DNA of 64,000 nt from Halorhabdus rudnickae (GCF_900880625.1 NZ_CAAHFB010000001.1:2170001-2234000), one strand, 5' to 3'. Counted from the first letter of the stretch, positions 1-64,000 are shown. Program-made: numbers and translations. The notes: generated from the sequence alone by a model not told the origin.

Positions 1-2
1 TT

Positions 3-86
3 CACCACCAGGTCCAGCAGTTGCTCGCCCCCTCCTTCGATGGAACCGTCTTCGAGCGCCAGTCCTCGCCGCTGGCCTCGGACTGA
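3..86 (+). CDS. 3' end of an unidentified gene (partial)
   Basis: The plus strand opens with 27 sense codons that end in TGA at 84-86. The peptide ends QLLAPSFDGTVFERQSSPLA-SD, which has the balanced composition of a haloarchaeal C-terminus and is the only frame here that reads convincingly. It converges on the ECF ATPase gene, whose stop is 22 bases away. Too little is present to name a family. It could be chance reading, so confidence is low. Confidence 0.35.
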   Translation, partial: HHQVQQLLAPSFDGTVFERQSSPLASD

Positions 87-107
87 TCGAACAGACGTCG
101 GTAGATT

Positions 108-1052
108 TCAGTCGTCGGAGGCGGCGACAGCACGCCTGGTCTTGTTCGCCCCGTCGCCCAGGTGATCGACGAGTTCGGCCTCGGTGACCGGCGGTCGATC
201 ACTCGCGTCCAGGCCGACATCGCGAGCGATCCGAACCGGCGTCGGCGGTGTGAGGTTCGCCCGATCGAGCAGGGCGTCGTCGTAAAACACCTCGCGTGGG
301 GTGCCGCCGCCGATCGCGTTGCCGTCGGCCATCACGCAGACCCGATCGGCCAGATCGGCGGCCGTATCGAGGTCGTGCGTCGAGAGGACGACGCTGATCC
401 CTTCCTCGGCGCGAATGTCGCGCAAGCGCTCGGCAACCATCGCCGAGCGCTCGGGATCCAGCCCCGCGAACGGCTCGTCTAACACGATCACGCTCGGTTC
501 CATGGCGAGGACGCCAGCGAGCCCCACGAGGCGCTTTTCGCCGCCGCTGAGGTAATGCGGGATCCGTTCTTCGAGATGGCTCGCGCCGACCGACGCCAGT
601 GCGTCACGGGCGCGTTCGAGCGCCCCCTCGCCGGTCACGCCGTGGTTGTTGAGACCAAAGGCCACGTCGTCGACTACCGTCGGCGCGACCAGTTGTGTGT
701 CCGGGTCCTGGAAGACGAATCCGACTTCCGAGCGGGCTAACTCGCGATTCTCGTCTGTGATCTCGGTACCGTGGACGACGAGCCGTCCCTCGTCGGGGAC
801 CAGCGTTGCGTTGAGGTGTTCGAGACAGGTCGATTTCCCGGAGCCGTTACCGCCGACGACGGCGACAATTTCCTCTGGATAGACGCTGAACTCGATGTCG
901 TGGACCCCGACGGTCCCGTCGGGATAGGTGTGTGACTGGCATTCGAGGTCTATTAGTGGCGTGTCATCGGTCATGGATTCGTCGGTCGTATCTGTGGCTC
1001 GGTAGGCGGACTGGATGTCGGTCGCTCCATCGGTTGTGTCGTCGTTGCTCAT
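108..1052 (-). CDS. cbiO: ECF-type nickel/cobalt transporter ATP-binding protein
   Basis: ATPase subunit of an energy-coupling-factor metal importer, acting on the cytoplasmic face with CbiQ. The 314 residues hold an ABC domain: Walker A GGNGSGKST (residues 67-75), Q-loop in FQDPDTQ, signature LSGGEKR (about 168-174), Walker B VIVLDEP (188-194) followed by FAGLDP, and the switch histidine in LSTHDLD. The first 26 residues are a variable acidic extension, and a second Met at 974 would start at the conserved core. The upstream start is preferred because its ATG overlaps the cbiQ stop as ATGA, the usual translational coupling. It is the last gene of cbiMNQO. Metal identity is inferred from the NikR gene upstream. 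Confidence 0.93.
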   Translation of the reverse strand: MSNDDTTDGATDIQSAYRATDTTDESMTDDTPLIDLECQSHTYPDGTVGVHDIEFSVYPEEIVAVVGGNGSGKSTCLEHLNATLVPDEGRLVVHGTEITDENRELARSEVGFVFQDPDTQLVAPTVVDDVAFGLNNHGVTGEGALERARDALASVGASHLEERIPHYLSGGEKRLVGLAGVLAMEPSVIVLDEPFAGLDPERSAMVAERLRDIRAEEGISVVLSTHDLDTAADLADRVCVMADGNAIGGGTPREVFYDDALLDRANLTPPTPVRIARDVGLDASDRPPVTEAELVDHLGDGANKTRRAVAASDD

Positions 1053-1858
1053 GCGAGCACCCCCATGCTGGTTAGCACGTACGCGGCAACGAGCCCATAG
1101 GCCGCGAGGACGGCCGCCAGTTCGAGCAGCGACGGTCTCGGAATCGCACTGTTCATGGCGATGTCGCCGTCATATCCGCGGGCCTCCATCGAGGCGACGA
1201 GTCGTTCGGAGCGCTCGATCGCGGTCAGCATCGTCATTCCCAGCATGCGGGCGTAGAGGCCCCGGTTCGACCAGAACGTTGAGAGCGTCGCGCCGCGTGC
1301 CTGGGCCGCCTTGACGAGATCTTCGAGCGTTTCGAGCATGACGAACGTGAACCGGTAGGTCAACAGCGCGACCTGATCGATCGGACTCGGGAAGAGTCGA
1401 TCGAGGACCGTCGCGACGTCGGCGTACCGGGTCGTCATCGCCGTCGCGAGCACGAACGTGACGACCGTCAACGAGCGAGCGGCGAGTTCGACGACGAGCG
1501 TCGCCCCTGTCCAGGTGACTGAGAGACCGCCCAGTGGCGTCTCCAGGATGCCCCCGATCGGTGTCCCGGGTTCCATGATCAGCAGTGGCCCGCCGATGGA
1601 AACGACGAACAACGTGGGCAGGGTGAACCACCCGAGGAGCCGTCGAACCGGCAGGCCAGCCCCCACGTAGGCGACCAGGACCGCGCCGTAGAGACCGACC
1701 AGCGGGACGAGGTCCTCGAGGATCGTCACTGCCAGGACGAGCGCCCCAAGCAGCCCGATTTTCGTCCAGGGATTGAGTCGGTGCATCGGCCCCTCCTGGT
1801 GCTCGGCGTAGGCTGTCATCAGCCGGGGATCCGGAACGTGATTCGAGAGCGCCGTCAC
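1049..1858 (-). CDS. cbiQ: ECF transporter transmembrane subunit CbiQ
   Basis: Integral membrane T-component that couples the ATPase to the metal-binding S-component. The 269-residue protein has several hydrophobic segments, including one near residues 30-60 and one at the C-terminus. The coupling-helix region reads RMLGMTMLTAIERSERLVAS-MEARGYDG; the MEARGY pattern matches the conserved Ala-Arg-Gly motif of CbiQ proteins. The gene overlaps its neighbours on both sides by 4 bases, so all are translated as one operon. Length is normal for the family. Confidence 0.93.
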   Translation of the reverse strand: MTALSNHVPDPRLMTAYAEHQEGPMHRLNPWTKIGLLGALVLAVTILEDLVPLVGLYGAVLVAYVGAGLPVRRLLGWFTLPTLFVVSIGGPLLIMEPGTPIGGILETPLGGLSVTWTGATLVVELAARSLTVVTFVLATAMTTRYADVATVLDRLFPSPIDQVALLTYRFTFVMLETLEDLVKAAQARGATLSTFWSNRGLYARMLGMTMLTAIERSERLVASMEARGYDGDIAMNSAIPRPSLLELAAVLAAYGLVAAYVLTSMGVLA

Positions 1859-2166
1859 GGGTATCGCCCTCCTTCGACCAGTCGGTCACCGTAGACGTAC
1901 AGGCCGACTCCGACCGCTGCCAGCAATCCTAAGAGGGCGAGCCATTCGAGCACAAGTCCGCCGTTTCGGATCGGGCCGGCGATGACGACCCCGCGACCGA
2001 GATCAACGATGGATCCGCCACCCGTCTCAACGCCACGCTGGATCGTCGCCGCGAAGCGTTTTGCATACGGCAGCGATCCACCAGTGGCGGTGAATCCCCA
2101 GTACCCCAGTCCCGTGAACGTCGCCAGCAGGCCCGCGAGCACGCTGTATTGCTTCCAGCGCTCCAT
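1855..2166 (-). CDS. cbiN: CbiN-like small membrane subunit of the metal ECF transporter
   Basis: A 103-residue protein with two predicted membrane helices (about residues 7-27 and 72-93) and an extracytoplasmic loop between them. This is the topology of CbiN/NikN, the accessory subunit that gates metal loading of CbiM. The loop lacks a clear classical CbiN or PDGLE signature, so the assignment rests on position between cbiM and cbiQ, size and topology. Its ATG overlaps the cbiM stop by one base. Confidence 0.72.
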   Translation of the reverse strand: MERWKQYSVLAGLLATFTGLGYWGFTATGGSLPYAKRFAATIQRGVETGGGSIVDLGRGVVIAGPIRNGGLVLEWLALLGLLAAVGVGLYVYGDRLVEGGRYP

Positions 2167-2840
2167 CAGGCGCTCACCCCCGCTCGCACGTTCTCCTCAG
2201 CGCGCTCGTCGATCAGGTCCGGTCGGACCGATGCGAGAAAGCGGACGATAAGTCCGGTGAGCAGTCCTTCGATGACCGCGACGCCCAGGTTCAACCCGAC
2301 CATGCCGGCGACGGCAATCGTCAACCCGCCTCGTGGGAGCGCACTCCCGTTGACGCCACTGATGACGATGACGGCGCCCATGAGTACCGCGCCGGCGGCG
2401 AGACCGAGTGTCGCTCCCGCCGTCCCAGCCGGGAAGAGGTCCCACTCAGCACGCCGCAATTGTTTGAACCCGTAGTAGGCTGCGACGGCCTCGGTCGCGT
2501 TGACGAGCGTGTTCGCGCCGAGCAGTCCGATCGCCCCGTGACCGAGCGCCGCCGAGAACACGTTCACCACGAACGCGATGATCGCGCCGAGAAACGGTCC
2601 GGCCAGGATCCCCACGAGCCCGGTGAAGTTCATGTGAATACCGCCCCAGATGGGAATATTCAACTGGAAGATGGCGAAACTCGCGGCGGCGGCGATCCCC
2701 GCCAGTGCGATCCGTCTCGAATCGACGCCTCGCGTTCGGATTCGATACACGACGATGCCGAGTACGCCGGCGCCGACAGCCGTCCAGAGAGCGAGCGCCC
2801 ACAGCGGGAACGCCCCCTCGCCGAGGTGAATGTGTGCCAC
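2166..2840 (-). CDS. cbiM: ECF metal transporter substrate-binding membrane protein CbiM/NikM
   Basis: The S-component that binds Ni2+ or Co2+ and carries it across the membrane. It starts at GTG 2840 and begins MAHIHLGEGAFPLWAL. The N-terminal histidines are the metal ligands of this family, where the processed N-terminus and nearby His residues form the site. About seven hydrophobic segments follow, with family-typical IPIWGGIHMNFTGLVGI around residues 63-79. It is the first gene of the operon. A TATA-like box (about 2867-2875) lies 27-35 bases upstream of the GTG, which fits a leaderless transcript. Nickel is favoured over cobalt because nikR is adjacent. Confidence 0.92.
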   Translation of the reverse strand: MAHIHLGEGAFPLWALALWTAVGAGVLGIVVYRIRTRGVDSRRIALAGIAAAASFAIFQLNIPIWGGIHMNFTGLVGILAGPFLGAIIAFVVNVFSAALGHGAIGLLGANTLVNATEAVAAYYGFKQLRRAEWDLFPAGTAGATLGLAAGAVLMGAVIVISGVNGSALPRGGLTIAVAGMVGLNLGVAVIEGLLTGLIVRFLASVRPDLIDERAEENVRAGVSA

Positions 2841-2847
2841 GTGCAGT

Positions 2848-2862
2848 TACTAATATTTAGTA
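2848..2862 (-). promoter_or_regulatory. Candidate NikR operator at the cbiM promoter
   Basis: Perfect inverted repeat TACTAATATTTAGTA (6-base arms, 3-base centre). It sits between the TATA-like box at about 2867-2875 and the GTG start at 2840, where a bound repressor would block transcription. The half-site TACTAA recurs at 3512-3517, next to the nikR start, which would allow autoregulation. Assignment to NikR is inference from position. Confidence 0.5.
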
Positions 2863-2912
2863 CAGATTTAATAATCTTGCCCCAATAGAAGTCATTTATA
2901 TATTAAATAGTA

Positions 2913-2983
2913 ATGGGGTTCCTAGCCCCATCGCTGTCGGGTAGCTATCGGCAGTTGCCGCCGACCGGGTGGTGGGTCCCACC
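2913..2983 (-). terminator. Two hairpins downstream of nikR
   Basis: Two inverted repeats lie between nikR and cbiM: ATGGGG...CCCCAT (2913-2931, 7-base loop) and GGTGGGTCCCACC (2971-2983). They follow the nikR stop at 3087 on the minus strand and may end its transcript or separate it from the cbi operon. No long T-run follows either on that strand, so termination is only a suggestion. Confidence 0.35.
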
Positions 2984-3086
2984 AGCGAACCCTATTGATT
3001 GTGGTTTGTCACCAATACTCACGATTGGTCGCGATTGGGCCGGGTTCTTATCGATACAGTGTCACTTATAAAACGACCAGCGCAGG

Positions 3087-3509
3087 TCAGTCAAGCAGGA
3101 CGCGTCCCTCGTCCATTGGCAACACCGAGTAGCCGACAGTGTGGACATCTTTTGTGGCCCGAATCGTTCCGACGACCGTCGAAATGGCGTCCATCGACCC
3201 TTCGAGGACGAACAATTCGAGACAGTTCTTTTCGCCGACGTGCGTGTGGAAGTTCGTCGCGACGACGTCGTCGTACTCGTGACGAATATCCATCATTTTC
3301 CGCTCGATGTCGCCGGACTGGTAATCGAACATGACCGTCACCGTCGCCATGAGTTGGCGGCCATCGAGCGACTCGTCGTCGAACTCATCGAGTAACTCCC
3401 GGCTCGCGTCCCGAATTACTTCGCTACGCCCGCTGTACCCGTGCTCGGTCGCAAACTGATCGAGTCGATCGACCAGCTCCTCCGGCATCGAGACACTGAC
3501 AATGGGCAT
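3087..3509 (-). CDS. nikR: Nickel-responsive transcriptional regulator NikR
   Basis: Nickel-sensing repressor. Residues 1-45 form a ribbon-helix-helix DNA-binding domain ([17 protein letters not shown]...) and residues 52-138 an ACT-like metal-binding domain. The high-affinity nickel ligands are all present: H77, H88, H90 and C96, with spacing identical to H76/H87/H89/C95 of E. coli NikR. Length (140) is normal. A TATA-like element lies about 20-28 bases before the ATG. The protein presumably represses the cbiMNQO importer just downstream when nickel is plentiful. Confidence 0.95.
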
Positions 3510-3585
3510 ATACTAACGCGGGGCCGTCCGATAATAACGGTTGGCTTCGTCGTTCGGTTCAGCGTCGAGGGAAACCTGACCGTCG

Positions 3586-5016
3586 TCAGCGAGTAGCGTC
3601 AACTTGGTTACTCTCGCGTGCGTCGAGTTTTTCGGTCGCTTGCGATAGCAGCGCGTCGAGGATTTCGGGCGTGGTCGGGTGATACGCCCGGTCGGGAATC
3701 TCTCGGACGTCCAGTTCCATCTCGATGGCCAGTTGCATCGTCTTGGCCATGGCGTCGGCGTGATAGTGCAGGCCCTGATAGCCCAACACTGTGCCGTCCG
3801 TGCCGACGACGAGTCGCGCTCGCCCTTCGGGGGCGTCTTTGGCCTTGAAAACGCCGTCGTCCGCGGCGGCGGTATCGACCGTCACGTGCTCGATGCCGGC
3901 CGCCGTGGCTGACTCCGCGGAGTGGCCGACGCGAACGAACGGCAGCCGACCCAGCGCCGAGAAGATGACGTGATGGTGGACGGACTGGTAGGACTCGAGA
4001 CTCTCTCCCGAGCGATGTGCCTGGATGTTGTTCGCTGCCGTCGTCGCCTGGTGCTTGCCGACGTGCAAGATTGGCTCACGGCCGTTGGCGTCGCCGACGA
4101 CGAACACGCGGTCGTCGTCTCGGGCCTGCATCGTATCGGCGACCCAGTCTTCCTCAGGGCTGAGACTCGTCTTTTCGAGCCCAAGTCCATCGAGATTAGG
4201 CCTGCGGCCGGTGAAGACGAACAATTGGTCGGCTTCGAGCCGTTGGGCCTCCCCTTCGTGGTCGACCGTGACGGCAACGCCCTCGTCGGTCTCCTCGATC
4301 TGTCGAGCTTCGGCGTTCAACAGCAGATCCATGTCGAAGGCGTCCCGATAGTGTTCGGCCAGTTCCTCGCCGAAGCCATCGTCGGCCTCGGGCACCAGCT
4401 CGGGCAGCACTTCGACTCCGGTCACGTCCATGCCGGCCGCTTCAGAGAGATAGGGAGCCAGTTCGAGCCCCACGTAGCCCAGTCCGAGCACGACCGCCGA
4501 GTCGCCGAACTCGGTCGCATCGAAGACGTCAGCGCTCGTCTGGACTGGGACGTCGTCGATCCCCGGAATCGGCGGGACGTCGAGCGTCGATCCCGTCGCG
4601 ACGACGACGTAGTCGGGCTCGATCCGACGATCGCCGACCTCGATCACGCGATCGTCGACGAACTGCGCGGTGCCGTGGATAAACTCGACGTGGTCGCGAT
4701 CGGCCAACCCCTCGATCCCGTTGCGGCGGCCTGCCGCCCAGTTCGAGGTGTGCTCGTCCTTCTGCTGGACGACTCGTTCCAGATCGACTTCGGGAAGCGA
4801 TCCCGTCAGGCGATCGTCGGCCCGCGCTGCAAAGCGGTGTTCGGCGGCCGAAATGAGTTCTTTCGAAGGCATGCAGCCGGCCTGGATGCACAGACCACCG
4901 CCCGGATCGCCGTCGTCGATCAACGTCAGTTCGATTTCGGGATCCGCTGCGAGTTCCCTCGCGACGGCGCCGCCCGCCGACCCGTACGCCCCAACGATCG
5001 CAACGTGAGTCTTCAT
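3586..5016 (-). CDS. Dihydrolipoamide dehydrogenase-like FAD disulfide oxidoreductase
   Basis: Class I pyridine-nucleotide disulfide oxidoreductase. An N-terminal FAD-binding segment (THVAIVGAYGSAGGAVAREL, with a slightly unusual glycine pattern) is followed by the redox-active disulfide CIQAGCMPSK. A central NAD(P)H-binding region and a C-terminal dimerisation domain carrying the His-Glu pair in YHPTTPEIL complete it. The start MKTHVAIVG at 5016 is chosen because the longer reading adds 16 non-conserved residues upstream and a TATA-like AATATTATTA lies about 25-35 bases before this ATG. No 2-oxoacid dehydrogenase genes are adjacent, so lipoamide may not be the substrate. A mercuric-reductase-like or general thiol role is equally possible. 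Confidence 0.85.
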   Translation of the reverse strand: MKTHVAIVGAYGSAGGAVARELAADPEIELTLIDDGDPGGGLCIQAGCMPSKELISAAEHRFAARADDRLTGSLPEVDLERVVQQKDEHTSNWAAGRRNGIEGLADRDHVEFIHGTAQFVDDRVIEVGDRRIEPDYVVVATGSTLDVPPIPGIDDVPVQTSADVFDATEFGDSAVVLGLGYVGLELAPYLSEAAGMDVTGVEVLPELVPEADDGFGEELAEHYRDAFDMDLLLNAEARQIEETDEGVAVTVDHEGEAQRLEADQLFVFTGRRPNLDGLGLEKTSLSPEEDWVADTMQARDDDRVFVVGDANGREPILHVGKHQATTAANNIQAHRSGESLESYQSVHHHVIFSALGRLPFVRVGHSAESATAAGIEHVTVDTAAADDGVFKAKDAPEGRARLVVGTDGTVLGYQGLHYHADAMAKTMQLAIEMELDVREIPDRAYHPTTPEILDALLSQATEKLDARESNQVDATR

Positions 5017-5415
5017 ATGCGAAGCAGGGTGACTGAACGTAATAATATTTTGGAAGTAGTACAATATGGGTGGGCGATGTTGATGGATATATTGGAATAT
5101 GTCTCTGATATTGTCTATCTTGGGCGTTTATAGCATCTCTCCAGGAGACGATATTGTTTATATTGTCCAAAACAAATCTAAGTGGTTCTCTTCTGATGGT
5201 GAGTATCGTTCTTCAGCTGTCGATCCGTCGTCGGTGGTTCGACTACTCGTTGCAATGGCGACCGCCGTTGATATGACTGACCTCACCGGTTCCGCGGCGA
5301 GCAATCGAAGGTCAAGCGCTCGGCGATCGCGGTGTCGGAGTGCGCGACGCCGTCCGGATAGACAGTCGCGAGCCGTCGTTCGGGCAAAGCGAGCAGAGCG
5401 AATCCCGCTCGCTAA
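5017..5415. other. Divergent intergenic region, lpd-like gene / HTH-10 regulator
   Basis: No convincing gene. It holds the promoter of the flavoprotein gene and, on the plus strand, two near-direct copies of GATATTGTYTAT (5107-5118 and 5151-5162). The second overlaps a TATA-like GTTTATATTG. They may be regulator sites shared by the two genes. Confidence 0.4.
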
Positions 5416-6069
5416 GTGTCCGAACTGCATAGCTGGTGTATGGGAGCGGATCGCCGGGAACACAGCCCTGCCACGTCGGGACGCGCTGCTCGCCCACTGC
5501 GAGCCGTCTTCGAGATCGCGGTGGCCGACGTCTGTCCGTTGACCGACGTCGAACAGCCAATTTCCTCGGTCACGGCCCAGCAGGTCGGCGAGATCTGCGA
5601 GTGTGAGGTCGTCACTGAGGGCGACGGCGTCGACGTGCTCCGTCTCGAGCGCGAGCGGTCCGCCGACTGTCTCGCGGATGTCTTTCACCGACACGGCTAC
5701 GTGCCACACATCACGGCCGTCGAGGATGGATCGCTCCGAATCACTGTCCACCCGCCGGATCGGGCGTCGATCGGGACGCTGCTGGAGGAGCTCCGTGCGA
5801 TTGGCTACGACGTTACGACTGAGCGCATTCACGCACTTCGCGGCGAGGACGACGAGACACGGTCGCTGGCACTGGTCGATCGCTCGACGCTGACGGACAA
5901 ACAGCGTACGGCCGTCGAACTCGCGCTGGAATGGGGCTACTACGACGACAACAAGCGCGTGACACTGGCTACGCTGGCTGATGAATTCGATATCTCCCAA
6001 TCGGCGCTCTCTCGCCGACTCAGAGCTGCGGAGGCCAAGCTCGTCCGCGGCGTCTTTTCCAGTTCGTGA
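5416..6069 (+). CDS. HTH-10 (bacterio-opsin activator-like) transcription regulator
   Basis: Archaeal regulator of the Bat/HTH-10 family. The N-terminal part (about residues 30-130) is a sensor-like region starting AVFEIAVADVCPLTD. The C-terminal HTH-10 domain begins LTDKQRTAVELALEWGYYDD and ends in the recognition region ISQSALSRRLRAAEAKLVRG. Start choice is uncertain: GTG 5416 gives 217 residues and ATG 5440 gives 209; the family core begins near RAVFEIAV. It is transcribed away from the flavoprotein gene and could control it or the TDT carrier that converges on it. Confidence 0.85.
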   Translation: MSELHSWCMGADRREHSPATSGRAARPLRAVFEIAVADVCPLTDVEQPISSVTAQQVGEICECEVVTEGDGVDVLRLERERSADCLADVFHRHGYVPHITAVEDGSLRITVHPPDRASIGTLLEELRAIGYDVTTERIHALRGEDDETRSLALVDRSTLTDKQRTAVELALEWGYYDDNKRVTLATLADEFDISQSALSRRLRAAEAKLVRGVFSSS

Positions 6070-6090
6070 CGGCTGCGCTCCGGACGGCGT

Positions 6091-7212
6091 TCACTCAGGC
6101 GTGAATGCGTGCCCTCGGAGTATCATCCGGGTCGTGAACGCGGCGGTGATCGTCCAGAGCACGGCGAGTAACGCTGTCACGCCGGCAAGGACGAACGCGA
6201 AGGCCGCGAGTCCGAACAGGTGGTGCATGACCGCGGTCGAGATGGCAAAGGCACCGAGCGGGAAGGTGTAGGCCCACCAGGTGAAGAAAAACGGATGCGT
6301 TCGATCGAGGACGTAGAAGCTCACGACCGCCAACGTGAGCAGGAACCACCAGGCAGAAAAGCCCCAGAGCACCGTCGCGAGGAGCTTCAACGCAGCGATC
6401 ACGGGTTCGGCCGAGAGGCCGAACCCGGCACCGGCACGCAGCGCCCCGATCAACCGACCGACGGCGATCACGAGCACGGCTGTCGGGGCCAGGCCGATGA
6501 CGAACGTCGGGGCGAGTTTCTCACGCGGGAGTGATTCGTAGGCGTAGCGATGCAGCACGATCGATCCGAAAAACAGGAACATGAAGCCCCCGACCCCCAG
6601 GGCCATCATCGACACCATGAACAGCAACTGGCCCGTCGTCGTTCCGGCGTAGGTGCTCTCGACGAGCAACAGCCCCAACAGTGGAATCACGAGATGGGAG
6701 ACCGGCGGGATGTACCAGGCGAAGACGCCGTGACCGATCCCCACCTCGTCGTTGGCGAACATGATTGTCACCAGCAGGAGTCCGAAGCCGAAGATGCCCA
6801 GGCTCCCGGCGACGAACAGCCCAGTCAGAACGAGTCGTTCGACCGCTGGCCCCAGTAGTCCGCCCATTGTCCGGTGAATCCCAATCCCGATAACGATGAG
6901 CGTGATCGGCATCGTGGGGTAGAACTGACCCCGGATCGGATGCGTGAGATCGGCCCAGACGCGATCGGGATACTGGAGGATTCGGAGGGTCCACGGAATG
7001 GCAAACACGAGTGTCAGCCCGATCGTCAGCGCGACGATGGCCGTCGCGAGGGTGTCGACAATCGCGAGGTGGAAGTGCGCTGCCACCAGCGACAGCGCGA
7101 CGCCGAGCGCACCTGTCCCCATCGTCGACCCGAACCACTGTGGGCCGAAGAATTCGACGACGTTCCGTAGCTGTGACCGTGGGTAGATGTTCCTGCTGAA
7201 TAGGTCATTCAT
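6091..7212 (-). CDS. TDT-family carrier (tellurite-resistance/dicarboxylate or sulfite exporter type)
   Basis: Integral membrane protein with about ten hydrophobic helices and the family opening FFGPQWFGSTMGTGALGVAL near residues 20-40. TDT proteins include C4-dicarboxylate carriers, tellurite-resistance TehA and sulfite/anion channels; the substrate cannot be told from the sequence. The ATG at 7212 (MNDLFSRN...) is preferred over GTG 7233, which adds seven residues not typical of the family. The gene converges on the HTH-10 gene with 21 bases between stops. Confidence 0.85.
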   Translation of the reverse strand: MNDLFSRNIYPRSQLRNVVEFFGPQWFGSTMGTGALGVALSLVAAHFHLAIVDTLATAIVALTIGLTLVFAIPWTLRILQYPDRVWADLTHPIRGQFYPTMPITLIVIGIGIHRTMGGLLGPAVERLVLTGLFVAGSLGIFGFGLLLVTIMFANDEVGIGHGVFAWYIPPVSHLVIPLLGLLLVESTYAGTTTGQLLFMVSMMALGVGGFMFLFFGSIVLHRYAYESLPREKLAPTFVIGLAPTAVLVIAVGRLIGALRAGAGFGLSAEPVIAALKLLATVLWGFSAWWFLLTLAVVSFYVLDRTHPFFFTWWAYTFPLGAFAISTAVMHHLFGLAAFAFVLAGVTALLAVLWTITAAFTTRMILRGHAFTPE

Positions 7213-7614
7213 AGTCTTGTAGTTTGTACGCACTACTGGCTGCTCCTGGCATTAACCATTTCGATCGATCGTCGCCCGGCGATAGATTCGACGTGGCATA
7301 GTTGAGGCCTTCGTCCCAACGGTTCTGGAAGGAATTGCGACCCCAGTTGACTGCCGGGATTGCACTGTGACTTAAAGACTGCAAGCTGTTGCACCGCGAT
7401 TGTAACCTGATCGATACCCAAAGACTGGCGTGAACGGTATGGTCGCCGACCCCCTCGAATCTTCGTCGAATGTATCGACCGATGCCCGCTATCGGTGTCG
7501 AACGCACCAGTTCAACTGCGCCGGCTGTCAGGTCGTCTCTGTGGACGGTTCGAAAAATGGCCGCTCGTTCGAACGCAAACTCGACGGCCAGCATCTTGCT
7601 GCGGGGTGGGACCT
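7213..7614. other. Intergenic region before the CoA-disulfide reductase gene
   Basis: About 400 bases without a supported gene. Open frames on both strands lack coding character. It must hold the promoters of the divergent TDT and CoA-disulfide reductase genes, but no clear TATA box lies 27 bases before GTG 7615. The reductase mRNA may therefore have a leader. Confidence 0.35.
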
Positions 7615-9309
7615 GTGAGCGAGCGCGTCGTCATCGTCGGCGGGAATGCGGGTGGCGCCAGCGCGGCCGCCCGCCTGCGTCGACTCGACGAATCGCTCGA
7701 TATCGTCGTCTTCGAGCGTGGGGAGAACGTCTCGATCGGGACCTGCGGGATGCCCTACTACGTCGGCGACGAGATCGAAACCATCGACGAGTTGCTGGTC
7801 CAGACACCCCAGTCGCTCGAACGACGGTTCGCCCTAGACGTCCGAACCGGGAGCGAAGTGATCGACGTCGATCCAGTGGAACAGACACTGACCGTCGAGC
7901 AGGGTGGCGATACCTCCGAGGAACCCTACGAGTCACTGGTGCTCTCGCCGGGTGCGGATCCGATCGTCCCGCCGATCGACGGCCTCGAATCCTGTGAGAG
8001 CGTCCACACGCTCCAGTCGCTGTCGGACGCACGAACGATCAAAGACCGCGTCGAGGCACCCGATGCCACGCGTGCTGTCGTCATCGGCGGTGGGTACATC
8101 GGCCTGGAAGTGACCGAGAGCCTTCAGGAAGCAGGCATGGCCGTCTCGCTGGTCGAGATGGAAGATCATGTCATGCAAGCTCTGGACTACGAGATGGCGG
8201 CCCAGGTCAACAACCACCTGCGCGATCAGGGCGTCGACCTCCACCTTAACGCCCGCGCCGAGGCGATCGACACCGACGGCGCGACGACGGTCGAACTCGC
8301 CGACGGGACGCCCGTCCCGGCCGACGTGATCGTCCTCGCGACGGGTGTCTCTCCCCGGACAAAACTGGCCGAAGCGGCCGACCTCGATATCGGGTCGGCT
8401 GGCGGCATCGTCGTCGACGAGCAGTTGCGAACGTCCGCGGCGGACATCTACGCCATCGGTGACGCGATCGAGGTGCCCGACTGCGTGACAGGCGAACCGG
8501 CGCACGTCCCGCTGGCTGGCCCGGCGAACAAACAGGGGCGGATCGTCGCCAACGTGATCGCCGGGATGGAGGACAGCCAGGACTGTGTGCTCTCGACGTC
8601 GATCGCGAAAGTGTTCGACAAGACTGTCGCGGCGACCGGTCGCAACGAACGCGCCCTGGAGGCGGCGGGCATCGACTACGAGAAGTCCTACACCTACTCG
8701 ATGTCCCACGCCAGCTACTACCCCGGCGCCGAGCCGATGTGGATCAAAGTCCTGTTCGATCCCCAGGACGGACGCCTCTATGGCGCTCAGATCGTCGGCG
8801 GCGACGGCGTCGATAAGCGTATCGACGTGCTGGCGACGGCCATCGAATTCGAGGCGACCGTCTTCGACCTGCAGGACCTGGATCTGGCGTATGCCCCGCC
8901 GTACGGCTCCGGCAAGGATCCCGTCAATATGGCTGGGTTCGCCGCCGGCAATATCGTGCAGGACGTGGTCGATGTAATTCACTGGCACGACCTCGAAGAC
9001 CTCGATCCATCCGAATACACGTTGTTGGACTGCCGCCCACTGGAAGAACGCCACGAGGACGGCCGGGTGATCGGGGCCGAGGAACTCCCGCTCGGCGACC
9101 TCCGGGACCGGCTCGACGAACTGCCGAGCGATACGACGATCGTTCCCCACTGCAAAGCTGGCCTTCGGTCCTACATCACGACGCGCATCTTGACCCAGCA
9201 CGGCTTTGACGCGAAAAACGTCGCTGGCGGGTATGAACTCTACCGGGAAGCAAAACGCGACCGCGACGCCCGCGAACGCGGCGCACAACTGGGGACCATC
9301 TTCCGCTGA
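7615..9309 (+). CDS. CoA-disulfide reductase-type NAD(P)H oxidoreductase fused to rhodanese
   Basis: Flavoprotein of the CoADR/NADH oxidase/persulfide reductase group, 564 residues. The N-terminus RVVIVGGNAGGASAAARLRR binds FAD, and the single redox cysteine is C44 in GTCGMPYYVG. An NAD(P)H-binding segment starts near AVVIGGGYIGLEVTESLQ. The last ~95 residues are a rhodanese domain with the active-site loop HCKAGLRS. The fusion suggests CoA persulfide or polysulfide turnover rather than plain CoA-disulfide reduction. GTG 7615 is chosen because conserved sequence starts there; the 40 codons upstream in frame look non-coding. Confidence 0.92.
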   Translation: MSERVVIVGGNAGGASAAARLRRLDESLDIVVFERGENVSIGTCGMPYYVGDEIETIDELLVQTPQSLERRFALDVRTGSEVIDVDPVEQTLTVEQGGDTSEEPYESLVLSPGADPIVPPIDGLESCESVHTLQSLSDARTIKDRVEAPDATRAVVIGGGYIGLEVTESLQEAGMAVSLVEMEDHVMQALDYEMAAQVNNHLRDQGVDLHLNARAEAIDTDGATTVELADGTPVPADVIVLATGVSPRTKLAEAADLDIGSAGGIVVDEQLRTSAADIYAIGDAIEVPDCVTGEPAHVPLAGPANKQGRIVANVIAGMEDSQDCVLSTSIAKVFDKTVAATGRNERALEAAGIDYEKSYTYSMSHASYYPGAEPMWIKVLFDPQDGRLYGAQIVGGDGVDKRIDVLATAIEFEATVFDLQDLDLAYAPPYGSGKDPVNMAGFAAGNIVQDVVDVIHWHDLEDLDPSEYTLLDCRPLEERHEDGRVIGAEELPLGDLRDRLDELPSDTTIVPHCKAGLRSYITTRILTQHGFDAKNVAGGYELYREAKRDRDARERGAQLGTIFR

Positions 9310-9365
9310 GCCAGCAACGAATATTGTTCAAAACACACAATGTAATTTAGTCCATAGCTACCGAT

Positions 9366-10238
9366 ATGACCATGAACGAAGCGACACCGACGGCGTCTGA
9401 CCGGAGTCATCGACTGGCGTATGCCGTGAGTGCCATCACTGCCCTGGTCTTTGCAGCCGTCATTGGTCTCGGGATCGCAACGGGCCGGCAGTCGCTGGTC
9501 ACCGTCGTCGTGTTCGGCCTGCTCGCGATGCTGGGTGGCGTCGCGATCAGTTTCTTCGGGGACTTCGAGACGCCGGAGCGACAGGTCTGGGCGTATGGGC
9601 TGGCGAGCGGGGCGATGCTCGCGAGTGCGGCCGCCTTGCTCGCGCCGAAAGCGATCCTGCGACACGAAGCCTACGGCGGGTTCGCCATCGCCTTGGGCTA
9701 CCTGCTGGGGTATGCTGCACACGAACTCGGCCATCAGGTCACCCATTACGACCTGCCGCTGAACGCCGCTGTCGGGGAACTGACGCTGTACGCGCTGGCC
9801 GCCGGGTCGATCATGGGCGTGGTGTACGAATCCCTGCCGAACCTCTCGGTGTTGTTTGGGTTTGGCGTCCTCGCGCACAAGTTCCCCGCCGGGTTCACTG
9901 GCTCGGAGACGTTGAGACAGTCCGGCTTGCCCCGTGTCGTGATGGTGGTCCCTGCCGCTGCCGTCGCGATCAGTGCGATTCCACTCTCGATGCTGACGCC
10001 GCCATTGTCGCCAATCGTGAAAGCAGTCTTCTTCGGCGTGTCGACGGGCGTGTTCGCCCACGTCGCCATCGACATGCTTCCAGAGTGTTCCCACGTCGGC
10101 TCGCACGCCGATTCGAGCGGCCACGGGACGATTCAGTGTTCGCGCGACGCCAACCGCATTCGACAATATGCCGTGGTGAGCACGCTTGCCGGTGCGGGCG
10201 CGATCTTCGTCCTCTGGCAAGTGCTTGCGATGGGGTGA
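9366..10238 (+). CDS. ZIP-like membrane metal transporter
   Basis: A 290-residue membrane protein with about eight helices that looks like a divergent ZIP (Zn/Fe permease) member. The ZIP pore motif His-x-x-Pro-Glu-Gly appears as HKFPAGF with Glu replaced by Ala, and a second region reads GVFAHVAIDMLPECSH. The C-terminal loop is rich in His, Cys and Ser. The TATA-like GTAATTTAG (9342-9350) is about 20 bases before ATG 9366 and 26 before ATG 9372, so the second Met may be the true start. The metal is unknown. Confidence 0.7.
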   Translation: MTMNEATPTASDRSHRLAYAVSAITALVFAAVIGLGIATGRQSLVTVVVFGLLAMLGGVAISFFGDFETPERQVWAYGLASGAMLASAAALLAPKAILRHEAYGGFAIALGYLLGYAAHELGHQVTHYDLPLNAAVGELTLYALAAGSIMGVVYESLPNLSVLFGFGVLAHKFPAGFTGSETLRQSGLPRVVMVVPAAAVAISAIPLSMLTPPLSPIVKAVFFGVSTGVFAHVAIDMLPECSHVGSHADSSGHGTIQCSRDANRIRQYAVVSTLAGAGAIFVLWQVLAMG

Positions 10239-10323
10239 GGGGACGCGGCTGTCGACAGGTCTCCGCAAGAACCCATCTCTCTTTCTTCTATCGGAAATTA
10301 AACTTCTCATTCTGCAATCGAAG

Positions 10324-10332
10324 TTTTTAATA
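10324..10332 (+). promoter_or_regulatory. TATA box of the peroxiredoxin gene
   Basis: TTTTTAATA lies 27-35 bases before ATG 10359, the spacing of a haloarchaeal box A feeding a leaderless transcript. This supports that start codon. Confidence 0.6.
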
Positions 10333-10358
10333 TTGGTATGTGAGTACAATATAATGCA

Positions 10359-11033
10359 ATGAAATCCGACACAGCGGACGAGCGTTCGATCCCCCTGATC
10401 GGCGACCAGTTTCCCGACATCGAGGTCGAGACGACCCACGGAGAGATCTCCTTGCCCGAGGACTGCGCGGGCGAGTGGATCGTACTGTTCAGCCACCCGG
10501 GTGACTTCACCCCGGTCTGTACGAGCGAGTTCGTCGCCTTCGAGGACCGACGCGAGGAGTTCGAGCAGCGAAATGCCAATCTGATCGGTCTCTCGGTCGA
10601 TCGCGTCCACTCCCATCTAAAGTGGGTCGACTGGATTGACGAGGAGATCGGCGTCGACATCGGCTTCCCGATCATCGCCGACGAGAGTGGCCGGGTCGGC
10701 GAGCAACTCGGCATGATCCAGTCCGGGGCCGGTACCAGCACTGTGCGGGCAGTATTCGTCATCGATCCCGAGGGCGTCGTCCGACAGGTCCTGTACTATC
10801 CCGAGGAGATCGGTCGGAACATCGACGAGATCCTGCGCTCGCTGGATGCCCTCCAGAAGAGCGACAACGAGGGTGTCGCGACGCCGGCAAACTGGCCCGA
10901 GAACGAACGATTCGGCGATCGGGTCCTCCTACCGCCGCCGGGCACGCGCGATGACGTCGACGCTCGTGAGGCCGAGGCCGACGACGATGGCTACGAGCAG
11001 TACGACTGGTGGTTCACGCTTTCCGAGCAGTAG
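10359..11033 (+). CDS. Peroxiredoxin (Prx6-type, one-Cys)
   Basis: Thiol peroxidase that reduces hydrogen peroxide and organic peroxides. The active-site motif is HPGDFTPVCTSEF with peroxidatic C54; the partner Thr and the Arg in GTSTVRAVFVIDP are also present. Downstream it follows the Prx6/AhpC-extended form, with a long C-terminal dimer region ending EQYDWWFTLSEQ. Apart from C54 only C36 is present, and there is no C-terminal resolving cysteine, unlike archaeal thioredoxin peroxidases such as that of Aeropyrum. It probably uses an external thiol, conceivably linked to the CoA-disulfide reductase upstream. Confidence 0.93.
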   Translation: MKSDTADERSIPLIGDQFPDIEVETTHGEISLPEDCAGEWIVLFSHPGDFTPVCTSEFVAFEDRREEFEQRNANLIGLSVDRVHSHLKWVDWIDEEIGVDIGFPIIADESGRVGEQLGMIQSGAGTSTVRAVFVIDPEGVVRQVLYYPEEIGRNIDEILRSLDALQKSDNEGVATPANWPENERFGDRVLLPPPGTRDDVDAREAEADDDGYEQYDWWFTLSEQ

Positions 11034-11086
11034 CGCCTGTCATAGAACGCGTCTCGGAGGAAGCAGCAAGGTGCGGAATGTGCGTC

Positions 11087-11360
11087 CAGCACAACTGCAA
11101 TCCTGCAAGACCTGACTTCGGTAGATAAGTTCTTGAATGCAGCGGCTACCGAGATAGTCCCACTGTTTGAACACCTCGATTTCGAGGTCGTGCCAATAGC
11201 TCCGTCCAATCCGCGAAACACTGCTGATCCGAAAGACATCGCTAGAGGGTCCAAGACTGTATTGAGGAACACAGTGAGGACGTTCAGCGCAAGCAATCCA
11301 TCTTGGTCGAGACGTATCACTGACAGACAGGAGTTGAACGAACCAACGACGCAGTCACGG
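11087..11360 (+). pseudogene. Possible degenerate transposase remnant
   Basis: The plus strand reads TAILQDLTSVDKFLNAAATE then IVPLFEHLDFEVV before losing sense, and a second frame shortly after reads QDCIEEHSEDVQRKQSILVE-TYH and stops. The first block recalls the N-terminus of haloarchaeal IS5-type transposases; this is from memory of the family and was not searched. No terminal repeats were identified. The rest of 11034-11496 holds no supported gene. Confidence 0.35.
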
Positions 11361-11496
11361 ACTGCGACCTCGGGCACGTCCGCGACCGAGGCCGGGTCCC
11401 CGTACGAGCAGAACTGTTCCTCGCACTGTGTTCCGAATCGTCGTTGCAATCACCAACCCTGAGCAGAAAGACGTTCCTGGTCGTGAGAAGCTCACG

Positions 11497-14434
11497 CTAT
11501 GAGACTGCTTCTCTGACACGCGCAAACTCGAAGCGTGCACCGCCGTCTGGACTCTCAGTCACCTGCACCTCCCAGTTGTGGGCGTAGGCGATCTGTCTGA
11601 CGATTGCTAACCCGAAGCCTGTTCCACCTTGGCTTTCCGAGTAGCCTGGTTCGAACACGTTTTCGCGCTTGTCTTTGGGGATGCCGGGTCCGTCATCCTC
11701 CACGTAGAACCCATCCGGGAGAGGCCCGACTCGGACAGTCACATCTTCGCTACCGTGTTCGACCGCATTACGCATCAGATTCTCCAGCAGTTGGCCTACC
11801 CGGCTTGGATCCGCCTGTATCGTGGTATCGATATCAGCAACGACTGTTGCTGTGGCTGTCTCGACCTTCGCCCAGCAGGTCTCGACGAAACTGCCGAGAT
11901 CGATCGGTTCCATATCGCTCACCTGCTGTCCCTGTCGTGCTAGTGTGAGCATATCATCTATCAAGTCAAAACTTCGCTCGAGATTATCCGCTGCCGTGTC
12001 GAGATGCTCGCTGTTACACTCTTCGGCGGCAAATTCAATCCGCGCCTGGACGACGTTCAACGGGTTGCGGAGGTCATGCGCAACGACGCTGGCAAACTCC
12101 TCAAGACGCTTGTTCTGTTGTCGTAGTTCTTGCTCTCTCTTTCCGTTCCGTGATATCGCGGTATAGCCAGAAGTTGGCTTCGCCCTTGGGCAGGCTGTAC
12201 GGCAGGTAATCCCGTTCGAGCACGCGACCGTCGGCGAGGTGTAGCTCTTCGCCGTGAACCGGCTCTCGCTGCGTAACTCGCTCGTTGAGCACATCGATGA
12301 ATCTTTCAGGATCGGCAAACCGATCCTGCAGTTCTTTGGCTACCGTCCAACAGTCACGTCCGATGAGGTCCTCGCCGGCCAGCGGAGTGCCGAGGATCTC
12401 CCCCAACTGATCGTTCGTGATAAGAATGTCCCGTTCGGCGTCTTCGACAAGCACGCCCATCGGCAGGTTCTCGACGATCGTCCGGAAAACAGTATTTGTC
12501 CGTTCAAGCTGTTGTTCGTGTTGCTTGCGCTCGGTAATGTCCCGACTGATCGCCAGAAATCGGTCTTCGCCTTTGATGTCCAACCGAAGGAGGTGAACCT
12601 CGATAGGGACTGTCGATCCGTCACGGCGTTCGTATCGGCCGTCGAACTTTCGCCGCTCATTGAGCGCGAAGTCCGTAAGGAGCTCCGTCACATCTTCGGC
12701 ATCAACCAGTTGATCTATCTCCCAAATATATTGTCCGAGCATCTCGTTTTCGTCATATCCTAGTTCTTCACAGAAACGGCGATTGACGTCGCGTAACTTC
12801 CCATCCGAATCGAGGACATCGATCATATCTGGAGAATTATCGAACAACGTTTCGTGCCGGGAGATCATCTCACGAAGCTGGGTTTCACGCTCTAACTGCT
12901 CGGTAATGTCTCGGTATACCCAGAAGTGACCGTCACCCTCTGGGAGGTCTAATAGTTCGTGATCGCGAGCGAATGTCCGCCCATCTTGGAGTGACAACTC
13001 CTCGTTGTGGACAGATTCACCACTGTTTACCAGCTCATTGGTTCGCCTGAGGAACGCTTCTGACCCAACAAACAAATCGCTAGCACGGGCGAGAAGTTGT
13101 TCGAAGTCGGCACCAACAACAGCTTCTGGTGAACCGGATAGATTGAGGAGGTCAAACAGACGTTCGTTGGCTGCAACCACGTTCCGGTCAGCATCTGCGG
13201 CAAGGACGCCGACTGGGAGCGTCTCGAACAACGTCGAGAGCACAGCATTCGTCCGTTGGAGTTCCTGCTGGCGTTCCTTGCGTTCGGTAATGTCGATCCC
13301 GGTGGAGAGTACTCCCGTTATGTTCCCTTGTGAGTCCCGTAATGTCGTGTTATGCCACTTGACGAATGATTTTTGGCCCCCTTTCGTTTCGATATAGTTC
13401 GTATTCTTTTCGATAGTTTCTGAGTCGTCTTTCCAGAACTCTGAGAATATCTCGTCGAGTTCGCCCTCAATCTGTTCGGGAATGACACGGTCGAACCAAT
13501 CGGATCCGACGAGTTCTGACTGCTCGTATCCGAGGAGGTCGCTTCCTCGTTCATTGATTCGACCAATAGTCCCGTCACGGTTGAGGACGACCATAATGTT
13601 CCCTGCGGATTCGAAAAACTGCTCTGCTCGTTCTTTTTGTTCGTTGAGTTCCTGTTGGCGTTCTTTGTGTTCGGTGATATCTTGAATTGTCCCCCGGACT
13701 CTGACGAGTTTGCCATCCTCGGTCTGGGGTTCGCCTAGTGTCCGGACCCACCGTATATTTCCATCGTCATCGATCAACCGCAACTCCAGGTCGTAGGACT
13801 CGCCTGCCTCAATTGCCTGCTGGAATGCGTTACGGATGCGTGGTCGATCGTCTGGGTGATAGTACGTGAAGGATTTCTCTGCAGTTATATCCTCAGCCGG
13901 AGAGAGACCATGTATTCGAAGCACTTCTTCGGAATTATAGAACGCATCTGTCTCGATATCATATTCCCAGGCACCAACACTGGCGATATTCTGAGCTTTT
14001 GTGAACAGATCGTTCTGTCGTTCAATGTATTTGGTTGCCCGAGACTTCTCGACAGCGTTCACTACACGGTTTGCTAAGAGGCGGTATTGTTCAGCCCCTC
14101 CTCTCTTTTGGTGATAATCAGTCACGCCCGCACTAATTGCATCGGCAGCTACCTCTTCGGACCCTTTCCCCGTATAGAGGATAAACGGGAGATCTCCCCA
14201 GTCCTTCCGGACGGTTTCGAGAAATTCAATCCCATTCTGGCCGGGCATATCGTAGTCAGAAATGATACAATCAATGTCGGTATCAGTGAGATATTCGAGT
14301 CCTTCGCGAGCGCTGGTCGCGGTCGTCACAGAAATCTGGTCGTCCTCCCGTCCTAAAATATCAGACATGAGATTAGTTAAACTCGGCTCATCATCAACAT
14401 GAAGCACGTGAATTTTGCCAGTCCTGTAGTTCAT
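11497..14434 (-). pseudogene. Receiver/multi-PAS sensor histidine kinase, split by a frameshift
   Basis: Reads as one 979-residue kinase if one dinucleotide is restored. Order: response-regulator receiver (D14, D15, phospho-acceptor D60 in IISDYDMPG, K90); five PAS domains, most ending DITERKE-type; HisKA with the H-box SVVAHDLRNPLNV; and HATPase with N-box LLENLMRNAVEHG and G-boxes DDGPGIP and GGTGFGLAI. The break is at 12133-12140, where the minus strand has (AG)4. With (AG)5 the reading passes from DITERKER straight into EQELRQQNKRLEEFASVVAH. As it stands, translation from 14434 ends at 12101 without a kinase core. Start MNYRTGKIHVLHVDDEP is chosen at the receiver domain. It may be a decayed gene, a switchable gene or an assembly error. 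Confidence 0.85.
12133..12140 (-). repeat. (AG)4 dinucleotide run at the kinase frameshift
   Basis: CTCTCTCT on the plus strand. Adding one CT restores the reading frame of the sensor kinase across the last PAS/HisKA linker; nothing else nearby does so as cleanly. Confidence 0.7.
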
Positions 14435-14628
14435 GACTGTGTTATAATGAATATTCGTCACAGATGGGGATAAAAGTATTCCGAACGAGGTAGATTGCTC
14501 TTGCTGCATTCGCACCCTGTATCTTGCACGCGAGTCCTGACACGACTTGGCCAGACAGTGCGTGTGAAGCTTTCTATGACACGCTGAGCAGTAAGCTGCA
14601 TCGCCACGGCCCCACGACTCGCTCGGTG

Positions 14629-15327
14629 TCAGCCTCGCTGTCGAACAAGACTCTCGAAGTTCTCGAAGACGCGCCTGGCCGACGCCGTTTCGGTGTGGGT
14701 TTCGGCCGTGATCGAATCGAGGAGCTGCTCGAACCGTTCTGCAGCGAGTTCGTCCTCCTTGTTCTGGACGACCCATCGAGCGGTCTCAATGTCGTACTCG
14801 GGGTGGAACTGGACGCCACGGGCGTTCTGGACCCGAAAGGCCTGGATCGCCCGCTCGTTCTCGGCGAGGAGTCGGGCGTTATCGGGCAGTTCGATCACGG
14901 CGTCGGAATGGCTCTCGAACGCGACGAAGGTGTCTTCGATCCCGTCGAAGAGCAGGTCGTCGGCGACGGGATCGATCGTGGCGTAGCCGAGTTCGTAGCG
15001 ATCCATGGGCTCGACGCGCCCGCCCAGGGCCTGGGCGAGGAGTTGGTGGCCCCAACAGATGCCAAGCACCGGCACGTCGGCGGCCACGGCCTGTCTGACC
15101 CACGCTTCCGTCCGCTCGATCCACGGCTCGTCGTCGTAGACGGCGGTTTGGGACCCGGAAATCACGACTCCGTCGTCGGTCCACTCGCCCGAGTCCGGAA
15201 CTGGTGGCATCTCCTCCTCGCTGACCTTCCAGTGGATGACCGAAAGCGAGGTCTCTCGACGCACGTTCCGCAGCGCTGGCGTCGACCCGATCGAGGCGTC
15301 TATGAGCGTGAGACTCGGCGCGCTCAT
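14629..15327 (-). CDS. Class I glutamine amidotransferase
   Basis: Glutaminase-type domain protein of 232 residues. The nucleophile elbow is GICWGHQLLAQALGG with C91, and the catalytic His and Glu are H175 and E177 in GVQFHPEYD. It resembles stand-alone GuaA-like or gamma-glutamyl hydrolase-like amidotransferases; no synthetase partner is adjacent, so the product is unknown. It overlaps the upstream winged-helix gene by 4 bases (ATGA), so the two are co-translated. Confidence 0.88.
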   Translation of the reverse strand: MSAPSLTLIDASIGSTPALRNVRRETSLSVIHWKVSEEEMPPVPDSGEWTDDGVVISGSQTAVYDDEPWIERTEAWVRQAVAADVPVLGICWGHQLLAQALGGRVEPMDRYELGYATIDPVADDLLFDGIEDTFVAFESHSDAVIELPDNARLLAENERAIQAFRVQNARGVQFHPEYDIETARWVVQNKEDELAAERFEQLLDSITAETHTETASARRVFENFESLVRQRG

Positions 15328-15608
15328 CGATCACCGTCACCGTCGGCATCGAGGGGGGCGGGAGATGCACGCCCGTTCACGAGTCGGCGCCCGCGATCGG
15401 TCAGTCGACAACTGTCGAACCCGACCCGCTCCAGGAGGTCTCGTTCCCGGAGGCTGCCGATCACGTCGTAGACGACCGCCAGGTCACCGTCGACTGCCAG
15501 GGCAATCCGTCCGGGCGTGCACGTCTCCGCATCGGCCAGTCGATCGAGGACTGCCTGCTCGATCGCTGTTCGCTCGGATTCGGACATGGAATGACTCGTA
15601 TCGGCCAC
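15324..15608 (-). CDS. Small winged-helix DNA-binding protein
   Basis: A 94-residue acidic protein. Residues 10-75 form a winged helix with helix-turn-helix ALAVDGDLAVVYDVIGSLRE and a wing ending LTDRGRRLVNG. It is co-transcribed with and overlaps the amidotransferase gene. Met at 15587 (MSESERTAIEQ) is an alternative start. It is likely a local regulator; the target is unknown. Confidence 0.72.
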   Translation of the reverse strand: MADTSHSMSESERTAIEQAVLDRLADAETCTPGRIALAVDGDLAVVYDVIGSLRERDLLERVGFDSCRLTDRGRRLVNGRASPAPLDADGDGDR

Positions 15609-15921
15609 CTACGTTGTCGATACGCAAAAGTACATGGTACACTTATCTGTACAATCCCATTCGAACGAAATGGTCGTCTGCGTATCGCCGGCCAGTCGTA
15701 GTATTGTTAGTATCGATCCAGCCTGTCGAGGCCGACTTCGGATGGCGAAGCCGTTCGTAGGGGGTACCATCCCGTAGCGGCGTCCACTCACTGCTCTGGC
15801 TGTGCTCGAGGGTCCTCTAGCGGCCAGGTGAAACCGAGTGGTCTCAAAATTCGATGGAGCTCAGTGGTAGTGTTCCGGCTCCGTCTATTCACGGTCTTTC
15901 CCTGCCGTCGCCGGTCCACGG
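15609..15921. other. Intergenic region, convergent/divergent control segment
   Basis: No supported gene. It contains the promoter of the winged-helix/amidotransferase pair and the end region of the radical SAM gene, with AT-rich GTACATGGTACACTTATC at about 15631-15648. Confidence 0.35.
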
Positions 15922-16872
15922 TCACTCTTCCATTGTCTGTATTGGTCGAAGGTAAAACGTCTCCTCACCGTAGGTCCGTTCGAGTAGTTCGCCCGCGTCG
16001 AGTAACTCCTCGACGACTGCCCAGTCGGCGTCGTCGCGTTCGAGGAGGTCCGCAAGTCCCGATTCTCGCATGGGGTGGACGGCCGTAACGCCGAGCACGT
16101 CTTCGCGAACGGCACCCGTCGCGGCGAAGGTCGACCCCTCGGCACCGATGAGGTACTCGACGTGATCGAGTTGCTCCTCGAAGATGGCGTAGGCGGCGGC
16201 GAGGGCCTGCTCGCCTGCAGGGTCCACCCAGTCCTCCGCAGGTGGTCGAGTCGGGACCGCCAGATACGCCGTGTCTGGATCAACCGAGGCGACCAGGTCC
16301 GCGGTCGCCCGCAGTGCTGACTCGCTGTCGTTGACGCCGTCGACAAGCATCGTCTCTGTGGTCAGCGTTCCTTCGAAGCTATCGCTAAAGGCGACCATTC
16401 CACGCCTGATCTCATCGAACGACAGCATCCCGTTGGGGCGATCGATTTCCCGGCAGGTCTCGGCGGTGCCCGCGTCGGCTTTCAGCGACACCCAGTCGGC
16501 CTTTGCAAGGTCGGCTCTGACCTCGGGCTTTGTCATCAGCGACCCGTTCGAGATGACTGCCACGTCGATGTCGAGTCCCTGGAGTCGGTCGATCGTCTCG
16601 CCGAGGGCGGCATCGAGCGTGGGCTCGCCGTCGGGGACGATAGAGAGGAAATCGATCGTCTCACCAGCGGCCCGGACCGCTTCGACGCGCTCGCGGACGG
16701 ACCCAACGATTTCGTCCGGGGAAAAGAACTCCTGACGGTCGACCTCGGTGGTCGTCGTCGATCCAAGCTGACAGTAAATGCAGGCATAGCTACAGGTTGT
16801 GGGCGGAATAGTATTGATACCGAGACCCTGGCCGAGCCGACGCGAAGGGACGGGACCGTACGCGAGTTCCAT
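15922..16872 (-). CDS. Radical SAM protein
   Basis: Starts MELAYGPVPSRRLGQGLGIN, the family opening, with the iron-sulfur ligands C27, C31 and C34 in CSYACIYC (CxxxCxxC). SAM-binding features follow, including DGEPTL near residue 80. The C-terminal part (about 225-310) is family-specific and may include a small winged helix. Related archaeal proteins are annotated only as radical SAM enzymes of unknown substrate. ATG 16872 is chosen over 16887 because the conserved sequence begins there. Confidence 0.88.
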   Translation of the reverse strand: MELAYGPVPSRRLGQGLGINTIPPTTCSYACIYCQLGSTTTTEVDRQEFFSPDEIVGSVRERVEAVRAAGETIDFLSIVPDGEPTLDAALGETIDRLQGLDIDVAVISNGSLMTKPEVRADLAKADWVSLKADAGTAETCREIDRPNGMLSFDEIRRGMVAFSDSFEGTLTTETMLVDGVNDSESALRATADLVASVDPDTAYLAVPTRPPAEDWVDPAGEQALAAAYAIFEEQLDHVEYLIGAEGSTFAATGAVREDVLGVTAVHPMRESGLADLLERDDADWAVVEELLDAGELLERTYGEETFYLRPIQTMEE

Positions 16873-16999
16873 TATTTCGTACGACACTGGCTAAATCCGT
16901 CAATCGCCCGATTTCACGCTCGTGACGCCTTGGGATCATCCCCCATCATTATCTAGCAGATATCGGATTTATGATAAGTATTAACTGTTTCCGGTACCT

Positions 17000-17158
17000 A
17001 TGACAGAGTGTGAGGGTACAATAGCGATGCTTGATGGAGACAGTCCTCCCGTCCTGAACCGCATCGTCCCGGTACTCAACCAGTGGCAGACGCTCGAACG
17101 CGGCTGGAAAGCCGTCATTTTTGGCCTCGTCGTCCTCTCATTTGTGATCGTATTATGA
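17000..17158 (+). CDS. Small membrane protein, 52 residues
   Basis: ATG at 17000 opens a 52-residue frame. It has a polar N-terminal half (VLNRIVPVLNQWQTLERGWK) and a C-terminal hydrophobic helix VIFGLVVLSFVIVL that ends the protein. The amphipathic part before one membrane helix is typical of genuine small membrane proteins. It is 45 bases upstream of the yeiH-like gene in the same direction and may be an accessory subunit. An internal ATG at 17027 is an alternative start. Confidence 0.55.
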   Translation: MTECEGTIAMLDGDSPPVLNRIVPVLNQWQTLERGWKAVIFGLVVLSFVIVL

Positions 17159-17203
17159 TAGAATTATCGAGGATCTGATTGAACACAATATGATAGTTCG
17201 ATT

Positions 17204-18205
17204 ATGATACGCCAGTCCGTCCGGTTGCTTCCCGGGATCGCTTTGTTGGTCGCTGGCGCGGCTCTCGCCCACGGGCTTTCGGCGACGCTGTTGGGAATCA
17301 ACGAGTTGCTCGTGGCCGTCGGCTTGGGTGTCCTGCTCGGGAATGTGGTGGGCGTCCCCGAGTGGGCCAGCGCCGGCCTCAACACCCAGAAACTCTGGCT
17401 GGAGACCGGGATCGTGCTCATGGGGGCTCGGATCGCGATCGGCCAGCTGTTCGCGGTTGGTGTGGAACTGCTCGCCCTGGTCGTCGGTTTCCTGGCCTTT
17501 AGCCTGTTGTTCGTCGAGGTGGTCGCGCGCAACGTCTTCGGGATTCCAGAGCGCCTTGGTTCCTTGCTGGCGGCAGGCTACTCGGTTTGTGGCGTGTCGG
17601 CCATCGTCGCCGTCTCGAGTGGCGTTCGCGCGAAAAGCGAGCAGATCGCCTATGCCGTCGGGACGATCCTGCTGTTCGATGCGGTGACGCTGGCAGTGTA
17701 CCCAGCGATCGGTCGGTTTCTCGATCTCCCGGACATCGTCTTCGGGACCTGGGCCGGGATCAGTATGGTGAGTACGGGGCCTGTTGTGGCTGCGGGCTTC
17801 GCCTACTCGCCCCAGGCCGGACAGTGGGCGACCGTCACGAAATTGGGCCGGAACGTCTTCATCGGTGTCGTGGCCGTCTGCTACGCCGTCTACTACGCCC
17901 GACGGTACGGAACCGACAGCGGGGCCGACGACTGGCGGTACCTCTGGTCGCAGTTCCCGAAGTTCGTCGTCGGCTTCGTCATCGTCGCCGCGGTCGCCAG
18001 TGTGGGCCTGCTCACCGAGGCCGACGTCGCTCGGCTCGAAGCGACCTACCAGTGGCTGTTCCTCCTGGCGTTCGTCGGGCTTGGGACGAATATCGAACTC
18101 GCGACGATGCGCAAAACTGGCGTGCAGCCGCTGCTGGTCGTGCTCACGGCGCTCGTGACCGTCAGCGCCCTCTCGCTGCTTGCGTCTCTGGTCGTCTTCG
18201 CCTGA
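17204..18205 (+). CDS. YeiH-family putative sulfate exporter
   Basis: A 333-residue polytopic protein with about ten hydrophobic helices and the family segments GVLLGNVVGVPEWASAGLNT and KLWLETGIVLMGARIAIGQL. The middle segment AAGYSVCGVSAIVAVSSGVR matches the conserved CGxSAI region. The family (UPF0324/Cons_hypoth698) is annotated as sulfate exporter-like but is poorly characterised. A small membrane protein is encoded just upstream. Confidence 0.87.
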   Translation: MIRQSVRLLPGIALLVAGAALAHGLSATLLGINELLVAVGLGVLLGNVVGVPEWASAGLNTQKLWLETGIVLMGARIAIGQLFAVGVELLALVVGFLAFSLLFVEVVARNVFGIPERLGSLLAAGYSVCGVSAIVAVSSGVRAKSEQIAYAVGTILLFDAVTLAVYPAIGRFLDLPDIVFGTWAGISMVSTGPVVAAGFAYSPQAGQWATVTKLGRNVFIGVVAVCYAVYYARRYGTDSGADDWRYLWSQFPKFVVGFVIVAAVASVGLLTEADVARLEATYQWLFLLAFVGLGTNIELATMRKTGVQPLLVVLTALVTVSALSLLASLVVFA

Positions 18206-18540
18206 CCGTCGGCAGCCCCTTCGTATCCGTGGGAATCGTCCCCCTCTCGTTGCCCTTGCGGCGCGCTATTCGAGGCGTCACTGAGGCGTTCCCGTTCGCC
18301 GACGTGACGCCCGTTACCGCCCTGGCTGTGACGAGATTGTGATCAAGGTGTTGAATCGCGACCGTCGACGTTTCTATGTGGCTGTGTGATTGCTGGTGGT
18401 CGACGATCCGTTCGTCCAGACTCCCATTGAGAGGCTCTTGGGATCAACGCCGGCCGTCGGAGAGCACCTGTCTTCAATAGCGTGGTTCTCTCTCGCACGA
18501 CAATCAGAACCAACATACCTCTCGGAAACCTAGTATATAA
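18206..18540 (+). other. Intergenic region before the NifX-like gene
   Basis: No supported gene. A TATA-like AGTATATAA (18532-18540) abuts GTG 18541, too close for leaderless initiation there, so the start of the next gene or its promoter assignment is uncertain. Confidence 0.35.
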
Positions 18541-19014
18541 GTGACAGTGTTGATTTGCATACCGAGTCGCGACGAGGGGACGCTCGGGGCACCGGTCTCT
18601 TCGCACTTCGGGCGAGCACCGAACTACACGCTCTTCGACGACGAGGCCGACGGGTTCAACGTGACCGAGAACAACGGGAAACACCACGGTGGCCAGCGTT
18701 CACCACCCGAGATCATTGCCGAGACGGGGGCCGACGTCCTCGTCGTCGGCAATCTCGGTCGCAAGGCCGTCGATCGCTTCGACCAGATGGACATCAAGGT
18801 CTACTGTGGGGCTGAGGGGACGGTCAGCGACGCGATTGCGCAATACGAAGCTGGAGAACTGGAGGCCGCGACGCCGAGTGGCTCCTACTGTGAGGGCCAT
18901 GGCCACGAGCACGGGGACGACCACGATCGCGGGGACGGACATGGTCACAGTCACGGGCATGATCATGCCGCAACGGGAGACGACCACGCACACGGCCACG
19001 ACGACGGTGCGTAA
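18541..19014 (+). CDS. NifX/NifB-C-like metal-cofactor protein with His-rich tail
   Basis: Residues 1-110 match the dinitrogenase iron-molybdenum cofactor-binding fold (SHFGRAPNYTLFDDE, ADVLVVGNLGRKAVDRFDQM). The last ~45 residues are a metal-binding tail packed with His, Asp and Gly (GHGHEHGDDHDRGDGHGHSH and more). No nitrogenase genes are present, so a general iron-sulfur or metal-carrying role is likelier. Start is GTG; a second GTG at 18547 is possible. The metallo-beta-lactamase gene begins 27 bases downstream, a pairing also seen in other archaea. Confidence 0.85.
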   Translation: MTVLICIPSRDEGTLGAPVSSHFGRAPNYTLFDDEADGFNVTENNGKHHGGQRSPPEIIAETGADVLVVGNLGRKAVDRFDQMDIKVYCGAEGTVSDAIAQYEAGELEAATPSGSYCEGHGHEHGDDHDRGDGHGHSHGHDHAATGDDHAHGHDDGA

Positions 19015-19041
19015 TCGTCGCGTTTGTCGTCGTTCACATCA

Positions 19042-19824
19042 ATGACCACCGTCACCGTTCTCATCGACAACGAAGTCAGTGGTTCTCGACCGAAGGGACT
19101 CCATGCCGAATGGGGCTTTTCCGCGGCCGTCGGCGACGTCCTCTTCGACGCCGGTCAGACCGGTTTCGCCGCCGAAAACGCCCGTAAACTCGGCGTCGGG
19201 CCCTTCGAGACGATCGTCCTGAGTCACGGCCACTACGACCACACCAAGGGCTTGCCGCCGTTTCTCGGCGCAGCCGAACGGTTGTACTGCCACCCTGCTG
19301 CCTTCGAGCAGAAGTACCACGGCGAGGAACCCATCGGGATGCCCTACGCCCGGTCGTGGATCGAGGCCCAGGTGTCAGTCACCACTCACACCGACCCCGT
19401 CGAAGTCGCCCCGGGCATTCACACACTGGGCGAGATTCCGCGCGAGTATCCAGACAGTCGAACAGGCGAACGGGAGGACGGGGACGGTCACCGCATCGAG
19501 GATCCAGTCCGGGACGATCAGGCGCTCGTCGTCGTGGGGGCGGATGGGATCAGCCTCGTTTTGGGCTGTTGTCACGCTGGCCTCCGGAACACGGTCGTCC
19601 ACGCCGAGGCCGTCTTCGACGAACCGATCCGGACCGTCGTCGGCGGGACCCACCTCCGATCGCCGGATCCCGAGCAACTACGCGAGACGGCGACCTGGCT
19701 CGACGAGCGCGTCGAACGCGTCGTCCCGACTCACTGTACGAGCCATCAGGCTCGACAGATTCTCCACGAGGAATTCGGCGATACGTTCGAGCGCGTCGGC
19801 GCGGGCTCGACGATCGACCTCTGA
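19042..19824 (+). CDS. Metallo-beta-lactamase fold hydrolase
   Basis: A 260-residue protein with the binuclear metal motif SHGHYDHTKG (H62, H64, D66, H67) and later ligands in LGCCHAGLRN and VVPTHC. The CCHAGLRN pattern is that of the subgroup that includes archaeal dihydropterin-ribofuranosyl-aminobenzene phosphate synthase-like proteins. Start ATG 19042 (MTTVTVLIDN) is chosen at the conserved beta-strand. It forms a two-gene operon with the NifX-like gene. Confidence 0.87.
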   Translation: MTTVTVLIDNEVSGSRPKGLHAEWGFSAAVGDVLFDAGQTGFAAENARKLGVGPFETIVLSHGHYDHTKGLPPFLGAAERLYCHPAAFEQKYHGEEPIGMPYARSWIEAQVSVTTHTDPVEVAPGIHTLGEIPREYPDSRTGEREDGDGHRIEDPVRDDQALVVVGADGISLVLGCCHAGLRNTVVHAEAVFDEPIRTVVGGTHLRSPDPEQLRETATWLDERVERVVPTHCTSHQARQILHEEFGDTFERVGAGSTIDL

Positions 19825-19906
19825 CCGACAACTACCGACTGAGAATCGTTCTCGCCATTTGGCTACTCCCAAAAGGGCTTTCGTGCTCGATAGCGAAGCC
19901 CAACCG

Positions 19907-20230
19907 ATGACGCCCAGGAGTGAGCAACGAAGTGGCGGACGGCGATGTCGCGAGGGTGGGGGAGACGGACCACAAAAGCGCCGTGATCGGCGGCGCGAAC
20001 GCGCCCGTGACGACAACGGGCAGTTCGCCGATTCGATCACTGCCGAGGATGTGCTGTCGGTGTTCGACGCGGTCGACGGACCGGTCGTGACGAGTTCTGA
20101 CGTCGGCGACGTCCTCGCCATTTCGACGGAAGCAGCCAGGCAGAAGCTGAACGCGCTCGTCGAGGATGACACACTCGCCTGTCGAAAGACCGGACGGACG
20201 AGAATTTACTGGCAGCACGAGGGGGCCTAG
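19907..20230 (+). CDS. Winged-helix regulator
   Basis: A 107-residue protein. The N-terminal ~45 residues are Arg-rich and low-complexity, and may be an unstructured arm. Residues 45-105 form a helix-turn-helix: ITAEDVLSVFDAVDGPVVTS, DVLAISTEAARQKLNALVED and a wing ending GRTRIYWQHEGA. The pattern resembles small haloarchaeal HTH proteins. It precedes the DtxR-type regulator by 2 bases, so the two are likely co-transcribed. The exact start is uncertain. Confidence 0.72.
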   Translation: MTPRSEQRSGGRRCREGGGDGPQKRRDRRRERARDDNGQFADSITAEDVLSVFDAVDGPVVTSSDVGDVLAISTEAARQKLNALVEDDTLACRKTGRTRIYWQHEGA

Positions 20231-20232
20231 GG

Positions 20233-20706
20233 ATGAGCGAGACGACATCCAGGACGCCGTCGGATGTAGAGAGTCCCGCAGTCGTCGACGACCTCACACC
20301 CGCGGAGGGCCGGTACCTTTGTGGGGTGCTCTACCGGACGCTGGTCGGTTCGACGCCGGTGAGCAACCACGAACTTACCGAGTACCTCGGTGTCAGTGGC
20401 GCGAGCGTCACCGGGATGATCGAGTCTCTCGCCGCAGAGCGGCTGCTCGAGTACGAACGCTACCGTGGCGTCGAGTTGACTGACCGGGGCGAATGGGTCG
20501 CCAGAGCAGTCCTGTGGCGGCGGTGTGCCATACAGAAGTTCTTCGAACAGGGACTCGGCCTCTCGCTGAAGGACAATCGAGCCTATCGTATCGGCTTCGA
20601 ACTGTCTCGCGAACAAGTTCGGACGATCGGCGATCGCACCGACCAACCCTGTCGGGACCACTGTGAAGCCTCGTCGGCGGCAGAATGTGACGTGTTTCCG
20701 GACTAA
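20233..20706 (+). CDS. DtxR/MntR-family metal-dependent regulator
   Basis: A 157-residue protein. The N-terminal winged helix (about 20-85) reads LTPAEGRYLCGVLYRTLVGS then SNHELTEYLGVSGASVTGMI. A shorter dimerisation/metal region follows, rich in Cys and His near the C-terminus (CRDHCEASSAAECD). These resemble the metal-binding end of DtxR/SirR proteins. It probably senses iron or manganese; the regulated genes are not evident here. Confidence 0.82.
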   Translation: MSETTSRTPSDVESPAVVDDLTPAEGRYLCGVLYRTLVGSTPVSNHELTEYLGVSGASVTGMIESLAAERLLEYERYRGVELTDRGEWVARAVLWRRCAIQKFFEQGLGLSLKDNRAYRIGFELSREQVRTIGDRTDQPCRDHCEASSAAECDVFPD

Positions 20707-20944
20707 ATGCGTTCTCGAAGCGCTTTCAGTCTGGTTTCTCGCCACTTTCCGAACCGATCAACGGCAGGCTACGGGAGGGGCCAGCCGCTGCCAACGTGGT
20801 ACCGCAAAGACCGTGGCGAAGTTCATCCAGGGAATCGAGGTGCACGGATCGGCTATTCTCAAGCAGTCAGGCGATCACTCTATGAGTGACCTCGATAGGC
20901 TGGCGGGCGTCGACAACGGGCACCTGCCTGGTTCCGGATCACCT

Positions 20945-21793
20945 TTACAGCGCGTCCGCGATGACGGGTGCCACGCTGACGTCGCTGACGATCCGTTCTA
21001 GGGTGTCCGTTGCATACATGTCCTCGACGCCGGCACGCAGGAGTTTGCTCCAGGCGCCACTGGCCAGCAGCGGGTGGACACAGGTCGCAAAGACCCGCTC
21101 GGCTCCCGCATCGGTGGCTGCCCGGGCCGCGGTCGACATTGTCCCACCCGTGGCGACGAAGTCGTCGACGAAGACCACGTCACGGCCATCGATAGCGGCC
21201 TCTGTCGGGGCGAGATCCGCGGCGGTAGCCGAGCCGGCCGGTGGAACGAGATGGTCGACGGTGCCGGTACCGTAGGAGTTGTGGACGGATTCGGCGAGTG
21301 GCCGGGCCTGTTGGTCAGTTCCTAAAAACAGTGGATCGGTGAGATCGCCCGGGAGTGGTGCGGCGAGTCGATGGGACCCATCGACAGCCGTGGCAGGTGC
21401 CTCAAACATCTCTTCGGCGTCCGCCTCGTGAGGATTGACCGTGATCACGCGGTCAGTTCCCGGCGAGAGCGCACGGGCGACCGTCCGCAGGGAGACGATG
21501 TCTCCGGGACGATACTTCCTGTTCTGACGCGCGTACCCGGGGTACGGGACGACGGTGACAACCTCTTTGGCACCTGCTTGCCGGGCGGCGTCCTGGAGCA
21601 GGAGCGCCTCGAGATGGGCGTCGTTCGAGACCGTCGAGATGACGACAATCGCCCGATCGGCGATGGATTCGGTGACTTCCACGTTCAACTCTCCGTCCGG
21701 GAAGTACTCGACTTCGGCTGCGCCGAGCGGTTCGCCGGTCGCTTCGGCGATCCTGGCCGCGAGCGTCTGGGAAGCCGACCCGCTGAGGATCAT
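20945..21793 (-). CDS. prs: Ribose-phosphate pyrophosphokinase
   Basis: Makes PRPP from ribose-5-phosphate and ATP for nucleotide and other biosynthesis. The 282 residues match the archaeal class: an N-terminal YFPDGELNVEVTESI strand, the ATP-binding PYPGYARQNRKYRPGDIVSL region, and the PRPP loop DDFVATGGTMSTA near residue 215. The protein is complete and single-copy in the window. The plus-strand region 20707-20944 upstream holds no supported gene. Confidence 0.95.
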   Translation of the reverse strand: MILSGSASQTLAARIAEATGEPLGAAEVEYFPDGELNVEVTESIADRAIVVISTVSNDAHLEALLLQDAARQAGAKEVVTVVPYPGYARQNRKYRPGDIVSLRTVARALSPGTDRVITVNPHEADAEEMFEAPATAVDGSHRLAAPLPGDLTDPLFLGTDQQARPLAESVHNSYGTGTVDHLVPPAGSATAADLAPTEAAIDGRDVVFVDDFVATGGTMSTAARAATDAGAERVFATCVHPLLASGAWSKLLRAGVEDMYATDTLERIVSDVSVAPVIADAL

Positions 21794-21833
21794 ATGCGTA
21801 GTCTGAGGGCCGGTGGTAAACCCGTTTTCGATC

Positions 21834-22634
21834 TCATCGGTCCGGTCCGACGGCCAACTCGGACACCTCCGAGAGTCCCAGCGACCGGGACCGCCAGCCC
21901 GCTGCGCCGTCCTTGGCGGCCGGTGGATCGACGAGGATCGTCCCCGCCGACGTGACGGCGACGATCCCCCGGCTGTACCCTACGTCGACGATTCGCTCGT
22001 CTGTCGGCGGGTCGCGGCTCACCCACTCGCTGTCCCGCCGTTCGATCAGTCCGTCTTCGCCGACTGCGAGCGTCCGCTCGGATCCTCCGGCAACGGCGTG
22101 GAACGCTCCTTCACGTTCGTGGTCCCACTCGCTGTCCGTAAATCGGTACAGCCCGTCCGCAGTCGCCGCCGTCGGGACCGGGTCGGCGGTGACGTCTCGG
22201 GCCGCCCGACCACGATGGTCGAGTCGCTCGTCCTCGAGCCGATAGAGTCCGTCCCCGGCCGCGATCCACTTGCCGGAGATCGCCCGTGGCTCCCCGACGG
22301 CACCCAGCGTTCGCCACTCCGCCCCGTCGTAGCGAGCGACCTCGCCGTCCGGTGCGGCAGCGATCGGCCCCTCCGCATCGACCGCGACGGCTGGACCGAA
22401 CCCCAGGGCCTCGAAGGACTCAACATCCTCACTCGCCGCCCGATAGGTGTCCTCGTCGGTCCCGATCACGACCGCCGCTTCGCTCGCCCCGACCGACTGT
22501 ACTTCGCCGCGTCGAACCAGTCGGAACCGACCGACGCGGTCGTCGGAGATCGCGACCAGCGTCAATCCGAGGTCGGCCCCGACGTAGACATCGGTCTTCC
22601 CGCGGCGCTCGGCGTAGATCCGGTCTTCCGCCAT
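21834..22634 (-). CDS. HVO_0234-type beta-propeller protein
   Basis: A haloarchaea-specific protein of 266 residues made of repeated short beta-strand blocks (DGLYRLEDERL, DGLYRFTDSEWDHERE, DGLIERRDSEW) that suggest a propeller. No catalytic motif or signal peptide is seen. It lies between prs and the pyruvate-kinase-like gene on the same strand. Function is unknown. ATG 22634 (MAEDRIYAERRG) is preferred over 22643. Confidence 0.75.
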   Translation of the reverse strand: MAEDRIYAERRGKTDVYVGADLGLTLVAISDDRVGRFRLVRRGEVQSVGASEAAVVIGTDEDTYRAASEDVESFEALGFGPAVAVDAEGPIAAAPDGEVARYDGAEWRTLGAVGEPRAISGKWIAAGDGLYRLEDERLDHRGRAARDVTADPVPTAATADGLYRFTDSEWDHEREGAFHAVAGGSERTLAVGEDGLIERRDSEWVSRDPPTDERIVDVGYSRGIVAVTSAGTILVDPPAAKDGAAGWRSRSLGLSEVSELAVGPDR

Positions 22635-22706
22635 CTCGCCCATACGTCCTCCCTTCGCGGGTGCGACCGAAAGGGTATCGACTCGTAGACTCCACCGCGC
22701 TTGATC

Positions 22707-23267
22707 CTACCAGTAGATCAGGTTCTCCTCCTCGGCTGGCTTGGCGATGACCTCCAGGACGCGCGTCTCGTAGAAGTCCCGGCTGTTGGCCGCCCGGACG
22801 AGTAGTGCAGTGTCGGCACCGTCGCCCGTTCCGGCGATCGAGAGGACGCGATCGCCAGCGTCGATGAGGCCACCATCACAGGCCATCAGTGGACACTCGA
22901 CGGCAACTTTTGTCCCCTGGCCGAACAGCCGCAGGACGTCGGCGACGAGTTCGTGTGATGAGAACCCTTCTTTCTGGGCGATGGCCGAGCCGAGATTGCT
23001 AAACACCATCGGGCCGGTGAAAACCTCGGCGCCAGCGTCCTCGATCATCTCGATGTATTCGTCGGCCAGTTCTTGCTCGTTTTCCTCGTCGTAGCCGTAG
23101 GAGTGACCGACGACGACGAGCTCCTCTCCGAACCGCTCGGCGGCTTTCGCTCCCGTCTCGCCCGATGTCGAGGCCACACAGACCGCGTCGATGTCGTTCT
23201 CGTCGGCGTACTCGGCCGCCCGCCCGAGTAGGGCCGCCGTGTCGAGATCGTCAGTTTGTATCATCAC
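22707..23267 (-). CDS. Pyruvate kinase alpha/beta (C-terminal) domain protein
   Basis: A 186-residue stand-alone version of the pyruvate kinase C-terminal domain (COG1751 type): NDIDAVCVASTSGETGAKAA then ELVVVGHSYG and a C-terminal KVAVECPLMACDGGLIDAGD. It lacks the catalytic barrel. In pyruvate kinase this domain is allosteric, but stand-alone members have no known role. A second Met one codon downstream is an equally good start. Confidence 0.85.
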   Translation of the reverse strand: MMIQTDDLDTAALLGRAAEYADENDIDAVCVASTSGETGAKAAERFGEELVVVGHSYGYDEENEQELADEYIEMIEDAGAEVFTGPMVFSNLGSAIAQKEGFSSHELVADVLRLFGQGTKVAVECPLMACDGGLIDAGDRVLSIAGTGDGADTALLVRAANSRDFYETRVLEVIAKPAEEENLIYW

Positions 23268-23569
23268 CGTCGTTTTCGAGTGCCGGCCGGCTATCGGTTT
23301 CTATTCCGTCCTCTCTTGACCCTCGTTTCGGGTGTTTCGAGTGGAACTTTTCTTCTACTGCACCGTCGCGTATGGCGTTTCGTCCTTCTCGACACATTTA
23401 GGGTCTGAAAGTGCCGTTATTCTCGGTACTCGGCCGTTTATCCGCCGATAGTTAAACTATGGCGTGGTAACGACTCTCTCTCTCGATCCGAAATAGGGGG
23501 GTTTGGCTTCTGGACTCGTCGTGCGTACGTCTGACGAGTATCTCTCAGTCGGAACGAATGTGGGTTGAT
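23268..23569. other. Intergenic promoter region before the MATE gene
   Basis: No supported gene. A TATA-like AGTTAAACTAT at about 23449-23459 would give a plus-strand transcript with a leader of roughly 190 bases before ATG 23669, unusual in an organism with mostly leaderless genes. Confidence 0.35.
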
Positions 23570-23660
23570 CGGGTCTGGCCCTGTCTGGGGACCCCCATTA
23601 GCGCCAGGGTTGAGTGTGCGAACACCCAAGGTCGGAAGGTTGAATGCGGGGCCTTCCGAC
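23570..23660 (+). promoter_or_regulatory. Structured 5' leader of the MATE gene
   Basis: Several stems lie just before the coding region: CCCTG...CAGGG enclosing TGGGG...CCCCA, a small TGT-GCGA-ACA hairpin, and a perfect 9-base inverted repeat GTCGGAAGG (23631-23639) / CCTTCCGAC (23652-23660) ending 8 bases before ATG 23669. The last stem could cover the ribosome-binding region. It may be a cis-regulatory RNA or a protein operator; it does not match a riboswitch class I recognise. Confidence 0.4.
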
Positions 23661-23668
23661 GATTTCGG

Positions 23669-25126
23669 ATGATGGCCCTCCGTGCGTTGATCGGTCGATT
23701 GATTGCGTTGTTTCCGACTGTTTTGGCCCGTTTCGGCCTGGTTGATCGCCGGAAGGGGACCGAGGCACTAGACCTGGCGGCGCCGGTGATGGTCTCCGGC
23801 GCGCTCAGAGTGGCGTTGCGGCTAGCTGACTATCTCATGGTCGGGGTCGCGTTGGGTCAGACGGCTATCGCCGGGCTAGAACTGGGCTTTCAGTACTTCT
23901 TCATCGGCTTTGGACTCGCGCTGGCAGTCACCAGCGGGACGATCAGTGTCGTCTCACGATTGAAAGGGGCCGACGAGCACGCCCGTGCGGACCTTGCGGT
24001 CAAACAGTCGCTGTGGCTGTCGATCCTGCTGTCGGCCCCGTTGATGGGCATTTCGTGGGTGTACGCCGAAGAGATGATCGCGCTGTTGAATGCTGATCCC
24101 GCGGTAATCCAGCAGGGGAGTGCGTACCTCCGGATTATTATGCTGGCGCTGGTGTTCCGGTTCTGGAATATGGTCGCCGCGCGAGCGCTGGCTGGTGGCG
24201 CTGACACCCGGACGCCCATGTACGTTCGCTTGTTGACGCTGCCGACGAACATCGTCTTGAACGCCGTCCTCATCTTTGGGATCGGCCCGTTCCCACAGCT
24301 GGGGATCGCTGGCGCGGCGTTGGGCACCCTGTTGGCAACCATCCTCGCGGCGGTAATGTTCCTCGCCCTGTTGCTTACCGATCGGTTCTCGGTGCGCTTG
24401 CGTCTTGGTGGCCCTCATCTCGATCGGGAGTTGCTCGGCGAAATCGTCCGTGTCGCATCGCCGCTGGCAGGGATGCGCATGTTAGAGACTTTCGGCCGGT
24501 TCCCGTTCCTGTTCATTCTGGGCGTCATCGGGACCCCAGCAGTCGCTGCCTTTGGAATCGCTCGTCAGGTCGTCCTGACTGCGATGATGCCCGCTTGGGG
24601 GTACGCGACGGCCGCGAGTACGCTCGTCGGCCAGGCGATCGGACGGGGTGAGGAGCGTGAATCGACCGAGTACGGCTGGCAGACTCTGCGGATCGCACTG
24701 GCAACCCAGGTCCCGGTCGCGCTGGTGATCGGGATTGCAGCTGAACCCATCGCGCTTTCGTTCGGGATGGAGGATGTCGGCCTGGCTGTCGACTTCATCC
24801 GCGTGTTCGCTCTGGCTGTCGTTGGGTTCTCGATTTCCCGAACGATGCGGGGCAGTCTGCGCGGAGCCGGCGACACCAGCTGGCCGTTCTACGGTATGCT
24901 GGTCTCGACGTATGTCGTCCGACTCCCGATCGCCGCCCTGGCGTTGCCGGCCGGCTACGCCCTCACCGTGGCCGGTCTGTCGATACCGATCGGCCTGGGG
25001 CTGGGTATGCCTGCGATCTTCCTGGCTCTGTTCGGGGATTTCTACGTCCGGGCCGTCGTCAACGTCGTCCGGTTCCGATCGGGGCGGTGGCGTGCGATCG
25101 CCCGATCGAGTGTCGACGGGGGATGA
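23669..25126 (+). CDS. MATE-family multidrug/sodium antiporter
   Basis: A 485-residue protein with about twelve helices in two homologous halves (first half opening LDLAAPVMVSGALRVALRLA, second half opening EIVRVASPLAGMRMLETFGR). It is of the DinF/NorM-like MATE superfamily, which exports cationic compounds using Na+ or H+. ATG 23669 or 23672 is chosen; longer reading upstream runs through the leader hairpins. The substrate is unknown. Confidence 0.9.
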   Translation: MMALRALIGRLIALFPTVLARFGLVDRRKGTEALDLAAPVMVSGALRVALRLADYLMVGVALGQTAIAGLELGFQYFFIGFGLALAVTSGTISVVSRLKGADEHARADLAVKQSLWLSILLSAPLMGISWVYAEEMIALLNADPAVIQQGSAYLRIIMLALVFRFWNMVAARALAGGADTRTPMYVRLLTLPTNIVLNAVLIFGIGPFPQLGIAGAALGTLLATILAAVMFLALLLTDRFSVRLRLGGPHLDRELLGEIVRVASPLAGMRMLETFGRFPFLFILGVIGTPAVAAFGIARQVVLTAMMPAWGYATAASTLVGQAIGRGEERESTEYGWQTLRIALATQVPVALVIGIAAEPIALSFGMEDVGLAVDFIRVFALAVVGFSISRTMRGSLRGAGDTSWPFYGMLVSTYVVRLPIAALALPAGYALTVAGLSIPIGLGLGMPAIFLALFGDFYVRAVVNVVRFRSGRWRAIARSSVDGG

Positions 25127-25172
25127 GGAGCGTGCGCCAACGTTTAACTTACCGCCGGCCGATCGAATGCAT

Positions 25173-25265
25173 ATGAGTACGGCGACAAAAATCGTCCTGA
25201 CAACGGTAGCCGTCTCGGCGCTGCTGGCGCTTGCACTGATCGTGAACGTCGCGCTTGCGGGCTAA
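25173..25265 (+). CDS. Very small membrane protein, 30 residues
   Basis: ATG 25173 opens MSTATKIVLTTVAVSALLAL and continues ALIVNVALAG: a single membrane helix with a short charged start. TTTAACTTA (25142-25150) lies about 23-31 bases upstream, the place of a leaderless promoter, which supports expression. An ATG two codons earlier (25167) is the alternative. It is too short for family assignment. Confidence 0.5.
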   Translation: MSTATKIVLTTVAVSALLALALIVNVALAG

Positions 25266-25570
25266 AATTAGCGGTAGCGGATACCCTGACCGGAGGACTA
25301 CTAGTCCGCTTCCCCTGCCGTCTTTTGGTTCTCTCGTCACGAAGGCGATCTGGACTCGCAGTCAGGTCGCTCTGTGCTAGGCTCGCAGTAGATCGAACAT
25401 CGTTGCAATTCGCTCGTGCTTTGTGACATCTATCGGTGATTTCGTGTCGCAAACCATGTTCCACGAAGCCCCGATCGTCGTAAATTCCGCTCTGTGCCGC
25501 TTCTGTAGCCTGTTCGATCGAATCAGCGTCTTCCTCAAGACAAGCGGCCACGGGGCTGTCAATCGTGCTT
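25266..25570. other. Intergenic region between convergent genes
   Basis: No supported gene. Short open frames on both strands lack coding character. It separates the small membrane protein from the lipoprotein gene that ends at 25571. Confidence 0.35.
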
Positions 25571-26494
25571 TTAGTTCTTCTTTGAGGCGCCCGACTCGAT
25601 ACGGACGTCTGCAGGGATCTGAGGTACCGCGGGAAGATCGACTGATTGTGGTTCGAACTCGTAAGTGAAGCGATACCGGTTTTCAGTGCCGTTCCGTTTG
25701 GCGACAATACGCTCGGTAGCGGACTTGATCAGCCCTTCGGTCGTCATTTGAACGGTTGCGTTGTATGCCACGACGTTCCGGGCCTCGAACAGCTTCCCAG
25801 ATTCATATTGGTCGGCGCGGAGCGTCACGGTATTGTTGGTCTCGCTGTCATCAACACGGATCAGACTGAAGTTTCCGTGCCGGAGCACCCCCCCGAGCGG
25901 ACTCGTTGCTGTCGAGAGAGTACGAAACGAACGGTTGAACAGCGTCGTCCGGTTGCGTCTGTTGTCCAGTGTACTGTTCCCATCTCTGACGGTGTACTGT
26001 CTGACAGTTGTCTCGTTTGCGGCAAGGGCTGTTGTACTGTTCTGTACCTGGTTTTCGATCGTCCGCTGGCCTCGTGTGACGTACCGAATTCGTGTGAGAT
26101 TCGTGTCGGTCGCCACTCGCGTCGATGTCACGACTGAGAAGTTGCGGAGCGTCCTGTTTGTCGTCTGTGTCAGGACGCCCGTTCTGTTTGTCGTCTGTGT
26201 CAGGATACCCGGTGTCTCGATCGCTGCTGTCTTGTGTGTGCGAAGCAGCTGTGTGACGTTGCGGACTCCGGAATCAGTCAGTCCCGCGGGGAACCGATCG
26301 AGTTCGGCCCCGGCGGGTGTTGCCGTTGGTGTCGCTGTCGGTGTCTGTGTCGCTGACGACGTCGGGGAGGTAGCTTCGACTGCTGTCTGTGTCGGTGAGC
26401 CAGTGTCCGATACGCCTGCACAGCCCGACAGACCAACGAGAACGAGCAAAACAACCGCTAAAGCGGCTCTATACGGCTGTTTAGTGGAGGGCAT
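25571..26494 (-). CDS. Haloarchaeal surface lipoprotein (DUF7537-like)
   Basis: A 307-residue exported protein. It has a signal peptide with lipobox LVGLSGCAG (lipidated Cys near residue 25), then a Thr/Pro/Ser-rich linker (about 30-62) of the kind O-glycosylated in haloarchaea, then a beta-rich body with many Asn-x-Thr/Ser sequons (NRT, NLT, NST, NET). The body resembles lipoproteins that carry an LolA/outer-lipoprotein-like fold. An internal ten-residue tandem repeat is at 26154-26213. Substrate unknown. Confidence 0.8.
   Translation of the reverse strand: MPSTKQPYRAALAVVLLVLVGLSGCAGVSDTGSPTQTAVEATSPTSSATQTPTATPTATPAGAELDRFPAGLTDSGVRNVTQLLRTHKTAAIETPGILTQTTNRTGVLTQTTNRTLRNFSVVTSTRVATDTNLTRIRYVTRGQRTIENQVQNSTTALAANETTVRQYTVRDGNSTLDNRRNRTTLFNRSFRTLSTATSPLGGVLRHGNFSLIRVDDSETNNTVTLRADQYESGKLFEARNVVAYNATVQMTTEGLIKSATERIVAKRNGTENRYRFTYEFEPQSVDLPAVPQIPADVRIESGASKKN
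26154..26213 (-). repeat. 30-base tandem duplication inside the lipoprotein gene
   Basis: Two adjacent 30-base units, 27 of 30 bases identical by eye, encode the repeated peptide ILTQTTNRTG / VLTQTTNRTL. Unit length is a multiple of three, so the frame is kept; each unit adds one NRT sequon. Confidence 0.8.
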
Positions 26495-26647
26495 ATAGTA
26501 GGCACTTCGAGAACAGACGGAAAAATACGACGATCCGGCCTTGGCAGCGACGACCTGTTCGATGGATATGCCGCCTCGAACGACCAGCGAATAACATCCA
26601 ACAGCGGTACCTTCTACCTTCTGGGCCGCCCACTGTCTTGACCCACC

Positions 26648-27697
26648 TTAGAAGTGGATCAGCGGCTTGATCATCCCGTCGTCTTTGGTCTCCATCATTT
26701 CGAAGGCCGTCTCGATCTCGTCGAACTCGAACTCGTGGGTGGTCATCTTCGTCGGGTCGACCTTGCCCTGATCGAGCAGGCGCAGTAGGCGCTGGATGCG
26801 CAGGCGACCACCGGGACAGAGATCGTTAACGATGTTGATCTCGCTCATGCCGACACCCCATTCAGCCCGTGGGATATGTCGGAATTCGCCCTCGCCGTGA
26901 TAGCCGACGTTCGAGACCGTCCCGCCGGGTTTGGTCACTTTGATGCAGTCCTGGAATGTCTCGTCTGCACCGAGTGCCTCGATGGCGACATCGACACCCT
27001 CGCCATCAGTGAGTTCCATGATCTCTTCGGCGGGATCAACCTCGCCGAAGTCGACGATGTCGGTCGCGCCGTACTCACGGGCGAGTTCCTGACGCTCGGG
27101 GACGGTCTCGACGGCGATGATCCGGCCGGCGCCCTGCAACTCGGCGCCTTTCGTCGCCATCAGGCCGACGGGTCCCTGCGCGAAGACGGCGACAGTCCCG
27201 CCCATCGGGATGTTCGCCCGCTCGGCGCCGGTGAACCCTGTCGAGAGCATGTCCGCGACGTAGGCCGCCTCGTGGTCGGTGACGCCCTCGGGGATCTTCG
27301 CCATGTTCCCGTCGGCGTCGTTGACGTGGACGTACTCCGCGAAGGTGCCGTCCTTGACGTTGGCGAACTTCCAGCCGCCCAGTGCCTCGTTGGACTGGGA
27401 GGGGTGACCGTCCTGTGCGGCCAGGGAGTTCCAGTCGGGCGTGATTGCGCCGATCGCGACACGATCGCCTTCTTCGAAGTGTTCGACCTCGCTGCCGATC
27501 TCGTCGACGATACCGACTACTTCGTGGCCCAGTGTCAGATCCTCGCGTTCGCCGATCGCGCCGTGAACCGTGTGGCAGTCGGAGGTACAGATCAGGCCCT
27601 CTGTGGGCTCGATGATAGCGTCCATCGGCCCCGGCTCGGGTCGTTCCTTCTCAACGATAGCTGTTTCGCCGACTTCGCTCATAACAAACGCTTTCAT
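26648..27697 (-). CDS. Zinc-dependent alcohol dehydrogenase, TbADH/isopropanol type
   Basis: Medium-chain dehydrogenase of 349 residues. Catalytic zinc ligands are C37, H58 and E59 (GHE), plus Asp in YVADMLSTGFTGAE. The structural zinc loop has no Cys cluster and reads SLAAQDGHPSQSNEALGGWK-FANVKDGTFAEYVHVNDADG, close to the NADP-dependent secondary alcohol dehydrogenases of Thermoanaerobacter and Clostridium. It likely interconverts a secondary alcohol and a ketone, or an aldehyde. Start ATG 27697 (MKAFVMSEVG) is chosen at the conserved strand. It stands alone. Confidence 0.9.
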   Translation of the reverse strand: MKAFVMSEVGETAIVEKERPEPGPMDAIIEPTEGLICTSDCHTVHGAIGEREDLTLGHEVVGIVDEIGSEVEHFEEGDRVAIGAITPDWNSLAAQDGHPSQSNEALGGWKFANVKDGTFAEYVHVNDADGNMAKIPEGVTDHEAAYVADMLSTGFTGAERANIPMGGTVAVFAQGPVGLMATKGAELQGAGRIIAVETVPERQELAREYGATDIVDFGEVDPAEEIMELTDGEGVDVAIEALGADETFQDCIKVTKPGGTVSNVGYHGEGEFRHIPRAEWGVGMSEINIVNDLCPGGRLRIQRLLRLLDQGKVDPTKMTTHEFEFDEIETAFEMMETKDDGMIKPLIHF

Positions 27698-27859
27698 AGT
27701 GTGAACAGTCATACGTTCGGTCGCATCCCTTATAAAGATCGGTTCAATTCCAACTTTCTAGGAATTATCTAACGATCCGACCTGTTCTCGGTGCTAGTCA
27801 TGGGCCACAGTTACATGGGAGGGCGACGATGATCCGTCGACGATGATGGGATTCGACCG

Positions 27860-28729
27860 GTGGCGGAGCCGATGATCGCGGAGACGTTCGTCGACCTCAT
27901 CGGTGAGAACGTCGTCGTCCAGGCGCTGGTTGGCGGGGTCGTTATTGCGTCGTTCAACCTCCTTGGCGCGTCGCTCGTGTTAGTATGGCGCGACCCGAGC
28001 GAGCGCGCCCTGGACGGTGCCCTGGGCTTTGCAGCCGGGGTGATGATGGCCGCAGCGTTCACCAGTCTGATTGTCCCCGGGATCGATGCGACCGCGATTC
28101 TGGTGCCGGGCGTTCCCGCAGACGGACTCCTTCGGCCCCTGCCCGTTTTGATCGGTATCGCGCTGGGCGTGCTAGTCCTGGACCGCGGTGACGCCCTCGT
28201 CCCGCACGCCCACATCCTGTTGACCGGCCGCAAGCGCGCCGATGCCGCCAGCCAGTCCGAACAGCTTCCCATCGACGACCCGCGGATCGCCTCCGTACTG
28301 TTGTTCATTCTGGCGATCACTCTTCATAACGTGCCGGAGGGGCTGGCTGTCGGTGTCGGGTTCGGATCGGGCGAGGTCGGCAGTGCGCTCGCGTTGATGC
28401 TTGCGATCGGCATCCAGAACGTCCCGGAGGGGCTGGCGGTCTCGATCGCTGCCATCAACGCCGGGCTCGATCGACGACTCTACGCCGCTATCGCGGGGGT
28501 CCGTGCAGGCGTCGTGGAGATTCCGCTTGCCGTGATCGGTGCCATGTCGGTGACGGTCGTCGAACCGTTGTTGCCCTACGCGATGGGGTTTGCAGCGGGC
28601 GCAATGTTGTTCGTCATCTCAGACGAGATCGTCCCTGAGACTCACACTCACGGTCACGAGCGCATCGCAACACTTGGGACGATGGCTGGCATCCTCGTCA
28701 TGCTGTATCTGGACGTCGCGCTGGGGTAG
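27860..28729 (+). CDS. ZIP-family divalent metal transporter (ZupT-like)
   Basis: A 289-residue membrane protein with about eight helices. The two pore helices carry the signature motifs HNVPEGLAVGVGFGSGEVGS and IQNVPEGLAVSIAAINAG, with metal-coordinating His, Asn, Pro-Glu and Gly. A His-rich patch PETHTHGHERI lies in the last loop. It probably imports zinc, iron or manganese. GTG 27860 is used; ATG 27872 is an alternative. Unlike the ZIP-like protein at 9366, its motifs are intact. Confidence 0.92.
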   Translation: MAEPMIAETFVDLIGENVVVQALVGGVVIASFNLLGASLVLVWRDPSERALDGALGFAAGVMMAAAFTSLIVPGIDATAILVPGVPADGLLRPLPVLIGIALGVLVLDRGDALVPHAHILLTGRKRADAASQSEQLPIDDPRIASVLLFILAITLHNVPEGLAVGVGFGSGEVGSALALMLAIGIQNVPEGLAVSIAAINAGLDRRLYAAIAGVRAGVVEIPLAVIGAMSVTVVEPLLPYAMGFAAGAMLFVISDEIVPETHTHGHERIATLGTMAGILVMLYLDVALG

Positions 28730-28757
28730 CCCAGGAAACGTTACCGTCCCGTCGCCG

Positions 28758-29612
28758 TCAGATCCGTCCGCCCATCGCTCCGGCCGAGTCGCGACCGCCA
28801 CCGAGTTGGTTGAAGTCCATATCCTCGAAGAACTCGGGTGCTTCGTCCTCGGTCGCGTAGACGTACAGCGCGGTCTTGGCGATCCCGGTCAGTGCCTGGC
28901 CGATCAGGTACGACAGCACGATGGCCGTGCCACCGATCGCGATTGTCACCAGCATCCCTGCGAGTCCCGCGCCTGCAAACGTCAGAAACGTCACGGCTGC
29001 CACGGCGAAGCCACCGAGTACGAGCACGAACGTGACGATGGAAATCGCCGATAGTGTCCCCAGCGACTCGCCCCACGTCCGCTTGATCGTGCGGCCGCTC
29101 TGTTTGAACATCCCCGTGACGGTGGGGTCCTCGAAGACGATCACCGGGACGACGAAGTAGGTCATCACGCCCCACGCGAGACTGAAGAGGGTTGCCAGGA
29201 TCGCCCCGCCGATCTCACTCGACTCTTCGATCCCCCGGATGATCACACCGACGATCGCCGCGATGACTGACCACGCGAGCAGTTGCCAGCGCTTCTCCCA
29301 GGCGATTGTCAGGCTTCCCCGAACTGTCGGCTCCTCGCCCCGGAAGGTCTCTCTGGTCGCCGCAATTAGCGCTGCTGTAAAAAACGAGGCGACGAACGTC
29401 TCGACGACGTAGATGACGAACAGCGTCGCGTACAAGATCGGCCCCGATCCGAGATCGGCCACGAACAACCCGCCAAAGACCGTCATGACGAACGCCAACC
29501 CGGCGAGCCCACCTAACAGCGGGAACGCCAGCAGTCTCGGGTATGCCCGCAACACCCGGCCGCTGCGCCGTGCCAATCCGAACCCGATCGAGATCCGTCT
29601 GAAGATACCCAT
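28758..29612 (-). CDS. DUF6159-type membrane protein
   Basis: A 284-residue protein with about six helices. It has an N-terminal basic amphipathic segment MGIFRRISIGFGLARRSGRV, a conserved cytoplasmic block FKQSGRTIKRTWGESLGTLS, and a soluble acidic C-terminus. The family is common in haloarchaea and other archaea, without known function. It converges on the ZIP gene (28 bases between stops). Confidence 0.78.
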   Translation of the reverse strand: MGIFRRISIGFGLARRSGRVLRAYPRLLAFPLLGGLAGLAFVMTVFGGLFVADLGSGPILYATLFVIYVVETFVASFFTAALIAATRETFRGEEPTVRGSLTIAWEKRWQLLAWSVIAAIVGVIIRGIEESSEIGGAILATLFSLAWGVMTYFVVPVIVFEDPTVTGMFKQSGRTIKRTWGESLGTLSAISIVTFVLVLGGFAVAAVTFLTFAGAGLAGMLVTIAIGGTAIVLSYLIGQALTGIAKTALYVYATEDEAPEFFEDMDFNQLGGGRDSAGAMGGRI

Positions 29613-29648
29613 AGTTCAGACTGTCTGTCTCAGGTCGCTCATATGAAA

Positions 29649-29768
29649 CTATCTGTTCTGTCTCTCGCGATATTCCTTGACGAACAGCGCGACGATCATC
29701 ACTGTCAACACGATCAGGGACTCACAGACGACGGTGCTCTGCGAGCAGACCCACCGGAATCTGACCAC
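29649..29768 (-). CDS. Possible 39-residue membrane protein
   Basis: GTG 29768 opens a short frame that ends with a hydrophobic helix and a charged tail, STVVCESLIVLTVMIVALFV then KEYRERQNR. The shape is that of a small membrane protein and it lies 36 bases upstream of the DUF6159 gene on the same strand. There is no other support. The remaining sequence between 29613 and 29872 shows nothing. Confidence 0.3.
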   Translation of the reverse strand: MVRFRWVCSQSTVVCESLIVLTVMIVALFVKEYRERQNR

Positions 29769-29872
29769 TCCATGCAGTTCCTGAAGGCAATCGTCAGACC
29801 TACCTGACGTCCCTCGATCCGACGTGCCGCTCGTGTCCTGCCAGCGGCTGCATCCCAGTGGCCCCTCCTTCG

Positions 29873-30268
29873 CTACGGGAATGGATCCCGCCGGCCGGCC
29901 GTACCGTCGTGGCGGTGGTGCAGTGTGATGGGATTGTCATCCGGGTCGGCGACGGTGGCCATATCACAGACCTCCGTTTCCATCGGTTCCTGGAGGACGG
30001 TTCCTCCCGCGGCGCTGACCTCCTCGATGGCTGCCTCGACGTCATCGACGGAGAGGGCGACGGCCGCGCCGCCCGCGTTCGGCCCCTGGTCCCCCTCGAA
30101 ATCGAGTTCGTTCAGCGCGAGCGTGGTGGGTTCGACGGCGAATTCGGCCCAGCCGAACTCCGCGAGGTGCTCTTCCAGATCGAGGCCCAGCGTATCCCGA
30201 TAAAAGGGCAGAGCGGTCTCCAGGTCGGTGACGTTGTACATGATGAAGTCGACTGCTCTCGCTTCCAT
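29873..30268 (-). CDS. VOC-superfamily (glyoxalase-like) protein
   Basis: A 131-residue single-chain member of the vicinal oxygen chelate fold with two beta-alpha-beta-beta-beta units. The first is VDFIMYNVTDLETALPFYRD and the second AAVALSVDDVEAAIEEVSAA, followed by VADPDDNPITLHHRHDG. Metal ligands of true glyoxalase I are not all evident, so it may bind or modify a small molecule. ATG 30268 (MEARAVDF) is preferred over 30283. It flanks the island boundary and looks chromosomal. Confidence 0.85.
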   Translation of the reverse strand: MEARAVDFIMYNVTDLETALPFYRDTLGLDLEEHLAEFGWAEFAVEPTTLALNELDFEGDQGPNAGGAAVALSVDDVEAAIEEVSAAGGTVLQEPMETEVCDMATVADPDDNPITLHHRHDGTAGRRDPFP

Positions 30269-30346
30269 AACGGTCCGTCCCATCGACCCCGGCCTTCATC
30301 AGTGTACCGACAGTTCAACCGGGCGTGTTCGAAGTGACGATCCCAT

Positions 30347-30424
30347 CTACCCGTACTTGTAGGAGACGCCGCTCCCGTTCTCGGGGTACTCCCAGACGAC
30401 GTTGCCCTGGCGGTCCTATCGACG
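30347..30424 (-). pseudogene. Displaced 3' end of a fixX ferredoxin gene (left repeat)
   Basis: The minus strand reads DRQGNVVWEYPENGSGVSYK-YG and a stop, matching the last residues of FixX encoded at 40938. An in-frame stop directly precedes the homology and a 3-base deletion separates the weaker part. It has no start and cannot be functional. It marks the left boundary of the island. Confidence 0.85.
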
Positions 30425-30655
30425 ACCGAGTCTGTTTCGGTGGTGCTCGTCGATCCACTCGCAGCACGTCTCAAAGTTCTTGGCACCGGCGTTTTCAGCG
30501 ATATCTCGTAGGGAGCCGATGCTGATCGAATCGTGAGCCGGAACCGTCACAATGCTTGGGTCCGTGTCTTCGGGGCTGTCCGGTGGATCCCAGCGCAAGA
30601 TGAGCTGGTCTCTCGTCGTCCGGACGTGTCGAAATCCGCTGACGACTGACCGCAT
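30416..30655 (-). CDS. HicA-like toxin with altered N-terminus
   Basis: A 79-residue protein whose body matches the HicA mRNA-interferase fold: GFRHVRTTRDQLILRWDPP, then VTVPAHDSISIGSLRDIAEN and AGAKNFETCCEWIDEHH. HicA normally has an N-terminal helix that holds the body of the fold before this point and a catalytic His in a SHxxL-type strand; here that position reads RDQLILRW, so the catalytic His is not evident. The usual first ~15 residues are missing and an in-frame stop lies 33 bases upstream of the ATG. No HicB antitoxin gene is adjacent. It is probably a decayed or non-toxic remnant. Confidence 0.65.
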   Translation of the reverse strand: MRSVVSGFRHVRTTRDQLILRWDPPDSPEDTDPSIVTVPAHDSISIGSLRDIAENAGAKNFETCCEWIDEHHRNRLGRR

Positions 30656-30687
30656 CTTCTTGTATGGGAGCAGAGTCAGCCCAGTTC

Positions 30688-30885
30688 ATGCCAAATCTGT
30701 ATCTCTTGGGTTGGTTGATTGTCGTCGAAGTGGCTGCACACTGAGACTGCTACTGCAGGGACTATCCCAGCGATCCGCGCTGGCAACGTGCCGAGAAACT
30801 GATCGAGATGATCTGCACTGAGCAGGGTCTTTCTTTCCCAGAGGCAATCGTGCAGGTCGACTCTGACTGGTCGGAACCGTCGTGA
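30688..30885 (+). pseudogene. Short frame with an internal TGA
   Basis: ATG 30688 opens MPNLYLLGWLIVVEVAAH, meets TGA at 30742-30744, and then reads in the same frame as protein-like sequence DCYCRDYPSDPRWQRAEKLI then EMICTEQGLSFPEAIVQVDS before TGA at 30883. Selenocysteine use is not expected in haloarchaea, so this looks like a gene with a nonsense mutation. Family unknown. The remaining bases to 31218 show no supported gene. Confidence 0.3.
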
Positions 30886-31218
30886 GCGCATGACTAATTG
30901 GAGTCCAGATCGTCGGCATGCACGTCAGACTGACGAGATGGATGCTTAAGCGCGGATTGCGATTCCGAAGTTGCGATGTCAAACTATCTGCGATAGGTCT
31001 CGACCTCGAAGAACAACTGGGAATGCTCTCACGCTGGATAGATCGTAGAATGGGTCAGAGTATACGGAATTACTGCGAAAGCAGCGGTGCTTGCACAAAG
31101 AAACGGATTATGGTATTAACAAGACGGAGAGTGCTCTTGTTGTTGTAATAATGGACAGATCAAAGGATATTGGGGGAGGGGAAAGATTTTATACGTTTAG
31201 TTGGTCTCGAAACGAGAT

Positions 31219-31713
31219 ATGGCAATCCCTTGGGATTTTATGGTATCGATTGCGACACCGGCTTCTGTTTTCGTACTTGCGTACCAATTGAGGCAGAGAC
31301 ACAGGCAATTCAGAACGGAATTTGAAGACAAACTGACGAGTGACTATCGAGACATTGTATACGAGATTCCTGTGGATTCTTTGCTCCAAAATTCCCACTC
31401 TGACGGTTATGAGGGTGAACTGAAAGACTACTACCGATATATCGACCTCACCAATGATCAGATTCACATGAGGCAGAACGGTCGTGTAAGTAAATCTACG
31501 TGGGAGAACTGGAGAGCGGGGATTGAAACGATTTTTGGTCGGGAAGATTTTGAGGCGGCCTGGAAAGAGATCAAGGAAAGGGCGCCGGACAGTTACAATG
31601 AGATTCGAGACTTTGAGGATTCGGAGAAACCAGATGATCCCTATTACTGGGAACACCCTTGGCGTGCTCAGATCCAGGAGTGGTGGTATACTATTCGGAA
31701 TGACATAATATAG
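31219..31713 (+). CDS. Membrane-anchored protein, DUF4760-like
   Basis: A 164-residue protein. One N-terminal helix (FMVSIATPASVFVLAYQL) is followed by a charged helical stretch (RQRHRQFRTEFEDKLTSDYR) and a cytoplasmic alpha-helical body with conserved-looking Trp and Tyr (RVSKSTWENWRAGIETIF). The helix-plus-charged-coil architecture resembles DUF4760 proteins, often found in phage and defence neighbourhoods. ATG 31219 is chosen; TTG 31201 is an alternative. Codon use is AT-richer than the flanks. Confidence 0.6.
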   Translation: MAIPWDFMVSIATPASVFVLAYQLRQRHRQFRTEFEDKLTSDYRDIVYEIPVDSLLQNSHSDGYEGELKDYYRYIDLTNDQIHMRQNGRVSKSTWENWRAGIETIFGREDFEAAWKEIKERAPDSYNEIRDFEDSEKPDDPYYWEHPWRAQIQEWWYTIRNDII

Positions 31714-31743
31714 TCCGAGGAAAGCTAATCTCAACTCTTCTAA

Positions 31744-32052
31744 TTAGCCATCCTTATAGAGATTTTCCGGAAGACGGCGCCATACGTATTGATTCACCAC
31801 GGCCTGCAGTGGAGAAGGGAATGTAACAATAACGCCGGTGAGGAAAGGACCGATTCCGATTCCAAGATAAATCCTAACCGGAACACCCGAATCCCTAGTG
31901 ATGCCAAGCGAAAATCCTACATAGAACGCGAACAGGACGAATGCCGCGAGAATTAATGTAAACCCACCAATTGCGAGTATTTCAGGAACCGTGTTCGAAT
32001 ATCGCTTCAATAGGCTCCAGAAGTCACAGTAAAACTCTTTCACAGCAGTCAA
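31744..32052 (-). CDS. Two-helix membrane protein of unknown function
   Basis: A 102-residue protein with hydrophobic helices at about residues 23-49 and 56-80 joined by a short loop, and a basic C-terminal tail VNQYVWRRLPENLYKDG. No known family is recognised. It ends 31 bases after the convergent DUF4760-like gene and starts 10 bases after the stop of the HEPN-like gene on the same strand, so it may be its operon partner. Confidence 0.55.
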   Translation of the reverse strand: MTAVKEFYCDFWSLLKRYSNTVPEILAIGGFTLILAAFVLFAFYVGFSLGITRDSGVPVRIYLGIGIGPFLTGVIVTFPSPLQAVVNQYVWRRLPENLYKDG

Positions 32053-32062
32053 CCACGATCAC

Positions 32063-32950
32063 CTACTCTTCCTCAAGATATGCGATTGCTTCATCAGCTC
32101 GAAAACCAGGAATATGGTAGCCTCCTGCCTGATTACTATTGCTCACAAAAGAGAGGTCATTTGCGATTTGACGAACACGCGTATCCGAGACATCAGCTGG
32201 TTCACTATACCAGCCTGAAGAGGCTCCTTGGTTCTCAATATTTTCGAGATCAGTAGCCGCAAGACGACCTAGCATTAGTACAATAATTCGCTCGTCTGTA
32301 GCTAAATCTTCAAACTCTGCCCCGGGACGAATATCTTCACCAAAGACTTGAACCCTCCCTTCAAGCACTTCAAGAACAGCTTGGCGATCAAAATCATCAC
32401 GACTAGTTTCCAACTCAGTCAATGGATTACCGTCTGAAACCGGTGCCGAGAGTTCTTCGATGAGATCTCCGACTTCTTCCATATCATCCGTATGGTCCCC
32501 ATCCCCGTAGACACGCAGTACCTCTGCCAGCATCCAAGAACACATCGCGATTCCTGCCTGTGTGTCTGCATAGTTCACGGGAACTCGAAGGTTAACATGA
32601 ACTGAATCCCGGTTATTTCGGATATCGTAAGCTGCCCGAATCGTACGAGGGATTTGGAGACGGATACTATCAACCTCATTTAGTCCAATCTGTCCATTAA
32701 GACAATCATTGATGAAATCATCCACAGCGGGATGATCTTGTATTCCTTCACCCATTTGATCAAGCAGTATATTTACCATATTTTCACAAAAATTGCCAAT
32801 GTGTGTACCCGCTTCATCATACTCACCCTCTTGAAGTCGTCCTTGCATCCGTTGATAATGGTCAAGAAGCCGCTCAACAGACTCCTCATGTAGTTCTCCA
32901 TCTAATAATTCCCGTTGAACGCGTTCAAGACTCATCACACCGGCTAACAT
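32063..32950 (-). CDS. HEPN-like protein, possible abortive-infection type
   Basis: A 295-residue acidic protein. The helical core (about residues 20-160) carries DEAGTHIGNFCENMVNILLD and then IRNNRDSVHVN. The R111-x6-H118 spacing recalls the Rx4-6H motif of HEPN ribonucleases. After it comes MCSWMLAEVLRVYGDGDHTD, a block I associate with uncharacterised proteins near defence genes. A C-terminal region (about 190-295) looks like a winged helix. A TATA-like ATTATAAG lies about 20-28 bases before ATG 32950, which fixes the start. It is divergent from the helicase gene. RNase function is inferred from one motif only. Confidence 0.6.
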   Translation of the reverse strand: MLAGVMSLERVQRELLDGELHEESVERLLDHYQRMQGRLQEGEYDEAGTHIGNFCENMVNILLDQMGEGIQDHPAVDDFINDCLNGQIGLNEVDSIRLQIPRTIRAAYDIRNNRDSVHVNLRVPVNYADTQAGIAMCSWMLAEVLRVYGDGDHTDDMEEVGDLIEELSAPVSDGNPLTELETSRDDFDRQAVLEVLEGRVQVFGEDIRPGAEFEDLATDERIIVLMLGRLAATDLENIENQGASSGWYSEPADVSDTRVRQIANDLSFVSNSNQAGGYHIPGFRADEAIAYLEEE

Positions 32951-33196
32951 AGAGCACCCACTTATAATGCTAGGAGGATAGGCAAGGAGCCAATAGAAGT
33001 GAAGTCAGGTTAAAGGTACTGGGGATAGTTGCCATGAAGAAAATAACAATTTATCTACTGCCCATCGGACTTAGGCTACTCACAATCGGATTCGCCTACT
33101 CTTCTGAGGGGACGAGCCAAAGAATGTGTCATCGAAATATCTAAGTGTTTGGCACGTAACAGAATCAATTAACGAAGCGGATATCTACCCCAAAGC

Positions 33197-35128
33197 ATGC
33201 CCCCAAATACACAGTTTCATATCAAAGAGATTAGGGAAGCAATTGAGGAGGTACACAACGTAAAGCCATTTGTGACGACAGCCGATATTGCTGAACTCGT
33301 TGGCTGTACACCTGAAACGGCCCGTCAAAAATTATACCAGCTGACTGAAGAAGGGACCTTGGAAGCTGAACAAGTTGGCGGACGAGCGAAAGTGTGGTAC
33401 GCTCCCAAGTGGGTATCACTATCGCCAGAAGAGTCTGCCACGAAACAACCAAGCGAGGCAAACAATCAGCAAGAGAATCCTTCCTACTTGGATCCAAAGT
33501 CAGATCGAAGTTCTGCCACAAAGCAAACGAAGACAAATGACGAACGTGTTCTTTTCTTCCCTAGCCGACGTGAAGTAGTAGTAGATTCTCCCACTGATAA
33601 AAGCCAACGGACACTCGCACAAACAGCACATCTCGTGGATTCTACTGGGGATGGGTATCTCTACAAGATCGACGAGACCGACATTTGGAATGCGCCTTAT
33701 GACTCCTTCACAAGCCTTCGAGCGGATTTAATCGAGCTTATCGGTGACGATCATTGGGATGGTGGGTTCGAGAGTCGCATCAAAGAGGATTGGGATCGAG
33801 CCAATCAGTTTCGTCTGTGTACCCATCCAGACGGATATTCCGTGCTTGAAGCCCAGGATCCTGATGTCTTCGAAAACGTCGCGAAACGAAAACTAGAATA
33901 TGGTGATCACTATACCGAATTCCTCTCAGACACCGAACTTCGAGTGACACAGGGCGGTGACGCCAAGGTTAAGGAGGCACTGTATGATGCTGGCTATCCG
34001 GTCATAGATGAACGCCGATTAGAAGACGGTGCAGAGCTCGAAATCGAACTTGATAGCGGGATTGCATTGCGAGATTACCAACAGGAGTGGGTGGAGCAGT
34101 TCGGAGTTCGTCATAGTGGTGTCTTCGTTGGCCCCTCTGGAAGTGGGAAAACCATCGCTGCTCTCGGAACAATGGCGTCAGTCGGTGGTGAGTCCCTCAT
34201 TATCGTCCCAAACCGCGAACTTGTCCAACAGTGGGAAGACGAACTCACAGAGAAGACGACGTTATCGCGACGTCAAATCGGCCAGTATCACGGTGGCACA
34301 AAGCAGATTCGGCCAGTAACGATCGCCACTTACGATACAGCCGCAATGAGTCGTCACCGGAAACTGTTTAACGAGCGCGATTGGGGCCTTGTCATCGCTG
34401 ATGAATGCCATCATTCGGTGGCTTCAACTTGGAAACGATTTCGGGAGATCCAGTCTAAGGCTCGACTCGGTTTGTCGGCTACCCCCGTTCGGGAAGCGGA
34501 GGATCCGAAAGAAATCTACACGCTCATCGGGCCACCAATCGGCACAGATTGGGGTTCGCTCTTTGCTGATGGCTGGGTCGAGAAGCCAGAAGTTGAACTC
34601 ATCACTGTTCCGTGGGCCAGTGATAGCGCACGTGAACGATATCAGCGTGCTTCGGGTAGCAAGCGTCTCATTGAAGCAGCTCGCAATCCACAAAAAGCCC
34701 CAGTCATTGAAACACTAGTCGACGAACATGACGGTCAGAAAACGCTCATTTTCGTCGACTGGATTAAACAAGGAAAGGACCTCGTTTCAGAGTTAAATCT
34801 CCCCTTCGTGTACGGAGACACGAACCACGAAGAGCGCGAGCGGATTTATGATCAGTTCAGAGCGGGAGAACTTACGACACTGATCATCTCCCGTGTTGGA
34901 GACGAAGGGATCGATCTTCCTGACGCTGAAGTAGCTATCTTGGCTTCAACCATGGGGTCGTCACGTTCTCAAACTGGACAGCGCGCTGGCCGTACCATGC
35001 GCCCTCTCGGCGATGCCCAGGTGTATATCGTTCTCACAAAGGGGTCTGGGGAAGAAGATTGGGGGCGTGAAAGCACCCAATATCTTGCTGAGAAGGGCGT
35101 AGACGTAACCAAAGTTGATTGGGAATAA
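33197..35128 (+). CDS. XPB/Ssl2-like superfamily 2 helicase with N-terminal winged helix
   Basis: A 643-residue protein. Residues 18-72 form a winged helix (FVTTADIAELVGCTPETARQ). Residues 120-285 are a non-helicase region that may bind DNA. A SF2 helicase core follows: Walker A GPSGSGKT (312-319), DECH box (402-405), motif III GLSATP, motif V DEGIDLPDAEVAIL and motif VI TGQRAGRTMRP. The DRD-like layout is that of XPB-type helicases, which unwind or remodel DNA in repair and, in several defence systems, during phage restriction. No partner nuclease (such as Bax1) is adjacent. The gene is AT-richer than the chromosome flanks. Confidence 0.88.
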   Translation: MPPNTQFHIKEIREAIEEVHNVKPFVTTADIAELVGCTPETARQKLYQLTEEGTLEAEQVGGRAKVWYAPKWVSLSPEESATKQPSEANNQQENPSYLDPKSDRSSATKQTKTNDERVLFFPSRREVVVDSPTDKSQRTLAQTAHLVDSTGDGYLYKIDETDIWNAPYDSFTSLRADLIELIGDDHWDGGFESRIKEDWDRANQFRLCTHPDGYSVLEAQDPDVFENVAKRKLEYGDHYTEFLSDTELRVTQGGDAKVKEALYDAGYPVIDERRLEDGAELEIELDSGIALRDYQQEWVEQFGVRHSGVFVGPSGSGKTIAALGTMASVGGESLIIVPNRELVQQWEDELTEKTTLSRRQIGQYHGGTKQIRPVTIATYDTAAMSRHRKLFNERDWGLVIADECHHSVASTWKRFREIQSKARLGLSATPVREAEDPKEIYTLIGPPIGTDWGSLFADGWVEKPEVELITVPWASDSARERYQRASGSKRLIEAARNPQKAPVIETLVDEHDGQKTLIFVDWIKQGKDLVSELNLPFVYGDTNHEERERIYDQFRAGELTTLIISRVGDEGIDLPDAEVAILASTMGSSRSQTGQRAGRTMRPLGDAQVYIVLTKGSGEEDWGRESTQYLAEKGVDVTKVDWE

Positions 35129-35142
35129 CTTGATGGATCGAG

Positions 35143-35546
35143 CTAATCTTCTCCGTCAATAGCGGATTCGATCCGTTCAATTGCGTCACTGAGTCGTTCG
35201 ACAACAAATTCCTTATTTCCGTCTTCGTTTTCGCGGATGAGACCTTCATCATCAAGATCGCTGAAGTAGCCGCGGATGGTGCTATCGCTAGCATCAATGC
35301 GCTCATAAAAATAATCGTACTCAAGTCCGGATGTGGCTTCTTCTGTCGCTTCCGCTATATACTGCCATGCAATCAAGTGAATGAGGATTTTCTCTTTGTT
35401 TTCAACTTCCTCAATTCTGTCGTCAATATCAACCGTATTGTCTTCATATATATATCGTAGAGTTCTTTGGCCCGGTCGAATTCGTCTTCCAGAAGGGACT
35501 CAGTATCAACGTACATCTCGTCTTGAATACGCTCATCAAGCCCCAT
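35143..35546 (-). pseudogene. Winged-helix protein split by an (AT)5 frameshift
   Basis: The minus strand from ATG 35546 reads MGLDERIQDEMYVDTESLLE then DEFDRAKELYDIY, then loses frame at an (AT)5 run. Removing one AT joins it to EDNTVDIDDRIEEVENKEKI then LIHLIAWQYIAEATEEA and a winged helix (DASDSTIRGYFSDLDDEGLI) to the stop at 35143. The repaired protein is 133 residues. The downstream piece alone (from TTG 35376) could still make a 77-residue winged helix. The first 11 bases overlap the end of the gene upstream, so it belongs to that operon. Confidence 0.75.
35446..35455. repeat. (AT)5 microsatellite at a frameshift
   Basis: ATATATATAT. Four copies would keep the gene at 35143-35546 in frame and five break it. 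This fits slipped-strand change, though an assembly error is possible. Confidence 0.7.
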
Positions 35547-35934
35547 CGCTGAGCCCCTCCTCGATTTGTGTTAGACCATCTGCAGTCAGACGATGCGGCT
35601 TCGATTGGCCTTTCTCCCCATCGGGCATCGCCCATTCTTTCTCTCGAAGATTGGCCAGAACATCGCTCATGTTCGCTGGCTTTTGGACCCGGCAGGTTCG
35701 GTACTCCTCCTCAAGATCAGCACGAGTGAAGTTTTCTTGACCTTGGTATTGCTCAAGATAATACCCGATGGCCAGCGCTCGTTCTACATGTGTGCTTGGA
35801 TTGATTTGATTCACGAATTCACGTAAACCAGTCACCTCATCAGTCCCTTGTCCATCGTGAATCAGCTGTTCTAGTTCATTGACTCGGCTTTCGAGTTCTT
35901 CGACACGGGTTTCGAGGGCTTCGACTTCAGTCAT
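35536..35934 (-). CDS. Coiled-coil winged-helix protein, paralogue of the protein at 36503
   Basis: A 132-residue protein. The N-terminal heptads (ALETRVEELESRVNELEQLI) form a coiled coil. The rest is a winged-helix domain: ERALAIGYYLEQYQGQENFT then RADLEEEYRTCRVQKPANMS and a wing HRLTADGLTQIEEGL. The latter aligns along its whole length with the C-terminal domain of the 184-residue protein at 36503-37057 (GWYLEYQSDQSNFTRPEVED...). It overlaps the winged-helix genes on both sides (1 and 11 bases), so the three are one operon. Confidence 0.68.
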   Translation of the reverse strand: MTEVEALETRVEELESRVNELEQLIHDGQGTDEVTGLREFVNQINPSTHVERALAIGYYLEQYQGQENFTRADLEEEYRTCRVQKPANMSDVLANLREKEWAMPDGEKGQSKPHRLTADGLTQIEEGLSDGA

Positions 35935-36329
35935 TAGTTTTCCTCCTGTGTGAGATACTGTTTTGCGGTTTCTAGATTATGCGACGGGATTCGATATGAC
36001 CCATCGTCCGTTTCTGCAATGTTTTCATCATCAAGTCTCCGGACCGCTGGGTAAACGGACCCTTTTTTGATACCACTCTTTTCACTGATTTCCGTCGGGG
36101 TCAGCCACTGTTCCTCTTCCATTTCCAGTCCCTCAAGGGCATGCTGGGCGAGGAGAATAACCGATACTTTCTTTGGATTAGTAAGGTCCTCAAACTTCTC
36201 CTGAGGGACGATGTTCCCGCTATCATCTCCAATTCGAATGTAGTCAATTAGTGTTTCAGTGAGGAGTACTTCGCTTGCTTCCTCTTCATCAACCAGCAGA
36301 TCTTGGAAAGTCGATTGTTCTTCTGACAT
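35934..36329 (-). CDS. Winged-helix regulator-like protein
   Basis: A 131-residue protein. Residues 1-55 are acidic and helical; residues 60-130 are a winged helix, LTPTEISEKSGIKKGSVYPA then VRRLDDENIAETDDGSYRIP, with a PadR-like recognition helix. It is the first gene of a three-gene operon. A TATA-like GAATATATAC is at about 36339-36350 on the minus strand. It is divergent from the paralogous protein at 36503. DNA binding is likely, target unknown. Confidence 0.68.
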   Translation of the reverse strand: MSEEQSTFQDLLVDEEEASEVLLTETLIDYIRIGDDSGNIVPQEKFEDLTNPKKVSVILLAQHALEGLEMEEEQWLTPTEISEKSGIKKGSVYPAVRRLDDENIAETDDGSYRIPSHNLETAKQYLTQEEN

Positions 36330-36492
36330 GCTTATCGCTAGTATATATTCTAACCATTTAGATTTACTTGTACTTGAGATAGTTCGGTATATACACCCGG
36401 TAGGCTAAAATAGTCAAGGATTGGTCATTCTAAAGAACGGAGTAAAGACAAGTGAAACAAGTCACCAACAAATATATGGGAAGGATATAGTA

Positions 36493-36502
36493 GCTAGCTA
36501 GC
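36493..36502 (+). promoter_or_regulatory. GCTAGCTAGC palindrome abutting a start codon
   Basis: Self-complementary GCTAGCTAGC ends at the base before ATG 36503. A TATA-like AAATATATGG (about 36471-36480) fits a leaderless start there, so the palindrome covers the transcription start and could be an operator for one of the winged-helix proteins. Confidence 0.4.
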
Positions 36503-37057
36503 ATGGCTGAAACAACAGAAGAAATGGCATCGACAGAAACCCTTCATCTCCATGTTTCCGTTGGTGATGTGACGATTGAAGTTGAGGGACCAATTGATGA
36601 CGCTGAAACTTGGTTTGAAGGCTTAAAAGAAGATTACCTAAACGGCGTTGATTCTGAAGCAGTGGCCGCTGCTGCTACACGATCAACCACGGATGCTACA
36701 AATTCTTCAGAAGAAAAACCAGTCTCAGAAAATACCGGAACATCAACCAACAAGTCGAGGTCTTTGCAAGAATATTATAAAATGGCAAATAACCTCACTA
36801 AGCGAGACGCTGCACTTATTGTCGGTTGGTACCTTGAATACCAGAGCGATCAGTCGAATTTTACTCGACCAGAGGTCGAAGACCAAGCGCAAGATGCAAA
36901 AATCCAATTAGGGGCTAATGTGTCACGGGATCTTTCAAAACAAGTTGAGGAAAGTCATCTACAAAAAGTCGATACCCGGGAGGGAAGTGATGTGTACGAA
37001 CTCACACTCACTGGGGAAGACTATGTAGAAGATGAGCTACTCTCGCTTGAGGAGTAA
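36503..37057 (+). CDS. Two-domain protein: beta-strand N-domain plus winged helix
   Basis: A 184-residue protein. Residues 12-50 form a small domain HLHVSVGDVTIEVEGPIDDA then ETWFEGLKEDYL, a pattern seen in several haloarchaeal proteins of unknown role. A Ser/Thr-rich linker (60-92) follows. Residues 95-180 are a winged helix paralogous to that at 35536. It faces the three-gene winged-helix operon across a 173-base gap with the promoters of both. The neighbourhood (helicase, HEPN-like protein) suggests an accessory DNA-transaction or defence role; this is inference. Confidence 0.65.
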   Translation: MAETTEEMASTETLHLHVSVGDVTIEVEGPIDDAETWFEGLKEDYLNGVDSEAVAAAATRSTTDATNSSEEKPVSENTGTSTNKSRSLQEYYKMANNLTKRDAALIVGWYLEYQSDQSNFTRPEVEDQAQDAKIQLGANVSRDLSKQVEESHLQKVDTREGSDVYELTLTGEDYVEDELLSLEE

Positions 37058-37170
37058 ATCACATCAGCTATGCTGTGAGCAACGCCACGCGCGTACGTTT
37101 CGTTGGCAGGTTTGGTACACCACTACGGTACCCTAGAAAGTTATTAGAATTGCAAGTCTCGGTGCCATAC

Positions 37171-37356
37171 ATGACGGAATATCACGTCGTTCCCAGCGGC
37201 AACCAGTGGCGCCTCCAGAAAGCGGGTGGATCCGTTGTCTCGAACCACCGGAAGAAGCAGCCGGCCGTCTCCGCTGGGCAGAAGAAAACAAGCTCGGGCG
37301 ACACACTCGTTATCCACGGATCGGACGGCGCCGTCCAGGACCGCCGGAATTACTAA
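37171..37356 (+). CDS. DUF2188 small protein
   Basis: A 61-residue protein with the family pattern MTEYHVVPSGNQWRLQKAGG then SVVSNHRKKQPAVSAGQ and SSGDTLVIHGSDGAVQDRR. DUF2188 proteins are small, basic and of unknown function, sometimes called stress-related. An AT-rich AAAGTTATTAGAATT (37137-37151) lies at the place of a promoter 20-34 bases upstream. GC content returns to chromosome-like values from here. Confidence 0.85.
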   Translation: MTEYHVVPSGNQWRLQKAGGSVVSNHRKKQPAVSAGQKKTSSGDTLVIHGSDGAVQDRRNY

Positions 37357-37365
37357 CGCACTGGC

Positions 37366-37883
37366 ATGCACTCGAAAGGCCACATCGGCCTCGGGATGCT
37401 ATTCTACGCACCCGTCGCGTTCGTGCTGAGCTACTCCGATCTCCTGTCGGTGTTGGCCCTGGGACTGATCTGTGCCGTGTTCTTCAGCTACGCCCCGGAC
37501 TTCGATATGCAGCTTCCACTGGTCTCGCACCGCGGGGCGCCCACACACTCCTGGCCGGGGCGGTGGCCAGCTGCGTCGTCGCAGCGCTTGCACTCTACAG
37601 TGCCGTCAGTGGGACGTATCCGATCGACACGCATGTTGTCGTGCTGGTCGGTGCGACCTTCGGGGGTGCGTTTCTGGGCTTCCTGAGTCACCTCGCAGGG
37701 GACGTGATCACGCCGATGGGGATCCGTCCACTCCGACCGTGGTCGAGTACGCGGTACACGCTGGATTTGGTCTACGCGAAAAACGAGTGGGCTAACGAAG
37801 CGTTCGCGACGATCGGGGCTGTTGCACTCGTAGCTGCGATCTCCGGTGGGATCATGCTCCGGAATGGGACGCTCTCGTTCTGA
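37366..37883 (+). pseudogene. Membrane-bound metal-dependent hydrolase (DUF457/YdjM type), frameshifted
   Basis: Starts MHSKGHIGLGMLFYAPVAFV and continues through YAPDFDMQLPLVSHRGAPTH, the HRGxTHS metal motif of the family. The frame is then lost near 37540-37555 and resumes as LLAGAVASCVVAALALYSAV to KNEWANEAFATIGAVALVAA, ending at 37883. Dropping one CA from the run CACACA, or adding one base, restores a ~172-residue protein with four or five helices. It starts 9 bases after the DUF2188 gene. Either decay or a base-call error. Confidence 0.78.
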
Positions 37884-37960
37884 GCTGATCGTCGTGTAGG
37901 CTCACAGTCTGGCCCAAATGGCACGCGCGCCTGTGCAGGCTCCGAAAAATTCCGGTAGCC

Positions 37961-38497
37961 CTATTCGGAAATATCCGTCCTGATACGCCGTGCAAACCAA
38001 TATCCGAGGAGCGCACTTCCAACAAGGGTAACGAGAACGATTGATTCACTCACCCACCATGGAAAAATTGGCTCTATCTCGACCGCTCTGAAAACCCCCA
38101 CCAACATCGTTGCAATACCAAAGCCACCAGCTCCAATCGATCCGGCTACGATCCAACCAAGATACCGATTACGTGTCCGATATTCGTGCAGCACCATTTG
38201 TTTACTCGCCGATTCTGACGGTTTTTTCGTCATCCAAGCAAAAGAAGCTCTACTGAGAGTCATTCCGAAAACTGCCAAAAAGATAGAGAGAGCGACGATC
38301 GATACACCACTGATTGTAATTAAATTCCAGCCAACGTCCGACAGGTCTCCGAGCTGAAGGAATCCAGCTACGATCGATAACGAAATAATATTGAATTGGA
38401 TAATCCGCCCTATATTTTGTGTCTTGTTTTGGAGCCGCTGCTGTAGGAGATTTAATTCGTTTTTTGTATCTACTGGATCCCTACCTGACTCGCCCAT
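37961..38497 (-). CDS. Four-helix membrane protein of unknown function
   Basis: A 178-residue protein. An N-terminal cytoplasmic coil (NELNLLQQRLQNKTQNIGRI) is followed by four hydrophobic helices in two hairpins (about 30-50, 58-80, 112-135, 147-168) and a basic tail ARRIRTDISE. The coil-plus-paired-helix layout is like SLATT-type or other pore-forming effectors of antiviral systems, but sequence motifs are not clear enough to claim it. It stands alone between broken genes in the island. Confidence 0.5.
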   Translation of the reverse strand: MGESGRDPVDTKNELNLLQQRLQNKTQNIGRIIQFNIISLSIVAGFLQLGDLSDVGWNLITISGVSIVALSIFLAVFGMTLSRASFAWMTKKPSESASKQMVLHEYRTRNRYLGWIVAGSIGAGGFGIATMLVGVFRAVEIEPIFPWWVSESIVLVTLVGSALLGYWFARRIRTDISE

Positions 38498-38525
38498 CCT
38501 GCTGATCCAATAACACTCATCACAA

Positions 38526-38908
38526 TTAGTAGTTGAGGAAAAGGGTACGAATCATCCACTTATGTACTTCTTCGTTCCACGACACCGCAATATTACGATC
38601 ACGTTCGTTAAGGATCGCTCTCCCGTCCTCAGGTAACCTTTGCCACCCACTCATTCCACGTTTGCCCGCTTCTGGCTTGAGATACGCTGCCCGCTGGAGT
38701 TGCGCCACTACGTCTTCGATCCAATCGGGCTCATCGAGATCGTCAAGAAGCCCGTCGCGCCAGGTCGTCACGAGATCGACGTCGCCAGGCCGCGTTACGT
38801 CGATACGCCACTTGGAATCGTTCTGGGATTCGATGTCGAACCTGGCGCCGCCGTTCGAGAGCGGATGACGTGTTCGATCTCCACTTTTTCACCCGTGGGC
38901 GTTCGCAT
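38526..38908 (-). pseudogene. Small hypothetical gene, frameshifted
   Basis: From ATG 38908 the minus strand reads MRTPTGEKVEIEHVIRS, then loses frame at CGCTCTCG (plus-strand 38857-38861). Dropping one CT joins it to NGGARFDIESQNDSKWRIDV then TRPGDVDLVTTWRDGLLDDL and on to FLNY at 38526, a 126-residue protein. Its family is not recognised. Without repair, an 81-residue frame from 38768 remains. Confidence 0.6.
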
Positions 38909-39044
38909 TGTCGGCGTACAACGAGCAGGTCACGAGAGGAGGAGGCATAATAGCGGCTTGCAATTCCGAAGTCAAGTTAACAGTTACTCGATCTATTTGT
39001 CGGTTGACGGAATCCTCGGTGAGTCGGGTACTGTTGGACGGTGG

Positions 39045-39139
39045 ATTTGAGTTAGCGTCCGCCCTCGTGACTATCTCTTCATAAGTGGCGTGGTTCTGCC
39101 ACAGCTTAATCCTAATTCTAGAGAAGATATTTGAGTTAG
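39045..39139 (+). repeat. Two TTTGAGTTAG motifs upstream of fic
   Basis: ATTTGAGTTAG at 39045-39055 and 39129-39139. The second lies 26-36 bases before ATG 39165, at the promoter position. With two further copies after the gene (40326 and 40411) they frame fic and may be binding sites for its C-terminal winged helix. Confidence 0.6.
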
Positions 39140-39164
39140 GGCCACTTTCGCTTTCCTAATTACA

Positions 39165-40319
39165 ATGTCCACGGATGCACTTCCAGAAGAGGCACCGGGG
39201 AAATACGTTCCCTTCGGACAGCGGTCGTACTACCTCCCTGACGAACTCCCGCCAGCGAACGAGATCGAATTCAGCTCCGAATTTCAAGAGACACTCCAGG
39301 ATGCGATCTACCAGCTAGGTCGTCTGGAGGGGATCAGCGAGGAAACGGACGCCAGCCCGATCGTCTATACGTCACTCGTGCGGCGTGAGGCCGTCGAATC
39401 AGTTCTCATCGAAGGGGCAAATATCGAACTCGAGGATCTCTTTCGGCCCGAGGACATCGATCATGGCGAAACGACCAAAGACATCCGCGAGGGCGTAAAC
39501 TACGAGACGGCCGTTCGGGAGGGGGCCGCTCGTGTCTCTGAGGACGGGGAGATCTCGATCGACTTGCTCGACGACCTTCACGGAACGCTCATGGAGGGCG
39601 TCCGTGACGAAGGTGAAAGTGCTGGTACGTTTCGGACGGCACCGGTCCACATCCCCCCACCAGAGCCCCATTTGACGCCGTATATTCCACCCGCTGCCAC
39701 GCAGGTCCCGGATCTCGTGGCTAATCTCGTCACCTACATCCAGAGCGGTGGCGCTTACCACGACCTCGTTGACCTCGGAATCGTCCACTATCAGTTCGAG
39801 ACGATTCACCCGTACGGCGACGGAAACGGTCGCCTCGGCCGATTGTTGATCACGCTCCAACTCATCCAGCAGGGCTATCTGACTGAGCCGTACCTCTACC
39901 CGAGCGCGTATTTCAACGAGCACAAGATCGAGTATGTCACCCGCATGCGTGCGGTGAGCGAGGAGGGCGCCTGGGAACCATGGCTCCAGTTCTTCGTCGA
40001 CGGTATCCGTCAGCAGGCGGCGGATGCGATTACGCGAACGAACGAACTACGGGAATTGCGCCGGAAGTACGAGGCACGCTACGGCCACGAAAAGACCGCG
40101 AGAGACCGGTTGGCGATGCGGCTCTTTCAGTATCCGTACGTCACGACCAACGAGGTGGAGGCGTTACTCGACGTCTCTCACCAGACCGCACGGAACGCGA
40201 TAACCGACCTGGAGAACGAGGGCGTACTTCAGGAAACGACTGGGAAAGAGCGCTATCAGGAGTTCAAGGCCGTGGACATCTTCGATATCTTGACCCGGTC
40301 GTTCGAGAACACGGAATAA
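39165..40319 (+). CDS. Fic-domain protein with C-terminal winged helix
   Basis: A 384-residue Fic protein that would transfer AMP to Ser, Thr or Tyr of a target. The catalytic motif is intact: HPYGDGNGRLGR (residues 215-226), with H215 as base and the anion-binding loop after it. The inhibitory helix motif S-x3-E-G occurs as SVLIEG (79-84) before the core, a class II layout, so the enzyme is self-inhibited. The C-terminus (about 310-375) is a winged helix, TTNEVEALLDVSHQTARNAI, as in SoFic-type proteins. No separate antitoxin is needed in this class. It is monocistronic and bracketed by TTTGAGTTAG motifs. Confidence 0.92.
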   Translation: MSTDALPEEAPGKYVPFGQRSYYLPDELPPANEIEFSSEFQETLQDAIYQLGRLEGISEETDASPIVYTSLVRREAVESVLIEGANIELEDLFRPEDIDHGETTKDIREGVNYETAVREGAARVSEDGEISIDLLDDLHGTLMEGVRDEGESAGTFRTAPVHIPPPEPHLTPYIPPAATQVPDLVANLVTYIQSGGAYHDLVDLGIVHYQFETIHPYGDGNGRLGRLLITLQLIQQGYLTEPYLYPSAYFNEHKIEYVTRMRAVSEEGAWEPWLQFFVDGIRQQAADAITRTNELRELRRKYEARYGHEKTARDRLAMRLFQYPYVTTNEVEALLDVSHQTARNAITDLENEGVLQETTGKERYQEFKAVDIFDILTRSFENTE

Positions 40320-40937
40320 ATCTAGATTTGAGTTAGCATCGGAATCGATAGCGTCCCTCTATGAAGAATTGTCGGCCATATCCCGTTATAACTGAGAAAC
40401 CATCGTTTCATTTTGAGTTAGACCGATTCGCGGCCAGATACTAAACAGATCTCCTGGACTGTTCGTTATCCGATACAGATCGGTTCTGGGTACACGACCT
40501 GTCTGTTGCTGGTCTTCCCAATCTTCGTGAGAACTGTTTTTAGGCCCCAAACAAGCACATTTCATCTATTTGGTCATCGTGTCGAGAGCATTTTGCTTGG
40601 ATCCCGTACTTGTGCTGGATTTCGCTCTACTTCCATACATCCGGATGCCGACTATACCTCCACTCGAACAACACTCTCACGCCACCGCCGGTAGTTCGAT
40701 CGGCGGCTCGACCGCTGCACCGAGCACTCGATACTACCGGTCGCTGGTTTTCTCTCGATCGCGATCAGACCGTCCTTCCAGCTTGGTGAGCTTTTGCCGG
40801 CGCGCTCGCTGGCCGATGGGCATCTGTGGGATTTCTCGATCCGGCGCGTCGGCGTCACCAGGATCGGCCCGTGCCATGCTGCTGAATAGTCCGGAAAGTG
40901 ATAAAAACCTTCGTGAGCCTAGCCCGTCTCCGACGCG
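40320..40937. other. Island right-end non-coding stretch
   Basis: About 620 bases with no supported gene between fic and the fixX end. It holds two TTTGAGTTAG motifs at its left edge (40326-40336, 40411-40421). No integrase remnant was recognised on either strand. Confidence 0.4.
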
Positions 40938-41255
40938 CTATCCGTACTTGTAGGAAACGCCGGACCCGTTCTCGGGGTACTCCCAGACGACGTTGCCGTG
41001 CTGGCAGGCCCATCGGCAACTGCCACACTCCAGGCAGTTCTCGTAGGCGATCGTCGGGACGCTGTCGTTGCCCTCCATCCGCCAGACGTTGGCGGGACAG
41101 ACCGAGACGCAGTCCTGGGTGACGCATTTCTCCTCGCAGATCCCGGGCAGTTTCACGTCGAGGTGGGACTCGCCGGGGTCCTCGTACTTGACCGTGTAGA
41201 GGCGGTCCTCGATCGATGGCTGTTCGACGTCGGGGGTTTTGGGGTGTGCACTCAT
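40938..41255 (-). CDS. fixX: FixX ferredoxin-like protein of the ETF-quinone system
   Basis: A 105-residue electron carrier for the ETF:quinone oxidoreductase FixC. Cys ligands lie in CEEKCVTQDCVSVCPANVW and CLECGSCRWACQHGN, enough for one or two iron-sulfur clusters. Start ATG 41255 (MSAHPKTPDV) is chosen because it follows the fixC stop by 2 bases. It is the last gene of fixABCX. The final 60 bases are repeated at 30347, marking the end of the inserted island. Confidence 0.93.
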   Translation of the reverse strand: MSAHPKTPDVEQPSIEDRLYTVKYEDPGESHLDVKLPGICEEKCVTQDCVSVCPANVWRMEGNDSVPTIAYENCLECGSCRWACQHGNVVWEYPENGSGVSYKYG

Positions 41256-41257
41256 AG

Positions 41258-42682
41258 TCAGCGGAATAGCTTGCGGTATTTCCAGGCTTTCTTCGCCGCA
41301 CCGAGGTAACCACCCATCGCACCGACGAGGCGCTTGCGGGCGGATTTCGTGTGGCGGGTCTTCGGTTCGTCGTTCATCCGGAAGTAGTCGGTCTCGGCGT
41401 CGGCGAGTGCCTGTGGCAAGTCGTCGAAGAGGAACTTTTTGTCTTCGGCCGCGGCGTCGAGGAACCACCCGTAGTGGTTCAGGTTGTCCATCACCCAGGA
41501 CGCTTCGAGGGCATCCTCGTAGTCGGCGAGTGCCGCGGCGTCGGTTCGGCCGGTTTCGACCGCGCTGGCGACGGCTTTCCCGGCCTGGTAGCCGCTCTCG
41601 ACGGCCATGTTTGTGCCTTCCAGATGCAGGCCGTTGTTGAGCACCAGTCCGGCCGCATCGCCAGTGATCACCGCGCCGTCGTGGACGAGGTCGGGCATCG
41701 CGTCGGGGCCGCTTTCCGGGATCGCGTGGGCGGAGTACTCGATCATCCGTCCACCCTTGACCAGCGGTGCGACCGCCGGATGGGACTTGAAGTCATCGAG
41801 CACGTCGTCGGGGCTCCGCTCGTCGTGGACAGCGTCCTCGATGGAGTAGACGACGCCGATAGCCAGCGTGCGCTTGTTCGTGTAGATGAACCCGCCGCCG
41901 ACGGCGTCGCCGACCGCACCGTCGCCGAAGTAGTGGATCGCGGCCCCTTCTTCGTCGGTGAGGTGGAAGCGATCCTCGATGGTCTCCCGGTCGTACTTGC
42001 GGACCTCCTTTGCGGAGACCGCGACGTCCTTGCGCTGCTGGGGTTCGGCTAGGCCGGCCCCCTCGCTGACCAGCGAGTTGGCCCCCTCCGCGAGGACAAC
42101 TGTCGGCGCGTGCAGCGTGCCGTCCGGTCGGTCGGTCTCGACACCGGCGATAGCCCCGTCCTCGCGGACGAGATCGGTTACTGTGGTCTCAGTGATCAGC
42201 GTCGCCCCGGCCTCGACAGCCTGCTCGGCGAACCACTCGTCGAAGTCCCCGCGCAGGACCATCCAGGAGTCGTTGTGTGGTTCTTCCTTCCAGGCCGCCG
42301 GCTGCATCGAGACCTCCGTCGCGTCGCCTTCCTCGGAAAGCATCGAAAAGGTCTTCTCGGCGACGAAGCGCTGCTTCGGCGCATCATCGAAGTCCGTCAG
42401 CTCTCGAATGCGAGGCGTGAACAGGATCCCGCCGAAGACGTTCTTCGTTCCAGGGGAGTTACCCCGTTCGAGGATGATGACGTCCAAACCCTCCTCGGCC
42501 ATCGTCAGTGCGGCAGTGCTCCCTGCGAGACCCGCTCCGACGACGATCGCGTCGAACTCGCCGTCGTAGTTGGGCGTCTCGCTGGTGGGCTGGGGCATCG
42601 GTGGCCCCTCGCTGTCCTCGTCTGTCTGCTCGGGTTCCGGTTCGACGCCATTGTTCTCTCCTGATTGGGCGTCGGTACTCAT
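41258..42682 (-). CDS. fixC: ETF-quinone oxidoreductase FixC
   Basis: FAD-containing membrane-associated oxidoreductase that passes electrons from the flavoprotein FixAB to quinone. An acidic N-terminal extension of about 40 residues precedes the FAD motif FDAIVVGAGLAGSTAALTMA. The body carries VITGDAAGLVLNNGLHLEGT and a C-terminal segment typical of the GG-reductase/FixC family. It overlaps the fixB stop by 4 bases. In FixABCX, NADH oxidation can drive both quinone and low-potential ferredoxin reduction by electron bifurcation; whether it does so in this organism is inference. Confidence 0.93.
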   Translation of the reverse strand: MSTDAQSGENNGVEPEPEQTDEDSEGPPMPQPTSETPNYDGEFDAIVVGAGLAGSTAALTMAEEGLDVIILERGNSPGTKNVFGGILFTPRIRELTDFDDAPKQRFVAEKTFSMLSEEGDATEVSMQPAAWKEEPHNDSWMVLRGDFDEWFAEQAVEAGATLITETTVTDLVREDGAIAGVETDRPDGTLHAPTVVLAEGANSLVSEGAGLAEPQQRKDVAVSAKEVRKYDRETIEDRFHLTDEEGAAIHYFGDGAVGDAVGGGFIYTNKRTLAIGVVYSIEDAVHDERSPDDVLDDFKSHPAVAPLVKGGRMIEYSAHAIPESGPDAMPDLVHDGAVITGDAAGLVLNNGLHLEGTNMAVESGYQAGKAVASAVETGRTDAAALADYEDALEASWVMDNLNHYGWFLDAAAEDKKFLFDDLPQALADAETDYFRMNDEPKTRHTKSARKRLVGAMGGYLGAAKKAWKYRKLFR

Positions 42683-43725
42683 GCTGTGGCCTCCTGGGTG
42701 TCGGCTTCGAGATGCTCGCGAAGCAACTCGATCAATTCAGGCAGCACGTCGGCATAATCGGCGACGATCCCGTAGTCGGCGTTCTCGAAGATCGGCGCGT
42801 TGGGATCGGTGTTGATCGCGACGACAGTCTCGGAGTCGTCCATCCCCTCGACGTGCTGGATCGCGCCGGAAATGCCGACGGCGATATAGAGCTTCGGTCG
42901 GACAGTCTTGCCGGTCTGTCCGACCTGGCGAGCGGGTTCGATCCAGCCCTCCTCGACGGCCTCCCGCGTCGCCGCGACTTCGCCGCCGAGCAGGTCGGCG
43001 AGTTCCCAGACGGGATCGAAGTCACCCTCCAGACCCATGCCACCGGCGACGATGATCTCGGCGTCTGTGATGTCCGCGACGTCACCGACCTCGCGTTCGA
43101 GGACCTCCGTCATCGTCTCGTCTTCACTCACCACGACCTCGACGTCCTCGATCTCCCCCTCGCGACTCTCGTCGGGGCCGGGCGTGTCGAAGACGCCCGG
43201 CCGGACGGTGGACATTTGCGGGCGGTGGCTCGGGCAGATGATCGTCGCCAGGGCGTCCCCGCCGAAGGCCGGCCGGCGCATCTCGTAGCGCTCGTCGGTG
43301 ATCTCTAGCTCTGTCGTGTCGGCCGTGAGCCCGGCGTGAGTCGGGACGGCGACGCGGCCGGCGAAGTCCCGACCAGTGTGAGTCCCGCCGATCAGTGCGA
43401 TGTCCGGCTTGCGCTCCTCGACGAGGTGGCGGAACTGCTTGCCGTAGGGGTCGGCTCGGTAGGGCTCGAAGATCGGATCGTCGGCAATCAAGACGCGATC
43501 TGCGCCGCGGGCGATCGCTTCCTGCGGGATCCCCGTCTCGTGAATGTCCTCGCCCATGACAAGTGCGACCAGATCCTCATCCTTCTGGTCGGCGAGTTCG
43601 CGACCCTTGGCGAGTAGCTCCCAGGCGACCTTCGCGACCTCGCTGTCGTGCTGTTCGACGAACACCCAGACGTCGCTGTGGGCCTCGATGTCGGCGGCGT
43701 TGTCCGATTGGGCACCGGCAGCCAT
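42679..43725 (-). CDS. fixB: Electron transfer flavoprotein alpha subunit FixB
   Basis: A 348-residue ETF alpha subunit. An N-terminal nucleotide-binding domain (DVWVFVEQHDSEVAKVAWEL) is followed by the C-terminal FAD domain with the signature GQTGKTVRPKLYIAVGISGA and IQHVEGMDDSETVVAINTDP. Start ATG 43725 (MAAGAQSDN) is chosen because it overlaps the fixA stop region and the upstream codons in frame are not conserved. It pairs with FixA. Confidence 0.94.
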   Translation of the reverse strand: MAAGAQSDNAADIEAHSDVWVFVEQHDSEVAKVAWELLAKGRELADQKDEDLVALVMGEDIHETGIPQEAIARGADRVLIADDPIFEPYRADPYGKQFRHLVEERKPDIALIGGTHTGRDFAGRVAVPTHAGLTADTTELEITDERYEMRRPAFGGDALATIICPSHRPQMSTVRPGVFDTPGPDESREGEIEDVEVVVSEDETMTEVLEREVGDVADITDAEIIVAGGMGLEGDFDPVWELADLLGGEVAATREAVEEGWIEPARQVGQTGKTVRPKLYIAVGISGAIQHVEGMDDSETVVAINTDPNAPIFENADYGIVADYADVLPELIELLREHLEADTQEATA

Positions 43726-43726
43726 C

Positions 43727-44506
43727 TCAGAGCACCTCCACGATGCGATCAGCCAGGTCCTCGACGTCGTCGACGGTCTCCTGTTCGCGCGGGACTGGTT
43801 CGGCAGTGGCCATCCCGCCGACCTGGGTCGGCGAGACTGCGAGGCCGACTTCGTCTTCGACACCGATATCGGCCGCCGACCACTCGACCGGCTCGAAGTC
43901 GGTCTCGGCGTAGATCTTTCGGTGAAGGCCGGCAGTCCGAGGCTCGTTCTCGCCGAACTCCATGGCGACGACGACGGGCAACTCGGCGGCGACCCGCTCG
44001 TAGCCCCCCTCGATGTCGCGTTTCGCGATCAGCCGATCTTCGTCGGGCCGGGGTTCGATGGCCTCGGTGTAGGTGAGTTGCGCCCAGCCGTTGTGGGCGG
44101 CGATGCCCGGCGGGACCTGGCCGGTCGAGGAGTCGGTCGTCTCCTCGCCGCCGAAGACCACGTCGGCGTCGAGTTCCTCGACCGCCCGTGCCAGCGCCAG
44201 ACCCGTCGGCCAGGTATCGCTGCCGCCAAAGGCGCGATCGGTCAGCAACACGGCGTCGTCGGCACCCATGCCGACAGCCGCTCGAAGTACTTCCTGGGCG
44301 CTCGGTGGCCCCATCGTGAGTGCCGTGACTGTGCCACCGACTTCGTCCCGGACTTCCAGGGCCGCCTCGACGGCGTTGTAGTCCGGTGCGTTCATCACCG
44401 CGTCGGCGTCAGCCCGATTGAGTGTTCCTGTGTCGGGATCGATCGACACCTCTGCGGCATCAGGTACCTGCTTGACACAGACGACGATGTTCCAGCCGTC
44501 GCTCAT
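43727..44506 (-). CDS. fixA: Electron transfer flavoprotein beta subunit FixA
   Basis: A 259-residue ETF beta subunit, first gene of the operon. It has NIVVCVKQVPDAAEVSIDPD near the start, an AMP/FAD-binding core with VVFGGEETTDSSTGQVPPGI, and a C-terminal arm. A CTATATAG element about 20 bases before ATG 44506 could be its TATA box. The bifurcating beta subunits hold a second FAD site; the residues that decide this were not checked. Confidence 0.94.
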   Translation of the reverse strand: MSDGWNIVVCVKQVPDAAEVSIDPDTGTLNRADADAVMNAPDYNAVEAALEVRDEVGGTVTALTMGPPSAQEVLRAAVGMGADDAVLLTDRAFGGSDTWPTGLALARAVEELDADVVFGGEETTDSSTGQVPPGIAAHNGWAQLTYTEAIEPRPDEDRLIAKRDIEGGYERVAAELPVVVAMEFGENEPRTAGLHRKIYAETDFEPVEWSAADIGVEDEVGLAVSPTQVGGMATAEPVPREQETVDDVEDLADRIVEVL

Positions 44507-44622
44507 CGCTACTTTAACCCCCTATATAGTGGCATTGACGTTCGGTTCACATCGGAAGAACTGTTCTTAACGATAGTAAATGACAGCGCTATTCCCAAGG
44601 CGTGAAAAACAGTCTTTGCCCG

Positions 44623-44703
44623 AATACGAGATGCATCACGCCATCAATTTCTCACATACGAGATGCATCCCGGTCTTTTTGTTCACATATGTTGGATGCA
44701 TCC
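44623..44703 (-). repeat. Three phased ATGCAT sites upstream of fixA
   Basis: ATACGAGATGCATC occurs at 44624-44637 and 44656-44669, and GGATGCATCC at 44694-44703. The palindromic ATGCAT cores start at 44631, 44663 and 44696, spaced 32 and 33 bases, about three helical turns. They lie 125-195 bases before fixA and could bind an activator on one face of the DNA. Confidence 0.45.
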
Positions 44704-44714
44704 TTGGATTGAAT

Positions 44715-44730
44715 CCCCGTATATTGGGGG
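44715..44730 (-). terminator. Hairpin after the small acidic gene
   Basis: CCCC-GTATATT-GGGG, a short stem 66 bases downstream of the stop of the gene at 44796 on the minus strand. It may separate that transcript from fixA. Confidence 0.3.
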
Positions 44731-44763
44731 CTCACTCGTCCGAGGGAATCCGGGTCTGTGGTC

Positions 44764-44830
44764 TTCGAGTTCCGCTGCGTGCTCGCGCAGTTCCCCTATT
44801 GTTCGAGTTCCGCCGCGTGCTTGCGCAGTT
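44764..44830. repeat. 38-base direct repeat at a gene 3' end
   Basis: TTCGAGTTCCGCTGCGTGCT and following bases at 44764-44792 recur at 44802-44830 with few changes. The second copy encodes the last residues of the gene at 44796; the first lies just past its stop in another frame. Confidence 0.6.
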
Positions 44831-45068
44831 CCGTCGCGAGTTCCCGGGCCTGCTCGGCCGACAGTTCGACCGTCTCGGCGTGGGCTGGGAGTTCGTCGGT
44901 CTCGGTGTTGTCGAGTTCGAGTTCGAGCCTGACGTGATCGGGCGCTGTCCGGTCGGTCGTGACGTTCAGGACGGCCGGTGCCATCGCCTCGAAGCCGTGG
45001 CCCTCGACGCGGGCAGAGAGGAGGTCGAAGGTCGTGTACGCGTTGACTGTGAGGATGCGATCGGCCAT
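44796..45068 (-). CDS. Small conserved haloarchaeal protein (DUF6360-like)
   Basis: A 90-residue acidic protein. The N-terminal beta-rich half is ADRILTVNAYTTFDLLSARV and the C-terminal amphipathic helix VELSAEQARELATELRKHAA. The pattern matches what I recall of DUF6360; no function is known. It is a single gene after the phased ATGCAT region. Confidence 0.65.
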   Translation of the reverse strand: MADRILTVNAYTTFDLLSARVEGHGFEAMAPAVLNVTTDRTAPDHVRLELELDNTETDELPAHAETVELSAEQARELATELRKHAAELEQ

Positions 45069-45153
45069 ACGCGGACTGACGGCCGGGCGGACTTAGCCGT
45101 GTCGTCCGTGCGAAGAACGGAGAAGGGGAGACGGTCGAACTCAGCAGGGACGC

Positions 45154-45447
45154 TTACGAGATGTCGTCGACGACGTCTCTGAACTGCTCCTCGCTAAAGC
45201 CCCGAAGCGTCTCTGTCCGGACGTTGCCCCCTTTCCCGAGGATCAGCGCATACTCTGCGGCGGTCTCATCATCCGGGAACTCGGCGATCGCGACCCCGTC
45301 GTACTGGCCCATCGTAATGTAGAAGTCCTTGAACTCTCCACCGAGATCGGCAACGAGGTCCCTGTGGGCCTCGACGCGGTCCGGGCTCGATTCCACTGTC
45401 GAAATCCCCTGCTCCGTGTACTCAAGCAGGGTCACGTACGTTGGCAT
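45154..45447 (-). CDS. GYD-domain protein
   Basis: A 97-residue ferredoxin-fold protein of the GYD family: TYVTLLEYTEQGISTVESSP, the naming motif region FYITMGQYDGVAIAEFPDDE, and NVRTETLRGFSEEQFRDVVD. These proteins are small homo-oligomers of unknown role. It is monocistronic. Confidence 0.85.
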   Translation of the reverse strand: MPTYVTLLEYTEQGISTVESSPDRVEAHRDLVADLGGEFKDFYITMGQYDGVAIAEFPDDETAAEYALILGKGGNVRTETLRGFSEEQFRDVVDDIS

Positions 45448-45608
45448 TGGTGGTCACTCCCTGGCAGTTGCGCCCCCGACTGGCCACGCCGGACACCCCT
45501 CTTCGATAGGCGCATGTTTACCGTTGACACGCCATGCCCATAAGTATCGGCCCGACAGCCCGTACTGGCACTTCTATCCGATCGGCCGGCCGAGCAGACT
45601 GGTTCCGA

Positions 45609-47384
45609 TCAGTCGTCGGCCGGCAGGGAGTTACCGGCGCCGTCGGTCGGCGCGGGCGAAGCGTCCATGTCGTCTTCCGCTGCGTAGGGATACCAGGTCT
45701 TCTTCGTGTTATGCATATAGGGGTCCTCGTAATCAGTCTCTTCGGGGTCGAGCAGGTCGGCGAGTTCGTCCTCGTCGCGGGCCTCGACGAACTCCCGGAA
45801 CGTCTCGCCGTCCGCCCGACGGTCCGCGAAGGTCTCGATCAGGTTGGCGATCGCGCCCGGCACCTCATCGGCGGGGACGCGCATCGCGATCCAGTCGGCA
45901 AAGCGCGGGTCCTCGCCAAGGCCGCCGCCCAGGCCGACGTCGAAGGCCTCGACCGGATCGCCGTCTTTGCGGGTCTTCATCCCGCGCAAGGAGACGTCCG
46001 CGATCTGGGGCTGGGCACACGAGGCCGTACATCCAGAGAGGTGAATGTGGAACTCCTCGTGATCCTCTGGGAGCTCAACGTTTTCTTTCAGCCAGCGGGC
46101 GTACCGGACCTGGCGGTTCTTCGTCTCGACGATCGACAGCGAGCAGAACTCCGTTCCCGTACAGGCGATCGACCCACGCATGAACGGCGAGGGGTCCGGC
46201 GAATAATCCTCCAGCAGGGGTTCGTCCAGTAGCGGGTCGAGGTTATCTTCGGGGACGTCGGTGAGGATGATATTCTGCCGTTGGGTCAGTCGCACCTCGC
46301 CGCTGCCGTATTCGTCGGCGAGGTCGGCCAGTTCGAGGACATCCTCGGCACCCATCCGCCCGACGAGGACGTTCAACCCGACGTAGTAGTTCCCGTCGAC
46401 CTGCTCGTGGACGCCGACGTGATCGTTGTGACCGTCCTGGGTCCCAGTGTTGTAGGTGTACTCCTCGCGGAGATCTTCGCCCGCGCTGTGGAGGTCGATG
46501 TCCACGAAATCTTCCTGGAGGACCGAGCGGATCTTCTCGGTTCCCCACTCGTCGACGAGGAACTTGATGCGGGCGTTGTAGCGGTTCTCGCGGTCGCCGT
46601 GCTCCCGAAAGAGCGAGGAGAGGCCCCCAGCAACCGCGTCGGCGTTCTCCGGTCGAACGAAGACGTCGATGTCTCGGGCCAGGCGGGGTTCCTTCCGTGA
46701 GAGGCCGCCGCCGACCCGGACGTTGAATCCTGTGACTGTTTCGCCGTCTATCTCCTTTCGTGCCGGCTCGAGGGCGAGATCGTTGATGTCACCCTGGCCA
46801 CAGCCTTCCGTACAGCCGGTCACGGAGACCTTCCACTTCCGGGGGAGGTTCGTGTGGTCTTCGTTCCCTTTGAACGTGTCGTGGAGATCCCGGGCAATCG
46901 GCCAGGCGTCGATCAGTTCGTGGCTGTCCTTGCCGGCGACCGGACAGCCGACGATGTTCCGCCAGGAGTCCCCGCAGGCCTGTTGGGTCGAGAGACCGTT
47001 GTCCTCCAGTTTCTCGAAGATTTCGGGGACGTCTTCGAGTTTGATCCAGTGCAGTTGAATCGACTGACGGGTTGTCCAGTCACAGTAGGCTCCACCGAAC
47101 TCGGGGTTCTCGGCGGGTCCAGTCGCATATTCCTTTGCGATCTCGCCGACGACTTCGAGCTGTCCCGGCTCGATGACGCCGTTGGGCGTCCCGATGCGCA
47201 TCATGAAGTAGCTCTCCTGGCCGGCCCGCTGGTGGTACAGCCCCCACCATTTGAAGCGCTCGAACCAGGCGTCGTGTTCGTCTTCTGGGATAGCCTCCCA
47301 GCCCTCCTCCGCGAACTCCATGAGGTGCTCGCGGATCTCCTCGCCGTAGACTTCGTCTTTCCAGCGTTCCACGTCAGTCGGCAT
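45609..47384 (-). CDS. nirA: Ferredoxin-dependent nitrite/sulfite reductase
   Basis: Siroheme/4Fe-4S enzyme of 591 residues with two repeated half-domains. The cofactor-binding cysteines are in CTGTEFCSLSIVETK (C-x5-C) and GCTASCAQPQIAD (C-x3-C), with an earlier half-site VSVTGCTEGCGQGDIND. Basic residues in RLTQRQNIIL and WTTRQSIQLHWI contact the substrate or siroheme. The C-terminal extension ends in an acidic tail. It fits assimilatory nitrite reductase in haloarchaea, but sulfite reductase cannot be excluded, and nitrate reductase genes are not here. Start ATG 47384 (MPTDVERWKDEV) is chosen; upstream codons in frame are not conserved. Confidence 0.9.
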   Translation of the reverse strand: MPTDVERWKDEVYGEEIREHLMEFAEEGWEAIPEDEHDAWFERFKWWGLYHQRAGQESYFMMRIGTPNGVIEPGQLEVVGEIAKEYATGPAENPEFGGAYCDWTTRQSIQLHWIKLEDVPEIFEKLEDNGLSTQQACGDSWRNIVGCPVAGKDSHELIDAWPIARDLHDTFKGNEDHTNLPRKWKVSVTGCTEGCGQGDINDLALEPARKEIDGETVTGFNVRVGGGLSRKEPRLARDIDVFVRPENADAVAGGLSSLFREHGDRENRYNARIKFLVDEWGTEKIRSVLQEDFVDIDLHSAGEDLREEYTYNTGTQDGHNDHVGVHEQVDGNYYVGLNVLVGRMGAEDVLELADLADEYGSGEVRLTQRQNIILTDVPEDNLDPLLDEPLLEDYSPDPSPFMRGSIACTGTEFCSLSIVETKNRQVRYARWLKENVELPEDHEEFHIHLSGCTASCAQPQIADVSLRGMKTRKDGDPVEAFDVGLGGGLGEDPRFADWIAMRVPADEVPGAIANLIETFADRRADGETFREFVEARDEDELADLLDPEETDYEDPYMHNTKKTWYPYAAEDDMDASPAPTDGAGNSLPADD

Positions 47385-47473
47385 ATATCCGTTCCTGGGT
47401 CCGACCACGTATACGCCCGCGTGTCTCGTCAAGCTTCCCGCCCTCTCCCCGGAAGCGGATGATATTGCCTGCT

Positions 47474-47914
47474 TCAAACCTGTGGCGTGCGAACGTCCCC
47501 CGGGGCAAGTGGCGCGAACCGGCGGTCCGGACCGACGATCCGGCCGACTGGGTGCCACCCTGCGACCGCACTCGCCCCACAGGTCACACACTGGCCGGCC
47601 GCCCGAACGAGCACCGTCCGATCCACCACGTCGACTTCGACGAACCCTTCGACGAGGAAATCCGCCATCTGACAGTCACAGACGCCGTGGTCGAGAAGCC
47701 GCCAGAGTTCACTCACCGAGACGACACGCTGGTCGTCGACGCTGATCCACGCTCCATCGTCGAGGATCCGGACGGCAGTCACCATTACCTCCGCCACGGG
47801 ACTCGTCCCCGAGTAGGCGTCGGCCCGGACAAGTCTCGCCGTCACTCGACGCTCGGGGCGCCGATCGCTCGCCGGACCTGGACGGTTCTCCAGCCGTCTT
47901 CCTCGGGAGTCCAT
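47474..47914 (-). CDS. Conserved small protein with Cys pairs
   Basis: A 146-residue protein. A basic N-terminal stretch may be non-coding (an internal start is possible). The rest reads as a beta-rich domain: VMVTAVRILDDGAWISVDDQ then LLDHGVCDCQMADFLVEGFV and a second Cys pair in GQCVTCGASAVAGW. The CxC and CxxC pairs suggest zinc binding. It lies 89 bases upstream of nirA on the same strand and may be co-expressed; function unknown. Confidence 0.55.
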   Translation of the reverse strand: MDSRGRRLENRPGPASDRRPERRVTARLVRADAYSGTSPVAEVMVTAVRILDDGAWISVDDQRVVSVSELWRLLDHGVCDCQMADFLVEGFVEVDVVDRTVLVRAAGQCVTCGASAVAGWHPVGRIVGPDRRFAPLAPGDVRTPQV

Positions 47915-48101
47915 GACACGACTGCGTCAGCAGTCGCGGCAAGAATCACTCCTACGCGGGAGTTCGGGTAGTCATTACCCGTGTGAGCGGCCTTTTGAGG
48001 GTGTGTCCAGTAGAGACGGGTGATGATTGACAGCGCAGACGGCGCCGTCCAGACGCCTGCTGCAGTCGCGGTGACTGGCGGGTCGAACGGAGGGAGAATC
48101 G

Positions 48102-48221
48102 ATGAGTGACGCCGAGTCAGCGGAGACCGATCACCTCGACAACGTCGAAGACGGGTGTGGGTGTGCCGAAGTCTGGGAGCACCTCTCAGAGGAACGCGAA
48201 CAGGACGCTGCGGGCGACTGA
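48102..48221 (+). CDS. Tiny acidic Cys-containing protein, 39 residues
   Basis: ATG 48102 opens MSDAESAETDHLDNVEDGCG and continues CAEVWEHLSEEREQDAAGD. The acidic composition and GCGCAEVW motif with paired Cys look like a real conserved haloarchaeal microprotein. A shorter frame (48023-48109, 28 codons) overlaps its start by 8 bases and might be a leader. It precedes the DUF7119 gene by 47 bases. Confidence 0.6.
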   Translation: MSDAESAETDHLDNVEDGCGCAEVWEHLSEEREQDAAGD

Positions 48222-48268
48222 TCTTCGACCGGACGTTTTTACCTACGCATCACAACTCTGGGTCACAC

Positions 48269-48967
48269 ATGAGTGACGAGCCGGAGCGGGCCGGGCTTCC
48301 GACTGATCGGGAGTCGCCGGTGGGACAGCCGGTGATCCGGGGAGACCCGGAGGCGACCGGCGAACACGCTGATCGTGCAGTAGCCTTCGATCCGGATGAT
48401 CCCGACAGTCTCACGGAGGCTGCCGAGACCGTCCGTTCGTTCGCCGAGGACACCGCTGGGGACGAGGACAGCGTCTACATGCTGCGTGGCGCGGCGGCGT
48501 GTGCGGCACTCGTCCGCGGTGAGGGTTCTTATAAGGCAGCCGCCGAGCGGGCGGGTGGCTCCGCGACGGTGTCGTTCATCCGCAAGTGGTCACGGGTCCA
48601 CGATCTGCCGCGGTCGATCCGTCGCCACGTTGCCAAGGGTGAGATAGCCCCCACGGCGGCGAAACATATCGCCCGCGTCGGCGGGACGTCTAGGTTCTTG
48701 CTGGCGTTTGCGGCTCTGGATCACGGGCTGACTGTCAGAGAAGTGCGGTCGCTCGCCAGTGAGATCAACGACGGAGCCGAGCCCGTCTCGGCGCTTTCCA
48801 GTGCCGGCTACCCTCTCGGTGAAATCACTGTCACACTCCCAATTGATGCGTACTGTGAACTCCGTCGGCGCGCTTCTCTGGAGGACAAATCGCCCGGAGT
48901 ATTGATCGCTGCGGCGCTCTCCGAGCACTACGACGCCGTTGGCGACCCCGACCATCGACAACCGTAA
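48269..48967 (+). CDS. DUF7119-type protein
   Basis: A 232-residue haloarchaeal protein. A polar N-terminus is followed by a helical domain with AAAERAGGSATVSFIRKWSR, VHDLPRSIRRHVAKGEIAPT and AAKHIARVGGTSRFLLAFAA. This resembles ParB/KorB-like helix-turn-helix domains. A C-terminal part with VTLPIDAYCELRRRASLEDK follows. DNA binding is likely. ATG 48269 is preferred because the in-frame codons upstream read as the tail of the overlapping microprotein region. Confidence 0.7.
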   Translation: MSDEPERAGLPTDRESPVGQPVIRGDPEATGEHADRAVAFDPDDPDSLTEAAETVRSFAEDTAGDEDSVYMLRGAAACAALVRGEGSYKAAAERAGGSATVSFIRKWSRVHDLPRSIRRHVAKGEIAPTAAKHIARVGGTSRFLLAFAALDHGLTVREVRSLASEINDGAEPVSALSSAGYPLGEITVTLPIDAYCELRRRASLEDKSPGVLIAAALSEHYDAVGDPDHRQP

Positions 48968-49001
48968 GGACTTAGCCGGGGACTCCCCCAAACTTCGGTG
49001 A

Positions 49002-49052
<51 letters not shown>

Positions 49053-49075
<23 letters not shown>

Positions 49076-49538
49076 CTCTCGTGGCGCTCGCAAATCGCGA
49101 GCGCCTGCTGTGCGTTGCCGGTGGGAATTGAATCAGAGAGTGGGAGGTGAGCGAGCGGTGCGAGGTCGCGAAGCGACCTCGAAAAGCCGAACGGCGTAGC
49201 CGTGAGGTAGCGAGCGAACGGGAACGACCGTGGTTCAATTCCCATCCGGCCCGTAGCATTTTGCTGCGAGCAATTCGCGAGCAACAAATGCGCGACGATG
49301 GGAATTGAAGCCGGGAAGTCGCAGCCCCGGAAACGCAGCGAACAATGTGAACGAGTATCCCGGAACGTCTTCACTCGGTTCAATTCCCCTCCGGCCCGTG
49401 AGACTTCTGCGAGCGTCAGCGAGCGCCTGCTGTGCGTGACCGATGAGAATTGAATCACGCGAGTTGCAGCCCGTGCAAGCGAGCACAGCGAGCCGAACCG
49501 GACCATCTCGCCATCGGGTTCAATTCCCATCCGGCCCG
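49053..49538 (+). repeat. Array of tRNA-Lys 3'-end copies
   Basis: The last 23 bases of tRNA-Lys (T-arm plus 3' acceptor strand, GTTCAATTCCCATCCGGCCC core) occur four times in the same orientation: 49053-49075 in the tRNA, then 49231-49253, 49376-49398 and 49516-49538, each with at most two mismatches. Each spacer holds an inverted T-arm (GGGAATTGAA-type) starting about 46 bases after the preceding copy, at 49123, 49298 and about 49445. Spacers 1 and 3 also share GCGAGCGCCTGCTGTGCG. Units are 178, 145 and 140 bases. The rest of the 5' tRNA half is absent, so these are not tRNA genes. Confidence 0.9.
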
Positions 49539-49642
49539 TGGGATTTCTGCGGGCTCAGTCTGTCCGTTGTAATTCTAGTCTCGCCAGGATGAACCAGCTT
49601 TCACAACACCTACTGTCGTCGCGGACGCATTGAAACCCATCC

Positions 49643-50314
49643 GTGTACGACGCGATCGTGTTCGACTTGGATGGGGTGTTGCTCACCGGCTATCACACGG
49701 CACCGGCCGTCTATCGACAGGCGACCGTCACAGCGCTAGCCGACTTTGACGCCGCGACCAACGAACCACCGGCCGAACTAGTCATGCCGGACGATGTAGC
49801 CACGATCCGCCGGTTATGTGAACGGTTTGATGTTCCGGCTGCATCCTACTGGGGGTATCGTGAACACGCAGCCACGGAGCTAGAAAACGACTGGATCCGC
49901 GAGGGAGAACGCGAGCCCTTCCCGGACGTCGATGTTCTCGAGACGTTGGCGGAGTCTGGCGAACTGGCGATCGCCAGCAACAACCGCCACGGCACCGTCC
50001 GGTTTGTCCGAGACTATTTCCCGTGGGGCGATCACTTCGAGGCTGCTTACGGTCGAGCGCCGACGCTCCCGGGGTATGATCGGATGAAGCCCGACCCACA
50101 CTACCTACAGACTGCCCTGGACGCGCTGGGCGTCAAACCGGGCAACGCCCTGTTCGTCGGCGATCGACTCTCGGACGTCGAGACGGCCGATCGAGCCGGC
50201 GCCGACTCGGCGCTACTGGTCAGAGAGGGTGATCGACCGGAGGGAGATCCGGAACCGACATTCGAGATCGAATCACTCGAAGGCCTGCTTGCGGTCGAAC
50301 CGCCGACGGAGTGA
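49643..50314 (+). CDS. HAD-superfamily hydrolase
   Basis: A 223-residue phosphatase-like protein. Motif I is VFDLDGVLL, motif II is AIASNNRHGT, a Lys lies in DRMKPDPHYL, and motif IV is FVGDRLSDVETADRAG. A helical cap sits between residues 15 and 90. It probably hydrolyses a small phosphate ester such as phosphoglycolate or a sugar phosphate. GTG 49643 is the start. It lies just beyond the tRNA 3'-end array. Confidence 0.88.
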   Translation: MYDAIVFDLDGVLLTGYHTAPAVYRQATVTALADFDAATNEPPAELVMPDDVATIRRLCERFDVPAASYWGYREHAATELENDWIREGEREPFPDVDVLETLAESGELAIASNNRHGTVRFVRDYFPWGDHFEAAYGRAPTLPGYDRMKPDPHYLQTALDALGVKPGNALFVGDRLSDVETADRAGADSALLVREGDRPEGDPEPTFEIESLEGLLAVEPPTE

Positions 50315-50957
50315 GCGCGGGTCTCGCCGACTGGGACTCGTATCGAGAACGCGGTTCCAAAGCGCGACTCGCCCAGGTTCAGTCCTTGGAGGGTATCAAC
50401 CATCACGATGCCGATGACGACTACATCGCCCCTCTTGGATCTCGACGGACATCCCCTTTAACACCAGCAAGATGGGAAACTGAACACGAGCGAATCTAGG
50501 AGCAATCCCAGTGGCTCTCCATTTCGCCGTGGTTCGTCGCGCTGATGACGACCGCGGCGATGATAAATAGCTCGAAGCACAGCCCTCGGAGCCGAATGTC
50601 GGCCCGCCCGAGTTCGCCAGAATACCGCCGAAATCCGTGCTGATCCCCCTTTTGGGGTTCTGTAATCCACGGAGTCGACTGTCTTGTTTGACTTATCTCT
50701 CTGCTCGCTTCTGGACACCACCGCGTCTTACTGGGCTTTGCGTTGCCCACACCGTTGTCTCCGACAGTGCTCTGATTTCGCCTTCTTGCAGTGAGACACC
50801 CCCCAATCATGTCAAATCTCTACTTGTGTGCGGTTTTACTATATATCCAAACTACTTGATACGGCCGAAACTATGGCCAGATGATAGAAAAATCGATCCG
50901 CCTGATCGCGACTGTTTGGGCGTCGAGTTCCGGAAGGTCGACCGTGGATCGACGCGG
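50315..50957. other. Intergenic region between convergent genes
   Basis: About 640 bases with no supported gene. One minus-strand frame (50496-50650) ends with GLCFELFIIAAVVISATNHG, which could be the tail of a decayed membrane protein. An AT-rich GTTTTACTATATATCC is near 50833-50848. Confidence 0.35.
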
Positions 50958-51611
50958 TTATCGGATCTTGTCGATCGCGGCGAGAGTGTCGGCGGCCTCG
51001 CGGGCTGCTTCGAGTGCGTCACGGGCGCGCCGCGGATCGTCGGTCGATTCGGCCTGCCGGGCGAACGAGAGGAGAGTCCGCTGTAGCGAGTTGCGAGCAT
51101 CTTCCAGACTACCTGTGGTCTCGCGCCCGTCCCGAGGCGAATCCGCTCCGCCTTCGGGCTCGACCGCCGGCACCTCGACCCGCCCGGCGGTAGACGGGAC
51201 GGTCGCGTTGTCTCCCGTTTCGGATTTCTCTCGTCCGCTGGCGGTCGTCGGCGCTCTCCCGGAGTTAGCGTTGTCGATCGCTGCGCCCGCATCTGCGGAT
51301 AACTGTTCTGTCCCTGATTCTGCGTCGCTTCGTTCCTCGTTAGATGCTCCGGCCGGAGATTCGGCTCCGGAGTCGTCTTCACTGGGCTCCTCGGTGTCTT
51401 CGGGGTCGACTTCTTGCTTGCAGGTCGGGCAGAACGTCTGGCCGTCGTACCGGAAGATGGGGTCGCCACACTCCTCACAGTGGGCGTCGGTCATCGTTGC
51501 GCCCTTCAAGAGGAGTTCGCTCATGTGCTCGGTCGCCTCGCGCTTCTGTTGTTCGCGTTCGTACTGCTCGCGCAGTCGTTCGCGCTCGGCTTCCTCGTCG
51601 AAGTCGCTCAT
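50958..51611 (-). CDS. SSSCA1-type zinc-ribbon protein
   Basis: A 217-residue protein like the Sjogren's/scleroderma autoantigen 1 family. The N-terminal helix (EEAERERLREQYEREQQKRE) precedes a zinc ribbon HCEECGDPIFRYDGQTFCPT-C. A long Ser/Glu-rich disordered middle follows, and then a C-terminal helical hairpin (DPRRARDALEAAREAADTLA). Archaeal members are of unknown function. ATG 51611 (MSDFDEEAER) is preferred. Confidence 0.85.
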   Translation of the reverse strand: MSDFDEEAERERLREQYEREQQKREATEHMSELLLKGATMTDAHCEECGDPIFRYDGQTFCPTCKQEVDPEDTEEPSEDDSGAESPAGASNEERSDAESGTEQLSADAGAAIDNANSGRAPTTASGREKSETGDNATVPSTAGRVEVPAVEPEGGADSPRDGRETTGSLEDARNSLQRTLLSFARQAESTDDPRRARDALEAAREAADTLAAIDKIR

Positions 51612-51753
51612 ATGTGTCACTAGGGACAGTCGACGGGCATAGACGTTGCGACCCGTGACGCTCGATCCGCTGGCCCACGGGCACGCTATCGGGCGTCGGA
51701 CGGGTGCCCATCCGTCCAGTGTGCCAACCCGCTCGAAAGAAGTGCGCGTTTCG

Positions 51754-53370
51754 ATGGCTTTTCAATCTCGTTCCGACAGGTGGGCCCCAGGCATGGATGA
51801 AACCGAGAAGGCGGACGACCGCGACGCACTCGTGGAGTATGGAATCGACGACCGCCCGCCGCTTTCCCGCTCGATCCTGCTGGGAGTCCAGCACTACTTG
51901 ACGATGATCGGGGCGAACATCGCCGTCCCGCTCATCCTGGCGGACTTGATGGGGATGCCCGCCGACGTGACCGCGAAGTTCGTCGGCACCTTCTTCGTCG
52001 TCAGCGGGATCGCGACGCTGGCACAGACCACGGTCGGTAACCGCTACCCGATCATCCAGGGCGCACCGTTCTCGATGCTGGCGCCCGCGATTGCCATCGT
52101 CACCACCGAGGTGACTATCCAGGGGCTCCCCTCCTGGAACGCCAAACTGCTCTTCCTCCAGGGGGCGATCATCAGCGCCGCCCTCGTCGAGGTGGCTATC
52201 GGATACTTCGGACTTGTGGGGAAGATCCGGGAGTATCTTTCGCCGGTCGTCGTCGCACCGGTGGTCGCGCTGATCGGTCTGTCGCTGTTCTCGGCCGGCG
52301 ACATCACCTCGGCGACGAACAACTGGTATCTGCTCGGGCTGACGCTGCTGTTGATCGTCGTCTTCTCGCAATACCTCGATCGGGTCTCCCGCGTGTTCGA
52401 TCTGTTCCCGATCCTGCTGGGCATCGCCGGTGCGTGGCTCGTCGCCGCGGTCGGATCGGCTACCGGAGTCATTCCCGCGGGCGATCCTGCGTATCTCGAC
52501 TTCGGCGAACTCACGACCGAGACACTCGTCTACGTCCCCTACCCTCTCCAGTGGGGGATGCCCGAGTTCCGGACCTCCTTCGCGATCGGGATGTTCGCGG
52601 GCGTTCTCGCTTCGATCATCGAGTCCTTCGCGGACTACCACGCCGTTGCCCGCATCTCGGGTGTTGGCGCGCCCTCGAAGCGACGCATCAACCACGGCAT
52701 CGGCATGGAGGGGCTAGCCAACGTCTTCTCCGGATTGATGGGCACCGGCGGCTCGACGTCCTATTCGGAGAATATCGGCGCCATCGGACTGACTGGCGTC
52801 GCCTCCCGGTTCGTCGTCCAGATCGGCGCGATCGCGATGCTGATCGTCGGCGTGATTCCACTCTTTGGCCGCGTGATCGCGACCATCCCGGGACCGATCG
52901 TCGGCGGACTCTACATCGCTATGTTCGGCCAGATCGTCGCTGTCGGGCTCTCGAATCTGAAGTACGTCGATCTCGACTCCTCGCGGAACCTCTTCATCAT
53001 CGGGATCGCCCTGTTTGCGGGCATGGCCATCCCGGCCTACATCGGCAACGTTGACGCTGCGGCGGCCGAGATGGACGCTGTCGCGAGCGGATTCGAACTG
53101 TTCCGCCAGGGCCTGACGGACGTGCCCTTCGTCGGCTCCCTGCTCGGTACCGAAGTCGTCGCCCAGACGCTGTACATCGTCGGTGACGTTCAGATGGCCG
53201 TCGGTGGGATGGTGGCATTCGCCTTGGACAACACCGTGCCGGGTACCCGCGAGGAACGCGGGCTGGCCGACTGGGCGGCGATCACCGAGAGCGACGACCA
53301 GTTCTCTTCGGCTGTCGAACGGGTATCAGAGCGCCTGGGGGGCGACCAGCCGCCGTTCTCGGGCGACTGA
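51754..53370 (+). CDS. Uracil/xanthine permease family transporter
   Basis: A 538-residue nucleobase:cation symporter-2 protein with about 14 helices. Family segments include HYLTMIGANIAVPLILADLM, the central GNRYPIIQGAPFSMLAPAIA, and the permease motif MGTGGSTSYSENIGAIGLTG. It imports uracil, xanthine or a related base with H+ or Na+. ATG 51754 is used; ATG 51793 (MDETEKADDRD) is nearly as good. Confidence 0.9.
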   Translation: MAFQSRSDRWAPGMDETEKADDRDALVEYGIDDRPPLSRSILLGVQHYLTMIGANIAVPLILADLMGMPADVTAKFVGTFFVVSGIATLAQTTVGNRYPIIQGAPFSMLAPAIAIVTTEVTIQGLPSWNAKLLFLQGAIISAALVEVAIGYFGLVGKIREYLSPVVVAPVVALIGLSLFSAGDITSATNNWYLLGLTLLLIVVFSQYLDRVSRVFDLFPILLGIAGAWLVAAVGSATGVIPAGDPAYLDFGELTTETLVYVPYPLQWGMPEFRTSFAIGMFAGVLASIIESFADYHAVARISGVGAPSKRRINHGIGMEGLANVFSGLMGTGGSTSYSENIGAIGLTGVASRFVVQIGAIAMLIVGVIPLFGRVIATIPGPIVGGLYIAMFGQIVAVGLSNLKYVDLDSSRNLFIIGIALFAGMAIPAYIGNVDAAAAEMDAVASGFELFRQGLTDVPFVGSLLGTEVVAQTLYIVGDVQMAVGGMVAFALDNTVPGTREERGLADWAAITESDDQFSSAVERVSERLGGDQPPFSGD

Positions 53371-53379
53371 ATCTCGCGA

Positions 53380-54759
53380 TCAGTCGCCGACGCCGATGTT
53401 CTCACGCAGGTCGTTCTCGATGGCTTCGAGCGTCCGTCCTTTCGTCTCGGGGACTAACCCGTAGGTGAACACGAACGCGACCGCGCTGAAGACGCCGAAC
53501 AGCCAGAACGTCGACGAGGGGCCGATGTTCGCCGTCAGGATCGGGAACGACAGTGCGACGGCGAGGTTGGCGAGCCAGTTGGTGACCGTCGCGACCCCTT
53601 CTGCTGACCCACGGACCGCCAGTGGGTAGATCTCCGAGATGAGCAGCCAGAAGACCGGCCCTAGGCCGATGGCGAAAAAGGAAATATAAAGCATGAGACA
53701 GATAGTCGCAGTGATACTGAGGACACCCGACAGCCCAGGGAGGTAGAAGACGACGCCCAGGATCGCGAGCGTGACGGTCATGCCGGCGGTCCCGACCAGC
53801 AGGAGTGCCCGTCGGCCGACGCGGTCGATGTAGGCGATCGCGACGACGGTCATCGCCACGTTGACGACGCCGATCCCGACGGTCGCGAGGATCGAGGCCG
53901 CGCTACCGAACCCGGTCGACTCCAGGATCGTCGGCGCGTAGTACATCACCGCGTTGATGCCGGTGATCTGCTGGAGGATCGCCAGCCCGATCCCGACGAC
54001 CAGCGCGGGGCGAAGCCACGGTTCGAGCAGCCTCTTGAGACTCGTCCCGGACTCGCGCTCGACGGTCTCTTTGATCTCTCCGAGTTCTTCTTCGATGTCG
54101 CCCTGTCGCGTCCGACGGAGCACCGCCCGTGCGCGATCGGGTTTCCCGTGGCTGTAGAGCCACCGCGGGCTCTCGGGCATCTTCAGGACGCCGATGCCGA
54201 GGATCACAGCGGGGATCATTCCGGTCCCGAGCATCCAGCGCCAGGCGCCGCTCCCGGAGAAGGCGTAGTTCACGAAGTACGAGGCCAGGATCCCGATGGT
54301 GACCATCAGCTGGTGCATCGAAGTGAGCCCACCGCGGATCCGCGGCGGGGCGATCTCGGAGATGTACAGCGGCCCGACGACCGACGCGAAGCCGATCGCG
54401 AGGCCGTCGATTAGTCGGCCCGCCACCAGGACCGGCACCGTCGGCGCGACGGCCATCAGGAACGACCCGACGAAGAACACCCCGGCCGACAACATGATCA
54501 GCCGTCTCCGTCCGACCCGATCGGCCAGCCGGCCGCCCAGGGCCGCCCCGGTCGCGGCACCCGCCATCGCCCCGCTGACGACGATCCCCTCAACCAGCGG
54601 CGACATACTGAAGGTGTCGTTGATGAACAAGATCGCCCCGGAGATGATGCCGGTGTCGAAGCCGAACAACAGCCCGTTCAGCGCGGCCATCGCCGAGACC
54701 AGGTAGACGAACCGATCACCGTCACCACTCAATACGCCACTTTCAACAGTTGTAGACAT
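53380..54759 (-). CDS. MFS sugar porter
   Basis: A 459-residue major facilitator of the sugar porter family with twelve helices. Diagnostic motifs are present: LADRVGRRRL (loop 2-3), PESPRWLYSHGK (after helix 6), DRVGRRALLLVG (loop 8-9) and PETKGRTLEAIE (C-terminus), plus QQITGINAVMYYAPTI in helix 7. It likely imports a hexose or pentose by H+ or Na+ symport. It converges on the permease gene with 9 bases between them. Confidence 0.92.
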   Translation of the reverse strand: MSTTVESGVLSGDGDRFVYLVSAMAALNGLLFGFDTGIISGAILFINDTFSMSPLVEGIVVSGAMAGAATGAALGGRLADRVGRRRLIMLSAGVFFVGSFLMAVAPTVPVLVAGRLIDGLAIGFASVVGPLYISEIAPPRIRGGLTSMHQLMVTIGILASYFVNYAFSGSGAWRWMLGTGMIPAVILGIGVLKMPESPRWLYSHGKPDRARAVLRRTRQGDIEEELGEIKETVERESGTSLKRLLEPWLRPALVVGIGLAILQQITGINAVMYYAPTILESTGFGSAASILATVGIGVVNVAMTVVAIAYIDRVGRRALLLVGTAGMTVTLAILGVVFYLPGLSGVLSITATICLMLYISFFAIGLGPVFWLLISEIYPLAVRGSAEGVATVTNWLANLAVALSFPILTANIGPSSTFWLFGVFSAVAFVFTYGLVPETKGRTLEAIENDLRENIGVGD

Positions 54760-54995
54760 TCGTTCGAGTGTCGCTAATTAGGACGGAAAAACGCTCCGGA
54801 GATTCCCGACAAATACTACGGGAAACAATTCTTGGGGACTTCTATACGACAAAAACATCAAAAAATAACTTTGTATAGATTCTTTTTCTGGACGAACGTC
54901 TACCCCAAGAGAGTTGTTAACACTGAGAATGTTCCGGTACACACGGCGGATGGGCGCGCGTGATCCCGGCTCCGTCCCGGTCCGTTTCCCGGCCG
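54760..54995. other. Promoter side of the sugar porter gene
   Basis: AT-rich stretch (54830-54900) upstream of the sugar porter start. It must carry its promoter; no gene is supported. Confidence 0.35.
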
Positions 54996-55400
54996 TCAGT
55001 TCGGACGGTCCTCGACACGCTCGATCGACCGGAAGACCGGTGAGGCGGTCGTCTCGACCGTCAGGTCGCCCCCGTCCGTGGCGCGGTAGGTGTAGGCGAA
55101 CGAGCCGTTCAGCTGGGGGTATCTTCCGGAAGTATACTGATCGGTTCCGTAGCGTGCTCCCCTCGGCGAAGACTGCTGTCCCGTTCAGGACCGTCGTCCG
55201 GTGAGCGAACTCGCCACTCGATTCCCAGGAGGATACTTCCCGCGTCTTGGTGTCGGTTCCCGGATCGACGAGGCCCGTATACGTCAGAAACCCGCCGAGG
55301 AGGTCGAGAAGTACCGCGACAGCGAGGAGCAGTTCGTCGTTCTCAACGATTCGTGCGCGGACCCGAAGGTCCCACCCACTCGTGCGGCCCCGAGCTCTCT
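54996..55400 (-). pseudogene. DUF5305-like protein, truncated and frameshifted
   Basis: The minus strand reads DLRVRARIVENDELLLAVAV then LLDLLGGFLTYTGLVDPGTD and TKTREVSSWESSGEFAHRTT, matching the N-terminal membrane helix and following beta-domain of DUF5305 proteins. At a run of five C (about 55114-55119) the frame shifts and continues as PQLNGSFAYTYRATDGGDLT to a stop at 54996. No clean start codon is present. The C-terminal part of the family is also missing. Confidence 0.7.
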
Positions 55401-55761
55401 CTCTATCACCTCATAATGGTTGAGGGCCGTAGGGTGGTCGTGTTCAGAGACGCCGGTCCCATGCGGAAGATTCGATTTCGCCGGCAGCAGTTTCTCGGTA
55501 AGCGCTGCTGAAATAGTACGAAAACGAAAACGTTCTATTTATTATATGCGAAAATATGTTTTGGGCTTAGTTTCAAATCACATAGTGTTCGAATCTGTGA
55601 GCGGAGCCGTGACGTGAGCAGGCAGCGTTCAACGCTGGGTGTCATCGATGGCCATCACGGCGCTGGTGCCGTCGTCTTTCTCAGGAAGTTGGGCGAAAGA
55701 CGCGTGAGAAATTACGCTCGTTTTGGTGGAAGTAACGTTGCGTACGGCAATTCGATAGTAT

Positions 55762-55792
55762 CGCGGTCGACAGTGATGTACTGTCGATCGCG
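55762..55792. repeat. 13-base inverted repeat with 5-base loop
   Basis: CGCGGTCGACAGT and ACTGTCGATCGCG, one mismatch. It could be a terminator stem, an operator or the end of a lost element. Confidence 0.55.
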
Positions 55793-56212
55793 CTGTTTGT
55801 TCAGCTGCATCACGGTATTGACGACCGCAGCGTGATTCGGTGAGGGACCAGACTCCGACTGTCGATCGACTTTCTCAACGTCGGTGTGACCAGTCGAACT
55901 CGGCCATTAATCCACGAACATATAAAAAATAACAACAGTATTTGGAAATATAGGTAAGCTTGGTACACTGACTACTGAGCGTCATTCCTCGCCACAGTGT
56001 TCGTTCTTGTTTAATAAATATTGTATCTATTTCGTCTAAATTTTCGCTGAGTATACGACGATTAGAACTAACCGTTCGCTGAGACAATCGTGTTCGGACA
56101 TAGAGTGCTATACCGAATTGCCCCTCTTCAACTGCTTTTATCTCTGTTGTTCTGCGTGCAGTCACGTGAACCGCCTCATCTTCGGTTTCGAACTTCGCCT
56201 ACACTCCAAATT

Positions 56213-56286
56213 TTACAACAACATGGTCGTAAAGTAGAGTGCTCTCGATGTGCCGGCGTTGATTACAACAATATGACTGTAAAGTA
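56213..56286. repeat. Two 24-base direct repeats, 50 bases apart
   Basis: TTACAACAAYATGRYYGTAA-type sequence at 56213-56236 and 56263-56286, 20 of 24 identical and both ending GTAAAGTA. The 50-base period is close to five helical turns. They lie 75-148 bases beyond the iclR stop. They look like operator sites left without an adjacent gene. Confidence 0.5.
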
Positions 56287-56360
56287 CTGGCTACGAGTGG
56301 CGCATCACCGAACGAGGAACCGCTGGCAGCGACAAACAATCGGTTTCGAGGCGCGCCCGA

Positions 56361-57134
56361 TCAATAGTGTTCGTACTTGAGTGCGATGACGTTCGCCGTC
56401 TCCCGCAACGCTTCGACGAGTTCGGTTTCGATCCGGTCGGTCGTCACGCGGTGTTTCGGGCCGACGGTCGAAATCGCTGCGTTTTCGTCGTCGACATCAA
56501 GTGGGACCGCGACTGAACGGACGCCCTGAATGTGTTCCTCGTCTTCGACGGCGTATCCCTGCTCACGGATCCGGTCGACCTCTTCGAGCAGGGATTCCCG
56601 ATCAGTGATCGTCCGATCGGTCGCTTGTGGGAGCTCGAACGTTTCGATCACGTGGTCGATCTCCTCGGCAGACAACTGCGAGAGGAGCGCCTTTCCGAGG
56701 GCCGTCCAGTGGAGTCGATTGATCTGTCCCACCGGCGCGTTGTCCGATAACCCCTCGATGGGTTCTGTTCGATGTAGCAAGACACGCTGGTAGCGCTCCT
56801 CGTAGCCGATCGTTGCGACCTCCCCGACGGAATTCGAGAGTTTGTCCACCTGGGGCCGCGCGACGTGATAGAGGTCGATCTGCTTGCGGATCCGGCCACC
56901 GTGTTCGAGAAATTGGAGACTGAGCCGGTAGGCATCGTCGTCGGTCCGGACAACGTAGCCGAGTTCTTCGAGCGTTCGAAGATGGACGTCAACTGTGCTC
57001 TTGGGCAGATCGACTGTCCGTCCCAGTTCCGAGATGCCCATTGCATGATGCTCGGCTAACGCCTCGACGAGCGTGAACGATTTCTGTACAGCCTCGATGT
57101 GGTTGCCGGCCGGACCCGAGTTCCCCTCGTTCAT
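56361..57134 (-). CDS. IclR-family transcription regulator
   Basis: A 257-residue regulator. An N-terminal winged helix (AVQKSFTLVEALAEHHAMGI, ELGRTVDLPKSTVDVHLRTL) is followed by a C-terminal effector-binding GAF-like domain (about 85-255). The latter contains GYEERYQRVLLHRTEPIEGL, HWTALGKALLSQL and DDENAAISTVGPKHRVTTDR. IclR proteins of haloarchaea control sugar and sugar-acid catabolism. It is divergent from kdgK, so gluconate or KDG could be its signal. ATG 57134 (MNEGNSGPAGNH) is chosen at the start of the domain. Confidence 0.9.
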   Translation of the reverse strand: MNEGNSGPAGNHIEAVQKSFTLVEALAEHHAMGISELGRTVDLPKSTVDVHLRTLEELGYVVRTDDDAYRLSLQFLEHGGRIRKQIDLYHVARPQVDKLSNSVGEVATIGYEERYQRVLLHRTEPIEGLSDNAPVGQINRLHWTALGKALLSQLSAEEIDHVIETFELPQATDRTITDRESLLEEVDRIREQGYAVEDEEHIQGVRSVAVPLDVDDENAAISTVGPKHRVTTDRIETELVEALRETANVIALKYEHY

Positions 57135-57380
57135 GCGACCGACTGTCAACGGCTGCCCGGAAATCTCCTTCGGAACCAGCGGGAGACCCACCGAACCGAC
57201 GAGTTCCGCCAGCATTTCACGGGACCGAGGCTACCGTTCGACAGTATTGGACAGGACTGAGTTATCATGTCTGTTCCCTGTGCTCCTCCCCGATATATGC
57301 TATTTTGCCCTTCTACGGTCGTAGTATCGGGGGCAGGGCCGAGATGTCGCCGATCGTGTGGTCATTCTGGTGCCAATCTT

Positions 57381-57438
57381 GTCCAACCTCATTGGACGGT
57401 CTCTGTGCCGGGGGCGGCTTCTTATCCATTAATGATAA
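57381..57438. promoter_or_regulatory. Candidate IclR operators and kdgK promoter
   Basis: In the 428-base gap between iclR and kdgK there are two 17-base palindromes: GTCCAACCTCATTGGAC (57381-57397) and TTATCCATTAATGATAA (57422-57438). The half-sites TTGGAC and GTCCAAT recur at about 57245 and 57504. The second palindrome also contains a TATA-like ATTAATGATAAT. They are likely binding sites for the divergent IclR protein. Confidence 0.5.
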
Positions 57439-57562
57439 TTGTGTCCTTTCTGCTGTCTGCCCATTTCGGGGTTCTGCGGTGTTTATCGGGGGAACTGATG
57501 ATCGTCCAATCGTGGTAGACGGTCCGCCGATACGGCTGTCCCAATCGCTCCCCGGAGGATTT

Positions 57563-58546
57563 ATGCCAGCTCTCGTGCCAGTCGCGGATGTCATGCCTGA
57601 TCTCGTCACGTTCGGCGAATCGTTGCTCCGGCTGGGGACTGATCCGGGTACACTGCTCGAAGAGACCGACGCGCTTGATGTCTATGTCGGCGGCGCGGAG
57701 GGGAACGTCGCTGTCGCCGCCCAGCGTCTCGGGATCGACGCGACGTGGCTCTCGAAGCTTCCGGCGACACCGCTTGGGCGGCGCATCGTTTCGACGTACC
57801 GGTCCCACGGCGTCTCGCCTGTGGTGATGTGGGCCGACGACGGCCGGGTCGGGACGTACTATCTCGAGCGGGGGACCCAGCCGCGGGACTCACGGGTCGT
57901 GTACGATCGGGAGGGGGCAGCGATCAGGAGCGCGTCACCGAGCGAGTTGTCGATGGATCCGATCACCGAAGCCGGGGCCTTTCACGTTACGGGTATTACG
58001 CCGGCCTTGTCCGAAACTCTCGCCGAGACGACGGGAGCGTTGCTGTCCGCGGCGGCCGAGGCCGACACGACGACGACCTTCGACGTGAACTACCGGTCGA
58101 ACCTTTGGGACCCCTCGACGGCTGGCGAGACGATCGAACGGTTGCTCGTGGACGTCGACGTCCTGTTCGTCGCCGAACGGGACGCTCGTGCGGTACTCGA
58201 CGTCGACAGCGATCCCGACGCGATGGCACGAACCCTCGCCGAGGCGCACGATCTGGACCTCGTCGTCGTGACGCTGGGCGCTGACGGGGCACTCGCGTTC
58301 GACGGCTCCACGGTCCACCGGCAAGACGCGTTCGCGACTGAGACCGTCGATTCCGTCGGGGCGGGCGATGCGTTCGTCGGCGGCTTCCTCGCGTCGTGGC
58401 TCGATGGCGCGCCGGTGGCAGAGGCGCTGGAATGGGGGGTCGCGACCGCGGCGCTGAAACGGACGATCGAGGGTGATCTCGCCGTCGTCACCCCGGAGAT
58501 GGTCGCGGACGTACGCGAGGCCAACCGTCGAGGGATTGACCGGTGA
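57563..58546 (+). CDS. kdgK: 2-keto-3-deoxygluconate kinase
   Basis: PfkB-family sugar kinase of 327 residues that phosphorylates KDG to KDPG. Motifs: substrate region LDVYVGGAEGNVAVAAQRLG and the C-terminal ATP/catalytic motif TVDSVGAGDAFVGGFLASWL with the catalytic Asp in GAGD. An RBS GGAGG at 57554-57558, 4 bases before ATG 57563, supports this start; family alignment would begin at ATG 57593 (MPDLVTFGESLLRL), which lacks an RBS. It is followed by gnaD 47 bases later, giving the two central steps of aldonate use. Confidence 0.92.
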   Translation: MPALVPVADVMPDLVTFGESLLRLGTDPGTLLEETDALDVYVGGAEGNVAVAAQRLGIDATWLSKLPATPLGRRIVSTYRSHGVSPVVMWADDGRVGTYYLERGTQPRDSRVVYDREGAAIRSASPSELSMDPITEAGAFHVTGITPALSETLAETTGALLSAAAEADTTTTFDVNYRSNLWDPSTAGETIERLLVDVDVLFVAERDARAVLDVDSDPDAMARTLAEAHDLDLVVVTLGADGALAFDGSTVHRQDAFATETVDSVGAGDAFVGGFLASWLDGAPVAEALEWGVATAALKRTIEGDLAVVTPEMVADVREANRRGIDR

Positions 58547-58593
58547 GCGGTTATGGGGAAAAATATAAACACTAGAACTAGGAATTGTTCGGT

Positions 58594-59832
58594 GTGACAC
58601 GCGACTACACACAGCTGCACGATCCGAACGCGGAGTACACGATGCGAGACCTCTCCTCGGGAACCATGGGGGTCGAGGTCGACCGCGGCCCGCGGGACGT
58701 CGAGATCACGGATGTCCAGACGACGATGGTCGATGGGAACTACCCGTGGACGCTGGTACGGGTGTATACCGATGCCGGAGTCGTCGGTACCGGCGAGGCG
58801 TACTGGGGTGCCGGCGTGCCCGAACTGATCGAGCGGATAAAGCCCTTCGTCGTCGGCGAGAACCCGCTGGACATCGACCGCCTCTACGAACACCTCATCC
58901 AGAAGATGTCCGGCGAGGGCTCGATCGAGGGCGTCACAGTCACCGCCATCTCGGGTATCGAGATCGCACTGCACGACCTCGCTGGGAAGCTTCTCGACGT
59001 CCCTGCCTACCAGTTGCTCGGCGGGAAGTATCGCGACGACGTCCGGGTCTACTGTGACCTCCACACCGAAAACGAGGCCGACCCCGAGGCCTGTGCCGAC
59101 GAGGCCGAACGCGTCGTCGAAGAACTGGGCTACGACGCGATCAAGTTCGACCTCGACGTCCCCAGCGGCCACGAGAAGGATCGCGCCAACCGTCATCTCC
59201 GGGATCCGGAGATCGAGCACAAGGTCGAGATCGTCGAGGCGGTCACCGAGCGTGTCGGAGACCGTGCGGACGTGGCCTTTGACTGTCATTGGACCTTCAC
59301 GGGTGGGAGCGCCAAGCGCCTGGCGGCGGCCCTCGAACCCTACGACATCTGGTGGCTGGAAGACCCCGTTCCACCGGAGAACCACGACGTCCAGCGGGAG
59401 GTCACCCGAACGACGGCGACCACCCCGATCGCCGCCGGCGAGAACGTCTACCGCAAACACGGGATGCGACGCCTCCTCGAAGAGCAGGCCATCGACATCG
59501 TCGCACCGGACGTCCCGAAGGTCGGCGGGATGCGCGAGTCACGTAAGATCGCCGACCTCGCCGATCTCTACTACGTGCCCGTAGCGATGCACAACGTCGC
59601 CTCGCCGATCGGGACGATGGCTTCAGCCCAGGTCGGGGCGGCCATCCCGAACGCGCTGGCCGTCGAGTACCACTCCTACGAGCTGGGCTGGTGGAGCGAC
59701 CTCGTCGAGGGATCGGTCATCGAGGACGGGTCGATCACGATCCCCGAGCGGCCGGGTCTCGGACTCACGCTGGATCTCGACGCCGTCGCTGAGCACGCCG
59801 TCGACGGCGAGACGGTGTTCGACGAAGCATAG
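58594..59832 (+). CDS. gnaD: Gluconate/galactonate dehydratase
   Basis: Enolase-superfamily dehydratase that converts gluconate (or galactonate) to 2-keto-3-deoxy-aldonate. A 412-residue protein opening VTRDYTQLHDPNAEYTMRDL and containing VRVYTDAGVVGTGEAYWGAG, the metal-binding FDCHWTF and LEDPVPPENHDV, and VAMHNVASPIGTMASAQVGA near the C-terminus. It is close to the characterised haloarchaeal GnaD pattern as I recall it. GTG 58594 is chosen because AAATATAAAC (58560-58569) lies about 25-34 bases before it, a leaderless promoter of its own. Confidence 0.93.
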   Translation: MTRDYTQLHDPNAEYTMRDLSSGTMGVEVDRGPRDVEITDVQTTMVDGNYPWTLVRVYTDAGVVGTGEAYWGAGVPELIERIKPFVVGENPLDIDRLYEHLIQKMSGEGSIEGVTVTAISGIEIALHDLAGKLLDVPAYQLLGGKYRDDVRVYCDLHTENEADPEACADEAERVVEELGYDAIKFDLDVPSGHEKDRANRHLRDPEIEHKVEIVEAVTERVGDRADVAFDCHWTFTGGSAKRLAAALEPYDIWWLEDPVPPENHDVQREVTRTTATTPIAAGENVYRKHGMRRLLEEQAIDIVAPDVPKVGGMRESRKIADLADLYYVPVAMHNVASPIGTMASAQVGAAIPNALAVEYHSYELGWWSDLVEGSVIEDGSITIPERPGLGLTLDLDAVAEHAVDGETVFDEA

Positions 59833-59839
59833 CTTCGTC

Positions 59840-60030
59840 GGACTCGACAGGCGAGCGGGGCGAGCCTGTCGGCGTTCGATCCGGCCTGAGCCGGATCGAA
59901 TCGGCAAATCTCCGATTTGACTCATTCGACGAGGCGTAACCTCGTAGGACTCGACAATCTTCGATTTTCGGCGTTCGATCCCGCGTAGCGGGACCGGGCT
60001 GCTCAAGCTTTGCTTGACGGTGTTCGATCC
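59840..60030. repeat. Cluster of short hairpins with repeated linkers
   Basis: Five perfect or near-perfect stems within 180 bases: GACAGGC/GCCTGTC (59846-59870), TTCGATCCGGC/GCCGGATCGAA (59875-59900), CAAATC/GATTTG (59905-59919), TCCCGC/GCGGGA (59979-59993) and TCAAGC/GCTTGA (60003-60017). The linkers GGACTCGACA (59840, 59947) and GGYGTTCGATCC (59871, 59970, 60019) recur between them. The first stem may end the gnaD transcript; the array resembles dispersed palindromic elements. No gene lies in 59833-60232 apart from the gntP promoter. Confidence 0.65.
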
Positions 60031-60232
60031 GGCCTGAGCTGGCCTGAGGGCGCTGACCGGCCGAGTGGCTGTGGTCTGAGAGACGCGAAACGCAGTCGTC
60101 GGGCGGTGACCAAATGCCACGTCCCCATCGCCGTGAACGCGAAGGCGTCTCGCCTGCCGGATGTCAGCGGATCTGAACGGTTTATAAACGACCATAATTT
60201 TTAAGTACCAACTGCATACAGTTTGAGACGGT

Positions 60233-61645
60233 ATGGTAGTCATACCATTACAAATGACGGAGTTCGTGCACAGCCCGCTGATTACCTTTGTGTTAGGATT
60301 GATTGCGGTCATCGCGTTGCTGGTCTGGCTCGATCTACCCCCGTTCGTGGGGTTGATCATGTCGGCGTTCTTCGTCGGCATCATCAACTCCGTATTCGTC
60401 GCGGATTTCACTGCCTCCGATGCGGCCGGCCAAGTCGCGACGGCCTTCGGGAACGGGATGGCGGGGATCGGGATCCCAATCTTGATGGCGGCGATCATCG
60501 GCAAGGGGATGCTCGAAAGCGGTGCGGCCCAGCGAATCGTCCGGGGTTTTCAGAACGTGCTCGGCGAGGAAAACTCCGATATTGCGCTGCTTGGGAGCAG
60601 CTCGCTGCTCGCGATCCCGGTGTTTTTCGATAGTGTGTTCTACCTCATGGCGCCGCTTGCGCGTTCGATGCGTGCACGTTTGGGTCGTGACTACACGCTC
60701 TTCATCGTTGTCGTCGGGACAGGGGCCGCTGCGGCGCACGTATTCGTCCCGCCGACGCCCGGTCCGCTCGCGGTCGCCGATCAGATCGGGAGCGATCTCG
60801 GGATGACGATCGTCATCGGGTTGGTTACTGCGATCCCGGCGGCGGCTGTGACCGGTCTCGTTTACGGCCGATGGATCAACCGCCGTCTCGACATCCCGTT
60901 GCGGGACACGATGGCAACCTCGACCGAGGAGCTACAGGAAGTCGCAGACCGGCCGACCAGTGACCTTCCGAGCGTACTCGAATCGGTCGCTCCGATCTTT
61001 CTGGCCGTCGTGCTTATCGCGTCCGCGACTGCGGTCGACACGTTTCAGGAAGTCGCTCCTGCACTGGAGGCATTCCAACCATACACCAATTTCCTCGGCG
61101 ACAAGAACGTCGCACTGACGATCGCTGCGCTCGCGGCGGCATACACGTTTTACCGCTTCGACGATATGGATCGCCAGGCGTGGAGTGATGAACTCACCGA
61201 GGCGCTGAAAAGTGGTGGGAACATCGCCGCGATCACGGCAGCCGGCGGGGCCTTCGGCGCGCTGCTCGCGGCCTCGGGGATCGGCAACTACCTCGCGGAC
61301 GCTCTCCAGGGCGTCGGCATTGGACTGATCGTGACGGCGTGGCTGATCGCCGCGATCGTCCGGATCGCACAGGGATCGGCCACTGCCGCGATGCTGACCG
61401 CCGCCGGGATCATGGCGCCGCTTACCGGCCAGCTCGCGGTCCACCCTGCGTACCTGGTCATGGCGATCGGTGCCGGCGGAAACATCTGCTCGTGGTTCAA
61501 CGACTCCGGGTTCTGGCTCGTCAGCGAGATCGGAGGTCTCACCAAGACCGAGACGCTCAAAACCTGGACCGTCCTCACCACGATCATCTCGGTCAGCGGT
61601 CTCATAACGGTCTTGATCGTTTCGACGATCTTCCCATTGGCATGA
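60233..61645 (+). CDS. gntP: Gluconate permease (GntP family)
   Basis: A 470-residue membrane protein with about twelve helices of the GntP family. Segments include LDLPPFVGLIMSAFFVGIIN, GIGIPILMAAIIGKGMLESG, the conserved LAIPVFFDSVFYLMAPLARS, AHVFVPPTPGPLAVADQIGS and GSATAAMLTAAGIMAPLTGQ. It takes up gluconate or a related aldonate by H+ symport. TTTTTAAG-type sequence (about 60197-60204) lies 29-36 bases before ATG 60233, fitting a leaderless start. It supplies the substrate for gnaD. Confidence 0.92.
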   Translation: MVVIPLQMTEFVHSPLITFVLGLIAVIALLVWLDLPPFVGLIMSAFFVGIINSVFVADFTASDAAGQVATAFGNGMAGIGIPILMAAIIGKGMLESGAAQRIVRGFQNVLGEENSDIALLGSSSLLAIPVFFDSVFYLMAPLARSMRARLGRDYTLFIVVVGTGAAAAHVFVPPTPGPLAVADQIGSDLGMTIVIGLVTAIPAAAVTGLVYGRWINRRLDIPLRDTMATSTEELQEVADRPTSDLPSVLESVAPIFLAVVLIASATAVDTFQEVAPALEAFQPYTNFLGDKNVALTIAALAAAYTFYRFDDMDRQAWSDELTEALKSGGNIAAITAAGGAFGALLAASGIGNYLADALQGVGIGLIVTAWLIAAIVRIAQGSATAAMLTAAGIMAPLTGQLAVHPAYLVMAIGAGGNICSWFNDSGFWLVSEIGGLTKTETLKTWTVLTTIISVSGLITVLIVSTIFPLA

Positions 61646-61977
61646 CGATTCTGAAACCACCCGCGGAGCGAGGAGCGATTGCGCGATCGACCACTTGAGG
61701 CGTTGGCGCCGCCAGTCAGACCTCTCTCCGTGACACATGGGTGGTCCCCGACAGGCACGCTCCGGAAGGTATCGACTGGTCCTCAGCGGCACCATTTCTC
61801 CATCAGAACGGCTCGTGTCACTGACGAGCGGCCGCTCTGTACAAACGCGCCCGTGACCGTGTCCTGGGCGGTCGAGAAGATGATTCGTTTTCTCCGGTAG
61901 ACACGCTTACTGACGGCCGAAGACTCGAACCGTCCTCGCGGCGGTCGGCAGGAAGTCGGCGGCGTCCCGACCGACGT
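61646..61977. other. Intergenic region between gntP and eda
   Basis: About 330 bases between convergent genes. No supported gene, repeat or clear terminator stem was found. Confidence 0.35.
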
Positions 61978-62619
61978 TCAGGCCTGTGCGTCCTCGACCG
62001 CGGAGACAAAACGCTCGGCCTGCGCTCGGACGGCATCGAAATCACGTCGTTCGATCGCGTCGTGGTCGACGAGTGCACTCCCTGCACCGACGACGGTGGC
62101 CCCTGCGTCGAAGAACGCCCCGACGTTGTCCGTATCGACCCCGCCGGTCGGCATCAACGGGAGGTCCCCAAGCGGTGCCTGGATCGCGCTGAGATGGCCT
62201 GGCCCGACCGTCCCAGCGGGGAACACCTTCAACAAGTCGGCACCGGATTCCGCTGCCCGGAGGGCCTCCGTCGGCGTCATGATTCCCGGGGCGGCGAGCG
62301 TGTCGTATCGGTGTGCCGTCTCGATGACGTCCGGCTCCAGGGTCGGGCCGACGACGAACGCCGCACCCGCGTCGATCATCGCCCGCGCGGTAGCCGCGTC
62401 GAGTACCGATCCAGCTCCGACGAGCACGTTCTTGTCTTCGAACGCTTCGGTCACCCGCGCGACGATGTCCGCAGCGTTTCGGACATCGGCGGTGATCTCG
62501 ACCGCCTCGACGCCGCCGTCTTGCAGTCCGGCCACCGTCTCGACCATAGCGTCGGGATCGACGTTTCGAAGCACCGCTACGACTCCACTCTCTTCGAGGC
62601 GTCGGCGTACCGCAGTCAT
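61978..62619 (-). CDS. eda: KDPG aldolase (Eda type)
   Basis: Class I aldolase of 213 residues that cleaves 2-keto-3-deoxy-6-phosphogluconate to pyruvate and glyceraldehyde-3-phosphate; many also act on 4-hydroxy-2-oxoglutarate. The Schiff-base Lys is K131 in LLKVFPAGTVGP, the general-base Glu is E41 in VEAVEITAD, and the phosphate-binding PTGGVD follows. ATG 62619 (MTAVRRRLEES) is chosen; a TATA-like TTATTTATAT (about 62640-62650) lies 21-31 bases upstream. It completes the gluconate route. An IS6-type element is inserted just beyond its promoter. Confidence 0.93.
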   Translation of the reverse strand: MTAVRRRLEESGVVAVLRNVDPDAMVETVAGLQDGGVEAVEITADVRNAADIVARVTEAFEDKNVLVGAGSVLDAATARAMIDAGAAFVVGPTLEPDVIETAHRYDTLAAPGIMTPTEALRAAESGADLLKVFPAGTVGPGHLSAIQAPLGDLPLMPTGGVDTDNVGAFFDAGATVVGAGSALVDHDAIERRDFDAVRAQAERFVSAVEDAQA

Positions 62620-62671
62620 GCTTGCGATGACGGCAATCTCATATAAATAAGTTGGTGTCTGCCGACGGGTA

Positions 62672-63358
62672 GTGTTCAGATAAGCTGGTTCCATGCAAAT
62701 GCGAAGGATCTGACCCAGTCGTCAGCTGTTTCTGCAGCGGCGTGGCTGAAACAGTTTGAGAACAAATAGGTTCTGTGTTTTACCTCAAGAAATACACGTT
62801 TGACACTGTTCCGATTTCCACGTTTTTCGTCTCTGAAATCGAGGCCGTATCGGTTGCAGACGTCTTTCAACGAGTGCGACCCAACGATGAGAAACACAGC
62901 ATCGTCAACGTCGTGTTTCTCACGCAGCTCGTGAAAGAACGCGTGAGCGATGACCGAATTAGTCGTCGGCTCAAGCGCTGTATGCAGCAATTCGTTTGTG
63001 TCGGGATCGACGGCGGCGTACAGCCAGTATCTCTCGTCAGTAAGTCGGACCACGGTCTCGTCAATCGCAATCTGATCCGAGCTTCGTCCAGTTTCGGGCT
63101 GTAGATCGGCTTTGTGAACTCCGTTATGAACAGTCGAACGAGCGTGTTTGACACCAAACTCCTCAAGAATAAAAACAGTATTCGAAATAGATAGTCCAGC
63201 AAGATGCAACTGAATACTGAGCTTCATCAGCAATCGCGGTGTCGCTTCGTGCCCCACAAACTCTACGTTGATCTGGTTGATACTACCGCTGAGGTGTGCG
63301 TTTTCAGGCATAGATCACTTTGAAAACGCCACGCCCCACTCTTCAATTATCTGAACAC
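62672..63358 (-). mobile_element. IS6-family insertion sequence
   Basis: Perfect 12-base terminal inverted repeats, GTGTTCAGATAA (62672-62683) and TTATCTGAACAC (63347-63358), enclose one transposase gene, giving 687 bases. The 8-base flanks (GACGGGTA and CGCCGTTT) do not match, so the target duplication is absent or eroded. The left end is about 20 bases upstream of the eda TATA box. Confidence 0.88.
62676..63311 (-). CDS. IS6-family transposase with substituted catalytic residues
   Basis: A 211-residue protein that clearly belongs to haloarchaeal IS6 transposases: MPENAHLSGSINQINVEFVG, LSIQLHLAGLSISNTVFILE, YWLYAAVDPDTNELLHTALE and VKRVFLEVKHRTYLFSNCFS. The first catalytic Asp (D84 in AIDETVV) is present. 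The second, normally in FLVDGA, is FLIVGS (V143), and the position of the final Glu (AIERVF) is SVKRVF (K171). If the alignment by eye is right, the enzyme is inactive although its ends are intact. Confidence 0.85.
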   Translation of the reverse strand: MPENAHLSGSINQINVEFVGHEATPRLLMKLSIQLHLAGLSISNTVFILEEFGVKHARSTVHNGVHKADLQPETGRSSDQIAIDETVVRLTDERYWLYAAVDPDTNELLHTALEPTTNSVIAHAFFHELREKHDVDDAVFLIVGSHSLKDVCNRYGLDFRDEKRGNRNSVKRVFLEVKHRTYLFSNCFSHAAAETADDWVRSFAFAWNQLI

Positions 63359-63856
63359 CGCCGTTTGAATCCGCTCAACGGTTCTCTGACACCCTGTATC
63401 AGGGCCAATAGTGCGATCGTGACGTTTTCCGAGGTGGTCGACAATCGGGACAGTTCGCCTGCGTGACTTCATGTTCGTCCATACGATGCTTTCCACTCAC
63501 GTACGCCCGGTCGGTGACAACTGTGGACGAGAACGGGGACGACAGGACAAAACGTCGCTTCGGGAACACCCCTTGGCGGCCCTGGAGACGGCCGAGGACG
63601 AGGACACGAAGTAACATGTCCGGGAAGCCTCCCAGAAGGTGATTGTTGAGGAGTGGCCGTAGCGGTCGTGTCCCCGATACGATCGGTGGGGGACGATACG
63701 AAAATATGTATGAATATCTGTCTCTCTCACTGTTATATCAGTGATGGTGGATTATGAAATAATCGTTTTTGCCGGTAGCATACCGTCAATGTCTCGTTTG
63801 ATGGTATTAGGGACTCCAATACAAAGGGTGTGGAAGCCGTTATCACTCTCGAGAGG
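63359..63856. other. Decaying region with a partial copy of the next gene
   Basis: No intact gene. It includes the degraded duplicate at 63560-63660 and a minus-strand scrap MDEHEVTQANCPDCRPP near 63440-63482 that resembles the start of a zinc-ribbon protein. Confidence 0.4.
63560..63660 (+). pseudogene. Degraded duplicate of the gene at 63857
   Basis: Reads EHPLAALETAEDEDTK, a stop, then HVREASQKVIVEEWP, which parallels EHLSTALETAEDENTKYHLR then EAYQKIIFLADT of the next gene about 340 bases on. The stop codon replaces Tyr. It appears to be one unit of an old tandem duplication. Confidence 0.6.
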
Positions 63857-64000
63857 ATGGGTATGGGTACCAAACATAGAGAACAGGAGCGGACGACAGT
63901 GAGTGAACACCTCTCGACAGCCCTGGAGACGGCCGAGGACGAGAATACGAAGTACCACCTTCGAGAGGCCTATCAGAAGATCATCTTCCTAGCTGACACT
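63857..64000 (+). CDS. Small helical protein, cut by the window end
   Basis: ATG 63857 (or GTG 63899) opens MGMGTKHREQERTTVSEHLS then TALETAEDENTKYHLREAYQ and KIIFLADT, and remains open at the edge. The pattern of a short amphipathic helix bundle with ETAEDENTKYHLREA resembles small haloarchaeal proteins of unknown function. It is partial, so family and length cannot be given. Confidence 0.5.
   Translation, partial: MGMGTKHREQERTTVSEHLSTALETAEDENTKYHLREAYQKIIFLADT

Follow-up and report, generated by a model that had tools for sequence, protein, structure and literature searches.

An XPB-like motor, winged-helix modules and a HEPN protein form a modular haloarchaeal gene cluster, possibly an anti-invader system, on a putatively integrated island

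A gene cluster of Halorhabdus rudnickae that combines an XPB-like helicase, a set of winged-helix proteins and a HEPN protein recurs in other haloarchaea, where both its motor and its terminal effector can be exchanged. We read the cluster as a modular anti-invader system carried on an integrated island, and put the probability of this reading at roughly 55%. A sequence-only reading of the window (the whole 64,000-nucleotide stretch of DNA analysed here) had suggested an uncharacterised defence or element-maintenance system. The first half of that suggestion is well supported, since the HEPN and XPB-like assignments hold and the genes occur together beyond chance; of the two functions offered, we infer that defence is to be favoured over maintenance. 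The cluster was not described in the open-access texts that we searched, and a description elsewhere is possible. In the list below, single letters denote genes; elsewhere, G or L followed by a number denotes a genome or a related locus.

30347-30409, no strand: left 63-nt direct repeat, a copy of the fixX 3' end and a probable att site, 92% identical to 40938-41000
30410-40937, no strand: accessory island of 10.5 kb, absent in sister species G001 and G003-G006
31744-32052, minus: B, putative small membrane protein, follows C at a distance of 10 bp
32063-32950, minus: C, predicted HEPN domain (residues ~8-170) and winged-helix module (~172-295)
33197-35128, plus: D, XPB-like SF2 helicase with N-terminal winged helix (Pfam/NCBIfam, tree, motifs)
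35143-35546, minus: E, predicted winged-helix gene, frame-broken; its 3' part is the 77-aa ORF 35143-35376
35536-35934, minus: F, coiled coil and winged-helix-like domain (family alignment)
35934-36329, minus: G, predicted winged-helix protein (weak TrmB/HTH matches); its stop overlaps the F start
36503-37057, plus: H, F paralogue with an extra N-terminal domain (family alignment)
40938-41000, no strand: right direct repeat, where the resident fixX-like ferredoxin gene (minus strand) has its 3' end

Every open reading frame named in the sequence-only reading was found where it had been placed, and the observation behind that reading is confirmed. The 295-residue C contains the IRNNRDSVH it had pointed to and is divergent from D, whose domain matches bear out an SF2 helicase with its own N-terminal helix-turn-helix; H lies as described and is a paralogue of F. 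The winged-helix trio E/F/G (35143-36329, minus strand) is also in place, except that the 77-aa frame is not a whole gene. E is a gene of ~130 aa whose 5' portion (MGLDERIQDEM...) is read in a different frame, with the break in an (AT)5 tract, and homologues of ~130 aa occur in L023, L026, L027, L032 and L033; the window copy of the cluster may thus be partly inactive. Assembly error, decay or phase variation could account for this break and for another near 37545. Four winged-helix proteins had been counted. One of these four genes is the frame-broken one, and because C ends in the winged-helix module also predicted for G and E, the cluster holds six such modules, D's included. The A+T richness that had been remarked on is borne out, with a G+C content of 47.4% at 32063-37057 against 61.6% in the window outside the island, where the lowest value among sampled 5-kb stretches was 55.3%.

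The island as a whole has a G+C content of 50.6%. The fixX-like ferredoxin, on the minus strand, ends in HGNVVWEYPENGSGVSYKYG before its stop. In G001, about 65 bp separate the left flank (up to window position 29647) from the right flank (40925 onwards), and the repeat is single-copy at this site in G001 and G003-G006, with two copies 1.27 kb apart in G002. Together, the flanking repeats and these copy numbers make fixX the likely integration site and 30410-40937 the island. A Fic gene also lies within it, and B had no relatives among the related-locus contexts. Direct repeats flanking seven other contexts did not resemble an island boundary, duplicated stretches in L026 and a pair in L057 (42 nt, at 4557/12486) aside.

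Whole-genome searches divided C into residues 6-172 and 172-295, which match separately, the latter matching stand-alone proteins of ~145 aa and corresponding to a winged-helix module of the G/E kind. Neither Pfam, PADLOC, PHROG and NCBIfam (no match of weight) nor a profile search of solved-structure sequences (no match) placed C, and searches of genome and viral contigs with back-translated peptides found no relatives, probably because such peptides tolerate too little divergence for this protein. The assignment comes from an AlphaFold2 model built from eight relatives (pLDDT 71.8), in which residues 17-150 aligned with 2hsb (Z 12.0, 123 aligned, 3.3 Å), followed by human sacsin HEPN (3o10, Z 11.3), TT1696 (1ufb, Z 11.1), ST0689 (1wol, Z 10.3) and 2q00 (Z 9.9). 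The top rows of this comparison were mostly HEPN entries, with Csm6, HepT, AbiV and RnlA lower; the Foldseek E-values are weak by themselves, and helical bundles may reach middling Z by chance. C carries RNNRDSVH, in keeping with an R-x4-6-H motif, and R-x6-H is retained in seven of its eight relatives, the motif being lost in the eighth, L030. The sequence-only reading had made its HEPN assignment answerable to structure prediction of this protein, and since the model has a HEPN core the assignment passes that test. We regard C as a HEPN domain, supported by the model, joined to a predicted winged helix, and it would presumably act as an RNase.

D matches PF04851 (ResIII), PF16203 (XPB-C) and PF00271 (Helicase_C), all above the Pfam cut-off, and PDB XPB chains at E about 1e-38, which bears out its XPB-like character; it scores 348.7 bits against the NCBIfam XPB model, under the equivalog cut-off of 610. 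Its best PADLOC match was PbeA (3.4e-35), yet this match was partial and came with no PLD match, and we rejected the identification. D carries the motifs GPSGSGKT, DECHH, SATP and QRAGR, and ten D-clade sequences share GPSGSGKT, DECHH, SATP and QRxGR. These ten form one clade in the tree (100/100 support), separate from the widespread haloarchaeal XPB. Matches to D were found in 341 of 392 genomes, in most of which they represent the widespread XPB (~570-600 bits, D residues 112-642), whereas full-length relatives including the N-terminal winged helix (at least 850 bits) were confined to seven of the 392, plus G299, where the gene is split by an intein-like insertion. The D clade is thus rare, at about 8/392 genomes. 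D belongs to a side branch of haloarchaeal XPB that is well supported in the tree and brings a winged helix of its own at the N terminus.

All ten clade members carry VREA, VRES or IRES where the two widespread XPBs inspected carry VRED or TRED, so that the third residue of a RED-like motif is altered; we take this position to be the RED motif of XPB. That motif is linked to unwinding, and its change in D suggests that D may be a translocase. Four D-clade members (in G241, G301, G224 and G189) have no G-F-E or HEPN genes nearby, which indicates that D has other partners too; in G224 and G189, the gene after D encodes a ~330-aa protein that faintly resembles the protein X described below (E 0.001).

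E, F, G and H gave only sub-threshold helix-turn-helix profile matches. For the winged-helix candidates G and E, the TrmB match reached 22.9 bits against a threshold of 25.6, and the best PDB sequence match was weak (E 0.0014). H is 27% identical to F and has an additional N-terminal domain. The F/H family was found in 13 of 392 haloarchaeal genomes, and the module family of G, E and the C-terminus of C in 18 of 323.

We found that these genes recur together. In G048 and G259, which belong to two other genera, D-G-F-E-C forms a five-gene co-directional operon in which neighbouring genes between G and C are spaced by -11 to +18 bp. The G266 locus contains H, D, two winged-helix genes and a HEPN-winged-helix gene; a Halorubrum CBA1229 plasmid carries D, H, four winged-helix genes and a fusion with a second type of HEPN; and in G299, H accompanies a D-G-F-E set whose E is fused to that second type. 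Across 392 genomes with the window's own excluded, HEPN and F occurred together in 3 genomes against 0.15 expected (p=2.3e-4), D and F in 3 against 0.18 (p=4e-4), and D and HEPN in 2 against 0.11 (p=4e-3), numbers that rest on only 7-11 positive genomes per gene. The co-occurrence check proposed with the sequence-only reading therefore came out in its favour. The co-occurring genes were adjacent in every such genome except G253, where F-G and E-HEPN lie at the starts of contigs C8 and C13, respectively, a placement from which we infer adjacency. Some related loci were chosen for containing C or F, so fractions among them are biased, and the genome-wide counts are free of this bias.

Both the motor and the terminal component are exchangeable. 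In some loci, G-F-E lies beside HerA/DUF87 ATPases instead of D: a winged helix-Y-HerA set faces X-E-F-G, where X carries PF09821, in H. hubeiense pSTJ003, G374, G101 and a Haloarcula SYNS111 plasmid (apparently spanning the plasmid origin in the last), the order is HerA-G-F-E-X in G116 and G049, and G253 combines E-HEPN with HerA-Y-winged helix. These layouts place HEPN and X in the same slot after E. Further ribonuclease folds are attached to the same kinds of module, with an E-type module fused to a PIN domain in L039 (PF01850, E 1e-10) and the second HEPN type lying C-terminal on winged-helix proteins in G299, CBA1229 and G116. F-like winged helices joined to this second HEPN type make up a family matched in 22 of 323 genomes. 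A model of this fusion (pLDDT 86) shows a winged helix, the F-related N-terminal domain, followed by a HEPN domain that matches 2hsb (Z 11.3, Foldseek probability 1.00). Aligning the two HEPN types with hhalign revealed no similarity, and we therefore treat them as separate HEPN families. The system is modular, with D or a HerA-type ATPase as the motor and HEPN or X in the slot after E.

Some relatives lie among known defence genes. One C relative, L030 in G388, is close to BrxC (2496 bits), another adjoins an SspH-like protein in G094, a type II/IIG methyltransferase adjoins the G048 operon, a winged-helix relative lies next to an Mrr-like endonuclease in G096, and a type IIG enzyme is found about 5 kb from D in G241. 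HEPN proteins have been described as auxiliary effectors in BREX-type and restriction-modification systems (PMC12839542, PMC3710099). Searching phage records gave no match to C or G, and one unannotated record at 34% for D. In the proposed profile search, D matched ResIII/XPB, and no PADLOC, Pfam or NCBIfam defence model matched C, F, G, H or E. A match of gene A to SspD (E 0.002) was judged to be chance.

Under our preferred reading, G, F and E (and H) would form a nucleic-acid-binding or adaptor platform that assembles with the motor, D here and a HerA-type ATPase elsewhere, and recruits it to foreign DNA. C, held through its winged-helix module, would be released or activated once the motor engages, stalls or suffers viral attack, and the HEPN RNase of C would then cut RNA, stopping the virus or the cell. 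A broader version, in which the G-F-E trio defines a haloarchaeal immune family that accepts an XPB-derived translocase or a HerA-type motor and ends in HEPN or X, so that a transcription/repair helicase lineage was recruited as an immune sensor, is one we hold more tentatively, at a little short of even odds.

The main rival is element maintenance or addiction, in which a HEPN or PIN toxin, winged-helix antitoxins and regulators, and a motor serving element replication or partition would stabilise plasmids and islands. Many members are on plasmids (Halorubrum CBA1229, H. hubeiense pSTJ003, Haloarcula SYNS111, N. pharaonis PL131 and Haladaptatus QDMS2), so selection for maintenance is possible; the window copy sits in a repeat-flanked island that it shares with the Fic gene, and winged-helix genes overlap the HEPN gene in operons. 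However, a two-gene toxin-antitoxin pair requires neither an SF2 or HerA motor nor 4-6 winged-helix paralogues, the winged-helix modules and HEPN share one protein instead of standing apart, and we recognised no replication, partition or integrase gene among those of the island. The occurrence of two HEPN types and a PIN RNase on the same winged-helix modules, the BREX, SspH-like, restriction-modification or Mrr-type genes near some relatives and the failure to find close relatives in phage records all favour defence, and we consider addiction unlikely, albeit deserving of serious attention.

We give much less weight to two other explanations. D could be another Rad25/XPB repair helicase, with the winged-helix genes regulating or loading it and HEPN a bystander, as its homology to XPB across the helicase core (the NCBIfam and PDB matches above) and the role of Rad25 paralogues in Haloferax volcanii gene conversion (PMC11276520) would allow; this is hard to square with the separate and rare D clade, its changed RED-like motif, its linkage to RNases and the replacement of D by HerA in G-F-E loci, and we think it improbable. 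Similarly doubtful is that fast-evolving mobile-island genes merely travel together as a loose set rather than one machine. Gene content does vary among loci, with D found apart from G-F-E in four genomes and winged-helix genes alone in some, but overlapping co-directional operons with the same order across genera and a fixed slot after E are unexpected for chance neighbours.

Archaeal immunity is poorly charted, and in nearly a third of archaeal genomes no system is seen beyond CRISPR-Cas and restriction-modification (PMC12988326). If the anti-invader reading is true, the profile libraries used here fail to detect this defence family, immunity has taken over a motor of the XPB lineage, and the cluster offers a test case in which sensor motor and effector change while the adaptor set stays constant. 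Direct testing is feasible, since genetic hosts and viruses are available for haloarchaea.

Among known systems, BREX and BREX-related (DUF499/Hma) loci resemble the cluster in joining a large motor or ATPase to winged-helix DNA-binding modules and a proposed back-up HEPN RNase (PMC12839542, PMC3710099), whereas the island's motor is XPB-like and its scanned genes include no recognised PglZ, BrxC/DUF499 ATPase, PglY, PglX or methyltransferase. The haloarchaeal DndCDEA-PbeABCD system likewise has a ResIII/helicase component, but PbeA has a PLD domain and is partnered by SMC-like PbeC and small PbeB and PbeD (PMC6459918); D lacks a PLD match, and the scanned genes of the island and its flanks include none recognised as SMC-like or Dnd. 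HEPN-MNT toxin-antitoxins (PDC-M05; PMC12988326) share the HEPN RNase fold with C, in contrast to whose neighbours, among which no nucleotidyltransferase gene was recognised, they pair it with such a partner. HerA/FtsK-centred systems with fast-evolving winged-helix proteins and nucleases (PMC10853773) recall the sister loci that pair G-F-E with HerA-type ATPases; those systems have an Orc/CDC6 ATPase and inactive and active REase domains, while here HEPN or X takes the terminal slot and an XPB-like protein can serve as the motor. Finally, XPB/Rad25 repair helicases share the helicase core and C-terminal domain with D, which differs in falling in a separate clade of accessory distribution, in its altered RED-like motif and in having a winged helix of its own at the N terminus.

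The 3' end of fixX, a resident gene for a FixX-like ferredoxin, is a likely integration site, and in a sister species, G002, a 1.27-kb stretch lies between two copies of this end.

Window 40938-41468, -, fixX
L109 11301-12634, fixX-related stretch of G002

Small proteins starting MEI.I.F.DGP...EI..SEEEDY, similar to the N-terminal domain of the winged-helix-like protein H, recur adjoining many of these clusters, and SoFic-like Fic genes lie close to the cluster in three loci, including the window.

L024 11498-12953, L026 8095-8760, L027 12753-13400, L022 13103-13786 and L025 1427-1729, MEI.I.F.DGP-type proteins
Window 39165-40319, +, SoFic-like Fic gene
L026 17684-19003 and L058 6104-7288, SoFic-like Fic genes

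The frame of E, a small winged-helix gene in the island, is broken, which may reflect assembly error, decay or phase variation. A YdjM-like gene in the island also appears to be frame-broken and has a relative near the gene for the XPB-like helicase D in L092 (52% over 44 aa).

Window 35143-35546, -, E, break falling within the dinucleotide repeat (AT)5
Window 37366-37883, +, gene for a YdjM-like membrane protein, apparent break near 37545

In G299, D carries an intein-like insertion of ~470 aa within motif II (DEC...HNCHH; L038 4788-8987). The widespread XPB of most other haloarchaeal genomes had no match at E<=1e-150 in the window's genus (G001-G006).

Relatives of the HEPN protein C and of the winged-helix genes also occur elsewhere. 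One C relative, which lies close to BrxC, no longer has the R...H motif of HEPN proteins and is possibly an inactive copy.

L030 9099-9980, C relative
L039 9240-10061, E-type winged-helix module fused to a PIN domain
L036 9806-11030, stand-alone winged-helix relative adjoining an Mrr-like restriction endonuclease
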